This document shows, one piece after another, positions 1-64,000 of a stretch of DNA of 64,000 nt. Positions within the stretch are counted from its first letter, which is position 1; each line of letters starts with the position of its first letter. The DNA comes from Geomonas silvestris. GTDB lineage: Bacteria; Desulfobacterota; Desulfuromonadia; Geobacterales; Geobacteraceae. The notes beneath the pieces are model-generated. The model was given only the letters and a program-made list of their open reading frames with translations. It was not told the DNA's origin and ran no database searches. The stretch covers positions 176,931-240,930 of the forward strand of contig NZ_BLXX01000006.1 of NCBI RefSeq assembly GCF_014193515.1, in the 5' to 3' direction. Both the position numbers and the translations under genes were made by a program.

Positions 1-1
1 G

Positions 2-139
2 CTCGGCGTCTCGCGTGCTCACTTCTTCCGTCTCAAAAAAGCGGGTTCTGTTCCCCCCGCTGTCAGTCTTGGCGGTCTTGTACGCTATCGCCGCGAAGAT
101 ATTGAGGAATTTGTAAGACAACTAGAGCCTAGTCCATAG
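2..139 (+). CDS. AlpA/excisionase-like helix-turn-helix protein, C-terminal part
   Basis: The frame is open from the window edge to a TAG at 137-139 and gives 45 residues. The segment LGVSRAHFFRLKKAGSVPP followed by GGLVRYRREDIEEFV is the usual pattern of the MerR-like DNA-binding domain in AlpA regulators and excisionases: recognition helix, wing with VRYRR, then DIEEFV. Its start lies outside the window. Such proteins usually control or assist excision of integrated elements, which fits the small orphan genes that follow. The family call is by motif only. Confidence 0.6.
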   Translation, partial: LGVSRAHFFRLKKAGSVPPAVSLGGLVRYRREDIEEFVRQLEPSP

Positions 140-250
140 GCAAGGCCATTGTCGCAGGGCCAAGCGCCTCGGGGCGCGCACGTTGGCCCGGGTTTGCGAC
201 GGCTTTGGCCCTTTGCCTGTGGGCATGGCGGCTCACTAGGAGAAAAACCA

Positions 251-448
251 ATGAAAGCAATTAATTCTGAACTTCCTTCATCCGCCCGGTGTCTGGATCG
301 CCGGCTTACGGTGCGTCTTGATGGTGATCGGTTCGCCGCTCTTGAGCGGATCGCTCAGACTGAGGGCTTCAACGCCTCGGTGATCGTCCGTCACCTGGTC
401 TATCGCTTCATCGCCGAGAAACAGCGCTACAGCGCGGTAAGGGGGTAG
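251..448 (+). CDS. small ribbon-helix-helix-like protein
   Basis: 65 residues from an ATG preceded by AGGAG at 238-242. The central RRLTVRLDGDRFAALERIA followed by NASVIVRHLVYRFI resembles the beta strand plus two helices of Arc/CopG ribbon-helix-helix DNA-binding proteins. It lies 4 bp ahead of the next gene, so the two are probably co-transcribed, and just behind the AlpA-like protein. A role as transcriptional or plasmid-maintenance-type regulator is inferred. A longer frame upstream (from 149) has no ribosome binding site and was not used. Confidence 0.6.
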   Translation: MKAINSELPSSARCLDRRLTVRLDGDRFAALERIAQTEGFNASVIVRHLVYRFIAEKQRYSAVRG

Positions 449-452
449 CGGC

Positions 453-953
453 ATGGGCACCAGAAGCCAAGCTGTCTCCCCTATTCCGTCGAGCTTTGCG
501 GCACCGGACGTTAACCGGCTGCTGTATGACCTCAACAGCGTGTTCAACCCGCTCCACCCTGGCTGCGAGGTCAGTTTTCAGGTGTCAGCAGTCCGGGAGG
601 GTTACGTTTTCCTGTCCGTGGCGCTCCCTGAGGGTCTTACAAGGGCCTATATCGCCCTGCTTGAGTCCATGACCCTCATGCTGCGTAGCGTTGACGTTAA
701 AGCGCGTTCTGCTGCCGCACAGTCAAAGGTCTGCGACCTCTCGGTACAGGAGCGAAACATACAGCGCGTTGCCGACTTCGAGGCCAAGGCTGTAGCTCAC
801 TATGATCGCTTCATCGCCAAGGGGTGTGACTCGGCGGAAGCTGTCAGGCTGACCAACGCTGCGCTTAAGAGCGAGGGCGAATCTCTCGCCTACTACCAGT
901 GGGTAAAGGACGCCATACGCAAGGCTGGCCGGTTCCGGAAGCATCGCAAGTAA
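453..953 (+). CDS. hypothetical protein of the accessory patch
   Basis: 166 residues, starting 4 bp after the ribbon-helix-helix gene. I do not recognise a family. The first half is mixed alpha/beta. The second half (about residues 95-160) is strongly helical and basic and ends in RKAGRFRKHRK, which could bind nucleic acid. No signal peptide or membrane segment is visible. The position beside DNA-binding proteins suggests cargo of a mobile element. Confidence 0.55.
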   Translation: MGTRSQAVSPIPSSFAAPDVNRLLYDLNSVFNPLHPGCEVSFQVSAVREGYVFLSVALPEGLTRAYIALLESMTLMLRSVDVKARSAAAQSKVCDLSVQERNIQRVADFEAKAVAHYDRFIAKGCDSAEAVRLTNAALKSEGESLAYYQWVKDAIRKAGRFRKHRK

Positions 954-1456
954 TGGGCCAGGGCCGGGGCTCTGCCTCGGTCTTGGCACGATTCCACTGA
1001 AAGGGGGTGACTACCTGGAAAACCTGTGTTACACGTCCGACAAACTGAACCTTTGTCAGACAGACCACCTGTGACGCTAGGGGGATGGGGATGGATTATG
1101 CTAAGCATCCGGTTTAATTACATAAACTATATCTTATGGGACGTAAAGGTTGACAGAGGAAGGGGCGTGCAGGAATTACTGAAGGGTGCGGATATCTCCT
1201 TTACACTGTGACCCGGGCCGTGCCATTATCGAAGGTCCGGCACTCACCTCAGGAGACCTTGGAACATTCAGCAGAGTCCGCAGCTCTTCTGGTGCAGTTG
1301 CCAACGTGTCACAGTGCATTCACTTGAAATTAACTCTCGAGCCGTTCAGGTTCAGGTTGTTCATACTCCAGATAGACATCACGAAACCTGCGTTGTGGTT
1401 GTTGCGCGCGCTATTCGAGATCCCCTACTTGGTAATTCAATCCAACTTCCGGTGCA
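954..1456. other. intergenic stretch without a supported gene
   Basis: About 500 bp between the accessory patch and the MFS gene. Short frames here have no ribosome binding site and no recognisable family. The base composition is more AT-rich around 1110-1140 than the surroundings. It may contain the end of an integrated element, but no clear repeat pair or tRNA fragment was seen. Confidence 0.5.
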
Positions 1457-2680
1457 ATGATGAAAAGACTTCTCGGCAGACTCGATCCTGGCGCAATCAG
1501 CTCGGAGCAGCGCCCCATGCTCCGCTTCCTGGTGATCCTTACCGCGGCCTCCACTATCGGCCTCCAGGGGTACACCATCCTCTTTAACAACTTTGCCGCA
1601 GAAATGGTGCATCTCGATGGCAGCAAAGTCGGCATTATCCAGTCGATACGGGAAGTTCCAGGACTTCTCACCCTGCTTCTGGTATTTGTCCTGCTCCTGG
1701 TGCGCGAGCACAAGCTGGCTGCTCTTTCCGTGGCGCTCCTGGGTCTGGGAACCGGCATCACCGGCCTGTTTCCCAGTTACGGATGGCTTATCTTTACCAC
1801 AATCTTGATGAGCTTTGGCTTTCACTACTATGAAAGCACCAACCAGTCCCTTACCCTGCAGTATTTCTCTACGGCGGTCTCCCCTCTCATCTTTGGCAGA
1901 TTGCGGGCGCTTGGGGCAATTTCAAGCGTTGCGGCAGGTTTGCTGGTCTATGTACTTGGTGCGTTTGCACAATATCGAGAGATGTACCTGGTCATAGGAT
2001 GCCTTGTACTTGCTGCCGGATTATGGGGACTCTTCCAGAATCCCACCCACGCCAGCGTCATCCCGCAACGCAAAAAGATGATCCTACGCAGGAAATATAC
2101 CCTTTTCTACCTGCTCACCTTTTTGTCGGGTGCCCGCCGGCAGATATTTGTCGTCTTCTCCATTCTCCTTCTGGTGCAAGTTTTCCACTTCTCGGTCCGC
2201 GACATGACGCTGCTTTTTGTGGTAAACAACATCGTGGGGTACATCCTCAACTCGATGATAGGCAAAGCCATCAACCGCTTCGGAGAGCGTTTCATCTCCT
2301 CCATCGAGTACACCGGCGTCATCGTTATTTTCCTGGTCTACGCCTTCAGCACCTCGAAAAACATGGTGATGTTCATGTACATTCTGGACAATATCCTCTA
2401 TAACTTCGACGTTTCCATCCGGACTTATTTCCAGAAAGTTGCCGATCCTGCCGATATCGCCTCGTCCATGTCCGTCGGATTCACCATAAATCACATCGCG
2501 GCTGTGTTTCTTCCGGCCCTGGGCGGCTACTTCTGGATGATCGACTACCGCATCCCCTTTGTTGCCGGAAGTCTCCTCGGTGTCGTATCCTTGATTACAG
2601 CTCAGTGGATGCGCGTTCCTCAGAAAAACATCACCCAGGAAGATGTTGCAGAACTTGACCTAGCTCCAGAACCCGACTGA
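1457..2680 (+). CDS. MFS-family membrane transporter
   Basis: 407 residues with about twelve hydrophobic segments in two sets of six, split by a basic cytoplasmic loop (PQRKKMILRRKYTLF, about 204-218). This is the layout of the major facilitator superfamily. The substrate cannot be read from the sequence. Two adjacent ATGs (1457, 1460) could start it and neither has a clear ribosome binding site. The gene is followed after 12 bp by the VOC protein, so the two may form an operon. Confidence 0.75.
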   Translation: MMKRLLGRLDPGAISSEQRPMLRFLVILTAASTIGLQGYTILFNNFAAEMVHLDGSKVGIIQSIREVPGLLTLLLVFVLLLVREHKLAALSVALLGLGTGITGLFPSYGWLIFTTILMSFGFHYYESTNQSLTLQYFSTAVSPLIFGRLRALGAISSVAAGLLVYVLGAFAQYREMYLVIGCLVLAAGLWGLFQNPTHASVIPQRKKMILRRKYTLFYLLTFLSGARRQIFVVFSILLLVQVFHFSVRDMTLLFVVNNIVGYILNSMIGKAINRFGERFISSIEYTGVIVIFLVYAFSTSKNMVMFMYILDNILYNFDVSIRTYFQKVADPADIASSMSVGFTINHIAAVFLPALGGYFWMIDYRIPFVAGSLLGVVSLITAQWMRVPQKNITQEDVAELDLAPEPD

Positions 2681-2692
2681 CAGGAGGCTCCC

Positions 2693-3076
2693 ATGTTCAA
2701 AAGGATCGACCACATAGAGATTATCCCCAGTGATTTCGACAAATCCCTCGCCTTCTACACCGACGTCCTCGGCTTTGTCGTCAAACAGCGCATCCCGGTG
2801 AACCATGCGCCAATGGAGGAAATTGCCTATCTGAAGCTGGGAGATACGGTGTTGGAGCTGATGCGGGTGCCGACGGCCGCCTGTGCCACCACCGAACCCT
2901 GGAGCGTAGGGTACCGCATGATGGCACTTCAGGTGGAGAACATGGCAGAGGCGTTGGAACACCTGGAGGTGCAGGGCGTTCCGGTGACCTGGGGTCCCAT
3001 CGACCTCGGCGACTCCATCCGGGCCGAGATCAGGGATATCGATGGATTGTCGATCGAACTGAGACAGTGGAAGTAA
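2693..3076 (+). CDS. VOC (glyoxalase/bleomycin-resistance) superfamily protein
   Basis: 127 residues with AGGAGG at 2682-2687. Two beta-alpha-beta-beta-beta modules are visible: RIDHIEIIPSDFDKSLAFY at the start and MMALQVENMAEALEHLEVQG in the second half. By position the metal ligands of glyoxalase I would be H7, E55, Q80 and E122, so the third ligand appears to be Gln rather than His. The family includes lactoylglutathione lyases, methylmalonyl-CoA epimerases and dioxygenases, and the reaction cannot be assigned. It follows the MFS gene closely. Confidence 0.75.
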   Translation: MFKRIDHIEIIPSDFDKSLAFYTDVLGFVVKQRIPVNHAPMEEIAYLKLGDTVLELMRVPTAACATTEPWSVGYRMMALQVENMAEALEHLEVQGVPVTWGPIDLGDSIRAEIRDIDGLSIELRQWK

Positions 3077-3130
3077 GGCGGGGACTAGTGACATTTTGCG
3101 GGGTTCGACCGCACAAGATAATCGAAAAAA

Positions 3131-3192
3131 GACTAAGGGGACTAAGGGCTTGGAAGCGTTGCTACTTCCAGTCCCTAGTCCCCTATTCTTTT
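3131..3192. terminator. bidirectional terminator-like hairpin
   Basis: An A-run (3124-3130) precedes a long imperfect hairpin. The left arm is AGGGGACTAAGGG plus CTTGGAAG and the right arm is CTTCC plus TCCCTAGTCCCCT, followed by ATTCTTTT. It lies between the convergent VOC and cytochrome genes and can serve both. The arms are built of repeated GACTA units and may belong to the same class as the heptamer arrays further right. Confidence 0.6.
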
Positions 3193-3213
3193 CCCTGCAG
3201 TTACCCCCCTGCC

Positions 3214-3528
3214 CTACTTGAAGGTTTTCAGGATGTAATCCGCGATAGCTTTCGCTTCTTTCTGCGGCAGGGTCTTCTCGTCGAACTTGGTCATCCCCGG
3301 GCCGGGGTTGCGCATCTTGGCAATGATATCCTTGTCGGCTTTGATCCCGTGCGCCGCCAGGGACTTCTTGCTCAGGGTCTTGTCGGCTTTCATGATGTTG
3401 CCGCCCTTGGGATGGCAAGCACCACAGTGCTTATCGAATTCTGCCTTTGCATCTTCCTTGGCGAAACCGGGTGCGGCAAAAACAGTAAGCGACAACATAG
3501 CTGCGGTGGCGATAAGAACCTTTTTCAT
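3214..3528 (-). CDS. small monoheme c-type cytochrome, periplasmic
   Basis: 104 residues. Residues 1-23 are a signal peptide (MKKVLIATAAM..., cleavage probably after GFA). A single heme site CGACH lies at 35-39, and M79 in PGMTKF is the likely sixth ligand. This is the layout of class I cytochromes such as c6/c553 or c5-like carriers. A strong ribosome binding site (AAGGAGG) precedes the ATG. It lies 74 bp downstream of the paaK gene, in the same direction. A role as soluble periplasmic electron carrier is inferred. Confidence 0.85.
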   Translation of the reverse strand: MKKVLIATAAMLSLTVFAAPGFAKEDAKAEFDKHCGACHPKGGNIMKADKTLSKKSLAAHGIKADKDIIAKMRNPGPGMTKFDEKTLPQKEAKAIADYILKTFK

Positions 3529-3602
3529 GCTAATCCTCCTTGTAGTCAGGTAAGTAGTACGTACCTATCAGTTATGACAAAGCACGGCGGAGAAATGTTA
3601 GA

Positions 3603-4904
3603 CTAGATTTTTCGTTTGTCAATCACGCGAGATGCTTTTCCTTCTGCACGCGGCAGGCTGTTCGGCTCAACCAGCTTCACCACGGCACCCACCCCAAGCA
3701 CCGAATCGATCTTCTTTTCGACCTTGTCCAGAAACGCCTTCTGCATCTTCATTTCGTCGAAGAAGATGTTCTCGGTGACCTCGATTCTCACCTCCAGGGT
3801 ATCCAGGGCCCCCTGGCGGTCGACCACCAACTGGTAGTGCGGCTCGCACCCCTCAACCGCGAACAGCACGTCCTCGATCTGCGAAGGGTAGACGTTGACC
3901 CCCTTGATGATGAGCATGTCGTCGGAGCGCCCCATGGTCTTCTTCATCCGGACCGTGGTCCTGCCACAGGCACAGGGGGCGAAATCGAGCGAGGTGATGT
4001 CGCGGGTGCGGTAGCGCACCATCGGGAAGGCCTCTTTTGTGAGCGAGGTCAGCACCAACTCCCCGATGCTCCCCGGCGGGAGGGTCACTCCCGTGTCGGG
4101 ATCGATAATCTCGGCGATAAAGGCATCCTCGGAGATGTGCATGCCGCACTTGTTGCCGCACTCCCCCGCCACGCCTGGTCCGATCACCTCGGAAAGCCCG
4201 TAGTTGTCGGTGGCAGAAATGCCCAGCCGGTTCTCGATCTCGCGGCGCATCGACTCCGACCAGGGCTCGCCGCCGAACAGGCCGACCTTGAGCGAGAGGC
4301 TCTTCGGGTCGATCCCCATCTTCTCCATGCGCTCGGCGATGGTCACCGCGTAGCTCGGAGTCGAGACCAGCGCCGTGGTCTTATAGTCCTGCATGATCAT
4401 GATCTGTTTTTCGGTGTTGCCTGCCCCCATCGGGATAACCGAGGCCCCGATCTGCTCCGAACCGTAGTGCAGGCCGAAGGCGCCGGTGAAAAGGCCGTAG
4501 CCGAAGGCGATCTGGACCACGTCGTCGCTGTTGACCCCGGCCCCGGTCATGAAACGCGCCACCAGGTTGGACCAGACCTTAATGTCGTGCTTGGTGTAGC
4601 CGACCACGGTCGGTTTTCCGGTGGTGCCGCTCGAGGAGTGAATGCGCACGACCTCGCGCAGCGGCACCGCGAACATGCCGTAGGGGTAGTTGAGGCGCAG
4701 GTCCTCTTTGGTGGTGAACGGGAGTTTCGAAAGGTCGGCAAGCGACTGAACGTCTTCCGGCACGATCCCCAGCTCCTTGAACTTGTTCCGGTAGCAGGTG
4801 ACGTTCTTGTAGACGCGATTCAAGGTCGCCTGGAGTCGCTCCAACTGAAGCTGCTCGATCTCCTCGCGCGGCATGCATTCATATTCAGGATCAAAAATCT
4901 GCAT
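3603..4904 (-). CDS. paaK: phenylacetate--CoA ligase (copy 1)
   Basis: 433 residues. The start MQIFDPEYE is chosen because GGGAG lies 7 bases upstream; an ATG 12 bases earlier overlaps that site. The AMP-binding signature SSSGTTGKP is at about 90-98, and [13 protein letters not shown] and VRYRTRDIT follow, as in PaaK-type adenylate-forming enzymes. The C-terminal domain ([20 protein letters not shown]) is complete. It should activate an arylacetate with ATP and CoA. It is the last ligase of the leftward aromatic cluster, and a close paralog lies at 11599-12903. Confidence 0.9.
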
Positions 4905-4930
4905 AGATTCTCCCATGAATCAATGTACGA

Positions 4931-5061
4931 TTGACAATGGACAATGGACAATTAAACCCAGAACCTGATCACACGCTCAAAACGGGCGTTGATACCGCAG
5001 CCGACGTGTGCCAGCCAGTCGGTCCTGCGTTCGTTGTCAATTGTCAATTATCAATTGTCAA
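4931..5061. repeat. inverted heptamer array 1 (TTGACAA / TTGTCAA)
   Basis: Left arm 4931-4951: three tandem heptamers (TTGACAA, TGGACAA, TGGACAA). Right arm 5034-5061: four heptamers (TTGTCAA, TTGTCAA, TTATCAA, TTGTCAA), which are the reverse complement of the left unit. The core between them is about 80 bp. The whole unit can fold into a long hairpin. It fills the gap between livF and paaK. Confidence 0.8.
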
Positions 5062-5068
5062 TTGCTTC

Positions 5069-5812
5069 TCAACGTTCCCAGATCTCTTTCTTGTCACGTC
5101 CCAGATAAGCACGTTGTACGTCCTTATTCTCCAATAGTTCAGCTGCCTTTCCTTCAAGAATCAATTTTCCTGTCTCAAGGACATAGCCGCGGTCGGCGAT
5201 TTTGAGCGCGGCCCGGGCGTTCTGCTCGACAAGGAGGATGGTGGTCCCCTCCTCGCTGCGCAGCCGCTGGATGACCTTGAAGATGTCCTGCACGACGAGC
5301 GGGGCGAGTCCCATGGAAGGCTCATCCAAAAGCAGCAACTTGGGACGCGCCATGAGGGCCCGGCCGATCGCCAGCATCTGCTGTTCCCCTCCGGAAAGGG
5401 TACCCGCCGCCTGGCGCCGGCGTTCCTTGAGCCGGGGAAACACCTGGAACATCCGCTCCAGGTCGCCGGCGATCTCGTCTTTTTGGCCGCCGCTTCGGTA
5501 GCGCAGATAGGCCCCCAGTTCCAGGTTCTCCTCTACGGTGAGCGGGTTGAAGACCTGGCGCCCCTCGGGGACCTGCGACAAGCCGAGCGAAACGACGCGG
5601 TCGGCGGCAAGCCCGCTGATCCCCTTCCCTTCCAGCAAGATCTCGCCGCCGGCGGCGGGAATGATCCCGGAAAGGGTGTTCAATAATGTCGTCTTGCCGG
5701 CACCGTTGGCACCGATGAGGGTCACGATCTCGCCGCGATTGAGGTGCAGCGAGACGTTTTTCAAGGCGTGGACCTTGCCGTAGTAGGCGTTTATGTTCTT
5801 GATCTTCAGCAT
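5069..5812 (-). CDS. livF: branched-chain-type ABC transporter, ATPase LivF
   Basis: 247 residues. Walker A GANGAGKTT is at 34-42, the signature is LSGGEQQML and Walker B is LLLLDEPSMGL, with the LivF-typical VEQNARAALKIADRGYVLETG near the end. It should drive import through LivH/LivM on the cytoplasmic side. It follows livG by 33 bp in the leftward operon livH-livM-livG-livF. The neighbouring aryl-CoA genes suggest that the substrate is aromatic rather than leucine. Confidence 0.93.
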   Translation of the reverse strand: MLKIKNINAYYGKVHALKNVSLHLNRGEIVTLIGANGAGKTTLLNTLSGIIPAAGGEILLEGKGISGLAADRVVSLGLSQVPEGRQVFNPLTVEENLELGAYLRYRSGGQKDEIAGDLERMFQVFPRLKERRRQAAGTLSGGEQQMLAIGRALMARPKLLLLDEPSMGLAPLVVQDIFKVIQRLRSEEGTTILLVEQNARAALKIADRGYVLETGKLILEGKAAELLENKDVQRAYLGRDKKEIWER

Positions 5813-5845
5813 AATTTCGTCTGTCCCTGCGGCTGATCTATCCCG

Positions 5846-6590
<745 letters not shown>

Positions 6591-6598
<8 letters not shown>

Positions 6599-7544
6599 TG
6601 CCGCTCCTTGCCGGAACCAGGCGCCGCAGCAGCGCCGGTATGCCTCGCACCATTCCTCCGGGAAGGTAGATGGTCATGCAGACCAGCAAAAGGCCGTACA
6701 CCACGATGTCGTAGTCCTGGAAGGTGCGCAGCAATTCAGGGAGCAGGGTCAAAAGAAGCGCCCCCAGGATCGAGCCGTAGACGCTCCCCAGCCCGCCGAT
6801 GACCACCATGGTGAGCAGCTCGACGGAGATGTTGAAACCGAACGAAGTTGGAGAGATGAAGGTCATCACGTGGCAGTAAAGGCTGCCGGCGATGGCGGAG
6901 ATAAGGGCAGACAGGGTGAAGACCTGCACCTTCATGAGCCGTGCGTTGACCCCCATGACCCGCGCGGCAACTTCAGAGTCATGGATGGCGCGCAGGGCGC
7001 GGCCGTAACGCGAGTTGACCAGGTTGAGGCTGAGCAGGATGACCGCCAGGGCAAAGCTCCAGACCAGGTAGTAGTTCTTGAGGTCGGAATCGAAGCTGAA
7101 ACTGCCGATGGAAAGGTTCGGAATCCCGGAAAGACCCGAGGGGCCGCCGGTTAGATCGACGGTCTCGTTGAAGGCGATGTGTGCAATGACCCCGACGCCT
7201 AGGGTCGCCATGGCGAGGTAATGACCCTTAAGGCGCAGCACCGGAAACCCGATGGCGAAGGCAAACCCGGCAACCACGAGTGCGACCAGGACCATCGAGA
7301 GCCAGGGATCGAAAGCGTACTGGGTGGTCAGGACGCCGGAGCCGTAGGCGCCCAGGCCGAAGAATGCCGCCTGACCGAGGGAGATCTGTCCGGCGTAGCC
7401 CAATAGCAGGTTGAGCCCGAGCGCGAGCATGCTGTTGATCCCCACGAAAATGAGCACGTTGGTGAGGTACCCCGTGGACAGCGGCAAGGGCAGCGCGAAA
7501 ACCACCAGGCAGAAAACCAGGAATTTGAGTTTGTCCGATTTCAT
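6591..7544 (-). CDS. livM: branched-chain-type ABC transporter permease LivM
   Basis: 317 residues, mostly hydrophobic, with about nine membrane segments. GLNLLLGYAGQISLGQAAFFGLGAY is cut here into the recognisable parts GLNLLLGYAGQ and SLGQAAFFGLGAY, the hallmark of LivM permeases. The cytoplasmic coupling segment around RAIHDSEVAARVMGVN is conserved. GAGGT precedes the ATG. A heptamer array separates it from livH, so it may have its own transcript. Confidence 0.92.
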
Positions 7545-7566
7545 GCAACCTCAAGGCGAGAAACGG

Positions 7567-7771
7567 TTCTATGTTCTAAGTTCTACGTTCTAGGTTAAAG
7601 GCAAAAGAATCAGTTCTATGCCTAGCTTTTACGTTAATGGCAAACAAACGGTCGAGTATTCACCTTCCCGACTTTCCTAAAACCCCAAATGCATCGCTCC
7701 TGCAAATCCCCAACTGACGCAGCGACTACGGGCAGGTTCCAACATAGAACCTAGAACATAGAACGTAGAAC
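7567..7771. repeat. inverted heptamer array 2 (TTCTANG / AACNTAG)
   Basis: Left arm 7567-7594: four heptamers TTCTATG, TTCTAAG, TTCTACG, TTCTAGG. Right arm 7741-7771: AACATAG, AACCTAG, AACATAG, AACGTAG, AAC, the reverse complement of the left unit. A further single TTCTATG lies at 7614-7620. The core is about 146 bp with no gene. The array fills the livH-livM gap of 240 bp. Confidence 0.85.
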
Positions 7772-7784
7772 AGCTTCTAAGTCT

Positions 7785-8669
7785 TTAAACCCGCTCCGTC
7801 TCACCCTTCTTGAAAAGCCCCTGGGGACGTAAGAACAGGATGAGCAGCAGGATCAAAAACGCGATGGCGTCCTTGTATCCGGAAGAAATCAGACCGGCGC
7901 CCAGCGATTCGAGGGTACCCAGGATGATCCCCCCGAGGACGGTTCCCAAACCGCTCCCCATGCCGCCCATGATGGCAGCACAGAATCCCTTGAGCCCCAG
8001 CATGACACCGACGTCGTAGGCGGTCATGGTGAGCGGCGCGATGATGACCCCCGCCAGGGAGCCCAAGGCGGAACTGATGACGAAGGATAAGAGGACCATG
8101 CGCCCGACGCTGATCCCAACGAGGTTCGCAGCCTTGCGGTTGAAGGAACAGGCCCGCATCGCTTTGCCGCTTATGGTGTGGTGGAAAAAGAGACGGCTTG
8201 CCACGATCACCAGGATGGTGACGCCGAAAATCCAAAGATGCTGCGGCAGCAAGGTAGCGCCGGCGATTTCCAGAGGGGTGTTGCCGGAGAACGGCGGAAG
8301 CACCTGGGTGTCCTTGCCCCAAAGGAGCATCACTACGCCGCGGATCAGGATGCTCGCACCGATAGTGATGATGATGAGGCTCAAGGGGGTGGCGTTTTTC
8401 AGGGGGCGGATGGCAAGCCGCTCGAAGGCCAGACCGACTGCCGTCGTGCCCAGAACTGCGGCTACGACGGCGGCCAGGAGAGGGAGTTTCAGCACGTTCA
8501 ACGCGAAGATGGTCATCACACCGCCCAGCATGACGAACTCACCTTGGGCGAAGTTGATGATGCCGGTGGAGTTGAAGATGATGGCGAAGCTGAGGCCGAT
8601 CAGGGCGTAGATTGCTCCGGTTGCCAGCCCCGAAATGACGAACTGCGTTATCTGGTTGAGAAGATCCAT
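7785..8669 (-). CDS. livH: branched-chain-type ABC transporter permease LivH
   Basis: 294 residues with about eight membrane segments. GAIYALIGLSFAIIFNSTG followed by INFAQGEFVMLGG is the LivH hallmark. RACSFNRKAANLVGI is the cytoplasmic coupling loop. It lies 7 bp downstream of the binding-protein gene and should form the channel with LivM. No strong ribosome binding site is visible, so translation may be coupled to the upstream gene. Confidence 0.92.
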   Translation of the reverse strand: MDLLNQITQFVISGLATGAIYALIGLSFAIIFNSTGIINFAQGEFVMLGGVMTIFALNVLKLPLLAAVVAAVLGTTAVGLAFERLAIRPLKNATPLSLIIITIGASILIRGVVMLLWGKDTQVLPPFSGNTPLEIAGATLLPQHLWIFGVTILVIVASRLFFHHTISGKAMRACSFNRKAANLVGISVGRMVLLSFVISSALGSLAGVIIAPLTMTAYDVGVMLGLKGFCAAIMGGMGSGLGTVLGGIILGTLESLGAGLISSGYKDAIAFLILLLILFLRPQGLFKKGETERV

Positions 8670-8676
8670 AGGGACG

Positions 8677-9816
8677 CTACTTCACCAGCGCCCAATCTTT
8701 TTTCTTCACCTCGACCAGCACGAAGGCGTCCTTGGTGAGGCCGGCGTGGTCGCGGGGCGAGTAGCTGAAGACACCGCCGATGCCGGCAAACCCGCGGGTG
8801 GCCTCCAGCTGGTTGCGGATCCCGTCGGGGGTGTCCCCTCCCCTTTCGATGGCACCTTTCAAGAGCATCACGGCGTCCCAGGCGTGGCCGCCGAAGTGGT
8901 CGCCCGCGGCACTGAAGTGGCGCTGATAGTCCTTTACGAAGGCGAGCAGCGAGCCCTTCTGCTTGTCGGTTTTGGGGAGCAGGTCTGCGACCAGGACCTT
9001 CCCGGAGGGGAGCCTGATCCCTTCGGCTGCATCCCCGGCCAGGTCGATGAACTTCTTCGAGGAAACGCCGTGGCTCATGTAGAGCGGCAGTTTAAGGCCG
9101 AGCTGCTGCGCGTTGCGCGCGATGACTGCCGGGCCCGGATTGGTGCCCCAGCAGATCAGCGCCTGGGCCTTAGAACCGCGGATCTTGGTGAGCTGCGCGG
9201 TCATGTCCGGGTCTTTCGGCCCGTAGGTGTCGTCGGCGACGATCTCGATCCCGTAGCGCGACGCCTGGCTCTTCAGCTGCTCGCGGCCGGAAGACCCGAA
9301 GGAATCGGACACGGTCAGGATGGCGACCTTGCTCTTGCGCTCCTTCTTGAGCTGCTCGTAGATGCGTGCGACCGCCAGGGTGTCGTTTTGCGCCGTCTTG
9401 AACACGTACTTCTTGACCGGCTCGGTGATCTTGATCCCGGCGGAGCAGGAGATCATGGGGATGTGCGCCTTCTCTACGACCGGGATGACAGCCATGGTGT
9501 CGCCCGTCGTGCTGGGGCCGACGATGGCGACCACGTGGTCGTTCTTGATGAGCTTGTTGGCGAGCTGCACCGCCTTGGTGGCGTCCCCGCCGGTATCGTA
9601 GACGACCAGCTCGAGCTTGCGCCCCTTGATGCCGCCGGCCTTGTTGATCTCGTCGACAACCATCTGGGCGGCGTTACGCTCCGGCTCGCCGAGGAACGAG
9701 GCAGGACCGGTGACGGCAAACAGTGCGCCGATCTTGATCGGAGCGGCTGCCAGGGCCGCCGAGGCGAAGCTCAGCAGGGAGACCACGGCCAGTGCGGCAG
9801 ATATCAGACGTTTCAT
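8677..9816 (-). CDS. periplasmic ligand-binding protein of the ABC transporter (copy 1)
   Basis: 379 residues. The signal peptide is about residues 1-23 (MKRLISAALAVVSLL..., AxA site). The mature part begins APIKIGALFAVTGPASFLG, the start of type I periplasmic binding proteins of the LivJ/LivK family. TAGGAGGA precedes the ATG. A close paralog lies directly upstream at 9843-10979. Both probably feed LivHMGF, with ligand preferences that cannot be read here. Confidence 0.9.
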   Translation of the reverse strand: MKRLISAALAVVSLLSFASAALAAAPIKIGALFAVTGPASFLGEPERNAAQMVVDEINKAGGIKGRKLELVVYDTGGDATKAVQLANKLIKNDHVVAIVGPSTTGDTMAVIPVVEKAHIPMISCSAGIKITEPVKKYVFKTAQNDTLAVARIYEQLKKERKSKVAILTVSDSFGSSGREQLKSQASRYGIEIVADDTYGPKDPDMTAQLTKIRGSKAQALICWGTNPGPAVIARNAQQLGLKLPLYMSHGVSSKKFIDLAGDAAEGIRLPSGKVLVADLLPKTDKQKGSLLAFVKDYQRHFSAAGDHFGGHAWDAVMLLKGAIERGGDTPDGIRNQLEATRGFAGIGGVFSYSPRDHAGLTKDAFVLVEVKKKDWALVK

Positions 9817-9842
9817 CGGTTCCTCCTAAAAAGACCAACAAA

Positions 9843-10979
9843 TTAAGGTAACAGTGCCCAATCGCCCTTCTGGATCCGTACCATCTCGAAGGCGGAGAGA
9901 TCCAGGCCGTTGTGATCTGCCTGGGTGATAGTGAAAACGCCGGAGATACCGACCATTTTCCCGTTTTTTTCGATACCGTCCCGGATCTGCGCGGGGGTCG
10001 TCGCCCCTTTTTTAAGGGCGCCGGCCACCAGCTGGAATCCGTCATAGGCATACCCCCCGAAGGTGGAGGCCTCCACGCCGTAGGCTTTCTTGTAGGCGTC
10101 GGCGTACTCCCTGAGAAGTTTCGCCTGAGGATCCGTCTTCTTCAGCAGGTGGTGGACGGCCAGTTTTCCTGCCGGCAGCGTGGTCCCCTCGGAGGCTTCT
10201 GCCCCGGCAAGCTCGATGAACTTCTTCGAGGCGACGCCGTGGCTCTGGTACACCGGGATCTTGAGGCCAAGCTGCTGCGCGTTCCGGGTGATCAGCGCCG
10301 GACCGGGATTGGTGCCCCAGCAGATGATGGCGTCGGGTTTGGCAGCCTTGATCTTGTAGAGCTGCGGCGTCATGTCGTTGTCCTTCGGGGAATACACCTC
10401 GTCGGCGACGATCTTGAAGCCGCGCTTGCCGGCCATCTGCTTCAGCTGCTCGCGACCCGACGCGCCGAAAGAATCGGAAACGGTCAAAAGCGCGATGTTT
10501 TTCTGTTTCCGCTTCTGCGCCTGGATCAGGATCTTTTCCGCTGCCACGTGGTCGTTGGCGGGGGTCTTGAAGACCCATCGTTTCACCGGCTCGGTGATCT
10601 TGATGCCGGCCGCACAGGAGATGAGCGGCACCTGCTCCTTCTCGGCTATCGGAATAACCGCCATGGTCTCTCCGGTGGTGCTGGGGCCGATGATGGCGAC
10701 CACCCGGTCGTTCTTGATCAGCTTGTTGGCGAGCTGAACGGCCTTGGTAACGTCGCCGCCGGTATCGTAGGAGACCAGTTCAATCTTAGATCCCTTGATC
10801 CCACCCTTGGCGTTCACCTCTTTCACCAGCAGTTCCAGGGTGTTTTTCTCAGGCTCACCGAGGAAGGCGGCAGGACCGGTGACGGCGAAAAGGGCGCCGA
10901 TTTTTATGGGGCCTGCGGCACAAGCAGGACCGGCTACGCACAGCAAGATGACACAGCAAAGCCAAAGACACTTTTTCAA
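9843..10979 (-). CDS. periplasmic ligand-binding protein of the ABC transporter (copy 2)
   Basis: 378 residues, starting from TTG with AGGGGG just upstream. The signal peptide is about 1-21 (cysteine-rich, ...CVAGPACA). The mature part GPIKIGALFAVTGPAAFLG matches copy 1 closely along its whole length, for example YDTGGDVTKAVQLANKLIKND. The two are tandem duplicates separated by 26 bp. Retention of both suggests related but different ligands, or dosage. Confidence 0.88.
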   Translation of the reverse strand: MKKCLWLCCVILLCVAGPACAAGPIKIGALFAVTGPAAFLGEPEKNTLELLVKEVNAKGGIKGSKIELVSYDTGGDVTKAVQLANKLIKNDRVVAIIGPSTTGETMAVIPIAEKEQVPLISCAAGIKITEPVKRWVFKTPANDHVAAEKILIQAQKRKQKNIALLTVSDSFGASGREQLKQMAGKRGFKIVADEVYSPKDNDMTPQLYKIKAAKPDAIICWGTNPGPALITRNAQQLGLKIPVYQSHGVASKKFIELAGAEASEGTTLPAGKLAVHHLLKKTDPQAKLLREYADAYKKAYGVEASTFGGYAYDGFQLVAGALKKGATTPAQIRDGIEKNGKMVGISGVFTITQADHNGLDLSAFEMVRIQKGDWALLP

Positions 10980-11153
10980 AATACCCCCTGTTACAGCCAG
11001 TTAAATGAGCAAGCCGGAGCTGGAAGAAAAAAGTGGAGCTTGACTAGCGGTACCTCGCAGGTGCCAGCAGACATGGCAATTACGGCGATTCAAAGATCAG
11101 TGCCAGGGTTCGCAGAGAACCGAGGCGACAAAACTGCGGCACAGGTGGTGTCG

Positions 11154-11585
11154 CTAGATGTTGTAGAGCCGCTCGCCCGGAAGGATCTGGAACCCCTTGC
11201 CGGTCAGGGTGGAGATGGCCTTCGCGGTTTCGTCGAAGCGGAAGATCATGACCGCATTTTCGCCGCAGCGCTCCACGAAGGCGTACATGTACTCGACGTT
11301 GATGCCGTCGGCGTCGAGCGCCTGCAGGATGTCGGCAAGCCCGCCGGGACGGTCCGGGATCTCGACGGCGACCACCTCGGTCTTGCTGACGGTGAAGCCG
11401 CGCTCCTTGAGGACGCTCTTGGCCTTTTCGGTGTCGTTCACGATGAGGCGCAGGATCCCGAAGTCCGAGGTGTCGGCCAGGGACAGGGTGCGGATGTTGA
11501 TGCCGGCATCGCCGAGGATGCGGGTGACCTCTGCCAGCCTGCCGAACTTGTTTTCGATGAATATGGAGATCTGCTCAACATGCAT
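11154..11585 (-). CDS. tandem ACT-domain protein
   Basis: 143 residues forming two ACT domains, about 1-66 ([21 protein letters not shown]) and 70-138 ([20 protein letters not shown]). ACT domains usually bind amino acids and regulate partner enzymes. The gene lies 13 bp downstream of paaK copy 2 with AAGGGGG ahead of it. I infer that it senses an aromatic amino acid to regulate the pathway; no partner is proven. Confidence 0.85.
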
Positions 11586-11598
11586 CTGATTGTCCCCC

Positions 11599-12903
11599 TT
11601 AGGCTTTTTTCCTGTTGTCGATGACCCGCTTGGCCTTTCCTTCGCTGCGGGCGATGCTTTTCGGCTCCACCAGGCGGACTCGGCTCGTAACGCCGAGCAT
11701 CTCCTTGATCTGCTTTTCGATGCGCTGCGAGAGCGCCTGGAGGTGCTTGATCTCGTCGGAGAAGAGGTGCTCGCCCACCTCGACCTGGACCTCCAGGGTG
11801 TCGAGGTTCTCCTTGCGGTCCACGATGAGCAGGTAGTGCGGCTCGACCCCTTCCACGCTCATGAGGATCGATTCGATCTGGGACGGGAAGACGTTGACGC
11901 CGCGGATGATGAGCATGTCGTCGCTGCGCCCGCTCATCCGGGTGATCCGGGCATGGGTGCGGCCGCAGACGCACGGCTCGTAGGTGAGCGAGGTGATGTC
12001 GCGGGTCCGGTAGCGGATCAGCGGGATTCCTTCCTTGGTGATGGTGGTGATGACCAGCTCGCCCTCTTCCCCTTCGCCCAGGACCTCGCCGGTCTCCGGG
12101 TTGATGATCTCGGGGATGAAGTGATCCTCCCAGATGTGCAGCCCCTTCTTCGCCTGGTGGCACTCGATGGCGACGCCCGGACCCATGATCTCGGACAGGC
12201 CGTAGATGTCGACGGCGGTGAGGTTCAGCTTCGCCTCGATATCGGCGCGCATCTCCTCGGACCAGGGCTCGGCACCGAAGATCCCCACCTTCAGCTTCAG
12301 CTCGCGGAAGTCGATCCCCTCTTCCTTGGCGGCTTCGGCCATGAACAGCGAGTACGACGGGGTGCAGGTAAGCACCGTGGAGCCGAAGTCCTGCATGATC
12401 ATGATCTGCTTCTTGGTGTTCCCGCCGGACATCGGGATAACCGAGGCCCCCAGGCGCTCGGCGCCGTAGTGTGCGCCCAATCCGCCGGTAAAGAGCCCGT
12501 AACCGTAGGCGTTGTGGATGATGTCGCCGCGGTTTACGCCGGCAGCCACGAAGGAGCGCGCCATGAGCTCGCTCCAGTTCTCGATGTCCTTCTTGGTATA
12601 GCCGACTACCGTCGGTTTCCCGGTGGTACCCGAGGAGGCGTGGATGCGCACGATCTCCTCCATGGGGACCGCGAACATCCGGTAGGGGTAGGAGTCGCGC
12701 ATGTCCTGCTTGTAGGTGAAGGGAAGCCGGGACAGGTCCTCGAGCGAGGTGATGGAATCGGCGTTGACGTCGGCCTTTTTCAGGGCTTCCTGGTAGAACG
12801 GCACGGATTCCTGCACCCGTGCCACCATCGCCTTGAGTCTCTTCAGTTGCAGGGCCCGCAAGGCCTCGCGGGGCAGCGTCTCGAAATCCTCGTTGAAGAA
12901 CAT
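11599..12903 (-). CDS. paaK: phenylacetate--CoA ligase (copy 2)
   Basis: 434 residues. GAGGAG lies 6 bases ahead of the [40 protein letters not shown] and [20 protein letters not shown] mark a complete PaaK-type adenylate-forming enzyme. It is close to copy 1 but clearly diverged. Placed between iorAB and the ACT protein, it may make an aryl-CoA in the same pathway in which IorAB produces aryl-CoA from arylpyruvate. Confidence 0.9.
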
Positions 12904-12924
12904 ACGTACTCCTCTTAACTTCAG

Positions 12925-13019
12925 TGCTACGTTCTAGGCCCTATGTTCTACGTTGAAGACATTGATTCACACGATAGCAACACAAACTTAGAAACCTAAA
13001 AACACAACGTAGAACCTCG
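12925..13019. repeat. inverted heptamer array 3 (decayed TTCTANG / AACNTAG)
   Basis: Left arm 12925-12952: TGCTACG, TTCTAGG, CCCTATG, TTCTACG. Right arm about 12985-13019: AACTTAG, AAACCTA, AAAACAC, AACGTAG, AACCTCG. The unit is the same as in array 2 but with more substitutions and a shorter core (about 32 bp). It fills the gap between iorB and paaK copy 2. Confidence 0.7.
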
Positions 13020-13022
13020 CCT

Positions 13023-13604
13023 TTACGCCAGCGCTCTCCCCGCCGCGAACGCCTTCAGGTTCACTTCGAGGGCCTTCTTGGGAACCATACGCTCGATAGC
13101 TTCCAACCAGTACTTCTCCTCGATGTTGAGTCTTTTGGAAACAGCACCAAGAAGCACCGTATTTGCGGTCCGCGCGTTACCGGCTTCGATAGCCACCTTC
13201 TGGCCGTCGACGAGGATCTGGTCCGGGAATCGCTCGGCGATCTTCGCCGCGAGGTTTTCCGGGTAGGCCTCGCGCCCCATGAGCACCGCAGGAGGAGCGA
13301 TGCAGAGGTCGTTCACCACCACGGTGGCGCCGGGACGCAAAAGCCCCAGGCAGCGGTAGCTCTCCATCAGCTCGAAGCCGAAGAGGAGGTCCCCCTCCCC
13401 TTCCGGGACGATGGGGGAAAATACCTCTTTGCCATAGCGCACGTGGGAAACTACCGAACCGCCGCGCTGCGACATGCCGTGGATCTCGCTCTTCTTGACG
13501 TCGTAGCCGGCCAGCAGGAAGGTCTCGGAAAGTACCTCGGCAGCCAGCAGGATCCCCTGCCCGCCCACCCCTACCAGGAGGATGTTGGTTACCTTGTCAC
13601 TCAT
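13023..13604 (-). CDS. iorB: indolepyruvate ferredoxin oxidoreductase, beta subunit
   Basis: 193 residues. NILLVGVGGQGILLAAEVLSE at the N-terminus is the gamma-type domain of 2-oxoacid:ferredoxin oxidoreductases, and EIHGMSQRGGSVVSHVRYG follows. The ATG overlaps the iorA stop (ATGA, 13601-13604), which fixes the start and implies coupling. A longer frame reading back into iorA is out of phase and spurious. With IorA it should oxidatively decarboxylate arylpyruvates to aryl-acetyl-CoA, reducing ferredoxin. Confidence 0.92.
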   Translation of the reverse strand: MSDKVTNILLVGVGGQGILLAAEVLSETFLLAGYDVKKSEIHGMSQRGGSVVSHVRYGKEVFSPIVPEGEGDLLFGFELMESYRCLGLLRPGATVVVNDLCIAPPAVLMGREAYPENLAAKIAERFPDQILVDGQKVAIEAGNARTANTVLLGAVSKRLNIEEKYWLEAIERMVPKKALEVNLKAFAAGRALA

Positions 13605-15364
13605 TTCTTGGCCTCCTGGATCGCAGAGAATTTGCAGAGCTGGCTGCAGACGTCGCAGCCGTTGCACAAAAGCGGGTCGATGTGGGCCTGGCCGCGCTTG
13701 CCGCTGGAGGGAACCCACTCGATGGCGGGGCAGCCGATCTTCAGGCAGGCCCGGCACCCGGTGCAGTTTTCGCAGTTGACCTCGAGGACGGCACCCGCCT
13801 CGAAGACCCCTTCGCGCTTGATCAGGACGCACGGCTTGTCGGTGATGATCACAGAGGTTTCGGGGCGCTCCATCTCCTCGCGGATCACCTTTTCGCACTC
13901 TGCCAGGTCCAGCGGGTTGATGGTGCGTACGTTTTTCACGCCGATCGCCTTGCACAGAAGTGGCAGGTCGATCGCCTCGGCGGGCTGGTTCATCAGGGTG
14001 TGGCCGGAAGCGGGGTTGTCCTGGCGCCCGGTCATGGCGGTGATCCGGTTGTCCAGGATGATGACGGTGGCCGCCCCCTGGTTGTAGACCATGTCCATGA
14101 GCCCGTTCACCCCGGTGTGCAGGAAGGTCGAGTCGCCGATGACGGCAACGACCTTCTTACGCTCCTCGGGGGGCAACACCTTAACGGCGCCGGTGGCCAT
14201 GCCGATGGAGGCACCCATGCAGATGCAGGTGTCCATGGCGGACAAGGGAGGCATGAAGCCCAGGGTGTAGCAGCCGATATCGCCGGAGACGTAGGCACGC
14301 AGCTTGTTGAGGGTGAAGAAGACGCCGCGGTGCGGACAGCCCGGGCACATGTTGGGCGGGCGCCCCGGGAGCTTCTCGATCTGGGTCTCCTCCTCTTCCG
14401 GAAGGCCGAAGCTGCGCCTCAGGCGCCCCGGCGTCAACTCGCCGCAGATGGGGAGGATCTCCTTGCCGGTTACCTGGATACCCATCGCCTTCACCTGTTC
14501 CTCGATGAAGGGGTCGAGCTCCTCGACGACGTAGAGCGTTTCGACCTGGGCCGCGAAGTCGCGGATCAGCTGGTGCGGAAGCGGGTGGACCATCCCGAGT
14601 TTGAGGACGCTTGCCTCGGGCAGCACCTCGCGCACGTACTGGTAGCTCACCCCGGCGGTGATCACCCCGATCTTGCGGTCGCGCAGCTCGGTGCGGTTGA
14701 TGGGCATGCTGCAGCCGTCCTGGGAAAGCTGCACGGTGCGCTCCTCGACCACGTAGTGGCGGCCGCGGGCGTTACCCGGCAGCATCACGTACTTGGCCGG
14801 ATCCTTGACCAGCTTGGGCTCGGGAAGCCCGGTCACCCGCTCGCCCAACTCGACGACCGATTTGGAGTGCGAGATGCGGGTGGTGGTGCGCAGAAATACC
14901 GGTGTGTCGTAGCGCTCGGAAATCTCGAAGGCGAGCTTGGTGAAGTCGAGGCACTCCTGGGAGTCCGAGGGCTCGAGCATCGGGACCTTGGCGAACTTGG
15001 CGTAGTTGCGGTTGTCCTGCTCGTTTTGGGAAGAGTGCAGCTCGGGGTCGTCGGCAGTCACCAGCACCAGTCCGCCGTTGGCGCCGACGCCGGTATAGGA
15101 CAGGGTGAAGAGCGGATCCGCCGCGACGTTCACGCCGACGTGCTTCATGGTGACGATGGAACGGGCGCCGCCGAATGAAGCGCCGATACCCACTTCCAGG
15201 GCAACCTTTTCGTTGGTCGCCCAGGAGGAGTTCACCTCGGGGAATTTCACGATGTTTTCCAGGATTTCGGTGGAGGGGGTTCCCGGGTAGGCACAGGCGA
15301 CTTTGACACCCGCTTCATAGGCACCGCGGGCGATGGCTTCGTTGCCGGAGAGTATTTCCTTCAT
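13601..15364 (-). CDS. iorA: indolepyruvate ferredoxin oxidoreductase, alpha subunit
   Basis: 587 residues. The pyrimidine-binding domain comes first (GNEAIARGAYEAGVKVACAYPGTPSTEI), then the TPP-binding region (GDIGCYTLG, GDSTFLHTGVNGL), then two 4Fe-4S clusters at the C-terminus (CENCTGCRACLKIGC and CNGCDVCSQLC, about 530-580). This is the full IorA layout. It is the promoter-proximal gene of the leftward cluster. It should act in the cytoplasm on phenyl-, hydroxyphenyl- or indolepyruvate. Confidence 0.94.
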   Translation of the reverse strand: MKEILSGNEAIARGAYEAGVKVACAYPGTPSTEILENIVKFPEVNSSWATNEKVALEVGIGASFGGARSIVTMKHVGVNVAADPLFTLSYTGVGANGGLVLVTADDPELHSSQNEQDNRNYAKFAKVPMLEPSDSQECLDFTKLAFEISERYDTPVFLRTTTRISHSKSVVELGERVTGLPEPKLVKDPAKYVMLPGNARGRHYVVEERTVQLSQDGCSMPINRTELRDRKIGVITAGVSYQYVREVLPEASVLKLGMVHPLPHQLIRDFAAQVETLYVVEELDPFIEEQVKAMGIQVTGKEILPICGELTPGRLRRSFGLPEEEETQIEKLPGRPPNMCPGCPHRGVFFTLNKLRAYVSGDIGCYTLGFMPPLSAMDTCICMGASIGMATGAVKVLPPEERKKVVAVIGDSTFLHTGVNGLMDMVYNQGAATVIILDNRITAMTGRQDNPASGHTLMNQPAEAIDLPLLCKAIGVKNVRTINPLDLAECEKVIREEMERPETSVIITDKPCVLIKREGVFEAGAVLEVNCENCTGCRACLKIGCPAIEWVPSSGKRGQAHIDPLLCNGCDVCSQLCKFSAIQEAKK

Positions 15365-15403
15365 AGGCGCAGGTCCTCATAATCTCAATTAATAAGTCGG
15401 CGA

Positions 15404-15433
15404 AATATACTAGAGTATCGGGTGGGCTGTCAA
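15404..15433 (-). promoter_or_regulatory. sigma-70 promoter of iorAB
   Basis: On the minus strand TTGACA (15433-15428) and TATATT (15409-15404) are separated by 18 bp. The predicted start lies about 33 bases before the iorA ATG. Confidence 0.6.
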
Positions 15434-15775
15434 CTGCTTTATAGCAAGCCGTTTACGGCTATAAACTCAGTACCGATGCGGCTTGGAGCCCTCCTCAAAG
15501 TGTTTCCAAACATGCTGTTTGTGGCCAGAAACTGTCGGACAACAACGAAGCTGTTTCCTTTTCGACCTAACATTGTTTTAGCCATATCAAACATAGAGTG
15601 GCGGAGAATTGAGAAACAGGGTGGGACTGCCATAAGGGAGTGTGGTGGGATCAGATGCCGATGATACTTGGCAGGGCTACTTGCTATATTTTCCTCCTGG
15701 CTTTATTTTGGGTGTATCAGCCGCTGCACAGAAAGAGCAGAGGCCGTGAGAGATCGTCACCCATTGGAGGAATTA
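15434..15775. other. intergenic stretch upstream of iorA and yvlD-like gene
   Basis: About 340 bp, AT-richer than the surroundings. Short frames lack ribosome binding sites. It contains the divergent control region for iorAB and the following membrane protein. No repeat or RNA gene was recognised. Confidence 0.5.
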
Positions 15776-16108
15776 ATGAGCTATCTGATTCATTGGCTGC
15801 TGTACGCCATCGCCATCATCATCACCGCGTACCTGCTGCCGGGAGTGCGTCTTGCCGGCCCCGGTGCAGCACTGATCGCCGCCTTGGTGCTCGGTATCGT
15901 GAACACCATAATCAAGCCGGTACTGCTGCTTTTGACCTTGCCGCTCAACATCCTGACCCTCGGGCTGTTCACCTTCGTGCTAAACGCCCTGATGATCCTG
16001 CTGACCAGCGCGCTGGTTCCCGGTTTCGTGGTCACGGGGTTCTTCTGGGCGCTCATCTTCAGCCTGGTGCTTTCGGTGATCAACTACCTGCTCGGGGTCA
16101 TTTTTTAG
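15776..16108 (+). CDS. YvlD-like (phage-holin-family, DUF360) small membrane protein
   Basis: 110 residues, with GGAGG at 15766-15770 fixing the start. Four hydrophobic segments surround IVNTIIKPVLLLLTLPLNI followed by LTLGLFTFVLNALM, the hallmark of the PF04020 family. Family members are membrane proteins of unclear function and are not real phage holins in most genomes. Its stop codon overlaps the stop of the convergent methyltransferase gene. Confidence 0.85.
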   Translation: MSYLIHWLLYAIAIIITAYLLPGVRLAGPGAALIAALVLGIVNTIIKPVLLLLTLPLNILTLGLFTFVLNALMILLTSALVPGFVVTGFFWALIFSLVLSVINYLLGVIF

Positions 16109-16845
16109 TCAGACGGAACACCGATCAGGAGCCGGTTCTTAGGCGTTATGTCCGAGGGGATGGTCTGGGTAACCACGGTGTACCCGGCCGCCTCCAAACG
16201 CACGGCGCGCTGCACGTCGATCGCCAGCGCGCCGTCGAGCCAACCGCGCAACCCGCCGCTTGCACAGCGAGCCAGATCGTGGCAGCAGGGAAGCACCGCC
16301 ACCCGCGCCCGCGCCTCTATCGCCCTCTCCAAAACAAGGTCCGTAAGCCCACCACAGGCGTGGACCGAGACCACCAGATCGCTCTCTCGTAGCGTCACCT
16401 GTTCGACGTCTCCCTCCCGCATGATCAGCCTGTCTTTAAGGCCCGGCCACGCCGTCTGCATCTCGAACGCAAGGCGCTGCGCGCTCGGCGGGATGCGGCG
16501 GTCCACCGCGAGGACCTCACTAAGCGAGGGATCCATCAGCAAGAGGATCTGCCCCACCAGGCCGTGTCCGCAGGCGAGATCGACCACGCGGCCCCCTCGG
16601 AAACGGCGATGCACCCTCCTGGCAACTTCCCACGCCTCGTAGAGTTCCTTGCGTGGCAGGCAACCGGCCTTGCAGACCGCGCGTGCAATAGCATCGAAGA
16701 GGGTCGAACCGCTGAAGTGCGCCAGCATCCGGTCGTTCAATCTATTGCGGGAGGCACGGTTGAGCCCGCTGGCGGCACCTTTTCCCGACTCACTCTCCTG
16801 CAGCTTCCCCGCTCCCATCAGCGTCGCCTCCCCTTCCCCCTCCAT
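16105..16845 (-). CDS. SAM-dependent methyltransferase-like protein
   Basis: 246 residues. Motif I is VVDLACGHGLVGQIL (about 92-106), followed by EVLAVDRRIPPSA (acidic end of strand 2), EGDVEQVTLRESDLVVSVHACGGLTD and VLPCCHDL. This fits the PF13679-type methyltransferase fold that often precedes a cysteine-containing HACG/CC motif. The substrate is unknown, with RNA or a small molecule possible. The C-terminus overlaps the YvlD-like gene tail to tail. Confidence 0.7.
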   Translation of the reverse strand: MEGEGEATLMGAGKLQESESGKGAASGLNRASRNRLNDRMLAHFSGSTLFDAIARAVCKAGCLPRKELYEAWEVARRVHRRFRGGRVVDLACGHGLVGQILLLMDPSLSEVLAVDRRIPPSAQRLAFEMQTAWPGLKDRLIMREGDVEQVTLRESDLVVSVHACGGLTDLVLERAIEARARVAVLPCCHDLARCASGGLRGWLDGALAIDVQRAVRLEAAGYTVVTQTIPSDITPKNRLLIGVPSD

Positions 16846-16954
16846 CTACTGCCTCCTTTTTCGTTTCCCGTTCTTTTCCCGGTCGGCGCCGGCTCGACCT
16901 TTTAAGGCCGATTGCTTCAGTTACACTTGTGCTTTGTTGCTTACGGGAGGCCCC

Positions 16955-17869
16955 ATGGAGCATCTGGACGGAATCCGCATCGGCACCTGTTCCTGGGCCG
17001 AGAAAAGCCTGATCGAAAGCGGCGTTTTCTACCCCCCGGAAACGGCCACGGCGGAGGCACGACTTCGCTATTACTCAAGCCTCTTCGATACCGTCGAAGT
17101 CGAAAGCACCTTCTACGCGCTCCCGACCCAGGGCATGGTGCACGCCTGGTGCAACCGCACCCCGCCGGGCTTTCTGTTCCACCTGAAAGCGCACGGTGTC
17201 TTGACCGGGCACCAAGTCGACCCGCACCTGCTCCCCGGCGAACTGCTGGCGCTACTACCGGCTGAGGAGCGCGACCGCGAAACGGTCCGCGTTGCCGATC
17301 CGGCGCTCGTCAAGGCACTCGCTGAGCATCTCAAAGAGGCCGTGGCGCCGCTGCGCAGGCTGCACCGGCTCGGCTTCATCGTCTTTCAGTTCCCACCCTG
17401 GTTCGGATACCAAAAAAGCAACCTCGGCTACCTGCAACGCTGCAAGGAACTCTTCGGCGAACTCCCCATTGCGGTGGAATTCAGGCACGGCAGCTGGCTT
17501 ACCCGCCACCACGCCGACTACCTCTTCGCCTTTCTCAGGGAACACAACATCACCTACATAACCTGCGACGAACCGCAGTTCGGGACCCTGGCTACCGCCC
17601 CCTTTATCCCGGCGGCTACCACGTCGATAGCCTACCTGCGCCTGCACGGGCGCAATGCCGAGAATTGGCTGGATCACTCGACGCCGCGCTATGAGTATCG
17701 TTACAACGCCAGTGAATTGGCATCGCTCGCTCAGGTGGTGACCGAGCTGCGGCGGGGATGCCGCATCGTTTTCGCCATGTTCAACAATTGCCACCAGGGG
17801 CACTCGATTGTCAATGCGCGGGACCTTGAAAAACTTCTTTTGGAAAATCCGCCAGCGGTTCAGCGATAA
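16955..17869 (+). CDS. DUF72 (YecE-family) protein
   Basis: 304 residues with GGGAGG at 16945-16950. RIGTCSWAEKSLIESGVFYP, then YYSSLFDTVEVESTFYALP, VAVEFRHGSWL and AYLRLHGRNAENW are the standard DUF72 blocks, which form a TIM-barrel-like fold. The biochemical role of the family is not established. It is a single-gene unit. Confidence 0.85.
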   Translation: MEHLDGIRIGTCSWAEKSLIESGVFYPPETATAEARLRYYSSLFDTVEVESTFYALPTQGMVHAWCNRTPPGFLFHLKAHGVLTGHQVDPHLLPGELLALLPAEERDRETVRVADPALVKALAEHLKEAVAPLRRLHRLGFIVFQFPPWFGYQKSNLGYLQRCKELFGELPIAVEFRHGSWLTRHHADYLFAFLREHNITYITCDEPQFGTLATAPFIPAATTSIAYLRLHGRNAENWLDHSTPRYEYRYNASELASLAQVVTELRRGCRIVFAMFNNCHQGHSIVNARDLEKLLLENPPAVQR

Positions 17870-18057
17870 TGCCGGCATCCTCCTTCATAAAACTTCATGT
17901 TACATATTGCAACATATTGAAAGCTGATATATAGTGCGGTCGGGATTGGACTTAGTATGCAAACGCTGGCATTGCGCCGGCACCCGTGAGTCCTTCTTCA
18001 GACCGTTTTCCCCTCCGTGTAGCAATTGAACTTCACGATGTACAAGAGATCTCTACT

Positions 18058-18597
18058 ATGACACCAGGCATCAGTTACAAGACCTCAGCACCGGAAGAGG
18101 CAGTTGGGGAAACCAGGCAGTGGATTGCCAATCAACACGGCTTCACGTTCGTCGAGTTGCTGGTAACCTGCGCCATCCTGGCAATCCTCGCCTTCATGAC
18201 GTTTCCCGCCTACACCAAGATCAGAACCAGGGTGCAGACGGTAAGGGCAATGGAGGAGATTCGCGGCATCGAGAAAAACATCAGCGCCTTTACGGTGGAT
18301 AACAACGCGAGCCTCCCCCCCAATCTGGCGGCAATCAGGATGGACGGCATGAGGGACCCCTGGGCCAATCCGTACATCTACCACCCTTTCTTTGTTGCGT
18401 ACCCCGACGCCACCGATGCCAACGTCACCGAACCGCTCAACCTTGCAGGTCGCAGCCTCAACGAGGACTATGACCTCTTCAGTAAAGGTCCTGATGGACA
18501 GACGACTTCCGGCATCGACGACACTGTAAGTACCGACAACATCGTGCGCACCAGCGATGGTGGCTGGGTCGGGCAGGCAAGCGATTTTCTTCCCTGA
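18058..18597 (+). CDS. GspG-like type IV/type II pseudopilin, orphan
   Basis: 179 residues from the ATG at 18058; a GTG at 17986 is possible but has no ribosome binding site. The prepilin peptidase site is G28/F29 (HGFTFVELLVTCAILAIL), with Glu at mature position 5. The leader is unusually long. DPWANPYIYHP and FSKGPDGQTTSGIDDTVSTD resemble the C-terminal calcium-binding part of major pseudopilins (GspG). No other secretion gene is nearby. It may assemble with a system encoded elsewhere. Confidence 0.8.
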   Translation: MTPGISYKTSAPEEAVGETRQWIANQHGFTFVELLVTCAILAILAFMTFPAYTKIRTRVQTVRAMEEIRGIEKNISAFTVDNNASLPPNLAAIRMDGMRDPWANPYIYHPFFVAYPDATDANVTEPLNLAGRSLNEDYDLFSKGPDGQTTSGIDDTVSTDNIVRTSDGGWVGQASDFLP

Positions 18598-18651
18598 TGC
18601 CGCTCGTGGCCTAAACGTTGAGACCGCTCCTTTCGACAAAAGGTATCTAAT

Positions 18652-19608
18652 ATGAAGTGCACTTGCCCCAAATGCCAAGCTGATATCGAGCTCATCGTTC
18701 CCGAGGAGACTCCGGAATCCGGGACCACCGCGCCATGTCCGGCCTGTAACGTAAAGCTGAACATCTACCGGGAGTCCTTCGGCAGCAGGGCCCTGCACCG
18801 GACCGGCCAGGTTTCCTGCGCGGTCTGCGGTGCGGAGCTCGGCCCCCAACTGCATTGCCAGTCCTGCGGGGCATGCTTCCCCGACTTCCTGGTCGCTCAA
18901 CTCGGGCGGCGCAAGGCGCGGCGGCAAAGCAAGAAGGTCGCCCTCTCCTTCAGTCCGCTCCCCGCTCGGCAAACGCGTGCCATGGCGCTGCCGAGTCTCG
19001 ACGCCGCGCTGCAGCCCGAATCGGTAAAGAGCCCCTCCCGCAAAGGAATCGCCGCGGGGAACTCGAAAGCGATCCAGATCGCCGTCGCCTTGCTGGTCGT
19101 GGTTGCCCTGGCTGCCGGCGGCACCTTCTACTACTTCAAGATGGAGGCGGAGAAGCAGTTCGCCAAGAATTACGCCCTGGCGGCCTTCTGCCTCCAGGCC
19201 GGTATCGAGCGCGCTCAAAAGGCCAGCGCAAAGATGTCGACCGACTGGAAACAGCGCCAGGATGCCGGACAGGGGTATACCCCGCGCCTGAGCCCCGAGG
19301 ACGAACGCGGCTTTGGCTTGGTGGAAGCCAAACTCGACCCGACCATGGCCAAGCTGACCAAGCCGCCCGAGAAGTTCGGCGACTGCACCCCGGCCCTCGG
19401 CAAGCTCCGCGCGGTCTATAACAGGTGGCATGGCCTGGTGCAGACCCCTGGCAACTCACTGCAGGCATTCAACGACAACAGCGCCAAGATCGACCAGGAG
19501 TACAAGCAGGCGATCCGCGAGTTCAAATCTGCCATTCCCGGCAGCATGCGCGAGGAACTCACCAGCGCAAGCGTGAAGCTCAAGCTGCTGCGGCCGTTGG
19601 TGATGTAG
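18652..19608 (+). CDS. zinc-ribbon protein with one membrane segment
   Basis: 318 residues. Two CxxC pairs at the start (C5/C8 with C29/C32, then C56/C59 with C69/C72) form two zinc-ribbon-like knuckles. A basic linker follows, then one transmembrane helix (about 139-159, IAVALLVVVALAAGGTFYY) and a helical domain of about 150 residues, probably outside the membrane. No enzymatic motif was found. It lies 54 bp after the pseudopilin, so a link to it is possible but unproven. Confidence 0.65.
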   Translation: MKCTCPKCQADIELIVPEETPESGTTAPCPACNVKLNIYRESFGSRALHRTGQVSCAVCGAELGPQLHCQSCGACFPDFLVAQLGRRKARRQSKKVALSFSPLPARQTRAMALPSLDAALQPESVKSPSRKGIAAGNSKAIQIAVALLVVVALAAGGTFYYFKMEAEKQFAKNYALAAFCLQAGIERAQKASAKMSTDWKQRQDAGQGYTPRLSPEDERGFGLVEAKLDPTMAKLTKPPEKFGDCTPALGKLRAVYNRWHGLVQTPGNSLQAFNDNSAKIDQEYKQAIREFKSAIPGSMREELTSASVKLKLLRPLVM

Positions 19609-19624
19609 CTCCTGCTGAACCACG

Positions 19625-19666
19625 AAAAGAAAAGGGGATCCCCGCCAGGAGATCCCCTTTTCTTTT
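19625..19666. terminator. bidirectional Rho-independent terminator
   Basis: A near-perfect hairpin with arms AAAAGAAAAGGGGATC and GATCCCCTTTTCTTTT. It lies between the convergent zinc-ribbon and tcdA genes and has U-runs in both directions. Confidence 0.9.
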
Positions 19667-19703
19667 GACCCCACACCCCGAGGCGCAGCAGAGCGCCGCT
19701 CTC

Positions 19704-20489
19704 CTACCGGGCAGCGTCCGCCCCTGAAGCCAGAAGGTCGTTGACCACCACCCCCGCCATGGTCAAGCCGAAGATGGAAGGGATGAAGGAAACGCTCCCC
19801 AAAATCACCCGGCGGTGCTCGCAGGAGAAACGCTGGTCGTCCTTGTTGGGACAGATGCAGTTCCCCTTGCACCCGCCGTCTTTGATCTGCTGTTCCCGAT
19901 ACTCCTCTGTCGAGTAGACCACTTTCACATCCTGGGAGATCCCCTGTTTTTTCAAGAGCTTGCGGACCGAGCGGGCCATCCGGCACTTGGTGGTCTGCGA
20001 TATGTCGGCGACCTTGATCTGGGTAGGGTCCAGTTTGGCGGCCGCCCCCATGCTCGAGATGATCGGAATACTCCTATCGCGACAGGTCCGGATCAGGTGC
20101 AGCTTGCTGGTGATGTGGTCGATGGCGTCCACCACGTAGTCGTAGCCATCCCCCAGGAGGAGTTCGCTGTTTTCGGCCGCGTAAAAGTCCTGGTAGGGAA
20201 CGATCTCGGCCTGCGGGTTGATCAGACGCAGCCGCTGGGCCATCACCTGCACCTTTGCCTTGCCGACGGTACCGTCCATGGCGTGTAGCTGCCGGTTCAC
20301 GTTCGTAAGACAGATGTCGTCGAAATCGACGAGGACGAGACGCCCGACCCCGGCCCTACAGAGGGCTTCCGCGGCATAGCTGCCGACTCCCCCCAGGCCG
20401 AAGATGGCGACGCTGGCCTTGTTTAACTGATTGAGGCCGGCGGTGCCGACGAGAAGTTCGGTTCGTGAAAAACGGTGCAACTGTGACAT
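19704..20489 (-). CDS. tcdA: tRNA threonylcarbamoyladenosine dehydratase
   Basis: 261 residues. The start MSQLHRFSRTELLVG is preceded by AAGGA; a longer frame lacks a site. The ATP-binding loop is IFGLGGVGSYAAEAL, with DFDDICLTNVNRQ and VVDAIDHITSK typical of ThiF/HesA/E1-like enzymes. IKDGGCKGNCICPNK and RVILGSVSFIPSIFG are typical of TcdA (YgdL). It should cyclise t6A to ct6A at position 37 of ANN-decoding tRNAs, in the cytoplasm. Confidence 0.88.
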   Translation of the reverse strand: MSQLHRFSRTELLVGTAGLNQLNKASVAIFGLGGVGSYAAEALCRAGVGRLVLVDFDDICLTNVNRQLHAMDGTVGKAKVQVMAQRLRLINPQAEIVPYQDFYAAENSELLLGDGYDYVVDAIDHITSKLHLIRTCRDRSIPIISSMGAAAKLDPTQIKVADISQTTKCRMARSVRKLLKKQGISQDVKVVYSTEEYREQQIKDGGCKGNCICPNKDDQRFSCEHRRVILGSVSFIPSIFGLTMAGVVVNDLLASGADAAR

Positions 20490-20751
20490 AGCGATCCTTT
20501 GTGCAAGTGGCGTTGTGCGGGCCGCGCCGGCAGCGGACAGGGAAGAAAAGGCGCACGGCAGCCGAAAGTATGGCACAGCGCCCCCTCACATTAAAAGTAA
20601 AAGTTTTCCCCGCCCTCCTCCCGGCCGGCGCACGGTCGCTGGTCCTGTAGGAAATAAACGGTACACTCGTACAGGCCTGAGTGCTTGCAGCTGTTTTCTG
20701 GGCGGGGTACAGCAGCAGCCTCTGCTACACGTGACGCCGGGGACTCGATCA

Positions 20752-21897
20752 ATGCCGAACCAGACCACGACAATTCGCAGCAGTGCAGAAGACCTCTCCC
20801 TGCAGCGTGCCGTGCTTAGTACGGAGCGGCACCTGTGCGAGCTGCTCGATGCCATCCCGGACAACGTGATGCTGCTCAACGAAAACCGCCAGATACTCTA
20901 CGCCAACAAGACCCTCGAACAGTTCTGCGCGGCGCATGGGGTCTTCGGATTGATCGGGCTGAGGATCGGGGAGGCTTTCTCCTGCCAGAACGCGAACTGT
21001 GCCGTCGAGGGGTGCGGAAACGCTGAGCCCTGCAACCTCTGTGGCGCACTGGATGCGTCGCTGATCGCGCTGCGCGGCCAGCCGAGCTCCTTCGAGTGCC
21101 AGATCCTGCGCAACTCCCGCCGGGGTCCCGACGCTCTCGACCTGAGGGTCTCGGGCACCCCGCTGCACTGGAAATCAGGGCCGGCAGTTCTCCTGGTTGC
21201 CTCGGATATAAGCCACGTAAAGCGCCGCCAGGTGCTGGAGCGCCTCTTCTTCCACGACACCTTGAATACGGCTGGCACCATCAACCAGATCGCGGAAATG
21301 CTCATGCACGGCATTCTCGATTTCGAGGCGGCCAAACAGGACCTTTGGCAGGCTTCCCAGATGCTCGTGCGGGAGATACGGGGCCAGAGCCAACTCTTTG
21401 CGGCGGAGAACGAGGAATTGCGCGTCGAGTTCGGCCTGGTGCTGGTGCGGGAGTTACTGGAATCAGTGGCTGCGCTGTTTCGCAACAACGAGGCGGGACT
21501 GGGAAAACGGGTTGTCATCAAGGAAGAGACTGCGGGGTTACTGCTTTTAAGCGACAATGCCCTGCTGACCCGGGTGCTGGGGAATCTCCTAAAGAACGCC
21601 CTGGAGGCCTCGCACCCAGGCGAGGTGGTCACCCTGGGGTGCCGACGCGAAGAAACCGACATCGTGCTCTGGTGTCACAACGAAGGTGTCCTGACGCGCG
21701 AGGTTCAGATGCAGATCTTCCGGCGCTCCTTTTCCACCAAGGGCTCCGGCCGCGGTATCGGCACCTACAGCATCAAGCTTTTGAGCGAAAAATACTTGCA
21801 AGGAAAGGTGGAACTCGTTTCCACTCCGCAGACCGGAACCTTGTTCACCCTCACCTTCCCCATCGCCCCCCGCCAGGAAAACCCCGTTGCACCCTAG
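20752..21897 (+). CDS. PAS-containing sensor histidine kinase, no membrane segment
   Basis: 381 residues from ATG 20752, with GGGGA 8 bases upstream. The PAS domain is about 25-150 (LLDAIPDNVMLLNENRQILYANKTL) and contains a cysteine-rich insert (CQNANCAVEGCGNAEPCNLC) that could bind metal or heme. The phospho-acceptor is near H168 (FFHDTLNTAG). The ATPase domain has NLLKNALEAS and GSGRGIGTYSIKLL. No response regulator is adjacent, so it is an orphan kinase, probably cytoplasmic. Confidence 0.85.
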   Translation: MPNQTTTIRSSAEDLSLQRAVLSTERHLCELLDAIPDNVMLLNENRQILYANKTLEQFCAAHGVFGLIGLRIGEAFSCQNANCAVEGCGNAEPCNLCGALDASLIALRGQPSSFECQILRNSRRGPDALDLRVSGTPLHWKSGPAVLLVASDISHVKRRQVLERLFFHDTLNTAGTINQIAEMLMHGILDFEAAKQDLWQASQMLVREIRGQSQLFAAENEELRVEFGLVLVRELLESVAALFRNNEAGLGKRVVIKEETAGLLLLSDNALLTRVLGNLLKNALEASHPGEVVTLGCRREETDIVLWCHNEGVLTREVQMQIFRRSFSTKGSGRGIGTYSIKLLSEKYLQGKVELVSTPQTGTLFTLTFPIAPRQENPVAP

Positions 21898-22015
21898 ACG
21901 CACTCCCTTCTCCTGCCCCCCTCGCCTCAGCCCCTGATCACCCAAAGAAGCCCCCCAGTTACCGTGGCACGTCAGGGAGATACCTGGAGAGACAGAACGG
22001 AGCCCAGCCCTGCAT

Positions 22016-22273
22016 TTAGCGGCGCGGGAGCGGGTTGCCGGACTCGGTGCGGATCCTCTCGAACCCTTCTTCGCGGGCAACCTGCTCATCGTAGGTGTAA
22101 AAGATCGCGTAGCTGCTGCCGATGCCGTGGGGGTCCAACTGGACACCCTTTGCCTCCCACCGTTTGAAGAGCGAGACGGTATCCTCAAAGATCTTGATGA
22201 AGTCGCCGATGGACTTGGCTTGGCTCACATCGATCTTGTACTGGTGCACATGCTCGTAGCGAATGACTGACAT
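22016..22273 (-). CDS. small hypothetical protein
   Basis: 85 residues. The start MSVIRYEHVHQYK is chosen because GGGAGGGGG lies just ahead of it. No signal or membrane segment. The pattern DFIKIFEDTVSLFKRWEAKG and the aromatic-rich SSYAIFYTYDEQVAREEG suggest a compact alpha/beta protein. I do not recognise the family. It is a single-gene unit between the kinase and the efflux operon. Confidence 0.6.
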   Translation of the reverse strand: MSVIRYEHVHQYKIDVSQAKSIGDFIKIFEDTVSLFKRWEAKGVQLDPHGIGSSYAIFYTYDEQVAREEGFERIRTESGNPLPRR

Positions 22274-22423
22274 ACCCCCTCCCAAATACGACATTACGCC
22301 GCGCTAATTGTAGCGTGGTTCTGGAAGGAGGCAAAGGTCTGTCCGCTATTTTCAGAGTGGGCTGGGCAAAGAACCAGAAACCGTCTGTCACCGGCCGCCA
22401 CGGCGCCGCCCGGGGGAAAATCG

Positions 22424-23908
22424 CTATTTTGCCCGCTGGTACAGCTCGTCCGCCTGCGCGGCGCTCACCTTGATGCCCTGGCGCTCCAGCAGTTCGCCGG
22501 TAACCCGCCAAAGCGTAGTGAGGGCGTTGTTGTAGTCGACCAGCGCCTGGATCTGGGTGGCCTTGGCGGAAACCAGGTCGTTCTCCACATCGAAGACGTC
22601 CTTGGTGGTGGCAAGCCCCACCGCATTCTTGGTACGGAAGGCCCTGAGCCGCTCTTCGGCGTAGGCGGTGCCGCGCGAGGTGACCTCGATCTGCCGGAAG
22701 CTGGTGTCGACCAGCCGCAAGGCGGCTCTTACCTCGTTCGCCACCCCCGACTCGAGGCTGCGCAACTGCGTCTGGGCCTGTTCGAGCACCAGCTTGCTCT
22801 TGATGTAGTCGTTCTCCGCCGCACGGTTGCCGATCGGGTAGCTGAACTGCAGCCCGATTCCCCAGGTGGGAAAGTCGGCCTTCAGCGTCCTTTCGTAGGC
22901 CCCGCCGAAGCGGGGATCGTACCCCTGAAAGCCGAAGTTGGCGGTAACGGAAAGGTCAGGCAGGGTGCGGTTTTTGGCGACCCGGCGCTGCAGTTCGTCG
23001 ATCCGCAGGTTCGCCCGTTGCGCGGCGAGCTCGGGTCGGTTGGACAAGGCCCGGGTAAGCGCCTCCGGTTCGGCCAGGGTTACCAGCTCGCGCATGGGGG
23101 GCTCGGCGGTCAAGATGTCGGCAGCATTTTCCAGCTGCAGAATCAGGCGCAGCACGTCGACCTGGTCCCGCACCGCGCGCTCGGCATCGATCACCTCTTT
23201 TTCCCGGGACGCCGCAGAAAACTCGGCGTTGAGTATCTCCATGGCCGGCAGCACCCCCGCCTTCACCCTGCCGCGGGTCTCCTCGAGTATCTTTTGCGCC
23301 AGGGCAAGCGAGGTCCGTTTGACCTGCAGCAGCTCGCGCAGGTTGTAGAGCTTGAAGTAGTCGTTGCGGACCTGCGCCACGGTGTCGGCAAGCTTGGTCC
23401 GGTAGCGCGCCAGCGACCCCTCCTTGCCGAAGCGGGCGACCTCTATGGTAAGCTCGGTGGTCTCGCGGCCGAAGTTGCGCAAAAGCGGCTGGCTCGCGCT
23501 GACAGAGAAACCGTTATTGTAGTAGCTGTTCGAGTTGCTGATCCACCCGGAGCTGCCGCTTACCCCAAGCGTGCCGCCGGTAGGGAGCTGCTGGGTAACG
23601 CCGGCCGTGGCGCTGAAGGTATCGATGTTGATCGGCGTGAAGAAAAAGGTCTCGGTGGTGGAGGAGCGGCTGTAGTTCACCGAGGCGTTCAGCACGGGGT
23701 CGTAGATCCCCAGCGCGCGGTAGATGTCGGCCTGGGCCTGGGCCGGGTTGTAGAGCTCCACCTTGAGGTCGAGGTTGCGTTCGAAGCTCAGGCGCACGGC
23801 GTCGTTCAGGGTAAGCCTGAGCGGGGCGGGCTCCGCATGAACGAGTCCCACTCCCATCATAAGTGAGCCGGCGAGGGTAACCGCCGCGATGCGTGTCATG
23901 GTCATCAT
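22424..23908 (-). CDS. TolC-family outer-membrane efflux protein
   Basis: 494 residues from the ATG after AGGAAAGG. The signal peptide ends near VHAEPAP. Two repeats of the outer-membrane-efflux fold are visible, each beginning with a long helical segment (LNDAVRLSFERNLDLKVELYN; EALTRALSNRPELAAQRANL). The C-terminal part has YAEERLRAFRTKNAVG, as in TolC relatives. It is the last gene of the leftward operon macA-like, ATPase, permease, tolC-like, and should form the outer-membrane duct. Confidence 0.9.
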   Translation of the reverse strand: MMTMTRIAAVTLAGSLMMGVGLVHAEPAPLRLTLNDAVRLSFERNLDLKVELYNPAQAQADIYRALGIYDPVLNASVNYSRSSTTETFFFTPINIDTFSATAGVTQQLPTGGTLGVSGSSGWISNSNSYYNNGFSVSASQPLLRNFGRETTELTIEVARFGKEGSLARYRTKLADTVAQVRNDYFKLYNLRELLQVKRTSLALAQKILEETRGRVKAGVLPAMEILNAEFSAASREKEVIDAERAVRDQVDVLRLILQLENAADILTAEPPMRELVTLAEPEALTRALSNRPELAAQRANLRIDELQRRVAKNRTLPDLSVTANFGFQGYDPRFGGAYERTLKADFPTWGIGLQFSYPIGNRAAENDYIKSKLVLEQAQTQLRSLESGVANEVRAALRLVDTSFRQIEVTSRGTAYAEERLRAFRTKNAVGLATTKDVFDVENDLVSAKATQIQALVDYNNALTTLWRVTGELLERQGIKVSAAQADELYQRAK

Positions 23909-23935
23909 GGATCCTTTCCTCAAAAGCCCCCTCCC

Positions 23936-25161
23936 CTACTCGTAGCGCAAGGCCTCGATGGGGTTGAGCGAAGCTGCCTTGCGTGCCGGGTAAAAACCGA
24001 AAAAGACCCCGACACCGGCGGAAAACGCGAAGGCGATGGCGATGGTCTGCACCGAGATGAGGGTCGGCCAGCCGACGACGGAGGCGACCAGCCGGGCGCC
24101 GCCTACCCCCAGGAGCATGCCGATGATCCCGCCACAGGTGGTCAGAAGCACCGCCTCGGTGAGAAACTGCAGCATGATGTCCCGCGTCTTGGCCCCGATC
24201 GCGATCCTGATGCCGATCTCCCGGGTCCGCTCGGTGACCGAGACCAGCATGATGTTCATGATGCCGATCCCCCCAACGACGAGCGATATCGAGGCCACCG
24301 CACCTAGCAATAGGGACATGACGCGGGTGGATTGTTCGGAAATTGCGAGGATCTCCGACAGGTTCCGGATGCTGTAGTCGGCCTCCCGGCCGGGCCCTAC
24401 CCGGTGGCGCTGGTTCAACAGGGCGACGACTTCCTCCTCGGCCTTTTTGAGCACCCCGGCACTTTGCGCCTGGATCATCATGGCCCCCACCGCATTGGGG
24501 AACTGGCTCCCCAGGAGTTTGCGCTGCGCGGTGCGTAACGGGACGTAGATGACGTCATCCTGATCCTGCCCCTGGGGGGATTGCCCCTTGCGCCCCAAGA
24601 GGCCGATCACCGTGAAGGGGATCTTCTTGACCCGGATGATCTTGCCGATCGGGTCGGAGGAACCGAACAGGTTGTCCGCAACGGTCTGCCCGATCAGGCA
24701 GTTCTTCGAAGCGCCGTCGACGTCGGATTGTGAGATGTTGCGCCCGGCCACGATGGTCCAGTCCCGGACCGCGATCACCTCAGGGGTTACCCCGTTAACC
24801 ACCGTGGACCAGTTCTGGTTCCCGTAGACCACCTGGGCGGAGCCGCGCACCGTCGGCGCCACCTCGGCCACCGACGGGCACTCGGCCCGGATCGCCTTCG
24901 CGTCGTCGTAGGTCAGGTTCTGGGCGCCGCCCGTGCCGCTGCGCATGCCGCCGCTGGTCAAGGAGCCCGGGAGCACCAGCAACAGGTTGCTGCCGATGCT
25001 GGAGATCTGGTCCGAGATCATCTTGCTGGCACCCGAGCCGATGGCGACCATGATGATGACCGCCGCGATACCGATGATGATCCCCAGCATGGTGAGCAGG
25101 GCACGCATCTTGTTGACCCGCAGCGCCCGAAGCGCAATGAGCAGACTTTGCAGGAAGGTGC

Positions 25162-25165
<4 letters not shown>
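23936..25165 (-). CDS. MacB-type ABC transporter permease (separate from ATPase)
   Basis: 409 residues. One N-terminal membrane helix, a large periplasmic domain (about 50-280) and three C-terminal helices match the FtsX/MacB permease layout. MLVSVTERTREIGIRIAIGAKTRDI is the family's coupling motif, and PARKAASLNPIEALRYE ends the protein. It overlaps the ATPase gene by 4 bp (ATGA). In MacB the two parts are fused; here they are two chains. Confidence 0.9.
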
Positions 25166-25887
<722 letters not shown>

Positions 25888-27120
25888 CTAAAACCTCGGT
25901 CCCATGGGCGGCCCCATGCCTTGCTTCTTGGACGGTGCCACCTGCTCGACGATCACCTCGTCCCCCTCTTTGAGAGATCCCGCGACCACCTCCACGAAGC
26001 TTGCGTCCGAGATCCCGGTAGTGACGCTGACCGGCACCGGTTGTTGCCCCTTGAGGAGGTAAACCTTCTGCGAGGGTCCTTTTTTGACCCGGTCCGTAGC
26101 AACGGGAGGTTTTCCGGCAGCGCCTGCGCCGTCTTGGGGTGCGGTCTTCGGGGCGCCCGGCTTCTCGTCCTTGCCCGGTTTCGGCTTGAAGCGCAGCGCC
26201 GCACTGGGAAGCTTGAGGACCGTATCTTTTTTCTGGGTCTGCACCGAGACGTTCGCGGTCATCCCCGGTTTGAGCCTAAGGTCGCGGTTGTCCACGGCGA
26301 TCACCGTCACGTAGGTCACCACGTTCTGGTTCACGACCGGTGCGTTTCTGATCTGTACCACGGTGCCGGTGAACTGCTGGTCGGGATAGGCGTCTACCGT
26401 AAAGGTGGCTGTTTGGCCGAGCTTCACCCGGCTAATGTCCGACTCGTCGACGCTGGTATCGATCTGCATCTTGGTGAGGTCTTGGGCGATGGTGAAGAGG
26501 GTCGGCGTCTGAAAGGATGCCGCCACGGTCTGCCCGACGTCGACGCTGCGGGAGACGACGATGCCGTCTACCGGGGACCGGATGGTTGAATAGGTGAGGT
26601 TGGTCTGTGCCTGCTTCAGGGCACCCTTGGACTGGACGAGGCTTGCCTCGGCCGCGCTCACTCCGGCCTGGGCGGAATCGTAGGCGGTCTGGGCGCTGTC
26701 CAGGTCGCTTTGGGCGATGATCCCCTGTTCGAGCAGTTGCCTGTTGCGGGACAGGGTCCGCTTGGTGTCAGCCAGGGTGACCCGCGCCTTGGCGAGGTTT
26801 GCCTCGGCGCTTAAGACATTGCCGGTGGCCTGCTGTACGGCAGCACCCAGCAGTGCAGGGTCGATCTGCGCGATAGGCTGTCCCTTTTTTACCGGCGAGT
26901 TGTAGTCGACGTAGAGCTTGGCGAGGGTTCCCGAGACCTGGGTACCGACCTGGACGGTGACCACGGCGTTGAGGGTGCCGGTCGCCGAGACGGCTGAAAG
27001 GATGCTCCCCCGCTCGACCTTGAGGGTCTTGAACTGCGGTGCAGGGGGCTTTTTCAGGAACTGGTAACCGACACCGATGAGGGCCACCAGCGCCACCGCG
27101 ATGCCAATGATTTTTTTCAC
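25888..27120 (-). CDS. MacA-type periplasmic adaptor of tripartite efflux
   Basis: 410 residues. The GTG at 27120 is preceded by GAGGT; a TTG at 27135 is an alternative. An N-terminal anchor (KKIIGIAVALVALIGVGYQF) is followed by VSATGTLNAVVTVQVGTQVSG (barrel-sandwich), a coiled-coil hairpin at about 100-190 and IRSPVDGIVVSRSVDVGQTV. This is the membrane-fusion-protein layout. It links the ATPase/permease to the TolC-like duct. The C-terminal region has a Pro/Ala/Lys-rich insert. The substrate is unknown. Confidence 0.9.
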   Translation of the reverse strand: MKKIIGIAVALVALIGVGYQFLKKPPAPQFKTLKVERGSILSAVSATGTLNAVVTVQVGTQVSGTLAKLYVDYNSPVKKGQPIAQIDPALLGAAVQQATGNVLSAEANLAKARVTLADTKRTLSRNRQLLEQGIIAQSDLDSAQTAYDSAQAGVSAAEASLVQSKGALKQAQTNLTYSTIRSPVDGIVVSRSVDVGQTVAASFQTPTLFTIAQDLTKMQIDTSVDESDISRVKLGQTATFTVDAYPDQQFTGTVVQIRNAPVVNQNVVTYVTVIAVDNRDLRLKPGMTANVSVQTQKKDTVLKLPSAALRFKPKPGKDEKPGAPKTAPQDGAGAAGKPPVATDRVKKGPSQKVYLLKGQQPVPVSVTTGISDASFVEVVAGSLKEGDEVIVEQVAPSKKQGMGPPMGPRF

Positions 27121-27215
27121 GTGCGACCTCGGCAAAGCCAGTAAACGGTATGCGCACTGGCTCGCAAGAAGATGAAAATAGCAACGGCACCGTCGAGGTC
27201 GATTGCCCCCGACGG

Positions 27216-27261
27216 TATCCGCGGGCCACGAGGCAGAAAGACACCCCGCAGCCCGCGGATA
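27216..27261. repeat. inverted repeat upstream of the efflux operon
   Basis: TATCCGCGGGC at 27216 is repeated inverted as GCCCGCGGATA at 27251, with a 24-base interval. It lies about 100 bp ahead of the adaptor gene and could be an operator or an RNA hairpin. Confidence 0.5.
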
Positions 27262-27618
27262 CTAGCACAGCGGGGTTGGATTATAAAGGCTGTTTTCTTC
27301 TTGATCGCACCCCTCCTCTCCACGCAGTCCCGCGCTCTCCCTTAATTCCAAATAGCACCGACTGCAACGGCCCCTCCGGATCCACTCCCATTCCAAACGC
27401 TTCCCCCCCGTAGTTGGTCGGCGGCCTACGCGTCTCTCGTGAAGAAGCCATCTCTTCTACAAAAATGTTCATGCATCACATAAATGATTAGGTGCAAATA
27501 ACTGTATTTGTGTTGTTTTCTTCGTTTTTGTGAAGTAGTATGCGCCAACATTAAAACAAGAGACGGTGGAGTTGCAACCAGGTAGGAAAAAGAATCTTAA
27601 TCATTGGAAAAGCTCTGC
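27262..27618. other. intergenic stretch without a supported gene
   Basis: About 350 bp between the divergent efflux operon and the PAP2 gene. The right half is AT-rich and includes a possible promoter for PAP2 (TTGTTT, 17 bp, TAGTAT, about 27513-27541). No RNA or repeat recognised. Confidence 0.4.
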
Positions 27619-28527
27619 ATGGTAAGGAAGCTCATAGCCGGACTCGTCTTACTCAGTAGCACCGTATCATGTCTATCAGCAAACGCAGCGTCCCTGGAAG
27701 ATCCTGCACCTTTAGCTAGTACAGCAGCGCTTCCCGCTTCCGACAACCATGAAGTAAATCCCGACTTGAACGTTACAGACAATTCGAGCAATCTTGACCT
27801 TAATTACGTTAAGAGCTATCTGACAGATTCCGCCAAGATCGTCACCATGCCCTTTCATTGGGACAAAAAGGACTGGCTCAAACTGGGGATGGTGGTGGGT
27901 GCCACCGGAAGCCTGATGCTCTTGGACCAGAAGATCAAGACCTTCTCCCAGAACAACAAAAGCCCGGTGGCGTCCAAGTTTGCGGTCTTGGGTAACGACC
28001 TTGGTAACGGGGCGTATACCCTCCCCGCTGTCGGCTCATTTTACCTCTACGGCTACCTGGCCGACGACAACAAGGCGAGGAAGACCTCCCTGCTCGCCCT
28101 GGAGAGCTTCGCCCTATCCGGCCTTCTCACCTCCGGGCTCAAGGTGTTGGCGGAGCGCCACCGCCCCAGTACCGGCGACCTCCCTACCGCCTGGGATGGT
28201 CCCCGGGTCAGCATGAAAAACCTGTCGTTCAGCTCAGGGCACACCGCATCGGCATTCTCCATCGCAACGGTATTCGCAGAGCAGTACAAAGACCATGCCT
28301 GGGTCCCCCCGGTAGCCTACAGCCTGGCCACCTTGACCGGCCTGTCGCGCATTTACTCGAACGCCCACTGGAGCTCTGACGTCTTTTTCGGCGGTGCTAT
28401 AGGCTATTTCATGAGCAAGGCTATCCTGAAACTTCGTAAGGATGACGAGAAAACTGCCACCCACCTGATGATTCTCCCTGCGGTCAGCAAGGAAATGACC
28501 GGGGTCCGCGTCAAGTACGATTTTTAA
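27619..28527 (+). CDS. PAP2-family membrane-associated phosphatase
   Basis: 302 residues from the ATG at 27619 (a TTG at 27604 is possible). The signal sequence ends about SANAAS. The three PAP2 motifs are present: KVLAERHRP, SFSSGHTAS and SRIYSNAHWSSDV, giving the catalytic His residues and the Arg/Lys phosphate pocket. Several hydrophobic segments lie between them. Family members dephosphorylate undecaprenyl-diphosphate or phosphatidic or lipid A phosphates; which applies is unknown. Confidence 0.88.
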   Translation: MVRKLIAGLVLLSSTVSCLSANAASLEDPAPLASTAALPASDNHEVNPDLNVTDNSSNLDLNYVKSYLTDSAKIVTMPFHWDKKDWLKLGMVVGATGSLMLLDQKIKTFSQNNKSPVASKFAVLGNDLGNGAYTLPAVGSFYLYGYLADDNKARKTSLLALESFALSGLLTSGLKVLAERHRPSTGDLPTAWDGPRVSMKNLSFSSGHTASAFSIATVFAEQYKDHAWVPPVAYSLATLTGLSRIYSNAHWSSDVFFGGAIGYFMSKAILKLRKDDEKTATHLMILPAVSKEMTGVRVKYDF

Positions 28528-28739
28528 CCCGCCCTGCCCCGCGCCGCTTCCTCCCCGGGAGCGGCGCCACCCCCACCTTCCCCCACCACATCCTCAAGCC
28601 GCACATCTGCTCCTCATGTGTACCAACGCGAAAACCAGTCAAAGCGCCGAGTGCGTAAAGCCACGCCCCAGGCGGGTTGAGCAGGCGTAGCGCCTTGACC
28701 GGGTATCGCTAAGACACCGAGCGCCCGCAGCTTTATTAA

Positions 28740-28767
28740 TTGACACCAACCTCGCTCCGGGTAAAAT
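28740..28767 (+). promoter_or_regulatory. sigma-70 promoter of the superoxide dismutase gene
   Basis: TTGACA (28740-28745), 16 bp, TAAAAT (28762-28767). It lies about 50 bp ahead of the ATG at 28818. Confidence 0.55.
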
Positions 28768-28817
28768 TGCCGAGTCACCGAAAAACTCCTCAAAACTCGA
28801 CACGTAAGGAGATCATC

Positions 28818-29408
28818 ATGGCCTACGAGACCAAGGACTACTCGAAGCTGATCGGCATGAGCGGATTCAGTGAAACGCTGCTGCGCAACCACTTCACCCT
28901 CTACCAGGGATATGTGAACAACACCAACACCCTGTGTGACACCCTGGCCCGGATGCGCAAGGAGGGTAAAGGCGCGACCCCAGAATTCTCCGAGCTCAAG
29001 CGCCGGTTCGGCTGGGAGTTCAACGGAATGAGACTGCACGAGCACTATTTCGAGAACCTGGGCGGGACCGGACAGCTCGCAAGCGGCGGCGAGTTGGCCG
29101 CCCGGATCAACGAGCAGTTCGGCAGCTACGACGAGTGGATGCAGGATTTCAAAGCGACTGGCGCCATGCGGGGGATCGGATGGGCCATCTTGTACCTGGA
29201 CGTGGCGGCGGGCAAACTCCTCAACGTCTGGATCAACGAGCACGATGTCGGGCATCCCGCCGGCTGCCAGCCGATACTGGTTCTCGACGTCTTCGAGCAC
29301 GCCTTTTTAACCGACTACGGCTTGAAGCGTGCCGACTATATCAGCGCCTACTTCCAGAACATCAACTGGGAAATGGCGCAAGGGCGCCTCGCCCAAGCCC
29401 GGCGCTAA
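28818..29408 (+). CDS. sod: Fe/Mn superoxide dismutase
   Basis: 196 residues with AAGGAG at 28807-28812. Metal ligands by position are H25 (RNHFTLYQGYV), H74 (MRLHEHYFENLGG), D157 and H161 (LDVFEHAF). The second-ligand region has the HxxYFENL form seen in many anaerobes, and VFEH replaces the usual VWEH. No signal peptide, so it acts in the cytoplasm. It has its own promoter. It probably protects this anaerobe from oxygen. Confidence 0.93.
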   Translation: MAYETKDYSKLIGMSGFSETLLRNHFTLYQGYVNNTNTLCDTLARMRKEGKGATPEFSELKRRFGWEFNGMRLHEHYFENLGGTGQLASGGELAARINEQFGSYDEWMQDFKATGAMRGIGWAILYLDVAAGKLLNVWINEHDVGHPAGCQPILVLDVFEHAFLTDYGLKRADYISAYFQNINWEMAQGRLAQARR

Positions 29409-29511
29409 CCAGGCCCCACCACGAGCCCCCCTTCCCGGCGGGGTTCCTCCTTATCCCACCTTCGGGAGATGCATGGTCTCCCATCACCCGCCCCAACCAG
29501 GACGTGACGCC

Positions 29512-30480
29512 ATGAAACGGCCGGCAGCCCTTCTCCTTCTCACCTTCCTGCTCCTTTACGCGCACGCTGCACCGGCGAGCGAAATCTACGGCTTGGGCGG
29601 GGTGGTGCACTCGGTTGACCCCGACGACCTCTCCTACTCCTGGCAGCTCGAGTACCGACAGGACCTCCACAGGCACTTCGCTGCCGGGGTGTCGTACCTC
29701 AACGAGGGGCACTTCAAGGGGCATCACCGCGACGGCTACACCGCGCAGCTTTGGACCAGGGCCGAACTGTTCGACTACCGGCTTACCGTGGCTGCCGGCA
29801 TCGGGCCGTACTTTTTCCTCGACACCACCACCAATACCTCGCCCAGCGGCTTCACCGACGACCACGGATGGAAGGCAATGTTCAGCGGAGCCGCCACCTG
29901 GCACCTGGATAACAACCTGCTTCTCGAGGTGCGCAGCAACTGGGTGAAAGGACATAGCGGCTTCAACACGGTGTCGGCATTGGCAGGTATCGGCTACCAC
30001 TTCGAGCCCGCCCTCGAGCCGCTGGACCGCAAAAACGAGCAGCGCCTGGACAACGAGGTCACCCTGTTGTTCGGGCAGACCATCGTGAACAGCTTCGATT
30101 CTCCGCGTTCCATAGCAGCCGAGCTTGAATACCGGCGCCGCCTGACGCGGCATCTGGAGTGGACGGCAGCAGGGCTCTACGAGGGGGATAACCGGTTGGT
30201 GCGGCGGGACGGGCTCTTGACGCAGCTGTGGGTGGCGCAGGAGCTTCTGGATGACGCCTTGAGTGTGGGGGCGGGGGCGGGACTCTACTTCAACCTGGGG
30301 CATTATCACAGCCCCTTCCAGGGGACCGGGGCCAGGCATTTCCTTTCGGGGGTCGTAGGTCTTACCGGAAGCTACCGGGTCACCGAGCACTGGTCGGTGC
30401 GGGCGACCTGGAGCAGGATCGTGACCAGTTACGCCCGGGACACCGACGTGCTGTTGGGTGGCCTCGGCTACCGGTTCTGA
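29512..30480 (+). CDS. outer-membrane beta-barrel protein with internal duplication
   Basis: 322 residues. The signal peptide is about 1-22 (ends AAPAS). The mature part has alternating amphipathic strands and ends in an aromatic residue (GLGYRF), as outer-membrane barrels do. Two halves of about 145 residues repeat the same strand order: WQLEYRQDLHRHFAAGVSYL and AAELEYRRRLTRHLEWTAAGL, then QLWTRAEL and QLWVAQEL, then AAGIGPYFFLD and GAGAGLYFNLG. The function is unknown; lipid-modifying or structural roles are possible. Confidence 0.75.
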   Translation: MKRPAALLLLTFLLLYAHAAPASEIYGLGGVVHSVDPDDLSYSWQLEYRQDLHRHFAAGVSYLNEGHFKGHHRDGYTAQLWTRAELFDYRLTVAAGIGPYFFLDTTTNTSPSGFTDDHGWKAMFSGAATWHLDNNLLLEVRSNWVKGHSGFNTVSALAGIGYHFEPALEPLDRKNEQRLDNEVTLLFGQTIVNSFDSPRSIAAELEYRRRLTRHLEWTAAGLYEGDNRLVRRDGLLTQLWVAQELLDDALSVGAGAGLYFNLGHYHSPFQGTGARHFLSGVVGLTGSYRVTEHWSVRATWSRIVTSYARDTDVLLGGLGYRF

Positions 30481-30527
30481 AAAAGCAAAAGGGCCCAAGC
30501 TGGTGGCTTGAGCGCTTCAATCGAAAA

Positions 30528-30542
30528 GTGGTACCGGAGGCC
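30528..30542. repeat. short tRNA-Leu 3'-end trace (possible old attachment site)
   Basis: GTGGTACCGGAGGCC equals the last 15 bases of the tRNA-Leu gene at 62483-62567 seen on the plus strand. The same block occurs at 40646-40664 and at the tRNA itself, always in the same orientation. Confidence 0.55.
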
Positions 30543-30710
30543 CGGGTCATCTAAACACCGCAAGAAGCCGCAACTACCTAATTACCGATCTTTCCCCCCC
30601 AAATATAGCCCATCCCCAAAAGCCCCCCCAAAAAAAGATGGCCCTGCTCTACCTATGGATTGGCAGACAAGATGTTTTTTTAGGTAGGCAGCAAACTCCC
30701 TCAATAGGCC

Positions 30711-30866
30711 GCTGCCGAAGGGCTCGGAATCGTTACGGCGCCCAAGGTTCTTAAGGCGGTGGCCGAGGCGGTGAAGGCGTGGCCGGAGTTTGCATCCAGA
30801 GCGCAGGTGAGCGAAAAGGAGACTGCCTGGATCGCTCGCTCCAGGTGTTTATCGAGTAGGCGGGGC
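30711..30866 (+). pseudogene. possible HipA-like C-terminal remnant
   Basis: An open frame after a TAG reads VLKAVAEAVKAWPEFASRA then QVSEKETAWIARS, which resembles the end of HipA-family kinases. A one-base shift near 30840 would then read QVFIE and a stop at 30858. No start, ribosome binding site or catalytic part is present. The rest of 30543-31049 holds no supported gene apart from the promoter for gtrA. Confidence 0.25.
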
Positions 30867-30917
30867 CGCTCCAGAGAGTTACAGGTAGCAGTCCTGTCAG
30901 ATCCCACCTCTCACGCT

Positions 30918-30946
30918 TTGACATAAATTCCGGCCAGGCCTATAAT
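30918..30946 (+). promoter_or_regulatory. consensus sigma-70 promoter ahead of gtrA
   Basis: TTGACA (30918-30923), 17 bp, TATAAT (30941-30946): both boxes and the spacing are perfect. The predicted start at about 30953 gives a leader of about 100 bases before the GtrA gene. Confidence 0.8.
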
Positions 30947-31049
30947 CCCCAGCGTACGGTGCTGAACTCGGCGGTCTCGTACTTGTCCTCTGCGCGGCCA
31001 GTGGACTCAATGAAAGTGCGCTCCCCGGCTTTTGAGAATATGCAGTCCT

Positions 31050-31445
31050 ATGAGGCATTTTTTAAGACAGCACCACCATTCGCTCAGAGAATTTTTCAAG
31101 TTCGCCTTGGTCGGCCTGCTCAATACGGGCGTCGACGTTGCCCTGTTTTCACTGTTGGTCTGGCTGGGATGCGCGTACCTTGCGGCTCAGCTTGTCTCCT
31201 ACACCTGCGGTGCTGCCAACAGCTATCTACTCAACAAGGCCTGGACCTTCCGCTCTTGCGGGCTCTCCTACCGGGAGATGCTGCGCTTTGCCGTGGTCAA
31301 CCTGGTGTCACTGGGGATATCGATTGTCCTGCTTGCACTGCTCCACGATCAGGTCGGTTTGGGACTGGCGGCAGCAAAAGGGGGGGCTACGGCAGGCGCA
31401 CTGGCTGCAAATTTCCTGGGCAACAAGCTCTGGGTCTTTCGATAG
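31050..31445 (+). CDS. GtrA-family membrane protein
   Basis: 131 residues from ATG 31050; a TTG at 31032 is an alternative and neither has a strong site. Four hydrophobic segments carry the GtrA pattern FFKFALVGLLNTGVDVALF and ANSYLLNKAWTFR, ending in NFLGNKLWVFR. Family members are thought to flip or hold polyprenyl-phosphate-linked sugars in the membrane. Its neighbours are three glycosyl-transfer proteins, which supports a role in moving a lipid-linked hexose. Confidence 0.85.
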   Translation: MRHFLRQHHHSLREFFKFALVGLLNTGVDVALFSLLVWLGCAYLAAQLVSYTCGAANSYLLNKAWTFRSCGLSYREMLRFAVVNLVSLGISIVLLALLHDQVGLGLAAAKGGATAGALAANFLGNKLWVFR

Positions 31446-31457
31446 GCGGGGTGCACG

Positions 31458-32759
31458 ATGACGGGAATACAGTGGGGCATCTCGGCTGTTTTCTGCGGCC
31501 TCTTTCTCTTGGGAACCTGGGTCGCCGCTTACTGCGCCCCCCGGCTTGCGGCGGGTCGGGACACCAACTGCCTGTTGTGGTTTCTAATGGCAACGGCGGT
31601 TCTGGTGCGGGTGGTGCTGGCTGCGACTACCAGGGGCTACCAGACCGACATCGTAACCTTCAGTGCCTGGGCGGTGCACGCCGCCGACGGACTCACCTCG
31701 TTCTACGCGCCGGGTTATTTTGCCGATTATCCCCCGGGGTACATCTATGTGCTGTGGTTGGTCGGAAAGCTGCGATCAGCCTTGGACCTCCCCTTCGACG
31801 GACCTTATTTCCTGACTCTCCTGAAGTTCCCGGCGATCCTTGCGGACACTATCACAGTGTGGCTTTTCTATCGCCTGGCGCAGCGCCAGGAAAGCGCTGT
31901 CCCCCCACTTGTACTGGCGGCGCTCTACGCCTTCAACCCCGCGGTCATACTTGATTCATCGATATGGGGACAAGTGGACGGAGTGCTCACTCTTTTCATC
32001 CTTCTGGGGGTCTTTTTCCTGGAACTGAGTCCAGCCGTATCAGGAGCCTGCTGCGCGGTGGCGCTCTTGATCAAGCCCCAGGCCCTCATTTTCGCCCCGC
32101 TGCCGATGCTCTTTTTCGCGCTCGGGATCGCGCGCCGGCAACGGCACGCCTGGTCGGACCTGCTGGTGTACACGGGCACCGCGACCCTGCTCTTCAGCCT
32201 GGCCTGCCTCCCCTTTGCGGGAACCCAGCCTCCCGGCTGGATCCTGAGCAAGTACGGTGCAACCCTCGCCTCGTACCCCTATGCAACCCTGAACGCCTTC
32301 AACCTCTTCGCTCTGACTGGGGCCAACCTGGCGCCCGCGGACCAGCCGTTCCTCGTGCTGTCCTATGCCACCTGGAGCAACCTGTTCATCGTCTTAACCG
32401 TGTTTTTCACGGCATTGGTGGCGTTGCGCGGCAGGGAGAGCGACCGTTTTTGGTACCTGCCGCTCTTCCTGAACGCTTCGGTCTTCGTGCTGGCCGCCAA
32501 GATGCACGAGCGCTACCTGTTTCCCGCCCTCGCACTGGCGCTCGGATTATACCTGGCCAGCAAGGACCGCCGGGTGCTGCTGGTGTTTGCCGGGTTCAGC
32601 GTGACCCAGTACCTTAACGCCCAACAGGTACTCGCACTGAGTCACCGCGCGATCTATGCGGTTCCTCCCCACGACCCGCTTTTGCTGGCGGTGTCACTGG
32701 CAAACGTGCTCTGCTGGCTGTGGCTGGCCTGGTTCGGTTTCCGGCGCTACCTCGCCTGA
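31458..32759 (+). CDS. GT-C-type membrane glycosyltransferase
   Basis: 433 residues with about eleven hydrophobic segments. The first external loop contains YQTDIVTFSAWAVHAADG and FADYPPGYIYVLW, the Asp-containing loop of GT-C mannosyltransferase-like enzymes. ALYAFNPAVILDSSIWGQVDGV and AKMHERYLFPALA are typical of the GT39/GT87-like group. It lies 12 bp after gtrA. It probably transfers a sugar from a polyprenyl-phosphate donor outside the membrane. The acceptor is unknown. Confidence 0.75.
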   Translation: MTGIQWGISAVFCGLFLLGTWVAAYCAPRLAAGRDTNCLLWFLMATAVLVRVVLAATTRGYQTDIVTFSAWAVHAADGLTSFYAPGYFADYPPGYIYVLWLVGKLRSALDLPFDGPYFLTLLKFPAILADTITVWLFYRLAQRQESAVPPLVLAALYAFNPAVILDSSIWGQVDGVLTLFILLGVFFLELSPAVSGACCAVALLIKPQALIFAPLPMLFFALGIARRQRHAWSDLLVYTGTATLLFSLACLPFAGTQPPGWILSKYGATLASYPYATLNAFNLFALTGANLAPADQPFLVLSYATWSNLFIVLTVFFTALVALRGRESDRFWYLPLFLNASVFVLAAKMHERYLFPALALALGLYLASKDRRVLLVFAGFSVTQYLNAQQVLALSHRAIYAVPPHDPLLLAVSLANVLCWLWLAWFGFRRYLA

Positions 32760-32793
32760 CGTTCGATGAAACGCCGATCGGCCCCGGCGCGCC

Positions 32794-33798
32794 TCAGGCC
32801 ACCATGGAATAGGGGTCTGCCTGTTTCCACTCGTCGAGAGGAGCCTGTCCGGGCGCCCCCTGGCGGGAGAAGTTCAGCGCCTCCCGCACCACGTAGAGCG
32901 GTCGTCCCTTCGCCTCGTCATAGATGCGGCCGATGTACTCGCCAATGATCCCCAGCATCATCAAGACCACGCCGTTGAAGAAGAGACTCACCGCAATCAT
33001 CGAGGCCCAGCCGGTCACCGTCCCGTTGGTAAAGAGCTTCAGATAGAGCACTACCATCATGTAGATGAATCCGGCCAGCGAAACAGCCCCGCCGAAGTAC
33101 GAGGCGAGCTTGAGCGGCTTGTAGGAAAACGAGGTGATTGCGTCGAAGGCGAACCGGAGCATCTTTTTCAGCGGGTACTTGGTCTCCCCGGCGAAGCGCT
33201 CTTCGCGCACGAACTCTACGGCGGCTTGCCTGAATCCGAGCCAGCTGATGATCCCCCGTACATAGCGGTTGCGCTCCTTCACATTTTTCAGCGCGTCGCA
33301 CACCTTGCGGTCGATGAGGCGGAAATCTCCGGTATCCACCGGGATGTCGACATCGGTGAGTTTCTGCAGCACCCGGTAAAAGGCAGCCGACGTGAAGCGC
33401 TTGAAGAGGGTCTCGCCCTTGCGCGCGGCGCGCCTGCCGTAGACCACGTCGAAGCCCTCGCGCCACTTGGCGATCATGGCGGGGATTACCTCCGGCGGGT
33501 CCTGTAGGTCGGCATCGATGACCACCACCGCGTCGCCGCCGGCGAAGTTCATGCCGGCCGTTATAGCCGTTTGGTGGCCGAAGTTTCGAGAGAAGTCGAT
33601 GAGGCGGGCGCGAGGGTCTGCTGCACAGATAGTTTTAAGTATGGCGCAGGTGGCGTCGCGGCTGCCGTCGTTCACGAAGATGAGCTCATAGCCCTCGCCC
33701 TGCCGCTCCATCACCTCCTTCAGCCTGCGGTACGACTCGTGGAGGACCGCTTCCTCGTTATACACCGGAACTACAACGGAAATAATCGTTTTATTCAT
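32794..33798 (-). CDS. GT2 polyprenyl-phosphate glycosyltransferase, GtrB-like
   Basis: 334 residues from the ATG with AGGTG 6 bases upstream. The GT2 domain has VVPVYNEEAVL, FVNDGSRDAT, DADLQDPPEVI and DTGDFRLIDRKV. Two C-terminal membrane segments (GGAVSLAGFIYMMVVLYL; MIAVSLFFNGVVLMMLGIIG) follow, as in GtrB and DpmI-type enzymes. It should charge undecaprenyl phosphate with a hexose on the inner face for the GtrA and GT-C partners. It is convergent with the GT-C gene. Confidence 0.87.
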   Translation of the reverse strand: MNKTIISVVVPVYNEEAVLHESYRRLKEVMERQGEGYELIFVNDGSRDATCAILKTICAADPRARLIDFSRNFGHQTAITAGMNFAGGDAVVVIDADLQDPPEVIPAMIAKWREGFDVVYGRRAARKGETLFKRFTSAAFYRVLQKLTDVDIPVDTGDFRLIDRKVCDALKNVKERNRYVRGIISWLGFRQAAVEFVREERFAGETKYPLKKMLRFAFDAITSFSYKPLKLASYFGGAVSLAGFIYMMVVLYLKLFTNGTVTGWASMIAVSLFFNGVVLMMLGIIGEYIGRIYDEAKGRPLYVVREALNFSRQGAPGQAPLDEWKQADPYSMVA

Positions 33799-33878
33799 AC
33801 GTTTCACCTCGTGTCCGCGCTTTGTCGCCGCGGCTTAGTTGGCAAGCTTTGGGGCGCACCAGGCGCCGTGGGTACCGC

Positions 33879-36290
33879 TTAGAAAAGCCAGCTCGGCAGC
33901 CATCTGAGCTGGGCCAGGTACTGTTCCTGCACCGGCAGGCCGGACAGGACCGGAAAGAAGCACAAGAAGAACCCGGTCGCAAGGGCGAGGTAGCCGCAGG
34001 CAACCAGGCGCGCTCCTCTTCCGGGGAGCTCCACTGCCTTTAACGTCGCCACCAGACACATGATCACGAACGGCACGCTGGAAAAAAAGTGGTAGATGAA
34101 GGCGAGCCGGTTGATGCCAACCCAGGGGAGGTACTGGAACAAAAGTGCGACCAAAACGATACCCAGCCGCGCGTCGCGCCTACGGAAAGCTAGGATGCCG
34201 GCACCGGCTACCGCCGGGAGCGAGAGCCAGAATATCGCGGGATTGCCGAAGCAGGCGATGGTGGAAACGGTCCCCGCCGCATTGCCCGGACCGGTGAACA
34301 TCCACACGGGGCGCAGGTCCAGCGGCCAGGTCCACCAGGCAGAGGAGAAGGGGTGCACCGCTTTAAGGGTACGGTGATAGTTGAGCATATGTTCCTGAAG
34401 GCGCACCACATCGGCAAGTCCGTGCCCCGGCCCCGGCAGCGCAAGAAAAGGGAGGTAGGCCAACAGGTAGATCGCCGCTGGAATTGCCCCGAAAGCGACA
34501 AGGCAGACACCGACCCGCCGCAGCACGAACCGAAGCCAAACGCCCGGGAAGGCCCCTGACACCAACTCGGCGAGGGTCTTCAGGATCACCAGCAGGAGCA
34601 TGCCGCCGCCGGCGTAGAGCACGATCCACTTGCATGCCGCCCCGATGCCGAAGGCCGTGCCCGCCAAAAACAGGGTGGCATTGGTGCTGCGGGGCGGCAG
34701 TTCGCCCTCGCGGGGAAAGAGGTCGAGCACGAAGTAGTACAAAACCAGGATGAAGAAGACGCCAAACACGTCGATCACTGCCACCCGGGTCTGGGTGAAA
34801 CGCATGAAATCGGCCAGCATGAGAAACGCGGCGCAGAAAGCGTAGAAGCGGTCCCGGAAGAGTTTCAGCCCGAAGAGGTAGACAAGCGGCACCAGCGCGA
34901 CCCCGAAGAGCACGCCGGCGATGCGCCAGCCGAAAGGGTTCATGCCGAACAGGGCGATACCCGAGGCGATCAGGAGTTTTCCCAGGGGCGGATGGGTCGT
35001 TTCGTAAGGTTCGACACCGTTGAGCATCTCCCAGGCGCTGCGGGCGTGGTAGATTTCATCGAAGTAGAACCCGGTCCAAAAGGACGGGGCATATTCGAAG
35101 CAGTCCTGCTCGTCGATGAGGTTTTCCGGCTTGCCCCGATCGGCGGCCGAGAGGTTACTGGATCCGATGCGCAGGCCGGGTAGCGGCGCGGTGCTCCCCT
35201 TCTCGACCAGGGCGATCTCGTTGAGCCGACCTCCGGGAACATCGGCCCTGAGGCGCACGGCGCTGGTACGCACTGCAACCTCCAGATACTTCCAGGCACC
35301 GACCTGATCCTTGGCAAAGCTGGCCAGGTCTACAAAATCTCCTCCGGGCCCTCGAGCGGACACGGTGAACCGCCCCAGGTCGGGGGCGCCGCTGTCGATG
35401 CCGCTGAAGTAATAGATCCGGGACAACTCGGCCTCCCGGCCCAGTTCGATGGTCACCGAGTTGCCGGCTACGGCGCTTTGCCAGCCAGATTCCGGGGCAT
35501 GGTGCCCCCCCAGGTGGAACAGAGACACGGCCAGACATACAGCGCTCAGGGCCAACAGTATACCGGCATCGACCCGGTCCAGTCCCGCACCCGACGGCGC
35601 GACAGTGCAAGCGGTCGGTGCCTCCTTGCACCTGCCGGGACCTTTGCTGCGAAGATACCCCCCTAAAAGGAGCAGTACCAGCCCGAACGCTGCGCAGGCG
35701 ACCAGATCCAGACCTCCCGCCGAACGACCGGTGCCGCCGACCGGCGCTGCCCCAACCGACTCGGGCCGAAGCGCTGCTACCGCGACCCCTGGCGGCGCGA
35801 GATCCATCTTTTGGACCTCCACATCCTTAAACCAGGCCGTACCGCTGTTCATACTGCCGTACCCGCCGAGTCCCACGGTGACCTCGAGGGTGGACTGATT
35901 CTTCCCGGTTTGCCCGTAGAACTCCACGGACTGCCACCCACCGGTTCCTGTCACGCTGCGAGAACCCGCCAGGATACCTGAAACCGAGATGCCCGCGCCC
36001 CGCTCCTGGACGCCAACCTGCTCCGTGCGCAACCGGCAGGATAAACGGTACACCTTCTCAGGTTCCACCTGCATTCGACGCACATAGCGGGCGTCGTTGG
36101 GGACCTGCGAACTGATGCACAGTACGCCCCCCTGTTCCTTAAAGAGTGATGAGCCCTTCCCGGCGGAGGCATTCCAGTCGTACTTCGTCCAGGCAGCGCT
36201 CCCGACGCTGGCGGCCGCTGCCAGGCAGTCTCCCGCCGACGTGGACACAAGTAGCACAGCTATAAGAACGGCTCGTTTTAGTACGGACAT
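33879..36290 (-). CDS. PMT-family (GT39) protein mannosyltransferase with extra sugar-binding-like domains
   Basis: 803 residues from the ATG that begins a signal sequence (MSVLKRAVLIAVLLV...); a longer frame upstream lacks a site. A jelly-roll-like domain comes first (about 30-165, including YRLSCRLRTEQVG and ...SVEFYGQTG). One helix follows, then a discoidin-like stretch (about 260-350), then the PMT core with FDEIYHARSAWEML, THPPLGKLL and FRFTQTR-like loops (LADFMRFTQTRVAVIDVFG), and membrane helices to the end. It should transfer a hexose from polyprenyl phosphate to an exported acceptor. It lies beside gtrB. Confidence 0.82.
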   Translation of the reverse strand: MSVLKRAVLIAVLLVSTSAGDCLAAAASVGSAAWTKYDWNASAGKGSSLFKEQGGVLCISSQVPNDARYVRRMQVEPEKVYRLSCRLRTEQVGVQERGAGISVSGILAGSRSVTGTGGWQSVEFYGQTGKNQSTLEVTVGLGGYGSMNSGTAWFKDVEVQKMDLAPPGVAVAALRPESVGAAPVGGTGRSAGGLDLVACAAFGLVLLLLGGYLRSKGPGRCKEAPTACTVAPSGAGLDRVDAGILLALSAVCLAVSLFHLGGHHAPESGWQSAVAGNSVTIELGREAELSRIYYFSGIDSGAPDLGRFTVSARGPGGDFVDLASFAKDQVGAWKYLEVAVRTSAVRLRADVPGGRLNEIALVEKGSTAPLPGLRIGSSNLSAADRGKPENLIDEQDCFEYAPSFWTGFYFDEIYHARSAWEMLNGVEPYETTHPPLGKLLIASGIALFGMNPFGWRIAGVLFGVALVPLVYLFGLKLFRDRFYAFCAAFLMLADFMRFTQTRVAVIDVFGVFFILVLYYFVLDLFPREGELPPRSTNATLFLAGTAFGIGAACKWIVLYAGGGMLLLVILKTLAELVSGAFPGVWLRFVLRRVGVCLVAFGAIPAAIYLLAYLPFLALPGPGHGLADVVRLQEHMLNYHRTLKAVHPFSSAWWTWPLDLRPVWMFTGPGNAAGTVSTIACFGNPAIFWLSLPAVAGAGILAFRRRDARLGIVLVALLFQYLPWVGINRLAFIYHFFSSVPFVIMCLVATLKAVELPGRGARLVACGYLALATGFFLCFFPVLSGLPVQEQYLAQLRWLPSWLF

Positions 36291-36358
36291 GAGGTGGCAT
36301 CCTTGGGAGGACACAGGGCACCGGTCGGGTGCTAAGGCAACTGCACGGTGTGCCCCGG

Positions 36359-36391
36359 AAAAAGTCCGGGAGAGCCTGGTGGCTCTCCCGG
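36359..36391 (-). terminator. Rho-independent terminator of the cytochrome gene
   Basis: On the minus strand CCGGGAGAGCC and GGCTCTCCCGG form an 11-bp stem with a 4-base loop, followed by ACTTTTT. It ends the riboswitch-controlled transcript ahead of the PMT gene. Confidence 0.9.
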
Positions 36392-36441
36392 ATGCGTCGC
36401 ATCTTTTCATGGCAAACCGGGGCAACCGGCGTTACCGAGCA

Positions 36442-36957
36442 TTACTGACCGGCGGCAAGAGCGCTGAGCTGAGCTGCACTCAGGGTTATGGAGCCCATGC
36501 CCCCCCTGTTTGCACTGATGGCTGCCTGGATAGTGGACGCCGTGGCACCCTGCTTAGAAGATCCGTGGCAGCCGGAGCAGTACGAGTTGTAGAGTGCCCA
36601 GGTTTTAACAGGGGCCGGAGTCGGAGTCGGTGCCGGAGTCGGTGCCGGAGTCGGTGCCGGAGTCGGGGTCGGCTTGGGAGTCGGTGCCGGGGTCGGTGCC
36701 GGGGTCGGCTTGGGAGTCGGTGCCGGAGTCGGTGCCGGGGTCGGCTTGGGGGTCGGCTTGGGGGTCGGAGCCGGGGTCGGGCGGGGAGTCGGCCGGGGGG
36801 TCGGAGTCGGCCGGGGAGTGCGCCTGTCATCATCGCCCCTGCGGCTATAACCGGTGTGGGAACGCTCGCTCGAGTCGTCGCCATAGCCGGTTGCTGCGAA
36901 GCCTGCGGAAATCATGCTGACTGCTACGAGGAAAATGAGAGCTTTTTTGGATTTCAT
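36442..36957 (-). CDS. PgcA-like c-type cytochrome, Pro-Thr repeat linker and one heme
   Basis: 171 residues with AAGGAG 9 bases ahead of the ATG. The signal peptide is about 1-26. A basic segment ([10 protein letters not shown]) and about 70 residues of Pro-Thr repeats (TPxPTPxP units, 36600-36835) lead to a small heme domain with CSGCH and a Met ([12 protein letters not shown]) as likely sixth ligand. Geobacter PgcA has the same building plan but three heme domains. Secretion to the cell surface for extracellular electron transfer is inferred. The leader carries three tandem riboswitches. Confidence 0.8.
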
Positions 36958-37157
36958 ACGTTGGATCTCCTTAGTTTGGATGATGAGTTGAACAGCGGGT
37001 TCGTGACACGGTAACGCGATCTTGTGAAGTGCACCTGGCAATCTGGGATTCCCGCAGGACAGCATCACGTTTCGCCGCCTACCGGATAGCGCAGGTTTCG
37101 ATCACCTCCTTTGCTTGGCTCGAGGCCTTCCGGGCAGTAAATCCGGAATTTGGATAC

Positions 37158-37270
37158 AAAAATAGCCGGGGCCTCGTATCAGGTCTGATATTCGGCATCC
37201 CGGCTGTCTTCAAGAAGACCCTAGGCTTTCCGCCCCATCCTCGCGAATGGTTTAGTATTGTCGTTATCGT
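37158..37270 (-). ncRNA. GEMM-I (GEMM-Ib type) riboswitch 1, gene-proximal
   Basis: On the minus strand AAACCATTCGCGAGGATGG forms P2 with its tetraloop, then GGCGGAAAGCCTAGGGTCTTC and GAAGACAGCCGGGATGCC (split here) give the rest of the aptamer. The last part AGCCGGGATGCC also pairs with GGCCCCGGCT followed by ATTTTT, a terminator. The base matching Vc2 position 20 is A, as in cGAMP-binding members. Confidence 0.88.
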
Positions 37271-37359
37271 TACATCTTGCTGCTACTGTAAGACGTTGAA
37301 CGCTGGTTTTTGGCAGGTCCTCCCCGTGGGTGTTTGCGGGCCTCGGCGTATGTGGACAT

Positions 37360-37475
37360 AAAAATAGCCGGGGCCGCCATATCTGGAATATGATATTTCG
37401 GCATCCCGGCTGTCTTCCAAGAAGATCCTAGGCTTTCCGCCCCACCCTCGCGGATGGTTTAGTATTGTCGTGTAT
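37360..37475 (-). ncRNA. GEMM-I (GEMM-Ib type) riboswitch 2
   Basis: Same aptamer on the minus strand with AAACCATCCGCGAGGGTGG, GAAAGCCTAGGATCTTC and GACAGCCGGGATGCC. The downstream arm GGCCCCGGCT plus ATTTTTAT makes a terminator. Compensatory changes in P2 (ATCC/GGGT against ATTC/GGAT in copy 1) support a selected structure. Position 20 is A. Confidence 0.9.
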
Positions 37476-37523
37476 CGTTTCTACTGGTTATTTGGATTTG
37501 GTACTGAGCTAATCTTGACTACA

Positions 37524-37640
37524 ATACAAAAAAGCCGGGAAGCCGCATATCTCGATTGATATTTCGGCATCCCGGCTGTCTTTCAAGAAGATCCTAGGCT
37601 TTCCGCCCCACCCTCACGGATGGTTTAGTATTGTCGTGTA
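37524..37640 (-). ncRNA. GEMM-I (GEMM-Ib type) riboswitch 3, promoter-proximal
   Basis: Same aptamer with AAACCATCCGTGAGGGTGG and GAAAGCCTAGGATCTTC. The terminator arm is GGCTTCCCGGCT followed by TTTTTGT; the loop differs from copies 1 and 2 while the stem is kept. It starts about 30 bases after the predicted transcription start. Position 20 is A. Confidence 0.9.
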
Positions 37641-37675
37641 TCTGATGCAAAGTGTTTTTTGTCTGGTCTGAGCGG

Positions 37676-37705
37676 ACTATACCAAAACTTAAAAAATAAA
37701 GTCAA
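37676..37705 (-). promoter_or_regulatory. sigma-70 promoter for the riboswitch-cytochrome transcript
   Basis: On the minus strand TTGACT (37705-37700), 18 bp of AT-rich spacer, TATAGT (37681-37676). The predicted start is at about 37669, so the transcript passes riboswitches 3, 2 and 1 in that order before the gene. Confidence 0.7.
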
Positions 37706-37769
37706 CCTTTTTTTGTATTCTTGATCCCTGTCGCTTTCCGAGCCGCTCCCCGCCGGGATCGGGGAGACA

Positions 37770-37870
37770 AAAAATGGCGCCGCACACCTGGATCGCTATT
37801 CGGCGTCCCGGCTGTCTTCCAAGAAGTATTCGCCTCCATCCTCGCGAATGGTTAAGTGCAGCGTGTATCT
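37770..37870 (-). pseudogene. decayed fourth GEMM riboswitch
   Basis: The minus strand keeps AACCATTCGCGAGGATGG and CTTCTTGGAAGACAGCCGGG, and a GC-rich hairpin followed by ATTTTTTG. The conserved segment GAAAGCCTAGGATC between the two arms is missing. It lies upstream of the promoter used by the other three copies. Confidence 0.7.
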
Positions 37871-38150
37871 GCCCCTGCGCCGATTGCCGGTAAGCGTATC
37901 AGCGACTTCCGCAGGAAACAATCTCTTTTTTGTTATTTGAAGTTAAGCAGTGTTCGCCCAGATTACAGGCACGTCGGTGCCAAGGATACACTTTTAAAAT
38001 CTCACTACCTCGTGATCCGCTCACACTCAGCAAGGAAAAAAACCTTTGCATTGCAAAGAGGCAACCGAAGCGGACCTGTGGCCTTATGCCTGAGAATCGA
38101 CGACCCTGTGCCTATGATCCCTCTCTCCGAACCAGGGACCAGGCCGCCTC

Positions 38151-38178
38151 TTGCCTGCAGGACCGTTTTAGTTATACT
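38151..38178 (+). promoter_or_regulatory. promoter abutting the tolC-SPOR start codon
   Basis: TTGCCT (38151-38156), 16 bp, TATACT (38173-38178). The -10 box ends 6 bases before the ATG at 38185, so a transcript from here would be leaderless. Confidence 0.4.
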
Positions 38179-38184
38179 ACACGC

Positions 38185-40362
38185 ATGAAAAAAACAGTCT
38201 TTATACTGCCGCTAATCTTACTCGCCCTGGTTGATAACGGCTTTTGCGAGGGTCCGCCCAACGAGATACGCCTCCCCCGTCAGATCGCGATTGCCATGGC
38301 GGTCTACAGAAACCTCGACCTGAAGGTAGAGGCGTACAATTCGGAGATGGCCCGGAAGGAACTGGAGAAGAGTTGGGGGATTTATAATCCGGTCCTCAAC
38401 GCCTCGGGAAATGGAGGAGTCACTGCGGTCCCCGGCGATCCGTTTTTCTCGACCAGGTTCGCCACAACCACCCTGGGCCTGACACAGAATCTGCCCCTCG
38501 GGGGCTCAATCGCCCTGTCGACCCAGACCGGTTTTTTCAGCTTCAACCCAGGGACATCCGTACAGGACTGGCAGTCGACCGCCGGCCTTACCTATACCCA
38601 GCCGCTTCTGAGGAGCTTCGGCTTGGAAAATACCCGCCAGAACATAACCATAAGCGAGTATGCTCTTCAGGAATCACTGGAGCGGTTCCGCAGCAGCACC
38701 ACCGAAACCGTCGCCAATGTCATCACCAGCTATAACCACCTCTACGTTTTACGAAGAATTCTGGAAACGCGGATGGCCAGTCTAAAATCGGCCCAGTTGC
38801 TGCTCGATGCCGTTGGCAAGAAGACGCAGCAGGCGCCTGTCCAGGGCATGGACGTCGCCAACGCCGAATTCGCTACGGCACAGCGCCGCAAGGATGTTGT
38901 CGAAGCCTCGCGCAATGTGAGGGACCAGGAGGTAAGCCTGCGCTACCTAATCGGCCTGGAGTCCAAGACGGAGATCATCCCGATCGACCCGCCGGCCACT
39001 GAAGAGCCGCCCTTAACCGAGGAACAGGCCGTGCTGGCCGCCTTGGCAATCCGTCCTGATTTGAAACAGATGCAGATCGGCCTTAAGTCGTCTCAACTGC
39101 AGGAGAGAATTGCACGGCACCAGTCACTGCCGGATCTTTCCTTGAACGCCACCGGCGGGTTCACCGGCAACGGCACGAGTATGAGCAGCAGCTACAACAA
39201 CCTCTGGAACAGTCCGGGAAACTACTGGACTGCCGGGTTACAGTTCAGCGTCCCCCTAGGCAATACCGCATTGAGGAACGAATACCTCAAGAGCAAAATT
39301 AAAACAGAACAGTTGGAAGACCAGATAAAGGCACTCCAATGGAAGATCCGGATCGATGTGGAGTCGGACTTCCGGGCTCTCATTTCGGCACGACTGCAGT
39401 TGCAACTGGCCGACAAGTCGCGCGGTCTTTCCGAGCAGCGCCTCGATGCCTACCGCAAGAACAACGCAGTTGGGACCGCCTCGGTTCAGGATGTCATAAA
39501 TGCGGAAAACGACAAGAATGTCGCCGACAACGCACACCTGGAAGCGCTGGAAAACTTTGCTGGCGCAGTGATCAAGCTGTGGAGAGACACGGGCCAACTG
39601 CTAGACCGCAACCGTGTCAATGTGGACGCCTCGGTGCCGGAGACCATCACGCAACGCAAGCAGCCCGACGCACCCGGACCGAGACTTCCTCTGACCGACA
39701 GCTCGATTACCACCATCGCCCAAGAAAAGGACCCGATCCCGGCCGGCGCCGGCGCCCCGCAACTACCGGAGGCCCGGAGAGAGGCTCCAGTAGTCGCGGG
39801 CTCGAAGCAGGCACCGGCTTCCACATCGAGTTCGATCGCGCCCCACGCCGGCACGGCCTCGACGACCGAGGGGAGCAGGAAACCGCCTGCTGCCAGCGGC
39901 GCCTTCACACTTAAAATCGGGGAGTACTTCGCGAAGTCGGAGATGGTCGAAGCCATCAAGACCATAAAGGGGGCAGGTCTCAGGGAGGCCGTCAAACCGG
40001 GGCCACTGAAAACGACCACCTCGTTTCGCCTTTACCTGACTGAATTTACCGACCGGGAAAAAGCTGCAAGGGAACTGGAACGGTTGCAAAATAACAAGAT
40101 CAAAGGCTTTGTCCTCAAGAGCAAGGAGCAAAGGTACGTCGTCTACGCGGGCGCCCACCTCGACCGCAAGTCCGCCGTACAAGAGCAGACTCGTTTGGCA
40201 CTCCGCGGGATACACACCAGTCTTAAACCGGCGCAGGTATCCCTGCCGACGCTGGTCCTCACCGCAGGCAGCTTCGCAAGCCGCGAGGAAGCCATGGCCA
40301 GCGCCGTCATTTTGGAAAAACAGAATCTCAAACCGGTCGTCACAGAAAACGCACCCCAGTAA
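38185..40362 (+). CDS. TolC-family outer-membrane protein fused to a C-terminal SPOR-like domain
   Basis: 725 residues from ATG 38185, where a signal peptide begins (MKKTVFILPLILLALV...FC). Residues about 25-465 form the two-repeat TolC fold (RQIAIAMAVYRNLDLKVEAYN; EQAVLAALAIRPDLKQMQIGL; RLDAYRKNNAVGTASVQDV). A Pro/Ala/Ser linker of about 80 residues follows. The last 165 residues show paired SPOR-like units (FRLYLTEFTDREKAARELERL; YVVYAGAHLDRKSAVQEQTRL; LVLTAGSFASREEAMASAVIL). SPOR domains bind denuded peptidoglycan. It diverges from the cytochrome gene. Confidence 0.82.
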   Translation: MKKTVFILPLILLALVDNGFCEGPPNEIRLPRQIAIAMAVYRNLDLKVEAYNSEMARKELEKSWGIYNPVLNASGNGGVTAVPGDPFFSTRFATTTLGLTQNLPLGGSIALSTQTGFFSFNPGTSVQDWQSTAGLTYTQPLLRSFGLENTRQNITISEYALQESLERFRSSTTETVANVITSYNHLYVLRRILETRMASLKSAQLLLDAVGKKTQQAPVQGMDVANAEFATAQRRKDVVEASRNVRDQEVSLRYLIGLESKTEIIPIDPPATEEPPLTEEQAVLAALAIRPDLKQMQIGLKSSQLQERIARHQSLPDLSLNATGGFTGNGTSMSSSYNNLWNSPGNYWTAGLQFSVPLGNTALRNEYLKSKIKTEQLEDQIKALQWKIRIDVESDFRALISARLQLQLADKSRGLSEQRLDAYRKNNAVGTASVQDVINAENDKNVADNAHLEALENFAGAVIKLWRDTGQLLDRNRVNVDASVPETITQRKQPDAPGPRLPLTDSSITTIAQEKDPIPAGAGAPQLPEARREAPVVAGSKQAPASTSSSIAPHAGTASTTEGSRKPPAASGAFTLKIGEYFAKSEMVEAIKTIKGAGLREAVKPGPLKTTTSFRLYLTEFTDREKAARELERLQNNKIKGFVLKSKEQRYVVYAGAHLDRKSAVQEQTRLALRGIHTSLKPAQVSLPTLVLTAGSFASREEAMASAVILEKQNLKPVVTENAPQ

Positions 40363-40553
40363 CTGGCAGCGACGCCGTCCAAATACCGTCTAGGTCAGCC
40401 TGAGTCAGAGTCATACCTGCCACCCTGTACCTCCGAGCTCAACGACCACCGAGGCGCCGGCACCGGGTTGAGATGCCAGACCAATCAATGGAAAGGATGC
40501 TCGACGTTGCAAAGGCAATCCGGTCCGGCAGGTCAGCTTTTATTGTATCTCCT

Positions 40554-40664
40554 GAGACCTCGGTGGACTGGCAAACAGAAAAGGCCCTCATTTTCTCAGG
40601 GCCTTTTCTGTTTCTCAAACGTATGTAGCACTTCTAAAAACTTGGTGGTGGTACCGGAGGCCGG
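40554..40664. repeat. direct repeat, left copy, ending in tRNA-Leu 3' end (att-like)
   Basis: This segment matches 62389-62498 almost base for base: a GAGACCT..GGTGGAC block, the CAGAAAAGGCCCT hairpin, CTATGTA/CGTATGTA and AAAAACT, ending in the identical 19-mer TGGTGGTACCGGAGGCCGG (40646-40664). In the right copy the 19-mer begins the 3' end of the intact tRNA-Leu gene. Here the tRNA does not continue. Confidence 0.85.
40576..40613. terminator. hairpin terminator inside the left direct repeat
   Basis: CAGAAAAGGCCCT and AGGGCCTTTTCTG pair perfectly around TCATTTTCTC, followed by TTTCTC. It can act in both directions and lies downstream of the tolC-SPOR gene. Confidence 0.85.
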
Positions 40665-41235
40665 TACCGCGTGTGCGCCACAACATGCTATATTCGCAGG
40701 TTTTTTTAGAGGGTTTCCTTTCGAAGCCCCCCCAAAAAGCCCCCAAAACGGAGATCTTGTCTGGGGGCGGGTTCACAGGAAGAATGTGAAGTAACAACCG
40801 GAACTCGAACTCTTGTAAACAATGCCACAGTTCGATGCCACCTGAGTATCATTCTTCCCGAAGATGCAGCCCCCTACCCTCATGTGGGGGGCTGCTGGTC
40901 TGGTCTCCTCTACTGTCGCTGGTTAGCCACTACATGTATAGCACTGGCTTCCGTACTCGGACAGCGACATCCGCCTGGCCGCGTCGACGATTGTCTCGTA
41001 CGTCGATTAAACAGCAGTAGCCCCATAAAGCCATTTAAAGCCCCGATTCCCACCCGCCCTACCCCACCTCCGTCAAAATCTGCGTTTGCCCCCTCCCTCC
41101 GGTTTAGCCCCCCCCAGCGGCCTTTTCTTCACGGCTACCTCCCGCACGGTTTAGATATTTTAAAAAAATACCATTATCAGCAGATCTACTCCGCAGATGT
41201 GGGTTGCACTTCTTGCCTCTTCAGCATCAATAGAC
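40665..41235. other. left end of the tRNA-Leu island, no gene
   Basis: About 570 bp without a supported gene. It begins directly after the att-like core. There is a GC hairpin at about 40866-40894 (GCAGCCCCC with GGGGGGCTGC), a C-rich patch at 40725-40750, and an AT-rich patch at 41150-41170. It separates tolC-SPOR from the end of the glucan synthase gene. Confidence 0.5.
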
Positions 41236-44200
41236 TCATGATGCCCGCCGTCCGCACTCTCCCATACGGAGCACTACCTGATGCTGCACCAGACCACGTT
41301 CCAGGGGAATCGTCCCGCCGGTCAGCCGTCTTCCATCCAGTTCTACCCATGCCATCCCGCGCTGACAGCCGTCGGGGTTTTCCACCCGTATCACGTAGAG
41401 CGCCTCGCCATGCCGGTAACGCATGGTGAAGCCCGGCCATGCAGCAGGGATGACGGGGTTTACCCGGAACTCCTCGCCCCGTACCTCAAGGCCCAGCACT
41501 TCCTCGACCCAGGCCCGGTACATCCAGGCCGCCGCACCGGTATACCAGGACCAACCACCCTGCCCTATCCTGCCGGGCAGTCGGTACACGTCGGCCGCCA
41601 CGACGTAGGGCTCGACACCGTAGAGCCAGGCGCCATCCGCGTCGCGGGCGTGCTCTATCGGGTTCAGGATGCGCAGGAGCTGCGCCGACCGGTCGCCGTC
41701 CCCCATGCGTGCCAGGGCCATGGCCATCCAGAGGGCGGCATGGGTGTACTGACCGCCGTTTTCCCTGACCCCCGGCGGGTACCCCTTGATGTATCCCGGG
41801 GAGGGGATTGAGGTGTCGAAGGGGGGCTCGAAAAGCAGCACCAGCCCTTGGTCCGCACGCACCAGGTGCTGCCAGGCCGATTCCAGGGCGCGCTCGGCGC
41901 GCTGCGGGTCCGCGGCCCCCGAAAGCCAGGCCCAGGACTGCGGCAGGGAATCGATGCGCGCCTCGCGGTTTTGTGCCGATCCCAGCAACGAGCCGTCGTC
42001 GAAGGTCCCGCGCAGATACCAATCCCCGTCCCAGCCGGCCGCTTCCACCCGCTGGACCAGGGCATAGCGGTTTTCAAGGTAGGCCCGGCCCAACTCGGGT
42101 TCGTCCAAAAGCTCCGCTAATTCCGCCATCCCCTTGAGGCAGTCGCATAAAAACCAGGCAAGCCAGACGCTTTCGCCTCTTCCCTCGGCGCCCACCTGGT
42201 TCATCCCGTCGTTCCAGTCCCCGGTCCCCATCAGGGGGAGGCCATGTGGGCCTGTCGTGAGTCCGCGGGTCAGCGCTCGCCGGCAGTGCTCGAAGATGGT
42301 GGCGCGCTCGAAAGTGACCTCGGGCGAGGAGAATACCTCGTGCTGGTTGTCCGCAAGGGGCGGCGCGTTCAGGGAGGGGACCTCTTCCGTCAGGATCGCT
42401 CGGTCCCCGGTGGCTCGCACGTACTGTGCGGTCACGTAGGGGAGCCAGAGCAGGTCGTCCGAGATGCGGGAGCGGATCCCAGCACCGGCTGGCTCGTGCC
42501 ACCAGTGCTGGACATCCCCCTCCTTGAACTGCCGGCTGGCTGCCAGGAGGATCTGCCGGCGTGCCAGTTCGGGGCGTGCCTGCAGGAAGGCCATGACGTC
42601 CTGCAACTGGTCGCGGAACCCGAAGGCGCCTCCCGACTGGTACAGTGCCGAGCGCCCCCAGATGCGGCAGCTCAAGGACTGGTACTGCAGCCAGCGGTTC
42701 ACCAGAAGGTCGGTGGCGCGCTCCGGGGTCTCCACCTGGACCGTCCCCAAAAGTTCGTCCCACCAGGTCCTGGTCGCCTCATAGGCCTCCTCGAAGGAGG
42801 CCTCCTCACGATAGCACAGCACCAGCTGCCGTGCTTCATGCGCCGTCGCCGCCTGGCCCAGGAGGCAGGTAACTGCACGCACCTCGCCGGGGTCCAGCTC
42901 CAGGGTCAGTCTCAGCACCGCACAGGGGTCGAACCCCGCCCCGACCCGCCCGGAGAGGGAGACCAGCTCCATGCCTGCCGGGTCGGAAAGGGTGCGGTTG
43001 CGCCCGACGAAGGCGGCCCGGTCGCCGCCGTAGCTTTCGGGGCGGGGAGTCAGCGCCACGAAGGCGACCCGCTCGGCGTACTCGGGATGGTAGCGGTTGC
43101 GCGCCAAGAGCGCCCCGGCCTCCTCGTCCCAGCTGGTGACCAGGTGCATCTGGCTAGTCTCGCGGTTCTCGCCCAGGGTGAGTTCCACGTAATAGGTGAG
43201 GGAGATCCGGCGCTTGCGTGCGGTGGTGTTGGCGAGCCGCAGGCGCTGCAGCTTGACGGGCTGCCCCCCCTCCCCGTCCACCGGGACGCAGATGGTCAAC
43301 TCCTGGTCGATCCCGTCACTGTTGTGCTCGAATACCGAATAGCCCGCCCCGTGCCGCGCCCGGTAGGCGCTGGCCTCGCGGATCGGCGCCGCGGTGGGCG
43401 ACCAGACCGCGCCGCTTTCCTCGTCGCGCAGGTAGAGCGCTTCGCTCGCGGGATCCAGCACCGGGTCGTTGGACCAGCCGGTGAGCCGATTGCGCTGGGA
43501 GTTGCCGAACCAGGTGAAACCGGAGCCGGTTTCGCTCACCAGGGTGCCGAAGTTCGGGTTGGCGATCACGTTCACCCAGGGTGCCGGGGTGTTGGTGCCA
43601 GGGCCCAGGTAGATGGCGTATTCGCGCCCGTCCGGGGTAAAGCCCCCCAGGCTGTTGAAGTAGTCGAGCTCCAGGAAGGGTAAGGGCCCCGAGGGATCGG
43701 TGGGGACGCGTCTTTTGCTTAACGTCTGGGGCGCCTCTACTGCCTCCGCTGGCGCCCCCAGCTGCTGGGGGAGCGTGCCGCGGGCCGCCACCAGGACGAT
43801 GCTGGCCGCGGCCTTGAAGAGCTTCAGGTCCTGTTCGGGGATCTGCGCCGCACAGACCAGGAAGATTCTCCCCGGCAGGTCGGAGGCCCGGGAGAGGGCA
43901 TGGGTCTGGATCAGCTGCTCCAAGCGCTCCTTGAGCGGGCGCTGGTAGCTGGCCGCCTCCTCGTTGAGGATCACCAGGTCGGTTGCCAGACCGTGCAGGC
44001 GCCAGTAGGTATGGGCCTGGAGCATCTGGCGCACCAGGCTCAGCTCCCGTACCTCGCCCACGGTGACCAGCGTCAAGGGGAAGTCCCCCGAAATGGCGTA
44101 GGGCCAAAGCCCGGCCTGTCCCAGGCGGTTTTCCTCCAGCCGTTCGGCGGGAGCGCGCAGGGCGCGGTTGGGGAAGAGCAGGTGGCTGGCCAGCTGTTGG

Positions 44201-47200
44201 AAGCGGCGCGCCTCGTCGGGCTGGACGCGCAGCACCTGCAGCTGCTGCTGGGCCGCTCTCCAGGCGAAGTCCTGGGCCCGCTCGCCCGCATGGGGATCGG
44301 AATACTTGTCCAAAAGGAGCAGCACCTCGGCACGGGTCTCCCCGGCGCACAGTACCAGGGAGACCCGGACACTCTGGCCCGGTTCCAGGGTGATGCCGTG
44401 GCGCATCCCCAGCATCGGGTCCAGCACGAACCCCTGGCTGTTGCCCAGCTCGCCTGCGGCCCCCATGGGATTTGCCAGGGTGCGCCCCCGGCCGATGAAT
44501 CGCCCCCGGTCCGTTTCGAACTGCCAGTCCTGTAACGGTGCGGGATCAGAGCCGCTGCGCTCCAGCATCAGGGCGTGGGCCACGTAAAACGGCGCCTCCG
44601 CGCCACTGCGCACGCGTCGATGGGCCACCAGCGCCCGCTGCCCGGAAAGCGCCTCGGTCTCGATGAAGAGCTTGTTGAAGGCGGGGTGCTGGCGGTCCGC
44701 GTTGTGCGGTGCCATGGAGAGCTCCACATAGCTGGTGAGGTCGAGACGGCGGGTGCGGGAGGAGCGGTTGACCAGGGTTACCCGGCGCAGCTCCACGTCG
44801 TCCTCGGGCGAGACGATGATCTCGGTCTCGGTGTCTATGCCATGGTCCGCGCGGCGGAACACGGCCCGGTCCAGGTTGAAATGGACGCCGTAGCCCTCGA
44901 CCCCTCCGCCGACCGGCTGGTAGGTGCTGGACCAGATGCGATCCGTGCCGACCTCGTGGAGATAACAGAAGATGCCGCCCAGGTCCAGGGTCGGGTCCGA
45001 GCGCCAGCGGGTGATCTCCAGGCCGCCCCACTGGCTGTAACCCGCCCCGGAGTTGGTCACCATCACCCCGTAGCGGCCGTTACTAAGCAGCAGGGTTCGG
45101 GGTGTAACGCTGTGGGGGGTGGTGAAGGAACTGGCCGCCGGTGCCGCCTGCTCCGCCGCCAAAAGTTGGGGCTCGGTGGGACGGGCGGAGGTCAGCTGCA
45201 AAGGCGGCAGGGTCGGGATGCGTTCCTGCAGCAGCGCCTCGAAGGCGCACACCCGCGGGTCGGCATGAAAGCGGCGCGGGAAGGGGGCGGCGTTCAGGAA
45301 GTTCACCAGGGAGAGAAACGCCATCCCCTGGTGGTGGGCCATGTAGGCCTCGACGATCACACCGTGCCCCCCCTGCCGCTGGGTCTGACGGCTGAAGTCA
45401 ACCGATTCGTAGTAGCCGAAGTCCCCGAGCATGCCAAGTCCCGCGAGCCGCCTCAAGTTCCGCACGGTTGCCTGCGGCGCAAGGCTAAGCGCCAGAAGCG
45501 TCGCATAGGGCGCCACCACGAGCTTCTCGTCCACCGCGCGTTTAAGCCCCAGTGCCGGCACCCCGAAGGCATGGTACTGGTAGGTTTTTTCCAGATCCAG
45601 GTCCGCGAAGGCGGACTCCGAGACGCCCCAGGGCACCCCGAGCCTGCGGCCGTAGTCGATCTGGACGTTAACCGCCTCCCGGGCCGCCCGGTCCAGGAGC
45701 GAGTTGGCGTAGCTCTTTTGGAAGAGCAGCGGCATCAGGTATTCGAACATGGTGCCGGTCCAGCTCAAGAGCACCCGTTTCTGGCCGACAGCGCCGTAGG
45801 GGCGCCCAAGCGAAAACCAGTGCTCCATGGGCGCCTCGCCCCGGGCGATGGCGAGGAAGCTCGCCAGACGGGCCTCGCTGGCCAAAAGATCGTAGCTTGA
45901 GAGATCAAGCCGGCCGCTAGTCACATTGTAGCCAATGGCGAAGAGCTTCTGCTTCGGGTCGTAGAGAAAGTTCAGGTCCATCCCGCAGGCAAGCTTGCGC
46001 ACCTCGGCGCTCAACCGCTCCAGGACGCCCAAGGTTTCACCAGCCAGCCAGCGTGCGGTGGCGAAGGCGGCCAGGACCCGGTCGATCCAGTCGGTGAGCG
46101 GCAGACCGCCTGCCGGCGGCGCCTCCCGACAGGCCTCAAGAAGGCGCATCGAGGCGACCCGCCCCCCGGCCAGTTCGGCAAGCGAGGGCGCGCGCGCCAG
46201 GTCCCCGCGCACGGCGTCCAGGACCGCAGTACCAAGCGGAGTGATTTCCAGCTCGTTTTTTTCGGCAAGGACGCGGACCCAGCCAAGGTAGCGCTGCGCG
46301 TTTTCCAGACAGCCCGCCACCTGGTCCTCCATCTCGCCGGCCCAGGAGGCCGCACCGCCGGGGACCAGAGGGACCCGGAAGTTGACCCGCATCTGCTCCA
46401 GAAGGCGCAGCTTGTCGATAAGGCGTGCCGGTGGGGCGGTCCACTGGCCCAAAAGCTGGTCCAGCATGCCGGGGTCGAAGCCCCCAAGGCGCTCCTGCCC
46501 CATCATCTGCTTCAGGATAAGACCGGTGTCCAGGAGGCCGGCGAAGGCCTTTTCGTCCAGGAGCCGAACGTTTCTCAGTTCGCCAAGCCCCTGCTCCAGG
46601 GCCACCAAAGCGCCCAGCAGGTTGCCGCTGTCCACGCCGGACACGTACCGGGGCTCCAGTGGGGTCAGGGTCCGGATATCGTACCAGTTCAGCAGGTTGC
46701 CCCGGTTGAGCTCCAGTTTGCCGATGGTAGCCAGGGAGCGGGTCAGCCGGTCAAGCAACTGGTCCAGGGTCAGGTACCCCATATCGTGTGCCCCCAGGGC
46801 ACTGGTCAGCCAAAGACCGATGTTGGTGGGGGATGTGCGCAGGGCCGCGCGTTTCTGGTGGGCCTGCTGGTAGTTGTCCGGCGGCAGCCAGGAAGTGTCG
46901 GGGCCGACGAAGACCGAGAAGTAGCGCCAGGTCCTGCGGGCGATCTCGCGCAAAAAACACTGGTCCGCCGGGGCCAGCGGCCCCGCCGCCGGCCCCGCGT
47001 CGGGACGCAGGTTCAAAAGCCAGCCCAGAAGCGGTGAAGAGAACCAGAGCGCGAGCCAGGGAAAGGCGTGGGGCAGGCTCGCCGACCGGCAGTACCAGAG
47101 GGCGCCGCCCGCCAGGACGCTGAAGAGGCTCCCCAAGGCGAGGCCCGCCACGAAGAGCGGCTGACGGCGCGCGGCGTGTGCCTGGCTTGCCTGGGCGGTC

Positions 47201-50200
47201 CACTCCAAAAGGTCGCGGCCGGAGATCAAGCGACGGTACCCGACCCGGGCGATGGCGTCGAGCGCCACCGCAGCCTGGTGGGGCAAGAGCGACGCGTCGG
47301 CCAGGGCGCGCAGCAGGTCGTGCCTTAGCTTGGCAAGCGAGAAGTAGTTAAGACCCTTGCGGGTGGTCGCCATGGTGAAGGGCTGGGCCAGCGGGTGGAA
47401 GAGGAGCTGCATGCCGACCACCAGGGCAGCCAGCATCCCGGCTCGGGGGGAGGCGAACCAGCAGGCGATCAGCAGGGCAAGGCTTGTGGCGGGCAACAGG
47501 CTGCGGCGCAGGTTGTCGAGAATCTTCCAGCGGTTCAGGAAGGAGAGCCGGTTGCTGCCGCGCCCGCCCAGGGCCTGCGGCACGCTCGGCAGGATCCACC
47601 CCGCTATCTGCCAGTCGCCCCGGATCCAGCGGTGGGCGCGACTCGCGTAGCCCTGGTAGCCCTGGGGAAACTCGTCGTAGAGCTCGATGTCGCTGGCCAG
47701 CCCCACCCGGACGTGGGCCCCCTCGATCAGGTCGTGGCTCAGCACCCAGGCCTCCGGGAAGCGCCCCGACAAAAGCCTGTTAAAGGCGCGCACGTCGTAG
47801 ATCCCCTTGCCGTGGTAGGACCCCTCGCCGCTTAGATCCTGGTAGACGTCAGAAACCGCCTGGGTGTAGGGGTCGATCCCCACCGCGTCAGAGAAGAGCC
47901 GACTGAAGACCGAGACGCTGGTCGAGGTGAGCGTCGGGCTCACCCGGGGCTGGATGATGCTGTAGCCTTGCGTGAGCTCGCCGGCCGGGTTGAAGCGCGG
48001 CAGGTTCAGGGGGTGCGACAGGGTCTCCACCATCCGGCGCGCCGTGCCGTGCGGCAACTGGGTGTCGCTGTCCAGGGTGATGACAAAGCGCACGTCCGCC
48101 AGTCGATCGGGGTTGCCCAGGTACACCAGTCGGGCCGCCCCCTCGCCCCGGGTGCCGTCGATGAGACCGTTTAACTCCTCCAGCTTGCCGCGCTTGCGTT
48201 CCCAGCCGATGAATTTCTGCTCCGACTCGCTCCAGGTGCGCTCCCGGTGGAACAGGAAGAAGCGCTCCCCCGGGTAGCGGGCGTTGAGCTCGGTAAGGCC
48301 CGCCACCGCGCAGCCGACCAGGCTGGCGTCGTCCTCGCGGGAGAGCGAGACCGAATCGGTGTAGTCGGAAAAAAGGGCGAAGAGGAGGTTGTCGTCTTTG
48401 TTGGCCAGGTAGCGGATCTCGAGCCGCTCCACTTCGGCGGCGAGCGTAGCCTCGTTCACCAGGAGCATCGGCACGACGACCAGGGTGCGGAAGGAGTCGG
48501 GGATGCCGGACACCTCGAAATCCATCTTGGGGAGCGGGCGTGGCGGCAGGAACCGGGTAACCAGGTAGTTGACCAGTTCGATCGCCAGCTGGCTCACCGG
48601 GATCAGTGCCACCAGGAGCAGTCCCGGGCGCAGCCAGGGCGTGTCCGGCAGACCGGACGGCTGCGCCAAAAGGGAGAACAGGGTAAGAAGCACGGTACAG
48701 TTCGTGCCGATGGCAATCCCGTAGATCGGTGCGTGGTACCGGTAGATCCAGGAAAGGATCCGGTAACGCCGCTTTTCATGGGCGCCGGTCTGGCGCACCA
48801 GCTCGGCGCGCCCCTTCCCTTCGAGCCAGCTCCCCACGTAGTGCAGCTGCTCGTCGCTCCCGGGCTGGCGCCGGGCGTCGCTTGCCAGGGCGATGGTTCG
48901 CAGGGCAAGTTCCAGCTCCTGCTCGGCGCTGCCCCGGGCAAGCTCCTCTATGGCACTGCGGCAGCGGTTCCTGGTTGCGAAATCCATCCCGGCGTAGCTG
49001 CCGGAAGGGTCGCGGCGTAGCACCTGCTCCACCCGGCTCAGCCGTTCGAAAACCTCGCGCCAGTCCAAAAGCGCCAGCTGCCTGAGGCTCGTGAAGGCGT
49101 TGCCGCAGGAGATCTGCTCCCTGGTCTGCCGGTGCTGTTCGCGGGAGGTGAGTTCATGCAGGGTGCCTTTGTGTGTCCGCTCGAGCCAGTTCTGCACCGG
49201 CGCAAGGGCGGCACCCTCGTCATAGAGCAGCCCCACCAGTTGCGCGGCGAAGTAGGGGCTAGGACTCGGTTCTGCACCGGCAAGTTCCGCCAGCACCCCG
49301 AAGAGCAGGTTGGCATCGCGGCGGTTGGCAGCAACCAGACGACTGGCCCAGAAATCAGCCAACTGGCGTTCACGCAGGTTGGCAAGGGCAGCGATTGCCA
49401 GGCTCTGGATACTTTCCACGAGCGCTATGCGCAGCATCTGGGGAATGGCCCAGAGCTCGCAGATCGTAAGCGGCCGCACCGACTGGTAGGTCTCGATGAA
49501 GGAGATCATCGCCTCGCGGTCCAGGTGCAGCTCGCTGTGAAAAATCAGGTCCTTGGCCAGGCCGTAGATACAGGGAAGCCCACGGTAAGGATCCGAGGCC
49601 AGGGTCGGCAGCTGCCGGTAAAAACTGCCGGGCAGGTTCAAAAGGACGTCGCGGACGTTCCCTTCCAGGACGTGCTCGTTATCGAGGATCCAGTCAGCCG
49701 CCGGCGTGGCCTTCTGTTCAAGGCGGCTGGCGGCGCCCAGGTCCGCGCAGATCCGGCGCACCCAGTGCCGGGACTCCCTTAGCCTTTGGATGAGTGCGAC
49801 GCGAGGCCCGATCCGGCTGTCCATCCGCTGCTCCTTGGCATGGCGCTCGGCATGTTCCTTAATCTGGGCGGGGGACAGCTTCACCTCGGGGACCCGCGAT
49901 TCGGCACGGCGCTCGCGCTGGGGATGCAGGACGAAGAGCGCCGGCGCCTCGCGCTGTGCACGCAAAAGGGCCATGGGAAGCGGCAGTGCATCGACCGCAG
50001 CCTGCAGCATCAGGAGGGTCTCGCCGGGGAGCAGCCTGCGGGCATACTCGCTTAGGACCCTGGGGTCGACGTGGCAGCGCAAGCGCCGCAGCACGAGTTG
50101 CAGGGTCAACGCAGCCACGGCCGGGGCTGCGAGGGCAAGGCCGAGCGGTACCGGCAGGGACAGCCCCGGAAACGGCACAAGCCACCTAAGCATGAGCAGC

Positions 50201-50409
50201 GAAAGCCCTGCCCCCTCAGCGCATATGCCGGCGACCAGGAGCATCTCCAGGGTATGCCGCCAGCGCAAGGGATCGACGTTCGATACGGTTCCGTCGAGCC
50301 CTTTGTGCAGCAGGGCGGCTCGATGACAGCCGGGGCTGGCTGCGGCCTGGAAAGCGCTTCGGGCTTCTTCTTTATTCGAATAATAGGCGATAAGGGTGGC
50401 GAGGCTCAC
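41236..50409 (-). CDS. ndvB: cyclic beta-1,2-glucan synthase (NdvB/Cgs family)
   Basis: 3057 residues from a GTG with AAAGGAAC upstream, longer than the about 2850 of rhizobial and Brucella enzymes. An N-terminal membrane region is followed by the GT84 domain (about 630-1000; LDSDTQLPHG, SHDLIEG and HRWIRGDWQ), more membrane helices, the glycoamylase-like domain (about 1500-1680; YQYHAFGVPALGL, GMLGDFGYYESVDF) and two GH94-type sandwich domains. Last comes the GH94 phosphorylase domain with GTGDWNDGMN (about 2740) and YPPGVRENGGQYTHAALW. It should make, cyclise and trim periplasmic beta-1,2-glucan. No NdvA-type exporter is adjacent. Confidence 0.92.
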   Translation of the reverse strand: MSLATLIAYYSNKEEARSAFQAAASPGCHRAALLHKGLDGTVSNVDPLRWRHTLEMLLVAGICAEGAGLSLLMLRWLVPFPGLSLPVPLGLALAAPAVAALTLQLVLRRLRCHVDPRVLSEYARRLLPGETLLMLQAAVDALPLPMALLRAQREAPALFVLHPQRERRAESRVPEVKLSPAQIKEHAERHAKEQRMDSRIGPRVALIQRLRESRHWVRRICADLGAASRLEQKATPAADWILDNEHVLEGNVRDVLLNLPGSFYRQLPTLASDPYRGLPCIYGLAKDLIFHSELHLDREAMISFIETYQSVRPLTICELWAIPQMLRIALVESIQSLAIAALANLRERQLADFWASRLVAANRRDANLLFGVLAELAGAEPSPSPYFAAQLVGLLYDEGAALAPVQNWLERTHKGTLHELTSREQHRQTREQISCGNAFTSLRQLALLDWREVFERLSRVEQVLRRDPSGSYAGMDFATRNRCRSAIEELARGSAEQELELALRTIALASDARRQPGSDEQLHYVGSWLEGKGRAELVRQTGAHEKRRYRILSWIYRYHAPIYGIAIGTNCTVLLTLFSLLAQPSGLPDTPWLRPGLLLVALIPVSQLAIELVNYLVTRFLPPRPLPKMDFEVSGIPDSFRTLVVVPMLLVNEATLAAEVERLEIRYLANKDDNLLFALFSDYTDSVSLSREDDASLVGCAVAGLTELNARYPGERFFLFHRERTWSESEQKFIGWERKRGKLEELNGLIDGTRGEGAARLVYLGNPDRLADVRFVITLDSDTQLPHGTARRMVETLSHPLNLPRFNPAGELTQGYSIIQPRVSPTLTSTSVSVFSRLFSDAVGIDPYTQAVSDVYQDLSGEGSYHGKGIYDVRAFNRLLSGRFPEAWVLSHDLIEGAHVRVGLASDIELYDEFPQGYQGYASRAHRWIRGDWQIAGWILPSVPQALGGRGSNRLSFLNRWKILDNLRRSLLPATSLALLIACWFASPRAGMLAALVVGMQLLFHPLAQPFTMATTRKGLNYFSLAKLRHDLLRALADASLLPHQAAVALDAIARVGYRRLISGRDLLEWTAQASQAHAARRQPLFVAGLALGSLFSVLAGGALWYCRSASLPHAFPWLALWFSSPLLGWLLNLRPDAGPAAGPLAPADQCFLREIARRTWRYFSVFVGPDTSWLPPDNYQQAHQKRAALRTSPTNIGLWLTSALGAHDMGYLTLDQLLDRLTRSLATIGKLELNRGNLLNWYDIRTLTPLEPRYVSGVDSGNLLGALVALEQGLGELRNVRLLDEKAFAGLLDTGLILKQMMGQERLGGFDPGMLDQLLGQWTAPPARLIDKLRLLEQMRVNFRVPLVPGGAASWAGEMEDQVAGCLENAQRYLGWVRVLAEKNELEITPLGTAVLDAVRGDLARAPSLAELAGGRVASMRLLEACREAPPAGGLPLTDWIDRVLAAFATARWLAGETLGVLERLSAEVRKLACGMDLNFLYDPKQKLFAIGYNVTSGRLDLSSYDLLASEARLASFLAIARGEAPMEHWFSLGRPYGAVGQKRVLLSWTGTMFEYLMPLLFQKSYANSLLDRAAREAVNVQIDYGRRLGVPWGVSESAFADLDLEKTYQYHAFGVPALGLKRAVDEKLVVAPYATLLALSLAPQATVRNLRRLAGLGMLGDFGYYESVDFSRQTQRQGGHGVIVEAYMAHHQGMAFLSLVNFLNAAPFPRRFHADPRVCAFEALLQERIPTLPPLQLTSARPTEPQLLAAEQAAPAASSFTTPHSVTPRTLLLSNGRYGVMVTNSGAGYSQWGGLEITRWRSDPTLDLGGIFCYLHEVGTDRIWSSTYQPVGGGVEGYGVHFNLDRAVFRRADHGIDTETEIIVSPEDDVELRRVTLVNRSSRTRRLDLTSYVELSMAPHNADRQHPAFNKLFIETEALSGQRALVAHRRVRSGAEAPFYVAHALMLERSGSDPAPLQDWQFETDRGRFIGRGRTLANPMGAAGELGNSQGFVLDPMLGMRHGITLEPGQSVRVSLVLCAGETRAEVLLLLDKYSDPHAGERAQDFAWRAAQQQLQVLRVQPDEARRFQQLASHLLFPNRALRAPAERLEENRLGQAGLWPYAISGDFPLTLVTVGEVRELSLVRQMLQAHTYWRLHGLATDLVILNEEAASYQRPLKERLEQLIQTHALSRASDLPGRIFLVCAAQIPEQDLKLFKAAASIVLVAARGTLPQQLGAPAEAVEAPQTLSKRRVPTDPSGPLPFLELDYFNSLGGFTPDGREYAIYLGPGTNTPAPWVNVIANPNFGTLVSETGSGFTWFGNSQRNRLTGWSNDPVLDPASEALYLRDEESGAVWSPTAAPIREASAYRARHGAGYSVFEHNSDGIDQELTICVPVDGEGGQPVKLQRLRLANTTARKRRISLTYYVELTLGENRETSQMHLVTSWDEEAGALLARNRYHPEYAERVAFVALTPRPESYGGDRAAFVGRNRTLSDPAGMELVSLSGRVGAGFDPCAVLRLTLELDPGEVRAVTCLLGQAATAHEARQLVLCYREEASFEEAYEATRTWWDELLGTVQVETPERATDLLVNRWLQYQSLSCRIWGRSALYQSGGAFGFRDQLQDVMAFLQARPELARRQILLAASRQFKEGDVQHWWHEPAGAGIRSRISDDLLWLPYVTAQYVRATGDRAILTEEVPSLNAPPLADNQHEVFSSPEVTFERATIFEHCRRALTRGLTTGPHGLPLMGTGDWNDGMNQVGAEGRGESVWLAWFLCDCLKGMAELAELLDEPELGRAYLENRYALVQRVEAAGWDGDWYLRGTFDDGSLLGSAQNREARIDSLPQSWAWLSGAADPQRAERALESAWQHLVRADQGLVLLFEPPFDTSIPSPGYIKGYPPGVRENGGQYTHAALWMAMALARMGDGDRSAQLLRILNPIEHARDADGAWLYGVEPYVVAADVYRLPGRIGQGGWSWYTGAAAWMYRAWVEEVLGLEVRGEEFRVNPVIPAAWPGFTMRYRHGEALYVIRVENPDGCQRGMAWVELDGRRLTGGTIPLERGLVQHQVVLRMGECGRRAS

Positions 50410-50767
50410 GTAGATGTTCCTTTAGAGAGGAGTTGCATTACTGCTAACGCCGACAGCGGTGCCGCCCCTTACCGGAGGGAAGGGCTCTGCACCAAGCCGT
50501 GTCGGGTTTCAGGGGAGAGAGCCTGGGGGGCGCTACGGGGGGCAACAAAGCAAGTAAAAACGTTTGATATCAGCGTCCTTCCATTACACTGAACCGAGAT
50601 AATGTGATGTGGCGGAACCTCTCCTCTCTGCTGAACCTCCCACACTTGAAAACTCTGGCCGCTAGCTCCATGGATTTTCTCCTCCTGGTGATCCCTTCAT
50701 TCCGGATACGCAACTTGTGTGCCGTCCGGAGCCCCGCCCCTCTAAACGGCTATAGACCTGTTACTAA
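50410..50767. other. intergenic stretch between divergent genes
   Basis: About 360 bp between the glucan synthase and the broken cyclase gene. A short frame at 50604-50912 overlaps the cyclase remnant and has no recognisable family. No repeat or RNA seen. Confidence 0.4.
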
Positions 50768-51936
50768 ATGGGATATCAAGTTCGCGAGACAGCCAAGCCA
50801 GATGAGACGAGTGGGGAAGCCGCCGGGTTTGACAAAACTTTCATATATGGCGGGCAGAGCAAGGATGTCTGCGATTCGTGGCTCAGTAACGCTGGCAATC
50901 TGCTGGATCTAATCGAAACACTGCCTGGACGACCTGGGCGACTTGGGCGCGTACGTTCCTTATCTATAAACGCGGGAGGTCGCCAAAAGCCGGCCAGACA
51001 AAGGCGAGATACCATCATAGGCTTGCACATCATCCTCTTGGCCACGGAGGATATATCCCAGTGCAAGCTGGCTGAGGAGCGCGTGAGCGAGGTGATCGGG
51101 CAGCAGCAGGCAATCCTCGACAACATCCCCAACATTGCCTGGCTCAAGGATCGGGACGGCAGGTATGTCGCGGTGAACCAACCGTTTTCCCGCGCCTTCC
51201 AGGTGACGCCCGAGGAGATGATCGGCAAAAGCGACCGCGACATCTACCCCCTGGGCGGGCTGCGCAATGCGAGAAGGACTCCCGGGAGGTCATGGCGGCA
51301 GGAAGCCGACGCCATTTCGAGGAAACGGTGGTGGACAGGGCGGGGAAAACCCGTTACCTCGAGAAGGTCGAGACCCCCATATTCGACGGAGACGGCAGCA
51401 GCATCTGCATCATCGGCATCGCTCATGATTTCACCTCCCGCAAGGAAATCGAGGTTACCCTGCGCCATGACAGCACCCACGACAGACTGACCGGCCTTTA
51501 CAACCGAGCCTTCTTCGAAGCGCAAGTGGAGCACCTGACCCAGGGCAGGAAGTTGCCGGTTTGCATCGTGATGGCGGACGTTAACGGGCTTAGGAGGAGG
51601 AGGGTGAACGACACCCAGGGGCACCAGGCGGGAGACGAACTGATTCGACTGGCGGCCCGTGTCATCCAGCGGGCCTTCCGGTCAGACGAGATCGTAGCGC
51701 GGATCGGCGTGGACGAATTCGCCACCCTGCTGCCGGGAGCAGGCTTGGCAGGAACTGAAGCGGCGGTAGAAAGGATACGGCTCTCACCCGAACTGACCGG
51801 GGGGGGGGCGCTCAGCATTGCATTCGGTGTGGCTTGCGCGAAAGGAAAGAATCAGGTGGGGGCCGCTTTAAGACGGAGCGACGAGCGGATGTACCTCGAT
51901 AAAGTCGCAAGAAAGCCTAAGAAAGACGCGGGATAA
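50768..51936 (+). pseudogene. PAS-GGDEF diguanylate cyclase, frameshifted and degenerate
   Basis: The first frame gives a PAS domain (QQQAILDNIPNIAWLKDRD, YVAVNQPFSRAFQ) up to about 51260. The rest of the PAS and the GGDEF domain continue in another frame (EKDSREVMAAG, VEKVETP-type core, DRLTGLYNRAFFEAQVEHL) to 51936. A one-base change near 51255-51270 would rejoin them. The active site reads RIGVDEFATLLP, so the second Gly of GGDEF is Val, and VNGLRRRRVNDTQGH carries an extra residue. Loss of c-di-GMP synthesis is likely. Confidence 0.75.
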
Positions 51937-52147
51937 AAGAGAAGCCTCCCCTCCCAAGATAGACAGCATCACTTCCGCCATCCCAGGCGAGCCTTCCCTG
52001 CCGCCGGCACCGTTGCCGAGTTGGATAGCTTCGGGGGCAGTCACCGATGAAACCCACCCGGCCGGTCGTCTCGATGCTGCTGCGCTGCCACCGTTTTTGC
52101 GATGGGGACACGATATCCTAGGTGTGTTTTGGCTGGCTCAGGTTACG

Positions 52148-54688
52148 CTACTCGGGGGCGAAACGGCGAAAAAACCAGCGCTTGATTAGGTCCACAGCGA
52201 GGAGATACGCGACGAGGAGGACGGCCAGGACCAGGAAAAACCTGGCGGGCGGCATCACGAAGCCAAGTGCCGTGCCGGCGCCCGTGCACGGCAACAGCGC
52301 GGCTACCGCCACCACGGTAAGCGAGCAGGCAACGAGCCAGGGGTTGGGGCGGCTTTTAAGGAGCCCCTTCCTGGTACGGATCACGAAGATGACCAGCACC
52401 TGGGTCGCCATGGATTCGATGAACCAGCCGGTGTGGAACAGCGCCTCGCCGGCATGGAAGAGCGCCAGCATGAGGTAGAAGGTGAGAAAGTCGAAGGCCG
52501 AGCTGACAGTACCGATGATCAGCATGAAGTTGCGGATGAATTTCATGTCCCAGCGCCTGGGCCGGCTCAGGTAATCGTCATCCACCCGGTCCAGGGGAAT
52601 GGGAAGCTCCGAGACATCGTAGAGCAGGTTGTTGAGCAGGATCTGCACCGGCAACATGGGGAGAAAGGGGAGCACGAGCGAGGCCCCCGCCATGGAAAAC
52701 ATGTTGCCGAAGTTGGAACTGGTCCCCATCATGATGTATTTCATGATGTTTCCGAAGGTGCGTCGCCCCTCCAGGACACCTGAATGCAGCACTCCCAGGT
52801 CCTGTTCCAGAAGGATCATGTCGGCGGCCGCCTTGGCAACGTCTACCGCGCTGTCTACCGAGATCCCCACGTCTGCCGAATGCAGCGAGGGGGCGTCGTT
52901 GATCCCGTCACCCAGGTACCCGACCACGTGGCCGCGCTTTTTGAGCGCGAGGATGATGCGGTTTTTCTGGACTGGGGTGACCCGGCAGAACAGGTTCACC
53001 TGCTCAACTCGCGCGGCGAGCGCAGCGTCGTCCATTTCCTGGATCTGGCTGCCGGTCAGGACCCCAGTGACCGGAAGCCCCAGTTCGGCAAAGATGTGTT
53101 GGGTTACCAGTTCGTTGTCCCCGGTGAGGATCTTGACCGCCACCCGGTCGGCGGCAAAGCCTGCAAGGGATGCCGCCGCGCTTTTTTTGGGCGGGTCCAG
53201 GAACGCGGCAAAGCCCGCCAGGACCAGCTCGGATTCGTCCCCCACCACCGCATGGGGGTGCTCTTTCCCCACCTGACGCGAGGCAATCCCCAACACCCGG
53301 AAGCCGGCACGGCTAAGAGATTCGAACTGCGCGTTGATGTTCAGGCGTGCCTTTTCGTCCAGGGGGGCTTGCGTCCCGTCCGTCTCAAAGCTCGTGGAGA
53401 GCCGCAGAATATCCTCCGGGGCGCCCTTCACCACCAACACCCGTTCTTCCCCCCTTTCAAGGAGTACCGATATTCTGCGCCGCTCGAAGTCGAACTGCAC
53501 CTCGTCGATCTTCAGCCAGCCGCTGACGTCAACCTCGGTGTGCTCCAGAATGGCGTCGTCCAGGGTACTTTTCAGTCCGGTTTCGAAGTAACTATTAACG
53601 TAGGCCAATTCCAGGACCCGGCGGCTCTCTTGGCCCAGAGGGGTCAGGTGGCGCTCCAAGTGGATGCGCGCCTCGGTCAGGGTGCCGGTCTTGTCGGTAC
53701 AGAAGACATCCATGCTTCCGAGGTTGTGGATTGCGGCGAGCCGCTTCACGATTACCTTGAGCGCCGCCATGCGCAGCGCCCCCCGCGCCAGGGTCACCGA
53801 GACCACCATGGGGAGGAGCTCCGGGGTGAGCCCCACCGCGAGGGCTACGGCAAAGAGAAACGACTCCAGCCAGGGGCGGTGGAAGTAGGTATTGACGAGC
53901 AGTACGAACAGGACCAGGAGCACCGTCATACGCATGATGAGAATCCCGAAGTCGCGGATGCCGGTTTCGAATGCGGTGGGCGGTGGCTTTGCAAGCAGGG
54001 TGTCGGCAATGCCGCCCAACTCGGTAGCCTGCCCGGTGCGGCACATGAGCACCCTGGCCGTACCGCTTACCACCGAGGTCCCCAGAAGGACCGTATTGAG
54101 GGCGCTAAGTACCTGCAACTCGTCCGGGAGCTCCACCGGGGATTTCTCCACGGGATAGGCCTCCCCGGTCAAAAGGGCCTGGTTGATGAAGAAGTCCCTG
54201 GCCTCCAGCACCCGGCCGTCGCAAGGGACCAGGTCGCCTGCGGCAAGCAGCACCACGTCTCCCGGCACCATCTCGGCCAGGGGCAGCTCCTGGGGCCGGC
54301 CGTCGCGCAAAAGCCTGCCCCGAACCGCAACCGATTGGCGCAGCCCCTCGGCTGCGTGCCCGGCGCGCTGTTCCTGAACGAAATCAAGGCTCACGCTGAT
54401 AAGGACGATGACGCCGATTATGAAAAAGCTGGCCGTGTCGCCGGTGAAGGCGGAAAGGGTGCTGGCCGTCAGCAGGATGATCACCAAGGGATTGCGGAAC
54501 TTGCCGAGAAACTGCAGGATGAGAGCCCTTTTGCGCTCCCCGTGTATCAGGTTGGGTCCGTAGCGCATCAGGCGGCGGGCCGCTTCGGGGCTGCTGAGCC
54601 CCTCGGGGGTTGAACCGAGTTGTTCCAGCAGGATTCCGATGGGAAGCTGCCAAAACGGCGACTGCGATGTGTCTTCAGGCAGGGACAC
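52148..54688 (-). CDS. mgtA: Mg2+-type P-ATPase (MgtA/MgtB family)
   Basis: 846 residues. The phosphorylation site is VFCTDKTGTLTEARI (about 331). The actuator loop is LLTGEAYPVEK and the hinge LGDGINDAPSLHSADVGISVD. Ten hydrophobic segments and the C-terminal FNNLLYDVSE-like stretch (LLNNLLYDVSELPIPLD) with RRWDMKFIRNFM are as in MgtA. It should import Mg2+ across the inner membrane. No MgtC or regulator is adjacent. Confidence 0.9.
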   Translation of the reverse strand: MSLPEDTSQSPFWQLPIGILLEQLGSTPEGLSSPEAARRLMRYGPNLIHGERKRALILQFLGKFRNPLVIILLTASTLSAFTGDTASFFIIGVIVLISVSLDFVQEQRAGHAAEGLRQSVAVRGRLLRDGRPQELPLAEMVPGDVVLLAAGDLVPCDGRVLEARDFFINQALLTGEAYPVEKSPVELPDELQVLSALNTVLLGTSVVSGTARVLMCRTGQATELGGIADTLLAKPPPTAFETGIRDFGILIMRMTVLLVLFVLLVNTYFHRPWLESFLFAVALAVGLTPELLPMVVSVTLARGALRMAALKVIVKRLAAIHNLGSMDVFCTDKTGTLTEARIHLERHLTPLGQESRRVLELAYVNSYFETGLKSTLDDAILEHTEVDVSGWLKIDEVQFDFERRRISVLLERGEERVLVVKGAPEDILRLSTSFETDGTQAPLDEKARLNINAQFESLSRAGFRVLGIASRQVGKEHPHAVVGDESELVLAGFAAFLDPPKKSAAASLAGFAADRVAVKILTGDNELVTQHIFAELGLPVTGVLTGSQIQEMDDAALAARVEQVNLFCRVTPVQKNRIILALKKRGHVVGYLGDGINDAPSLHSADVGISVDSAVDVAKAAADMILLEQDLGVLHSGVLEGRRTFGNIMKYIMMGTSSNFGNMFSMAGASLVLPFLPMLPVQILLNNLLYDVSELPIPLDRVDDDYLSRPRRWDMKFIRNFMLIIGTVSSAFDFLTFYLMLALFHAGEALFHTGWFIESMATQVLVIFVIRTRKGLLKSRPNPWLVACSLTVVAVAALLPCTGAGTALGFVMPPARFFLVLAVLLVAYLLAVDLIKRWFFRRFAPE

Positions 54689-54973
54689 TCTAGATCACCT
54701 CCGGGCGGCTTTTAACCAGACAGTTCTCATTGAGCGGAAATCTAGAACTCGCCAGCGACAGCCTCGCTCTATGACAGTGTATCACACGGATAACAAGGTC
54801 GCCTGGCCCTGTTGTGCCTGGCGACTCCCAGCCTTTGAGCCACCGCATGAATCTGCCAACCGACCTACCCTGTGTTTAAGTTGCCTACTGTAAGCAAGCG
54901 TCTTTGAATTAATAAACATTAGTCAGATTATGGAATAGGTGTTACTCTGAGAATGAGCCAGTCAAGGAGTTTC

Positions 54974-56806
54974 ATGGACCTTTGTAGTAGCTCTTTTCCC
55001 AACCGCACCTGGTTCAAATTCGAGGCGTACAGCATGGACAGTGGAAACGACGAGAGCGCTTCAGTTGTAAGCGGAAAAAAACGGCCTACCGTGCGGCACC
55101 GGCTCATTGCCGGACCGGTCTCGCCGCAACCGCCTATGACCCGGGAGGCGATGCGGAGGCTTGTCCAGGAATTGGAAATCCATCAGATCGAGCTCGAATC
55201 GCAAAACGAGGAGCTGCGGCAGGCCCGAGAACAGCTGGAGATCTCGCGCAACGACCTGGCCGAACTCTACGACTTCGCCCCCGTTGCCTACTTCACCTTC
55301 GACAGCTGCGGAGTGGTACGCCAGGTTAACCTGGCAGGTTCACAGCTACTGGGAGTCGAGCGGCGCCAGCTGGTCGGCACCCCCTTTACCCGTTACCTCG
55401 CCGACGCGCAAGGGAGGGAGTTTTTCCCCCGCTACCTGGCCGGGGTAGTGCAGCATCCCCATCTCCAGCAGTGCGAGATCAGGCTTTCCGGAAAAAACGG
55501 TTCGATCGTTTACGGCAGGTTCCGCAGCATCAGGGTCAGCGACCGCGTCGGCAAGGACGGCTTCATCCGCGTTCTCTGCTCGGTCGTCGACGGCACCCTC
55601 GCCAGACGCCTGCAGGAAGACCTGCAAAAATCTCACAACAACCTCGAGATTACCGTATCGCAGCGCACCGCGGAGCTCGCCCGCAGCAACGAACAGCTCA
55701 CCCGGGAAATCGAGGAGCGCAGCAGGGCCGAAGAGGCGCTGCAAAACGCCTACCTGGAGATAAAGCGACTGAAGGACCGGCTTCAGGCCGAAAACAACTA
55801 CCTGCAGCAGGAGGTCGCCCGGCAGTTCAACTTCGGCGAGATCATCGGCCAGAGCCAGGCCCTCGCCAACGTGAACCGGCAGGTGGAACAGGTCAGCCCC
55901 ATGAATGCCACCGTGCTGCTTTTGGGCGAAACCGGCACCGGCAAGGGGATGGTGGCTCGTGCCATCCACGCCGGCTCCCCCCGCAAGGGGCGCCCCATGA
56001 TTACCGTCAACTGCACCACCTTGCCGGCGACGCTGGTGGAAAGCGAGCTCTTCGGGCGGGAAAAGGGCGCCTTCACCGGTGCATTTGCCCGCCAGATCGG
56101 GCGTTTCGAACTGGCCGACGGCGGCACCGTGTTCCTGGACGAAGTAGGCGACATGCCGCTGGAATTGCAGGGCAAACTGCTCCGGGTAATCCAGGACGGC
56201 GAGTTCGAGCGGTTGGGCGGCAACATCACCCTCAAGACCGACGTCCGGATCATCGCGGCCACCAATCGGAACCTGGTGACGGAGATCCGTGAGGGCCGCT
56301 TCCGGGAGGACCTCTACTACCGCCTCAATGTCTTCCCTATCACCATTCCGCCACTTAGGCAGCGCAGCGAGGACATCCCGCTGCTTGTCGAGCACTTCCT
56401 GGCCAAGTTCAACAAGAAGATCGGCAAAACGGTAAGGACGGTAACGAAGGAGACACTGGAGGCCCTCAAGGGCTACCACTGGCCGGGCAATGTCCGTGAA
56501 CTGGAAAACGTCATCGAGCGTGCGGTCATCACCAGCCAGGGGAGCACTCTCCAGGTGCTGGACCGGTTCGACAGTTTCCCTGTAAGGGAACAAGACGGCG
56601 CGGCTCCGGCTCCGGACGGAGTCGGCGGAGCGACGGGGGGGGCTGGCGTGAAGGCGCTCTCCGTCCTCGAGAGCGATCACATCTTGAGCGTTTTGTTAAG
56701 GACCGGCTGGCGCATCGAGGGAAAACACGGTGCGGCTGGGCTGCTCGGCATCAATGCCAGTACTTTGCGGGCGCGGATGCGTAAATTCGGCATCGTCCGC
56801 AGGTAA
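54974..56806 (+). CDS. PAS-containing sigma-54-dependent activator
   Basis: 610 residues. The start is set by AAGGAG 4 bases ahead of ATG 54974; an ATG at 54953 has no site. A coiled-coil and PAS region ([32 protein letters not shown]) takes the place of a receiver domain. A long coiled coil follows, then the AAA+ domain with GETGTGKG (about 318), GAFTGA (about 366) and DEVGDMPL, and a Fis-type helix-turn-helix at the end ([17 protein letters not shown]). It activates sigma-54 promoters in response to an unknown signal. Confidence 0.92.
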
Positions 56807-56813
56807 CCAGCCC

Positions 56814-56951
56814 TTACGGATGACGCTGCCCGTTGGTTTTGTAGCGCGCCCAGTATGCCGTGCTGCGGGCCAAGTGCCGGTCCATGGGCCCTCTGTTCAA
56901 AATCGCCAGGACGGCGGCGTAGAATACGGCTGCACCAATGATTGTCAACAT
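56814..56951 (-). CDS. 45-residue membrane-anchored small protein
   Basis: ATG at 56951 with GGAGGAG 8 bases upstream, stop TAA at 56816-56814. The N-terminus MLTIIGAAVFYAAVLAIL is one hydrophobic helix. The rest is basic (RHLARSTAYWARYKTNGQRHP). Nothing about its function can be read. It lies tail to tail with the sigma-54 activator (8 bp apart) and downstream of the Lys-rich small gene. Confidence 0.55.
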   Translation of the reverse strand: MLTIIGAAVFYAAVLAILNRGPMDRHLARSTAYWARYKTNGQRHP

Positions 56952-57056
56952 AAGCTTAGCTCCTCCGGCACCTCGTTTACCGTGCGGGGGTGCCTTTCCC
57001 CGAAGCGTTGTGTCCCAAGCCCCTCCCTACCAAAAGCACGCGACAGGCAGGTCCGG

Positions 57057-57182
57057 TCAGACGGTAACCTTCAGGCCGGCCGTTTTTTCGTCCTTTTTGA
57101 GCTTCTTATCCGCCTTCTTCTCTTTTTGGGTCTTGGCTGGTGCCTTCTTGGAAGCCTTCTTGCTGTCCTTGCCTTTACTCAT
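57057..57182 (-). CDS. 41-residue lysine-rich small protein
   Basis: ATG at 57182 with AGGAG 6 bases upstream. The product begins MSKGKDSKKASKKAPAKTQK and is about 40 percent Lys, followed by KTAGLKVTV at the C-terminus. Low complexity, no signal peptide, probably disordered and nucleic-acid or ribosome binding. A longer frame upstream is spurious. The next small gene (56951) may be in the same transcript. Confidence 0.6.
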   Translation of the reverse strand: MSKGKDSKKASKKAPAKTQKEKKADKKLKKDEKTAGLKVTV

Positions 57183-57394
57183 GTCCGTCTCCTGGTACCG
57201 CGGGAAGTCGTTACTTCTGCACCAGTGAACTTGCAACGAGCGGGCCAGACGGAAGCGGATGCGAACCTGGGCGCGCAACAGGCCGCAAAGACGCGGGAAT
57301 TTCGAGGTAAGCCCCCTCTGCCCAGGAAAATCCGTCGCAAGGGACCGTCGCATGTCGCACTCCTGCCATATATGGCGGAGCAGCCGTGCGCCGC

Positions 57395-57505
57395 TTAGCT
57401 GGCAGCACGGTACCGGCGCAAGATGCCGTACTTGCGCATCCGGGCCAAAGGGTGCTGAGATGAGACCCCAAAAGTCCAGCCGCGGCCTTGCTTTCCCTCG
57501 GGTAG
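57395..57505 (-). pseudogene. C-terminal fragment of a sigma-54 activator (Fis helix-turn-helix)
   Basis: On the minus strand one frame reads KAAAGLLGSHLSTL. After a one-base shift the next reads ARMRKYGILRRYRAAS and a stop at 57397-57395. Together this matches the end of the intact activator at 54974-56806 ([25 protein letters not shown], split here). No AAA+ part remains upstream. It lies in the otherwise gene-free 57183-57693 stretch. Confidence 0.65.
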
Positions 57506-57693
57506 ACTAGACGGCAAGAGTTCGTGCCATTTTGGGTGGAACTACCAAGATTAACGTAACCGCGACGTGTGACGGAGATGTCGGCAGGCAGGGTGGCCTT
57601 CGGGACAGGAGGTGGCCAAGCAGGGGGGACCCACACCGGGGACGGCGCTGGGATAGAAAATCCGAATCGGTACAAGCCGCACCTGCAGGGGAT

Positions 57694-59031
57694 CTAGACC
57701 TCGATTCTGAACTCGGCGCCCCCTGGCACGTTACGCGCCGTGAGCCGCCCCTTCATGCTTTTTTCGATGATGGTCCGGGACATGAAGAGACCGATTCCGG
57801 TTCCCTTGTCGGGTCCCTTGGTGGTGAAGTAGGCATCGAAGATCCGGTCCAGGATCTCGTCGGGGATGCCGCCCGCGTTGTCGCTTATAGTGACCACCGA
57901 TCGCCCCCCAAGCATGGCCGCTTGGATGGAAATCCGGGGTGAGTCGACCTGACGCTCGACCAGCGCGTCCCTTGCATTGAGGAGGATATTGAGAAGCACC
58001 TGGGAATATTCGTTGGGAAAGCCCGTGGCAGTCGGGTCGGTTTCCTGCTGGAAATACACCGCGATCCCCTGGTCCTGCAACGTCTTTTGCACCAGGGAGA
58101 GGGTGCGCGCGATCACCTTGTTGACCCTGAAGGTGGTCGTTTCCTTATCGACCTTGAAAAGGTTGCGGAAAGCCTCGACGGTTTGCGACATGTGCTGGAC
58201 GAGAGCCATCGCTTTTTCTGAAGTTTCCTTCAGTACGTCGCCGCTTAGTTTGCCCACGGCATAAAACATCGGCAACTGCTGGATCATAAGCCCCAGGGAG
58301 TTCAGCGGCTGGTTCCACTGGTGGGCGATGTTGTTGATCATCTCGCCCATGACGGCTAGACGGTCCTGCAGTATTAACATTTCGTCTTTTTGACGCAGTT
58401 GCTCCACCGCCTTGGCGATGCGCAGTTCCAGGAATCTGTTCATTTCCTCGAGGTCCCGCCTTTTTTCGGCAAGTTCCCTCTCGGCACGCCGGCGCTCGGT
58501 TATGTCGATGACCGCGACGCGACACTCCTGGCCAGCGGCGTCGGGCACCACCTCGATCTGCAAAAAGAGCGTTTCCCCTCCTTCCGGGGAGAAAGGCATT
58601 TCGCAGGACAGTTTTGCCTGCAGCTCAAAGGCCCTGGCCAGGAAATCTGAGAAGAAAGGGCGCGCGCTGGTCGGCACGAAGGCACCCATGCGCCGCCTCG
58701 CAAGCCGGCCGCGCTCGACCCCCAAGAGGCTCGCTCCCATGAGGTTCGCCGCCTTGATGGCTCCGGACCGGTCCAGCGTGAAATAGCCCACCGGTGCGAA
58801 ATCGTAGAGGTCGGTGTACTTTTCGGAGATCCGGTCCGCCTCGTCCCGGGCCCGCATCAGCTCGGCATTTTGCAACTCGAGCTCGATCCGGTGCACCTCG
58901 AACTCATGGATGAGCCGCAGCATCTCTTCGGGGCTCCTGGGGACCTCGAGCTGCGCGGCCTTCTCCCGCAGACGCCCTTCGGCCCGGCGGCGCAGTTCCT
59001 CTGCCGTTATCAACCCTGCATCCTTAGACAT
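57694..59031 (-). CDS. PAS sensor histidine kinase, soluble
   Basis: 445 residues. A coiled-coil start (HEFEVHRIELELQNAELMRA) and PAS domain (YDFAPVGYFTLDRSGAIKAANL) resemble those of the sigma-54 activator nearby. A second coiled coil leads to the phospho-acceptor near H237 (NNIAHQWNQPLNSLG), then NILLNARDALVE, ISDNAGGIPDEI and GTGIGLFMSR. The HisKA type with HQWNQPLN is common in delta-proteobacterial kinases. It lies 50 bp downstream of the CheB-CheR fusion in the same direction and may work with it. Confidence 0.9.
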   Translation of the reverse strand: MSKDAGLITAEELRRRAEGRLREKAAQLEVPRSPEEMLRLIHEFEVHRIELELQNAELMRARDEADRISEKYTDLYDFAPVGYFTLDRSGAIKAANLMGASLLGVERGRLARRRMGAFVPTSARPFFSDFLARAFELQAKLSCEMPFSPEGGETLFLQIEVVPDAAGQECRVAVIDITERRRAERELAEKRRDLEEMNRFLELRIAKAVEQLRQKDEMLILQDRLAVMGEMINNIAHQWNQPLNSLGLMIQQLPMFYAVGKLSGDVLKETSEKAMALVQHMSQTVEAFRNLFKVDKETTTFRVNKVIARTLSLVQKTLQDQGIAVYFQQETDPTATGFPNEYSQVLLNILLNARDALVERQVDSPRISIQAAMLGGRSVVTISDNAGGIPDEILDRIFDAYFTTKGPDKGTGIGLFMSRTIIEKSMKGRLTARNVPGGAEFRIEV

Positions 59032-59081
59032 AACCTCGTGTCCCTCACCGGCAGGTACGCCCCTTACGCGCGGCAGCTGCG

Positions 59082-61718
59082 CTAGCTTCCGGTTTCCAGC
59101 CGTTTCATAAGTCGCGCATTCTCCTCGCGCAGTTCCGCCTCCAGCCTCTTGGCAGCCGTAATGTCCGAAAAGGTGATCACCACCCCGTCGATCACCTCAT
59201 CGATGGTCCGATAGGGCATGATGCGCACCAGGAACCAGCGCTTATCGACGGTGGCGACCTGCTTCTCCGAAAAGACCAGGGTGCGCAGCACCTCGTCCAC
59301 GTCCGCGACCAATTCAGGGTACACCAGGTGATTCACGATGTCGTCAAGGGGCCTCCCCACATCCCCGGGGATCAGCTTGAACAGCTTCTCGACTCCCTTG
59401 GTGTAGCGGCGTATACGGCAACGGGAATCCAGGAAAACGGTGAGTATCTCCGTACTGTTCAGAAGGTTCCTCATGTCGTTGTTGGTCCGCGCCAGCTCGC
59501 CCATCTTGGACTGCTGTTCGGCATTCACCGTCTGCAGCTCTTCGTTTAAGGACTGCAGCTCTTCCCGCGACGTGGTCAGCTCCTCGTTGGTGGACTGCAG
59601 CTCCTCGTTGGTGGACTGCAACTCTTCGTTGGCGGACTTGAGCTCTTCCTGGGACGATTGCATCTCCTCGCGGGAGACCTGCAGTTTTTCCGACAGGTGC
59701 TGGAGTTCCCGCTCCAGTTCCTGCACCCTGTCGCAGGTCTCGGAAATGGCGCCGGAGCGGGGCCTCCTTTTCCTGTTCTCGAGCACCGGCCGATCCTTGA
59801 ACACCACCATCACCAGACCCCGAAGCGCCTGCGGCTCCTCGACGGTCTGAACGATGATGTCGACATCCTGGCTGCCGGGGCCCTCCCCGAGCTTGAGCGC
59901 CGGGGCTGTCACCGCCTCCTTCTGCCTGAGCGCCTTCTCGAAGGCGACCCCCAGCTCGAAGCGCAGCCCCTTGCGGACCATGGCGAAGATGTTCCAGTTG
60001 GCCTTGCCGGCCGCAGGCTCGAGATACTTGCCCGTTCGCCCGCTTATGTAGAGGATGTCGCCTTTGCCGTTGACCAGCACTGCTGGAGGGGAAAAGCTCT
60101 GCAGCAACAACTGGTCGGCGAGCGCCTGGAGGTTGTCTGCGGGCTTCGCCACGATGGTTTCCTTATGAACTCCGGACAGGGCCGGGACCAAGGCGGGAGG
60201 AAAGGCCAGCGGCTCCAGTGGCAAGGCGGATTCGCGCCGCTGAAAAAGCCGCGCCTTGAGGTTTAAGGGGGTAAAGAGCTCGCCGCTGCTGTTCAGCGAC
60301 TCCGCACTCCCAAGGAACAGGATGCCGCCCGGTTTCAGGACATAGTGGAATATCGGAAGGAGCTGTCTTTGGACCTCCGGAGTCAAGTATATCAACAGGT
60401 TGCGGCAGGCCAAAAGGTCCAGCTTGGTAAAGGGGGGATCCATGATGAGGTTTTGCGTAGCGAAGGTGACGGCGCCGCGGATCTCCTTGCCGACCCGGTA
60501 GCCGTTCTCCTCCTTAGTGAAGAACCGGTGCAACCGTTCGGATGACACGTCCGACGCGATGTTGGCCGGGTAACTTCCTTGACGGGCACGGTCTATGGCG
60601 TCGCGGTCCAGATCGGTGGCAAAGATCTGCAGCTGGAACTTCTCCGCGGCATGGCTCCGCTCCAGGGCCTCCCTAAACACTATCGCCAGCGAATAGGCCT
60701 CCTCTCCGGTGGAGCAGCCCGCCGACCATACCCTCAGCACCCCGCCCTGCCGCTCGGCCAGCAGCGCCGGGAGGGCCTCGTCCCGCAGGAACTCCCAAGC
60801 AGTCCCATCCCGGAAGAAGTTAGTGACCCCGATCAGAAGCTCGTTGAAGAGCAGATCGAGCTCCTGAGGGTTTCCCTGCAGGTAGCGGACATAGGTGACG
60901 AGCCGGTCGATTTGATGGATCCCCATGCGCCGCTCGATGCGGCGGTACACGGTGTTTTTCTTGTACGGGGAAAAATCGTGGCCGGTCTTGGCTCGCAGCA
61001 GGATGAGCACCTTCTCCAGGGAGCTTTGGTCCTTCTCCTCCTGCGCCCCTTCCACCTTGGCGATCAGCTGGGAGTGGCGCAGGTATTCGGCGATCTTGCC
61101 AGGCAGCTCCTGTGCCGGTGCCACCAGGTCGGCAAGTCCTGCATCGATGGCGCTTCTGGGCATGCTGTCGAACTTAGCGGTCTCGGGCTTCTGGACCAGC
61201 CCGAGACCGGCCTTTTCCTTGATGGCCCTTAGCCCCGCGGTACCGTCCGACCCCATGCCGGAGAGGATCACGCCGACGCTATGCTGCTGTCGGTCCTCGG
61301 CCAGGGAGCGCAGGAAGAAGTCGATGGGGAGCCTCAGGCCGCGCGGCGCCGTCGGCTCGAACAGGTGCAAGATCCCGTGCAAAATCGACATGTCCCGGTT
61401 GGGAGGGATCACATAGACGCAGTTCGGCCTGACCCGCATCCGGTCTTTCACCTGATATACCGTCATGCCGCTGGCACGTTGCAGCAGCTCAGGCAAGAGC
61501 CCCTGATGCGTCGGGTCCAGGTGCTGGATGACGACGAATGCCATGCCGCTGTCCGGCGGTACGCCCCGCAGGAACTGCTCCAGGGCCTCCAGTCCTCCCG
61601 CTGAGGCGCCGACGCCGACAATGGGGAAGGAGAGTTCCCGCGGGCTGGCAACTGCCTGTTCCGCAGCATCGCAGGGGGTGCTTCTTGAGCTGGACGTCTT
61701 TGTCTTGATTCTTTTCAT
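59082..61718 (-). CDS. CheB-CheR-PAS fusion signalling protein
   Basis: 878 residues from ATG 61718 (a TTG at 61727 is possible). The CheB methylesterase domain has GVGASAGGLEAL (Ser), QHLDPTHQG (His) and SGMGSDGTAG (Asp). The CheR methyltransferase domain has GVTNFFRD, WSAGCSTGEEAYSLA (about 336) and CRNLLIYL. A long coiled coil of repeated ELQSTNEEL units (about 640-735) precedes a PAS domain (about 740-865). No kinase domain is present; the kinase follows as a separate gene. Confidence 0.9.
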   Translation of the reverse strand: MKRIKTKTSSSRSTPCDAAEQAVASPRELSFPIVGVGASAGGLEALEQFLRGVPPDSGMAFVVIQHLDPTHQGLLPELLQRASGMTVYQVKDRMRVRPNCVYVIPPNRDMSILHGILHLFEPTAPRGLRLPIDFFLRSLAEDRQQHSVGVILSGMGSDGTAGLRAIKEKAGLGLVQKPETAKFDSMPRSAIDAGLADLVAPAQELPGKIAEYLRHSQLIAKVEGAQEEKDQSSLEKVLILLRAKTGHDFSPYKKNTVYRRIERRMGIHQIDRLVTYVRYLQGNPQELDLLFNELLIGVTNFFRDGTAWEFLRDEALPALLAERQGGVLRVWSAGCSTGEEAYSLAIVFREALERSHAAEKFQLQIFATDLDRDAIDRARQGSYPANIASDVSSERLHRFFTKEENGYRVGKEIRGAVTFATQNLIMDPPFTKLDLLACRNLLIYLTPEVQRQLLPIFHYVLKPGGILFLGSAESLNSSGELFTPLNLKARLFQRRESALPLEPLAFPPALVPALSGVHKETIVAKPADNLQALADQLLLQSFSPPAVLVNGKGDILYISGRTGKYLEPAAGKANWNIFAMVRKGLRFELGVAFEKALRQKEAVTAPALKLGEGPGSQDVDIIVQTVEEPQALRGLVMVVFKDRPVLENRKRRPRSGAISETCDRVQELERELQHLSEKLQVSREEMQSSQEELKSANEELQSTNEELQSTNEELTTSREELQSLNEELQTVNAEQQSKMGELARTNNDMRNLLNSTEILTVFLDSRCRIRRYTKGVEKLFKLIPGDVGRPLDDIVNHLVYPELVADVDEVLRTLVFSEKQVATVDKRWFLVRIMPYRTIDEVIDGVVITFSDITAAKRLEAELREENARLMKRLETGS

Positions 61719-61742
61719 GTGAACCAATATAGCACTGCTTTA

Positions 61743-62305
61743 TTAAAAGTCTCGAAAATTCAGCATAAGCCCCAACAACCCTCCGGAGTTTTTCCTGCTG
61801 ACCCGGGCATTCGTCATCCTGGAGTCGATGATCCGCGAGCTGACCCGGACCACAACTAGCTGCAGTCGTTTCGCGAGCAGGTCTCCCGCCTGACGGCCAA
61901 GCACTTTAGCGCGGCTCGCATCGAGGAAAAAACGGTTAGACTCGCCCGTGACCGCCCTGAAGCGCTTAAACCATTCTCTCGCCACAGTTTCGAAGGTGTT
62001 TTCCCCTTCGGCAACTTGTGCCGCTTTCTCGGCCTTTCTGGCCACACCGGGGTCTTCTCCCCTGGCGATCATTTCCCTTGCTTGATCTCGTGATTTGCGG
62101 GCCTCGGAAAGAGAGACCGCGGGATAAGCGCCGAAGGAGAGCTTTTTCTCCTTGTCGGCGAAGCGGCATTTGAAGTACCAAAGCTTTCCGCCCGTGGGGT
62201 GATCAAGAGGTACGGCCCCCCGCCATCGAAAAGTTTGTACTTTCTTGGGGCCGGTTTCGACCGGGATATCTGGATATCTGAAAGAGGAGGAATCCTTTTA
62301 GGCAT
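61743..62305 (-). pseudogene. tyrosine integrase remnant, N-terminal arm-binding domain only
   Basis: The minus strand from ATG 62305 reads ISRSKPAPRKYKLFDGGGPYLLITP, split here into recognisable blocks KPAPRKYKLFDGGG and YLLITP. After a one-base shift near 62192 it continues GGKLWYFKCRFADKEKKLSFG, AYPAVSLSEARKSRDQAREM and ENTFETVAREWFKRF. This is the DUF4102 arm domain of tRNA-site integrases. Homology stops after about 115 residues and the catalytic domain is absent. The frame runs on to a TAA at 61743. It lies 180 bp from the tRNA-Leu 3' end, the usual place for such an integrase. Confidence 0.85.
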
Positions 62306-62388
62306 GAGTCTTTACCTCCTTTTGGGGGCCTTTTTTGTGCCCTTTGGGGCAGGCCCCCATGGATCTCCTGGACTACAGTAGACCTCCA

Positions 62389-62498
62389 GAGACCTTGGTG
62401 GACCATACCAACAGAAAAGGCCCTGATTTCTCAGGGCCTTTTCTGTTTCTTAAACCTATGTAACCTTCCAAAAACTAGCTGGTGGTACCGGAGGCCGG
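62389..62498. repeat. direct repeat, right copy, joined to tRNA-Leu
   Basis: Partner of 40554-40664, in the same orientation. The last 19 bases (62480-62498) include the 3' end of the intact tRNA-Leu gene with its encoded CCA. The pair brackets 21.8 kb. Confidence 0.85.
62412..62448. terminator. hairpin terminator downstream of tRNA-Leu
   Basis: CAGAAAAGGCCCT and AGGGCCTTTTCTG pair around GATTTCTC, followed by TTTCTT. It serves the leftward tRNA-Leu transcript and rightward transcripts and is duplicated at 40576-40613. Confidence 0.85.
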
Positions 62499-62567
62499 GG
62501 TCGAACCGGCACGGATTGCTCCGCTGGATTTTGAGTCCAGTGCGTCTACCAATTTCACCACTCCGGC
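62483..62567 (-). tRNA. tRNA-Leu (anticodon CAA)
   Basis: 85 bases including an encoded CCA. The acceptor arms GCCGGAG and CTCCGGT pair with one G-U. The anticodon stem CTGGA/TCCAG holds the loop CTCAAAA (anticodon CAA). A long variable arm and the T arm with GGTTCGACCC mark a class II tRNA. Its 3' half is the target of the integrated elements. Confidence 0.95.
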
Positions 62568-62579
62568 AAGTGTCCGCGG

Positions 62580-62608
62580 AGTATACCCAATGGTTTTGCC
62601 AAGGTCAA
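62580..62608 (-). promoter_or_regulatory. promoter of tRNA-Leu
   Basis: On the minus strand TTGACC (62608-62603), 17 bp, TATACT (62585-62580), ending 12 bases before the tRNA. Confidence 0.75.
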
Positions 62609-62642
62609 GAATGAAATTGGCAAAGGGTACCGTAAAAAATTA

Positions 62643-62671
62643 TTGACAGCCCACTTGCCCGATGTTATAAA
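62643..62671 (+). promoter_or_regulatory. promoter of tRNA-Ala copy 1
   Basis: TTGACA (62643-62648), 17 bp, TATAAA (62666-62671), 15 bases ahead of the tRNA. Confidence 0.8.
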
Positions 62672-62686
62672 CGGAACTCCTTTGAT

Positions 62687-62762
<76 letters not shown>

Positions 62763-62773
62763 TCACTTACCAC

Positions 62774-62807
62774 AAGCATCTGAGACTCAACTCTTGGATG
62801 CTTTTTT
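62774..62807 (+). terminator. terminator of tRNA-Ala copy 1
   Basis: AAGCATC and GGATGCTT form a stem followed by a run of six T. The same hairpin follows copy 2. Confidence 0.8.
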
Positions 62808-62845
62808 GTTGAAAGCAGCAGAGGGCGTCTCTACTTCAATTAGTA

Positions 62846-62874
62846 TTGACAACGAGACAACCAAATGGTACAAG
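62846..62874 (+). promoter_or_regulatory. promoter of tRNA-Ala copy 2
   Basis: TTGACA (62846-62851), 17 bp, TACAAG (62869-62874). The spacer differs from that of copy 1, so this promoter was not simply copied with the tRNA or has since diverged. Confidence 0.65.
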
Positions 62875-62887
62875 TTGGAACTTCGAT

Positions 62888-62963
<76 letters not shown>

Positions 62964-62974
62964 TCACTTACCAC

Positions 62975-63009
62975 AAGCATCTGAGACTCAACTCTTGGAT
63001 GCTTTTTTT
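62975..63009 (+). terminator. terminator of tRNA-Ala copy 2
   Basis: Same stem as after copy 1 (AAGCATC with GGATGCTT) followed by seven T. Confidence 0.8.
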
Positions 63010-63182
63010 CGTTTTCGATCCTCTTCCCTCGATTTGCCAATACCCATCTAGCGTCCCCCGCTGCCGGAAAAAATCCCGAACTGCTTTAACATAAAGACGA
63101 CGCTTCCCGCTGTCCCAGCGCCCAGCGGTTGTGCAGCAAGCCCCTGGGCCGTCTCAGTGCTACCGCACACCTGGAGGGTCCA

Positions 63183-63646
63183 TGAACGAGACTCCCAAGA
63201 TAGTCCCCCCCCCTGTACTGCGAGCCAGATCACCCTGGTGCGTGCGTGGCTCACTGCAGCAGGAGCGTCACGTCAACGTCTCTATTCAGCCGGCATTGAC
63301 GGCAACCGGCGACCCTACCCTCATCAAGATCGCCCTGCGCAAGTTGTTCAGCAACGCCTGGAAGTACACCACCGGCAGATCTCCTGCCGTGATAGAGTTT
63401 GCAGCGAGCCCCGAAGGAAAGGCCTTCCTGATGCGCGACAACGGCGTCGGCTTTGATCCTGCCGACGCCGCCAGGTTGTTCCACCCCTTCCAGCACCTGC
63501 ACGACAACGACCGCCTGGCAGGTTAGGGCACCGGTCTTACCTGCGTGCGGCGCATAATCGAACGCCACAGCGGCAGGATCTGGGCCTGGGGAATCCCCGG
63601 GAAAGGGGCCATCTTCTACTTCACGCTGCAGGAGTGCGGCTCGTAG
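63183..63646 (+). pseudogene. histidine kinase ATPase-domain remnant with in-frame stop
   Basis: The frame reads HVNVSIQPALTATGDPTLIK, LFSNAWKYTTG (N box), FLMRDNGVGFDPADAARLF (G1), then a TAG at 63524-63526 and, in the same frame, GTGLTCVRRIIERHSGRIWA and GAIFYFTLQECGS to a TAG at 63644-63646. The normal motif would read through at the stop. No PAS or HisKA part is upstream; the first about 25 residues are unrelated. This is a truncated, inactivated kinase end. Confidence 0.75.
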
Positions 63647-63653
63647 CTCGCAC

Positions 63654-63941
63654 CTATTCCCCCTTCACCGCCTCCTTGGTCTTTTCCCCTGCCCTTTTCA
63701 CGGTCTTGCCGGTTTCGGTGCCGGCCTTTTTCAGCGCCTTTCCCGTCTTCTTCGCTGCCTTTTTAAGCTCATGTCCCGTTTTCTGGCCGGCTTTTTTGAT
63801 CTCGTGACCACCCCCCTGACGGTTCTCCTTGACACCCTGACCGGTGTCCTCCGTGTTCTGTGACGCGGTTTCTGCGCCGCAGGTCAAGACGCCGGCAAGA
63901 AGCAGCGCCGGCAGCATCGCGCTCACTGATTTCACACGCAT
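63654..63941 (-). CDS. small exported protein of KTG/KKA repeats
   Basis: 95 residues with AAGGAGG 7 bases ahead of the ATG. The N-terminus (MRVKSVSAMLPALLLAGVLT, then C) is a signal sequence, possibly a lipoprotein although the lipobox VLTC is poor. From residue 47 an imperfect 11-residue unit (KKAGQKTGHEL, KKAAKKTGKAL, KKAGTETGKTV, KRAGEKTKEAV) repeats about four times, giving a charged amphipathic helix like LEA or apolipoprotein-type proteins. An envelope or stress role is a guess. Confidence 0.65.
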   Translation of the reverse strand: MRVKSVSAMLPALLLAGVLTCGAETASQNTEDTGQGVKENRQGGGHEIKKAGQKTGHELKKAAKKTGKALKKAGTETGKTVKRAGEKTKEAVKGE

Positions 63942-64000
63942 CGCTAAACCTCCTTAACTCTCTTCGTTGTTCTTCCCCGCCACAGGACCTGCGCCAGCTG

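What the first reader, a model, noticed from the sequence alone, without database searches (positions are those of the whole stretch)
37158..37705. Three intact GEMM riboswitches in series ahead of one cytochrome gene
Seen: three aptamers of about 115 bp on the minus strand, each overlapping its own terminator, behind one good promoter (37676-37705) and all upstream of the heme-c gene at 36957. Known: GEMM-I riboswitches bind cyclic dinucleotides, and Geobacter members ahead of cytochrome genes often bind 3',3'-cGAMP. Inference: polymerase must escape three terminators in a row, so output should rise steeply with ligand, like a multi-input AND gate with very low leak. Copies differ in loops but keep stems, which argues for selection rather than recent duplication.
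Basis: partly seen in the sequence, partly recalled or inferred. Interest (0 to 1): 0.88.

Follow-up and report, generated by a model that had tools for sequence, protein, structure and literature searches.

The report
Triple cGAMP-type riboswitch before a cytochrome
A bacterium of the Geobacter group appears to control one electron-transfer protein with three copies of the same RNA sensor in a row, a known kind of arrangement that at least one relative seems to have built separately before a related gene.

Summary
Rfam finds three complete GEMM-I aptamers on the minus strand (46.5-50.3 bits, cut-off 35). Each overlaps its own terminator (-28.1, -25.8, -21.3 kcal/mol), behind one promoter-like site and before a one-heme, Pro/Thr-rich cytochrome gene. 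All have A at the ligand position, so the expected ligand is 3',3'-cGAMP. A fourth, decayed copy lies upstream of the promoter (37866-37799).

One ligand at three switches is a 'pseudo-cooperative' device, not a multi-input AND gate. A simple model gives far lower leak but little extra steepness (10-90% span 81-fold to 32-fold). Copies 1 and 2 are sister duplicates (75 of 77 identical) sharing a rare change that breaks a stem pair.

Triple c-di-GMP-I and double cGAMP arrays are published, so this is a new member of a known kind. New in these calls: four homologous one-heme cytochrome genes in other genera also carry two or three copies, and the triplet in G022 looks independent. Close homologues of the neighbouring O-mannosyltransferase occur in 5 of 48 family genomes, each within 4 kb of such a cytochrome. 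That suggests, without proving, a cGAMP-controlled glycosylated cytochrome. No expression or binding data were available.

The parts
37676..37705 (-). promoter-like site TTGACT-18-TATAGT, TG before the -10
   Evidence: consensus scan; coordinates; predicted only
37563..37639 (-). GEMM-I copy 1 aptamer (A at ligand position; GGATC in P3)
   Evidence: RF01051 46.6 bits; R1 85.3 bits
37528..37577 (-). terminator of copy 1, overlapping the aptamer 3' strand
   Evidence: -28.1 kcal/mol stem plus U-tract
37397..37473 (-). GEMM-I copy 2 aptamer (A at ligand position; GGATC in P3)
   Evidence: RF01051 46.5 bits; R1 85.6 bits
37360..37411 (-). terminator of copy 2, overlapping the aptamer 3' strand
   Evidence: -25.8 kcal/mol
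37191..37266 (-). GEMM-I copy 3 aptamer (A at ligand position; consensus GGGTC)
   Evidence: RF01051 50.3 bits; R1 91.0 bits
37158..37205 (-). terminator of copy 3, overlapping the aptamer 3' strand
   Evidence: -21.3 kcal/mol
37799..37866 (-). decayed fourth copy, lacking the 5' strand of P3, upstream of the promoter
   Evidence: R1 26.7 bits, E 1.7e-5; alignment; not reported by Rfam
37776..37808 (-). weak terminator-like remnant of the decayed copy
   Evidence: -13.9 kcal/mol; also in the scan
36442..36957 (-). one-heme c-type cytochrome, 171 aa, signal-like N-terminus, Pro/Thr-rich linker, C-terminal CSGCH domain
   Evidence: Pfam Cytochrome_CBB3 E 2.8e-4, below the Pfam cut-off
36359..36392 (-). 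strong intrinsic terminator after the cytochrome gene
   Evidence: 12-bp stem
33879..36290 (-). PMT-family (protein O-mannosyltransferase-like) gene, likely start ATG 36290; possible partner of the cytochrome
   Evidence: Pfam PMT_4TMC 73.7 bits, PMT 50.9 bits, both over cut-off; NCBIfam PMT equivalog 100 bits, far below its cut-off of 800
32794..33807 (-). family-2 glycosyltransferase, polyprenyl-phosphate sugar synthase-like; possible partner
   Evidence: Pfam Glycos_transf_2; best NCBIfam PgfS 288.6 bits, below its cut-off of 500

Best explanation
A 5' leader of about 700 nt holds three complete, independently folding cGAMP-type GEMM-I (GEMM-Ib) riboswitches in series. In each one the 3' strand of the aptamer is also the 5' strand of an intrinsic terminator. 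Without ligand the terminator forms and polymerase stops; with 3',3'-cGAMP the aptamer holds that strand and polymerase passes. The cytochrome gene is transcribed only if all three switches are passed, so leak is the product of three leaks and the dose response is shifted and slightly steepened (pseudo-cooperative ON switch). Shown by sequence: the aptamers, the A at the ligand position, the overlapping terminators, the order. Inferred: ligand, ON direction, one shared transcript, size of the effect.
For: RF01051 matches and R1 matches. A at the ligand position in all three, as in 22 of 27 GEMM-I of this genome; a G-to-A change there is the one published for c-AMP-GMP binding (PMC9481103 passages). 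Terminators that overlap the aptamers, the layout of the pilM cGAMP ON switch, where the terminator takes up the ligand-pairing C (PMC9262584 passages). In G. sulfurreducens, tandem GEMM-Ib before OmcAHG lose read-through when gacA is deleted (PMC6456294 passages). One of 27 readable GGDEF loci here has GHxxGS in place of GHxxGD (L125), the cGAMP-synthase signature as I recall it. No minus-strand ORF of 80 aa or more lies between the copies and no minus-strand promoter-like site. In G022 the same gene family has three copies only 139-140 nt apart behind a promoter-like site directly upstream of copy 1 and none between.
Against: No binding, transcription or expression data. The promoter is a consensus match, and the scan found no minus-strand promoter ahead of the G033 doublet and only a weak site overlapping copy 2 in G031, so this scan is not a reliable detector. 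Copies 1 and 2 carry GGATC, which loses a P3 pair kept in the other 112 of 114 aptamers examined, so they may bind poorly.
Confidence: 0.84

Rival explanations
1. Only copy 3 (or copies 2 and 3) matters: copies 1 and 2 are weakened aptamers on the way to becoming relics like the fourth copy, and act mainly as constitutive terminators that lower expression.
For: Copies 1 and 2 share GGATC, unique to them among 114 aptamers; they have the strongest terminators (-28.1, -25.8 against -21.3); a fourth copy has already decayed.
Against: Outside that site copies 1 and 2 keep the conserved core and score 85 bits with an independent model. If they could not be opened, the gene would be nearly silent from this promoter.
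Confidence: 0.2
2. Each copy, or the last one, has its own promoter, so a transcript contains only one or two switches.
For: The linkers are about 50 and 93 nt long, long enough to hold a promoter; promoters of other sigma factors would not be seen by the scan.
Against: No minus-strand sigma-70-like site between copies; homologous arrays in G022 and G024 are packed at about 140 nt spacing.
Confidence: 0.1
3. The ligand is c-di-GMP, not cGAMP.
For: The Rfam family is named for c-di-GMP; the genome also has at least 26 other readable GGDEF loci and 5 G-type GEMM-I.
Against: A at the ligand position in all three copies; published selectivity of this type (about 1200-fold for the pgcA switch, PMC6456294 passages).
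Confidence: 0.06
4. The third copy is a neutral duplication with no selected role.
For: Copies 1 and 2 are sisters (SH-aLRT 82); triplets are uncommon, 3 of 287 leaders in the genus.
Against: Aptamers and terminators are kept while linkers have diverged; a triplet stands before a homologous gene in another genus, with a different pair as sisters (G022).
Confidence: 0.25

Closest known systems
GEMM-Ib (cGAMP) riboswitches of Geobacter, single and tandem, e.g. pgcA (GSU1761) and OmcAHG (GSU2885) leaders
   Same: Same aptamer type with A at the ligand position, same overlapping terminator, cytochrome targets, tandem doublets known (PMC6456294 passages).
   Different: Three complete copies plus a decayed one; copies 1 and 2 carry GGATC; the gene is a one-heme Pro/Thr-rich cytochrome.
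[quoted passage not shown]
   Same: Three complete GEMM-I switches in series with own terminators; the triplet was measured to be more stringent than doublet or single (PMC4759541 passages).
   Different: c-di-GMP, Gram-positive, csp surface-protein operon.
Pseudo-cooperative tandem riboswitches (survey: 347 doublets and 12 triplets of c-di-GMP-I)
   Same: Same class of device: independent switches for one ligand in one leader (PMC9481103 passages).
   Different: I could not see which species the 12 triplets are from, so this triplet or close relatives may already be among them.
PgcA, extracellular cytochrome of G. sulfurreducens
   Same: Secreted cytochrome with PTx repeats and a GEMM-I leader; one-heme homologues are noted in G. 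metallireducens (PMC5732950 passages).
   Different: PgcA is a three-heme lipoprotein; this protein is 171 aa, one heme, with no lipobox cysteine in its N-terminus.

Membership tests
GEMM-I / c-di-GMP-I riboswitch (RF01051) | score over the family's gathering threshold, full-length model match | tested here: met
   46.6, 46.5, 50.3 bits against 35, model 1-87 of 87. The decayed fourth copy does not reach it.
GEMM-Ib (cGAMP) subtype | A instead of G at the ligand-contacting position | tested here: met
   AATACT in place of AAGGC in all three.
GEMM-Ib (cGAMP) subtype | selective binding of 3',3'-cGAMP | not testable with these tools
   needs in-line probing or reporter assay
GEMM-Ib (cGAMP) subtype | conserved P3 pair next to the AG bulge (G in GGGTC) | tested here: inconclusive
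   met in copy 3, not met in copies 1 and 2 (GGATC); 112 of 114 aptamers have GGGTC
Pseudo-cooperative tandem riboswitch | two or more complete riboswitches of one class, each with its own expression platform, no ORF between | tested here: met
   three aptamers each with an overlapping terminator; no minus-strand ORF of 80 aa or more between
Pseudo-cooperative tandem riboswitch | all copies on one transcript | tested here: inconclusive
   one promoter-like site upstream and none between; no transcript data
Pseudo-cooperative tandem riboswitch | steeper or more stringent dose response than a single copy | not testable with these tools
   model only
PgcA family | Pro-Thr repeats with CxxCH heme motif(s), secreted | tested here: met
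   75-residue linker with 35 Pro and 20 Thr, one CxxCH, signal-like N-terminus read by eye
PgcA family | lipoprotein with three hemes, as in G. sulfurreducens | tested here: not met
   one heme; no lipobox cysteine in the N-terminus
Protein O-mannosyltransferase (neighbour gene) | NCBIfam equivalog cut-off | tested here: not met
   NF058602 100 bits against 800; Pfam PMT and PMT_4TMC domain cut-offs are met

The most novel reading that the evidence does not exclude
The triplet is the control end of a cGAMP-gated glyco-cytochrome module. Leaders of these Pro-rich cytochromes gain GEMM-Ib copies repeatedly because leak of a secreted, iron-demanding protein is costly. In copies 1 and 2 the shared P3 defect plus stronger terminators raise the threshold, so the array is a high-threshold lock rather than three equal gates. 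The neighbouring PMT-like and GT2 genes put sugars on the Thr-rich linker of the cytochrome, and cGAMP controls both the protein and, at least in G036, its glycosyltransferase.
Probability: 0.2. Interest if true: 0.72.

Novelty: new member of a known kind. Interest (0 to 1): 0.42.

Why it matters
It is a natural one-ligand, three-copy cGAMP array with a one-heme, c-type cytochrome output, plus natural two-copy and three-copy homologues in other genera, so the question 'why stack identical riboswitches?' can be tested by comparing natural leaders with one, two and three copies. If the link to the PMT-like gene is real, it would tie cGAMP signalling to glycosylation of an extracellular electron-transfer protein, for which I found no report in the searches.

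Tried and rejected
Rejected: (1) A fourth working riboswitch: the upstream copy lacks the 5' strand of P3, is not reported by Rfam and lies upstream of the promoter. (2) Another RNA element in the 200 nt between copy 3 and the gene: Rfam at E <= 1 gave only the three GEMM matches and one chance-level plus-strand match. (3) The riboswitches as leader of an operon with the PMT gene: a strong terminator at 36392-36359 separates them, so any shared transcript would need read-through. (4) An orthologous locus in the genus: within 19 genomes the heme domain has no match above 62% identity outside the window genome. (5) A family-wide triplet: the window-like triplet pattern matched 1 of 48 family genomes, the window's own; that pattern fixes the spacing and misses the G022 triplet.

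Led nowhere or weak: the aptamer tree has only 76-77 informative positions; it does not resolve whether copy 3 or a G009 copy (L168) is closer to copies 1 and 2 (branch support 0), and copy 1 is closer to that G009 copy (93.7%) than to copy 3 (89.7%), against the simpler result. No covariation test was made: one search failed on the length of the structure string and was not repeated. The search of PMC8835794 for 'tandem', 'triple' and related words found nothing.

Full report
WHAT IS THERE. The window is contig C6, 176931-240930, of a 5.1 Mb genome in a genus of 19 held genomes. One genus mate, G016, has a contig of 1,611,195 bases with the same array coordinates as Geomonas sp. Red32, so the genus is Geomonas by inference. 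Rfam finds three GEMM-I aptamers in a row on the minus strand. An independent model from 35 other GEMM-Ib aptamers finds the same three at 85-91 bits and a fourth, decayed copy at 37866-37799 with 26.7 bits, E 1.7e-5. The fourth lacks the 5' strand of P3, has a weaker terminator-like remnant (-13.9 kcal/mol), and lies upstream of the only promoter-like site found on that strand.

HOW EACH UNIT IS BUILT. In each of the three, AGCCGGGATGCC is the 3' strand of the aptamer and also the 5' strand of a terminator with a U-tract. The two folds exclude each other, as in the pilM cGAMP ON switch (PMC9262584, passages). All three have A where c-di-GMP binders have G; that position is the one published to contact the ligand and to differ in c-AMP-GMP binders (PMC9481103, passages). 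Of 27 GEMM-I in this genome 22 have A. Of 30 GGDEF loci, 27 gave a readable motif and one of them has GHxxGS (L125), the signature of cGAMP synthases as I recall it; four further GGDEF matches had no locus and were not read.

HOW IT SHOULD WORK. One ligand, three independent terminators: read-through multiplies. For independent identical switches the 10-90% span is 81-fold for one, 40-fold for two and 32-fold for three copies, with the midpoint at 1.0, 2.4 and 3.9 times K; a per-switch leak of 10% and maximum of 90% give OFF 0.1, 0.01 and 0.001 and ON 0.90, 0.81 and 0.73. So the main gain is low leak, paid for with maximum output; the extra steepness is small. The measured triplet of B. thuringiensis agrees in direction: 74.0, 25.1 and 8.4% activity at low ligand for one, two and three copies, 90.4, 45.7 and 28.6% at high ligand (PMC4759541, passages).

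HISTORY OF THE COPIES. Aptamers 1 and 2 differ at 2 of 77 positions; copy 3 is 91-92% identical to them; each copy's best match among the 26 other GEMM-I of the genome is another copy of this array. Copies 1 and 2 share GGATC; the other 112 of 114 distinct A-type aptamers in the loci fetched by then have GGGTC (the 114 are those that fit my search expression). Of six comparisons of linkers beyond the terminators, five are no better than shuffles and one is borderline (7 of 300 shuffles reach it), while tails including the terminators are alike among copies 1-3 (0 of 300 shuffles). A tree of the 114 joins copies 1 and 2 (SH-aLRT 82) but leaves copy 3 unresolved against a G009 copy (support 0). 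In one search, with a slightly longer aptamer, copy 1 is closer to that G009 copy (93.7%) than to copy 3 (89.7%). So the duplication of copies 1 and 2 is well supported, the origin of copy 3 is not.

HOW COMMON. In the 19 genus genomes there are 329 matches (328 over the cut-off), in 287 leaders if copies on one strand with starts at most 600 nt apart are joined and ORFs between them are not excluded: 252 single, 30 double, 3 triple, 2 quadruple (each genome scored at most 150 first-look candidates). The other two triplets are G005:C68 and G017:C225; the quadruplets, in G005 and G015, are of the G type.

THE SAME GENE FAMILY ELSEWHERE. I searched the 56-residue heme domain in 48 family genomes (20 with a match) and examined 23 regions, not every row, with the R1 model. 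One-heme, Pro-rich cytochromes outside the window: eight leaders could be read. G022 has three GEMM-Ib, G031, G033 and G036:C8 two each, G037 one with the contig ending 227 nt upstream, and G029, G030 and G032 none; the leader of G036:C91 is cut off. So four of the five with any GEMM-Ib are arrays. Of 14 regions with larger cytochrome or cytochrome-domain genes, six have two copies (G004, G005, G013, G021, G024, G033), four have one nearby (G025, G026, G027, G036:C24) and four have none. In the genus overall, arrays are 35 of 287 leaders. Many of these genomes are close relatives and the base rate comes from another genus, so I give no P value. In G022 copies 2 and 3 are sisters (97.4% identical, SH-aLRT 85) and copy 1 is closer to copies in other genomes, whereas in the window it is copies 1 and 2. 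The simplest reading is two separate gains of a third copy; support is moderate because the sequences are short.

A POSSIBLE PARTNER. Downstream of a strong terminator (36392-36359) lie a PMT-family gene and a GT2 gene, then, convergent, a membrane ORF and a GtrA gene. Close homologues of the PMT (47% identity or more) occur in 5 of 48 family genomes, G000, G029, G030, G032 and G036; weaker partial matches occur in 20 more. In all five the gene is on the same contig within 4 kb of a one-heme Pro-rich cytochrome. In G036:C91 the order is cytochrome, cytochrome, a single GEMM-Ib, PMT, GT2, then convergent ORF and GtrA as in the window. Linkers of cytochromes in PMT genomes have 25-53% Thr plus Ser (6 linkers); those without a close PMT have 6, 11, 14, 25 and 31% (5 linkers). 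The last two, G037 and one of the G022 pair, are against a strict link; G022 is only 78% complete. The PMT gene fails the NCBIfam equivalog cut-off (100 against 800 bits) while meeting the Pfam domain cut-offs. No paper in the library holds Geobacter, cytochrome and O-mannosylation together; six hold PgcA, glycosyl and Geobacter (listing), of which I saw passages of one, which says OmcE filaments are glycosylated (PMC11077965).

COMPARISON WITH WHAT IS KNOWN. Tandem GEMM-Ib doublets are known in G. sulfurreducens, with read-through lost in a gacA deletion (PMC6456294, passages). A survey counted 347 doublets and 12 triplets of c-di-GMP-I (PMC9481103, passages); a second survey finds c-di-GMP riboswitches enriched in tandem (PMC12452182, passages). 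One paper holds both 'Geomonas' and 'riboswitch' (listing only, not read). So the finding is a real, well-built new member of a known kind. What I did not find described, within, is a cGAMP-type triplet as such, or the recurrent arrays before this cytochrome family; supplementary tables could not be read.

VERDICT. Observation confirmed, interpretation partly supported. Interest 0.42: solid and testable, little surprise for a riboswitch specialist, with a more surprising but weaker lead in the glycosyltransferase link.

Noticed in passing
window 37799-37866: Decayed fourth GEMM-Ib copy upstream of the promoter, missing the 5' strand of P3.
   Followed up: yes
window 32794-36290: PMT-family O-mannosyltransferase-like gene and GT2 gene next to a Pro/Thr-rich cytochrome; the same neighbourhood recurs in G036, and PMT homologues lie within 4 kb of such cytochromes in G029, G030 and G032.
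   Followed up: partly
L235 1432-1506 (G036:C91): A single GEMM-Ib directly before the PMT homologue, after two tandem cytochrome genes each followed by a hairpin.
   Followed up: partly
L159 and L160 (G005:C18, G015:C30): Four c-di-GMP-type (G) GEMM-I copies on one strand before a gene of unknown function; a short ORF and another hairpin-rich stretch seem to lie between copies 3 and 4 (read by eye).
   Followed up: partly
L161 (G005:C68) and L162 (G017:C225): Two further A-type triplets in the genus; in both the copy nearest the gene shows no obvious U-tract terminator (read by eye).
   Followed up: partly
L214 end and L235 start (G036:C8, G036:C91): Tandem copies of the one-heme cytochrome gene appear to continue to both contig ends, so the array of genes may be collapsed or split by assembly.
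   Followed up: no
L166 and L168 (G000:C11, G009:C8): A GEMM-Ib doublet with about 371 nt spacing before a multiheme cytochrome ORF is shared by two species, so that doublet predates their split.
   Followed up: partly
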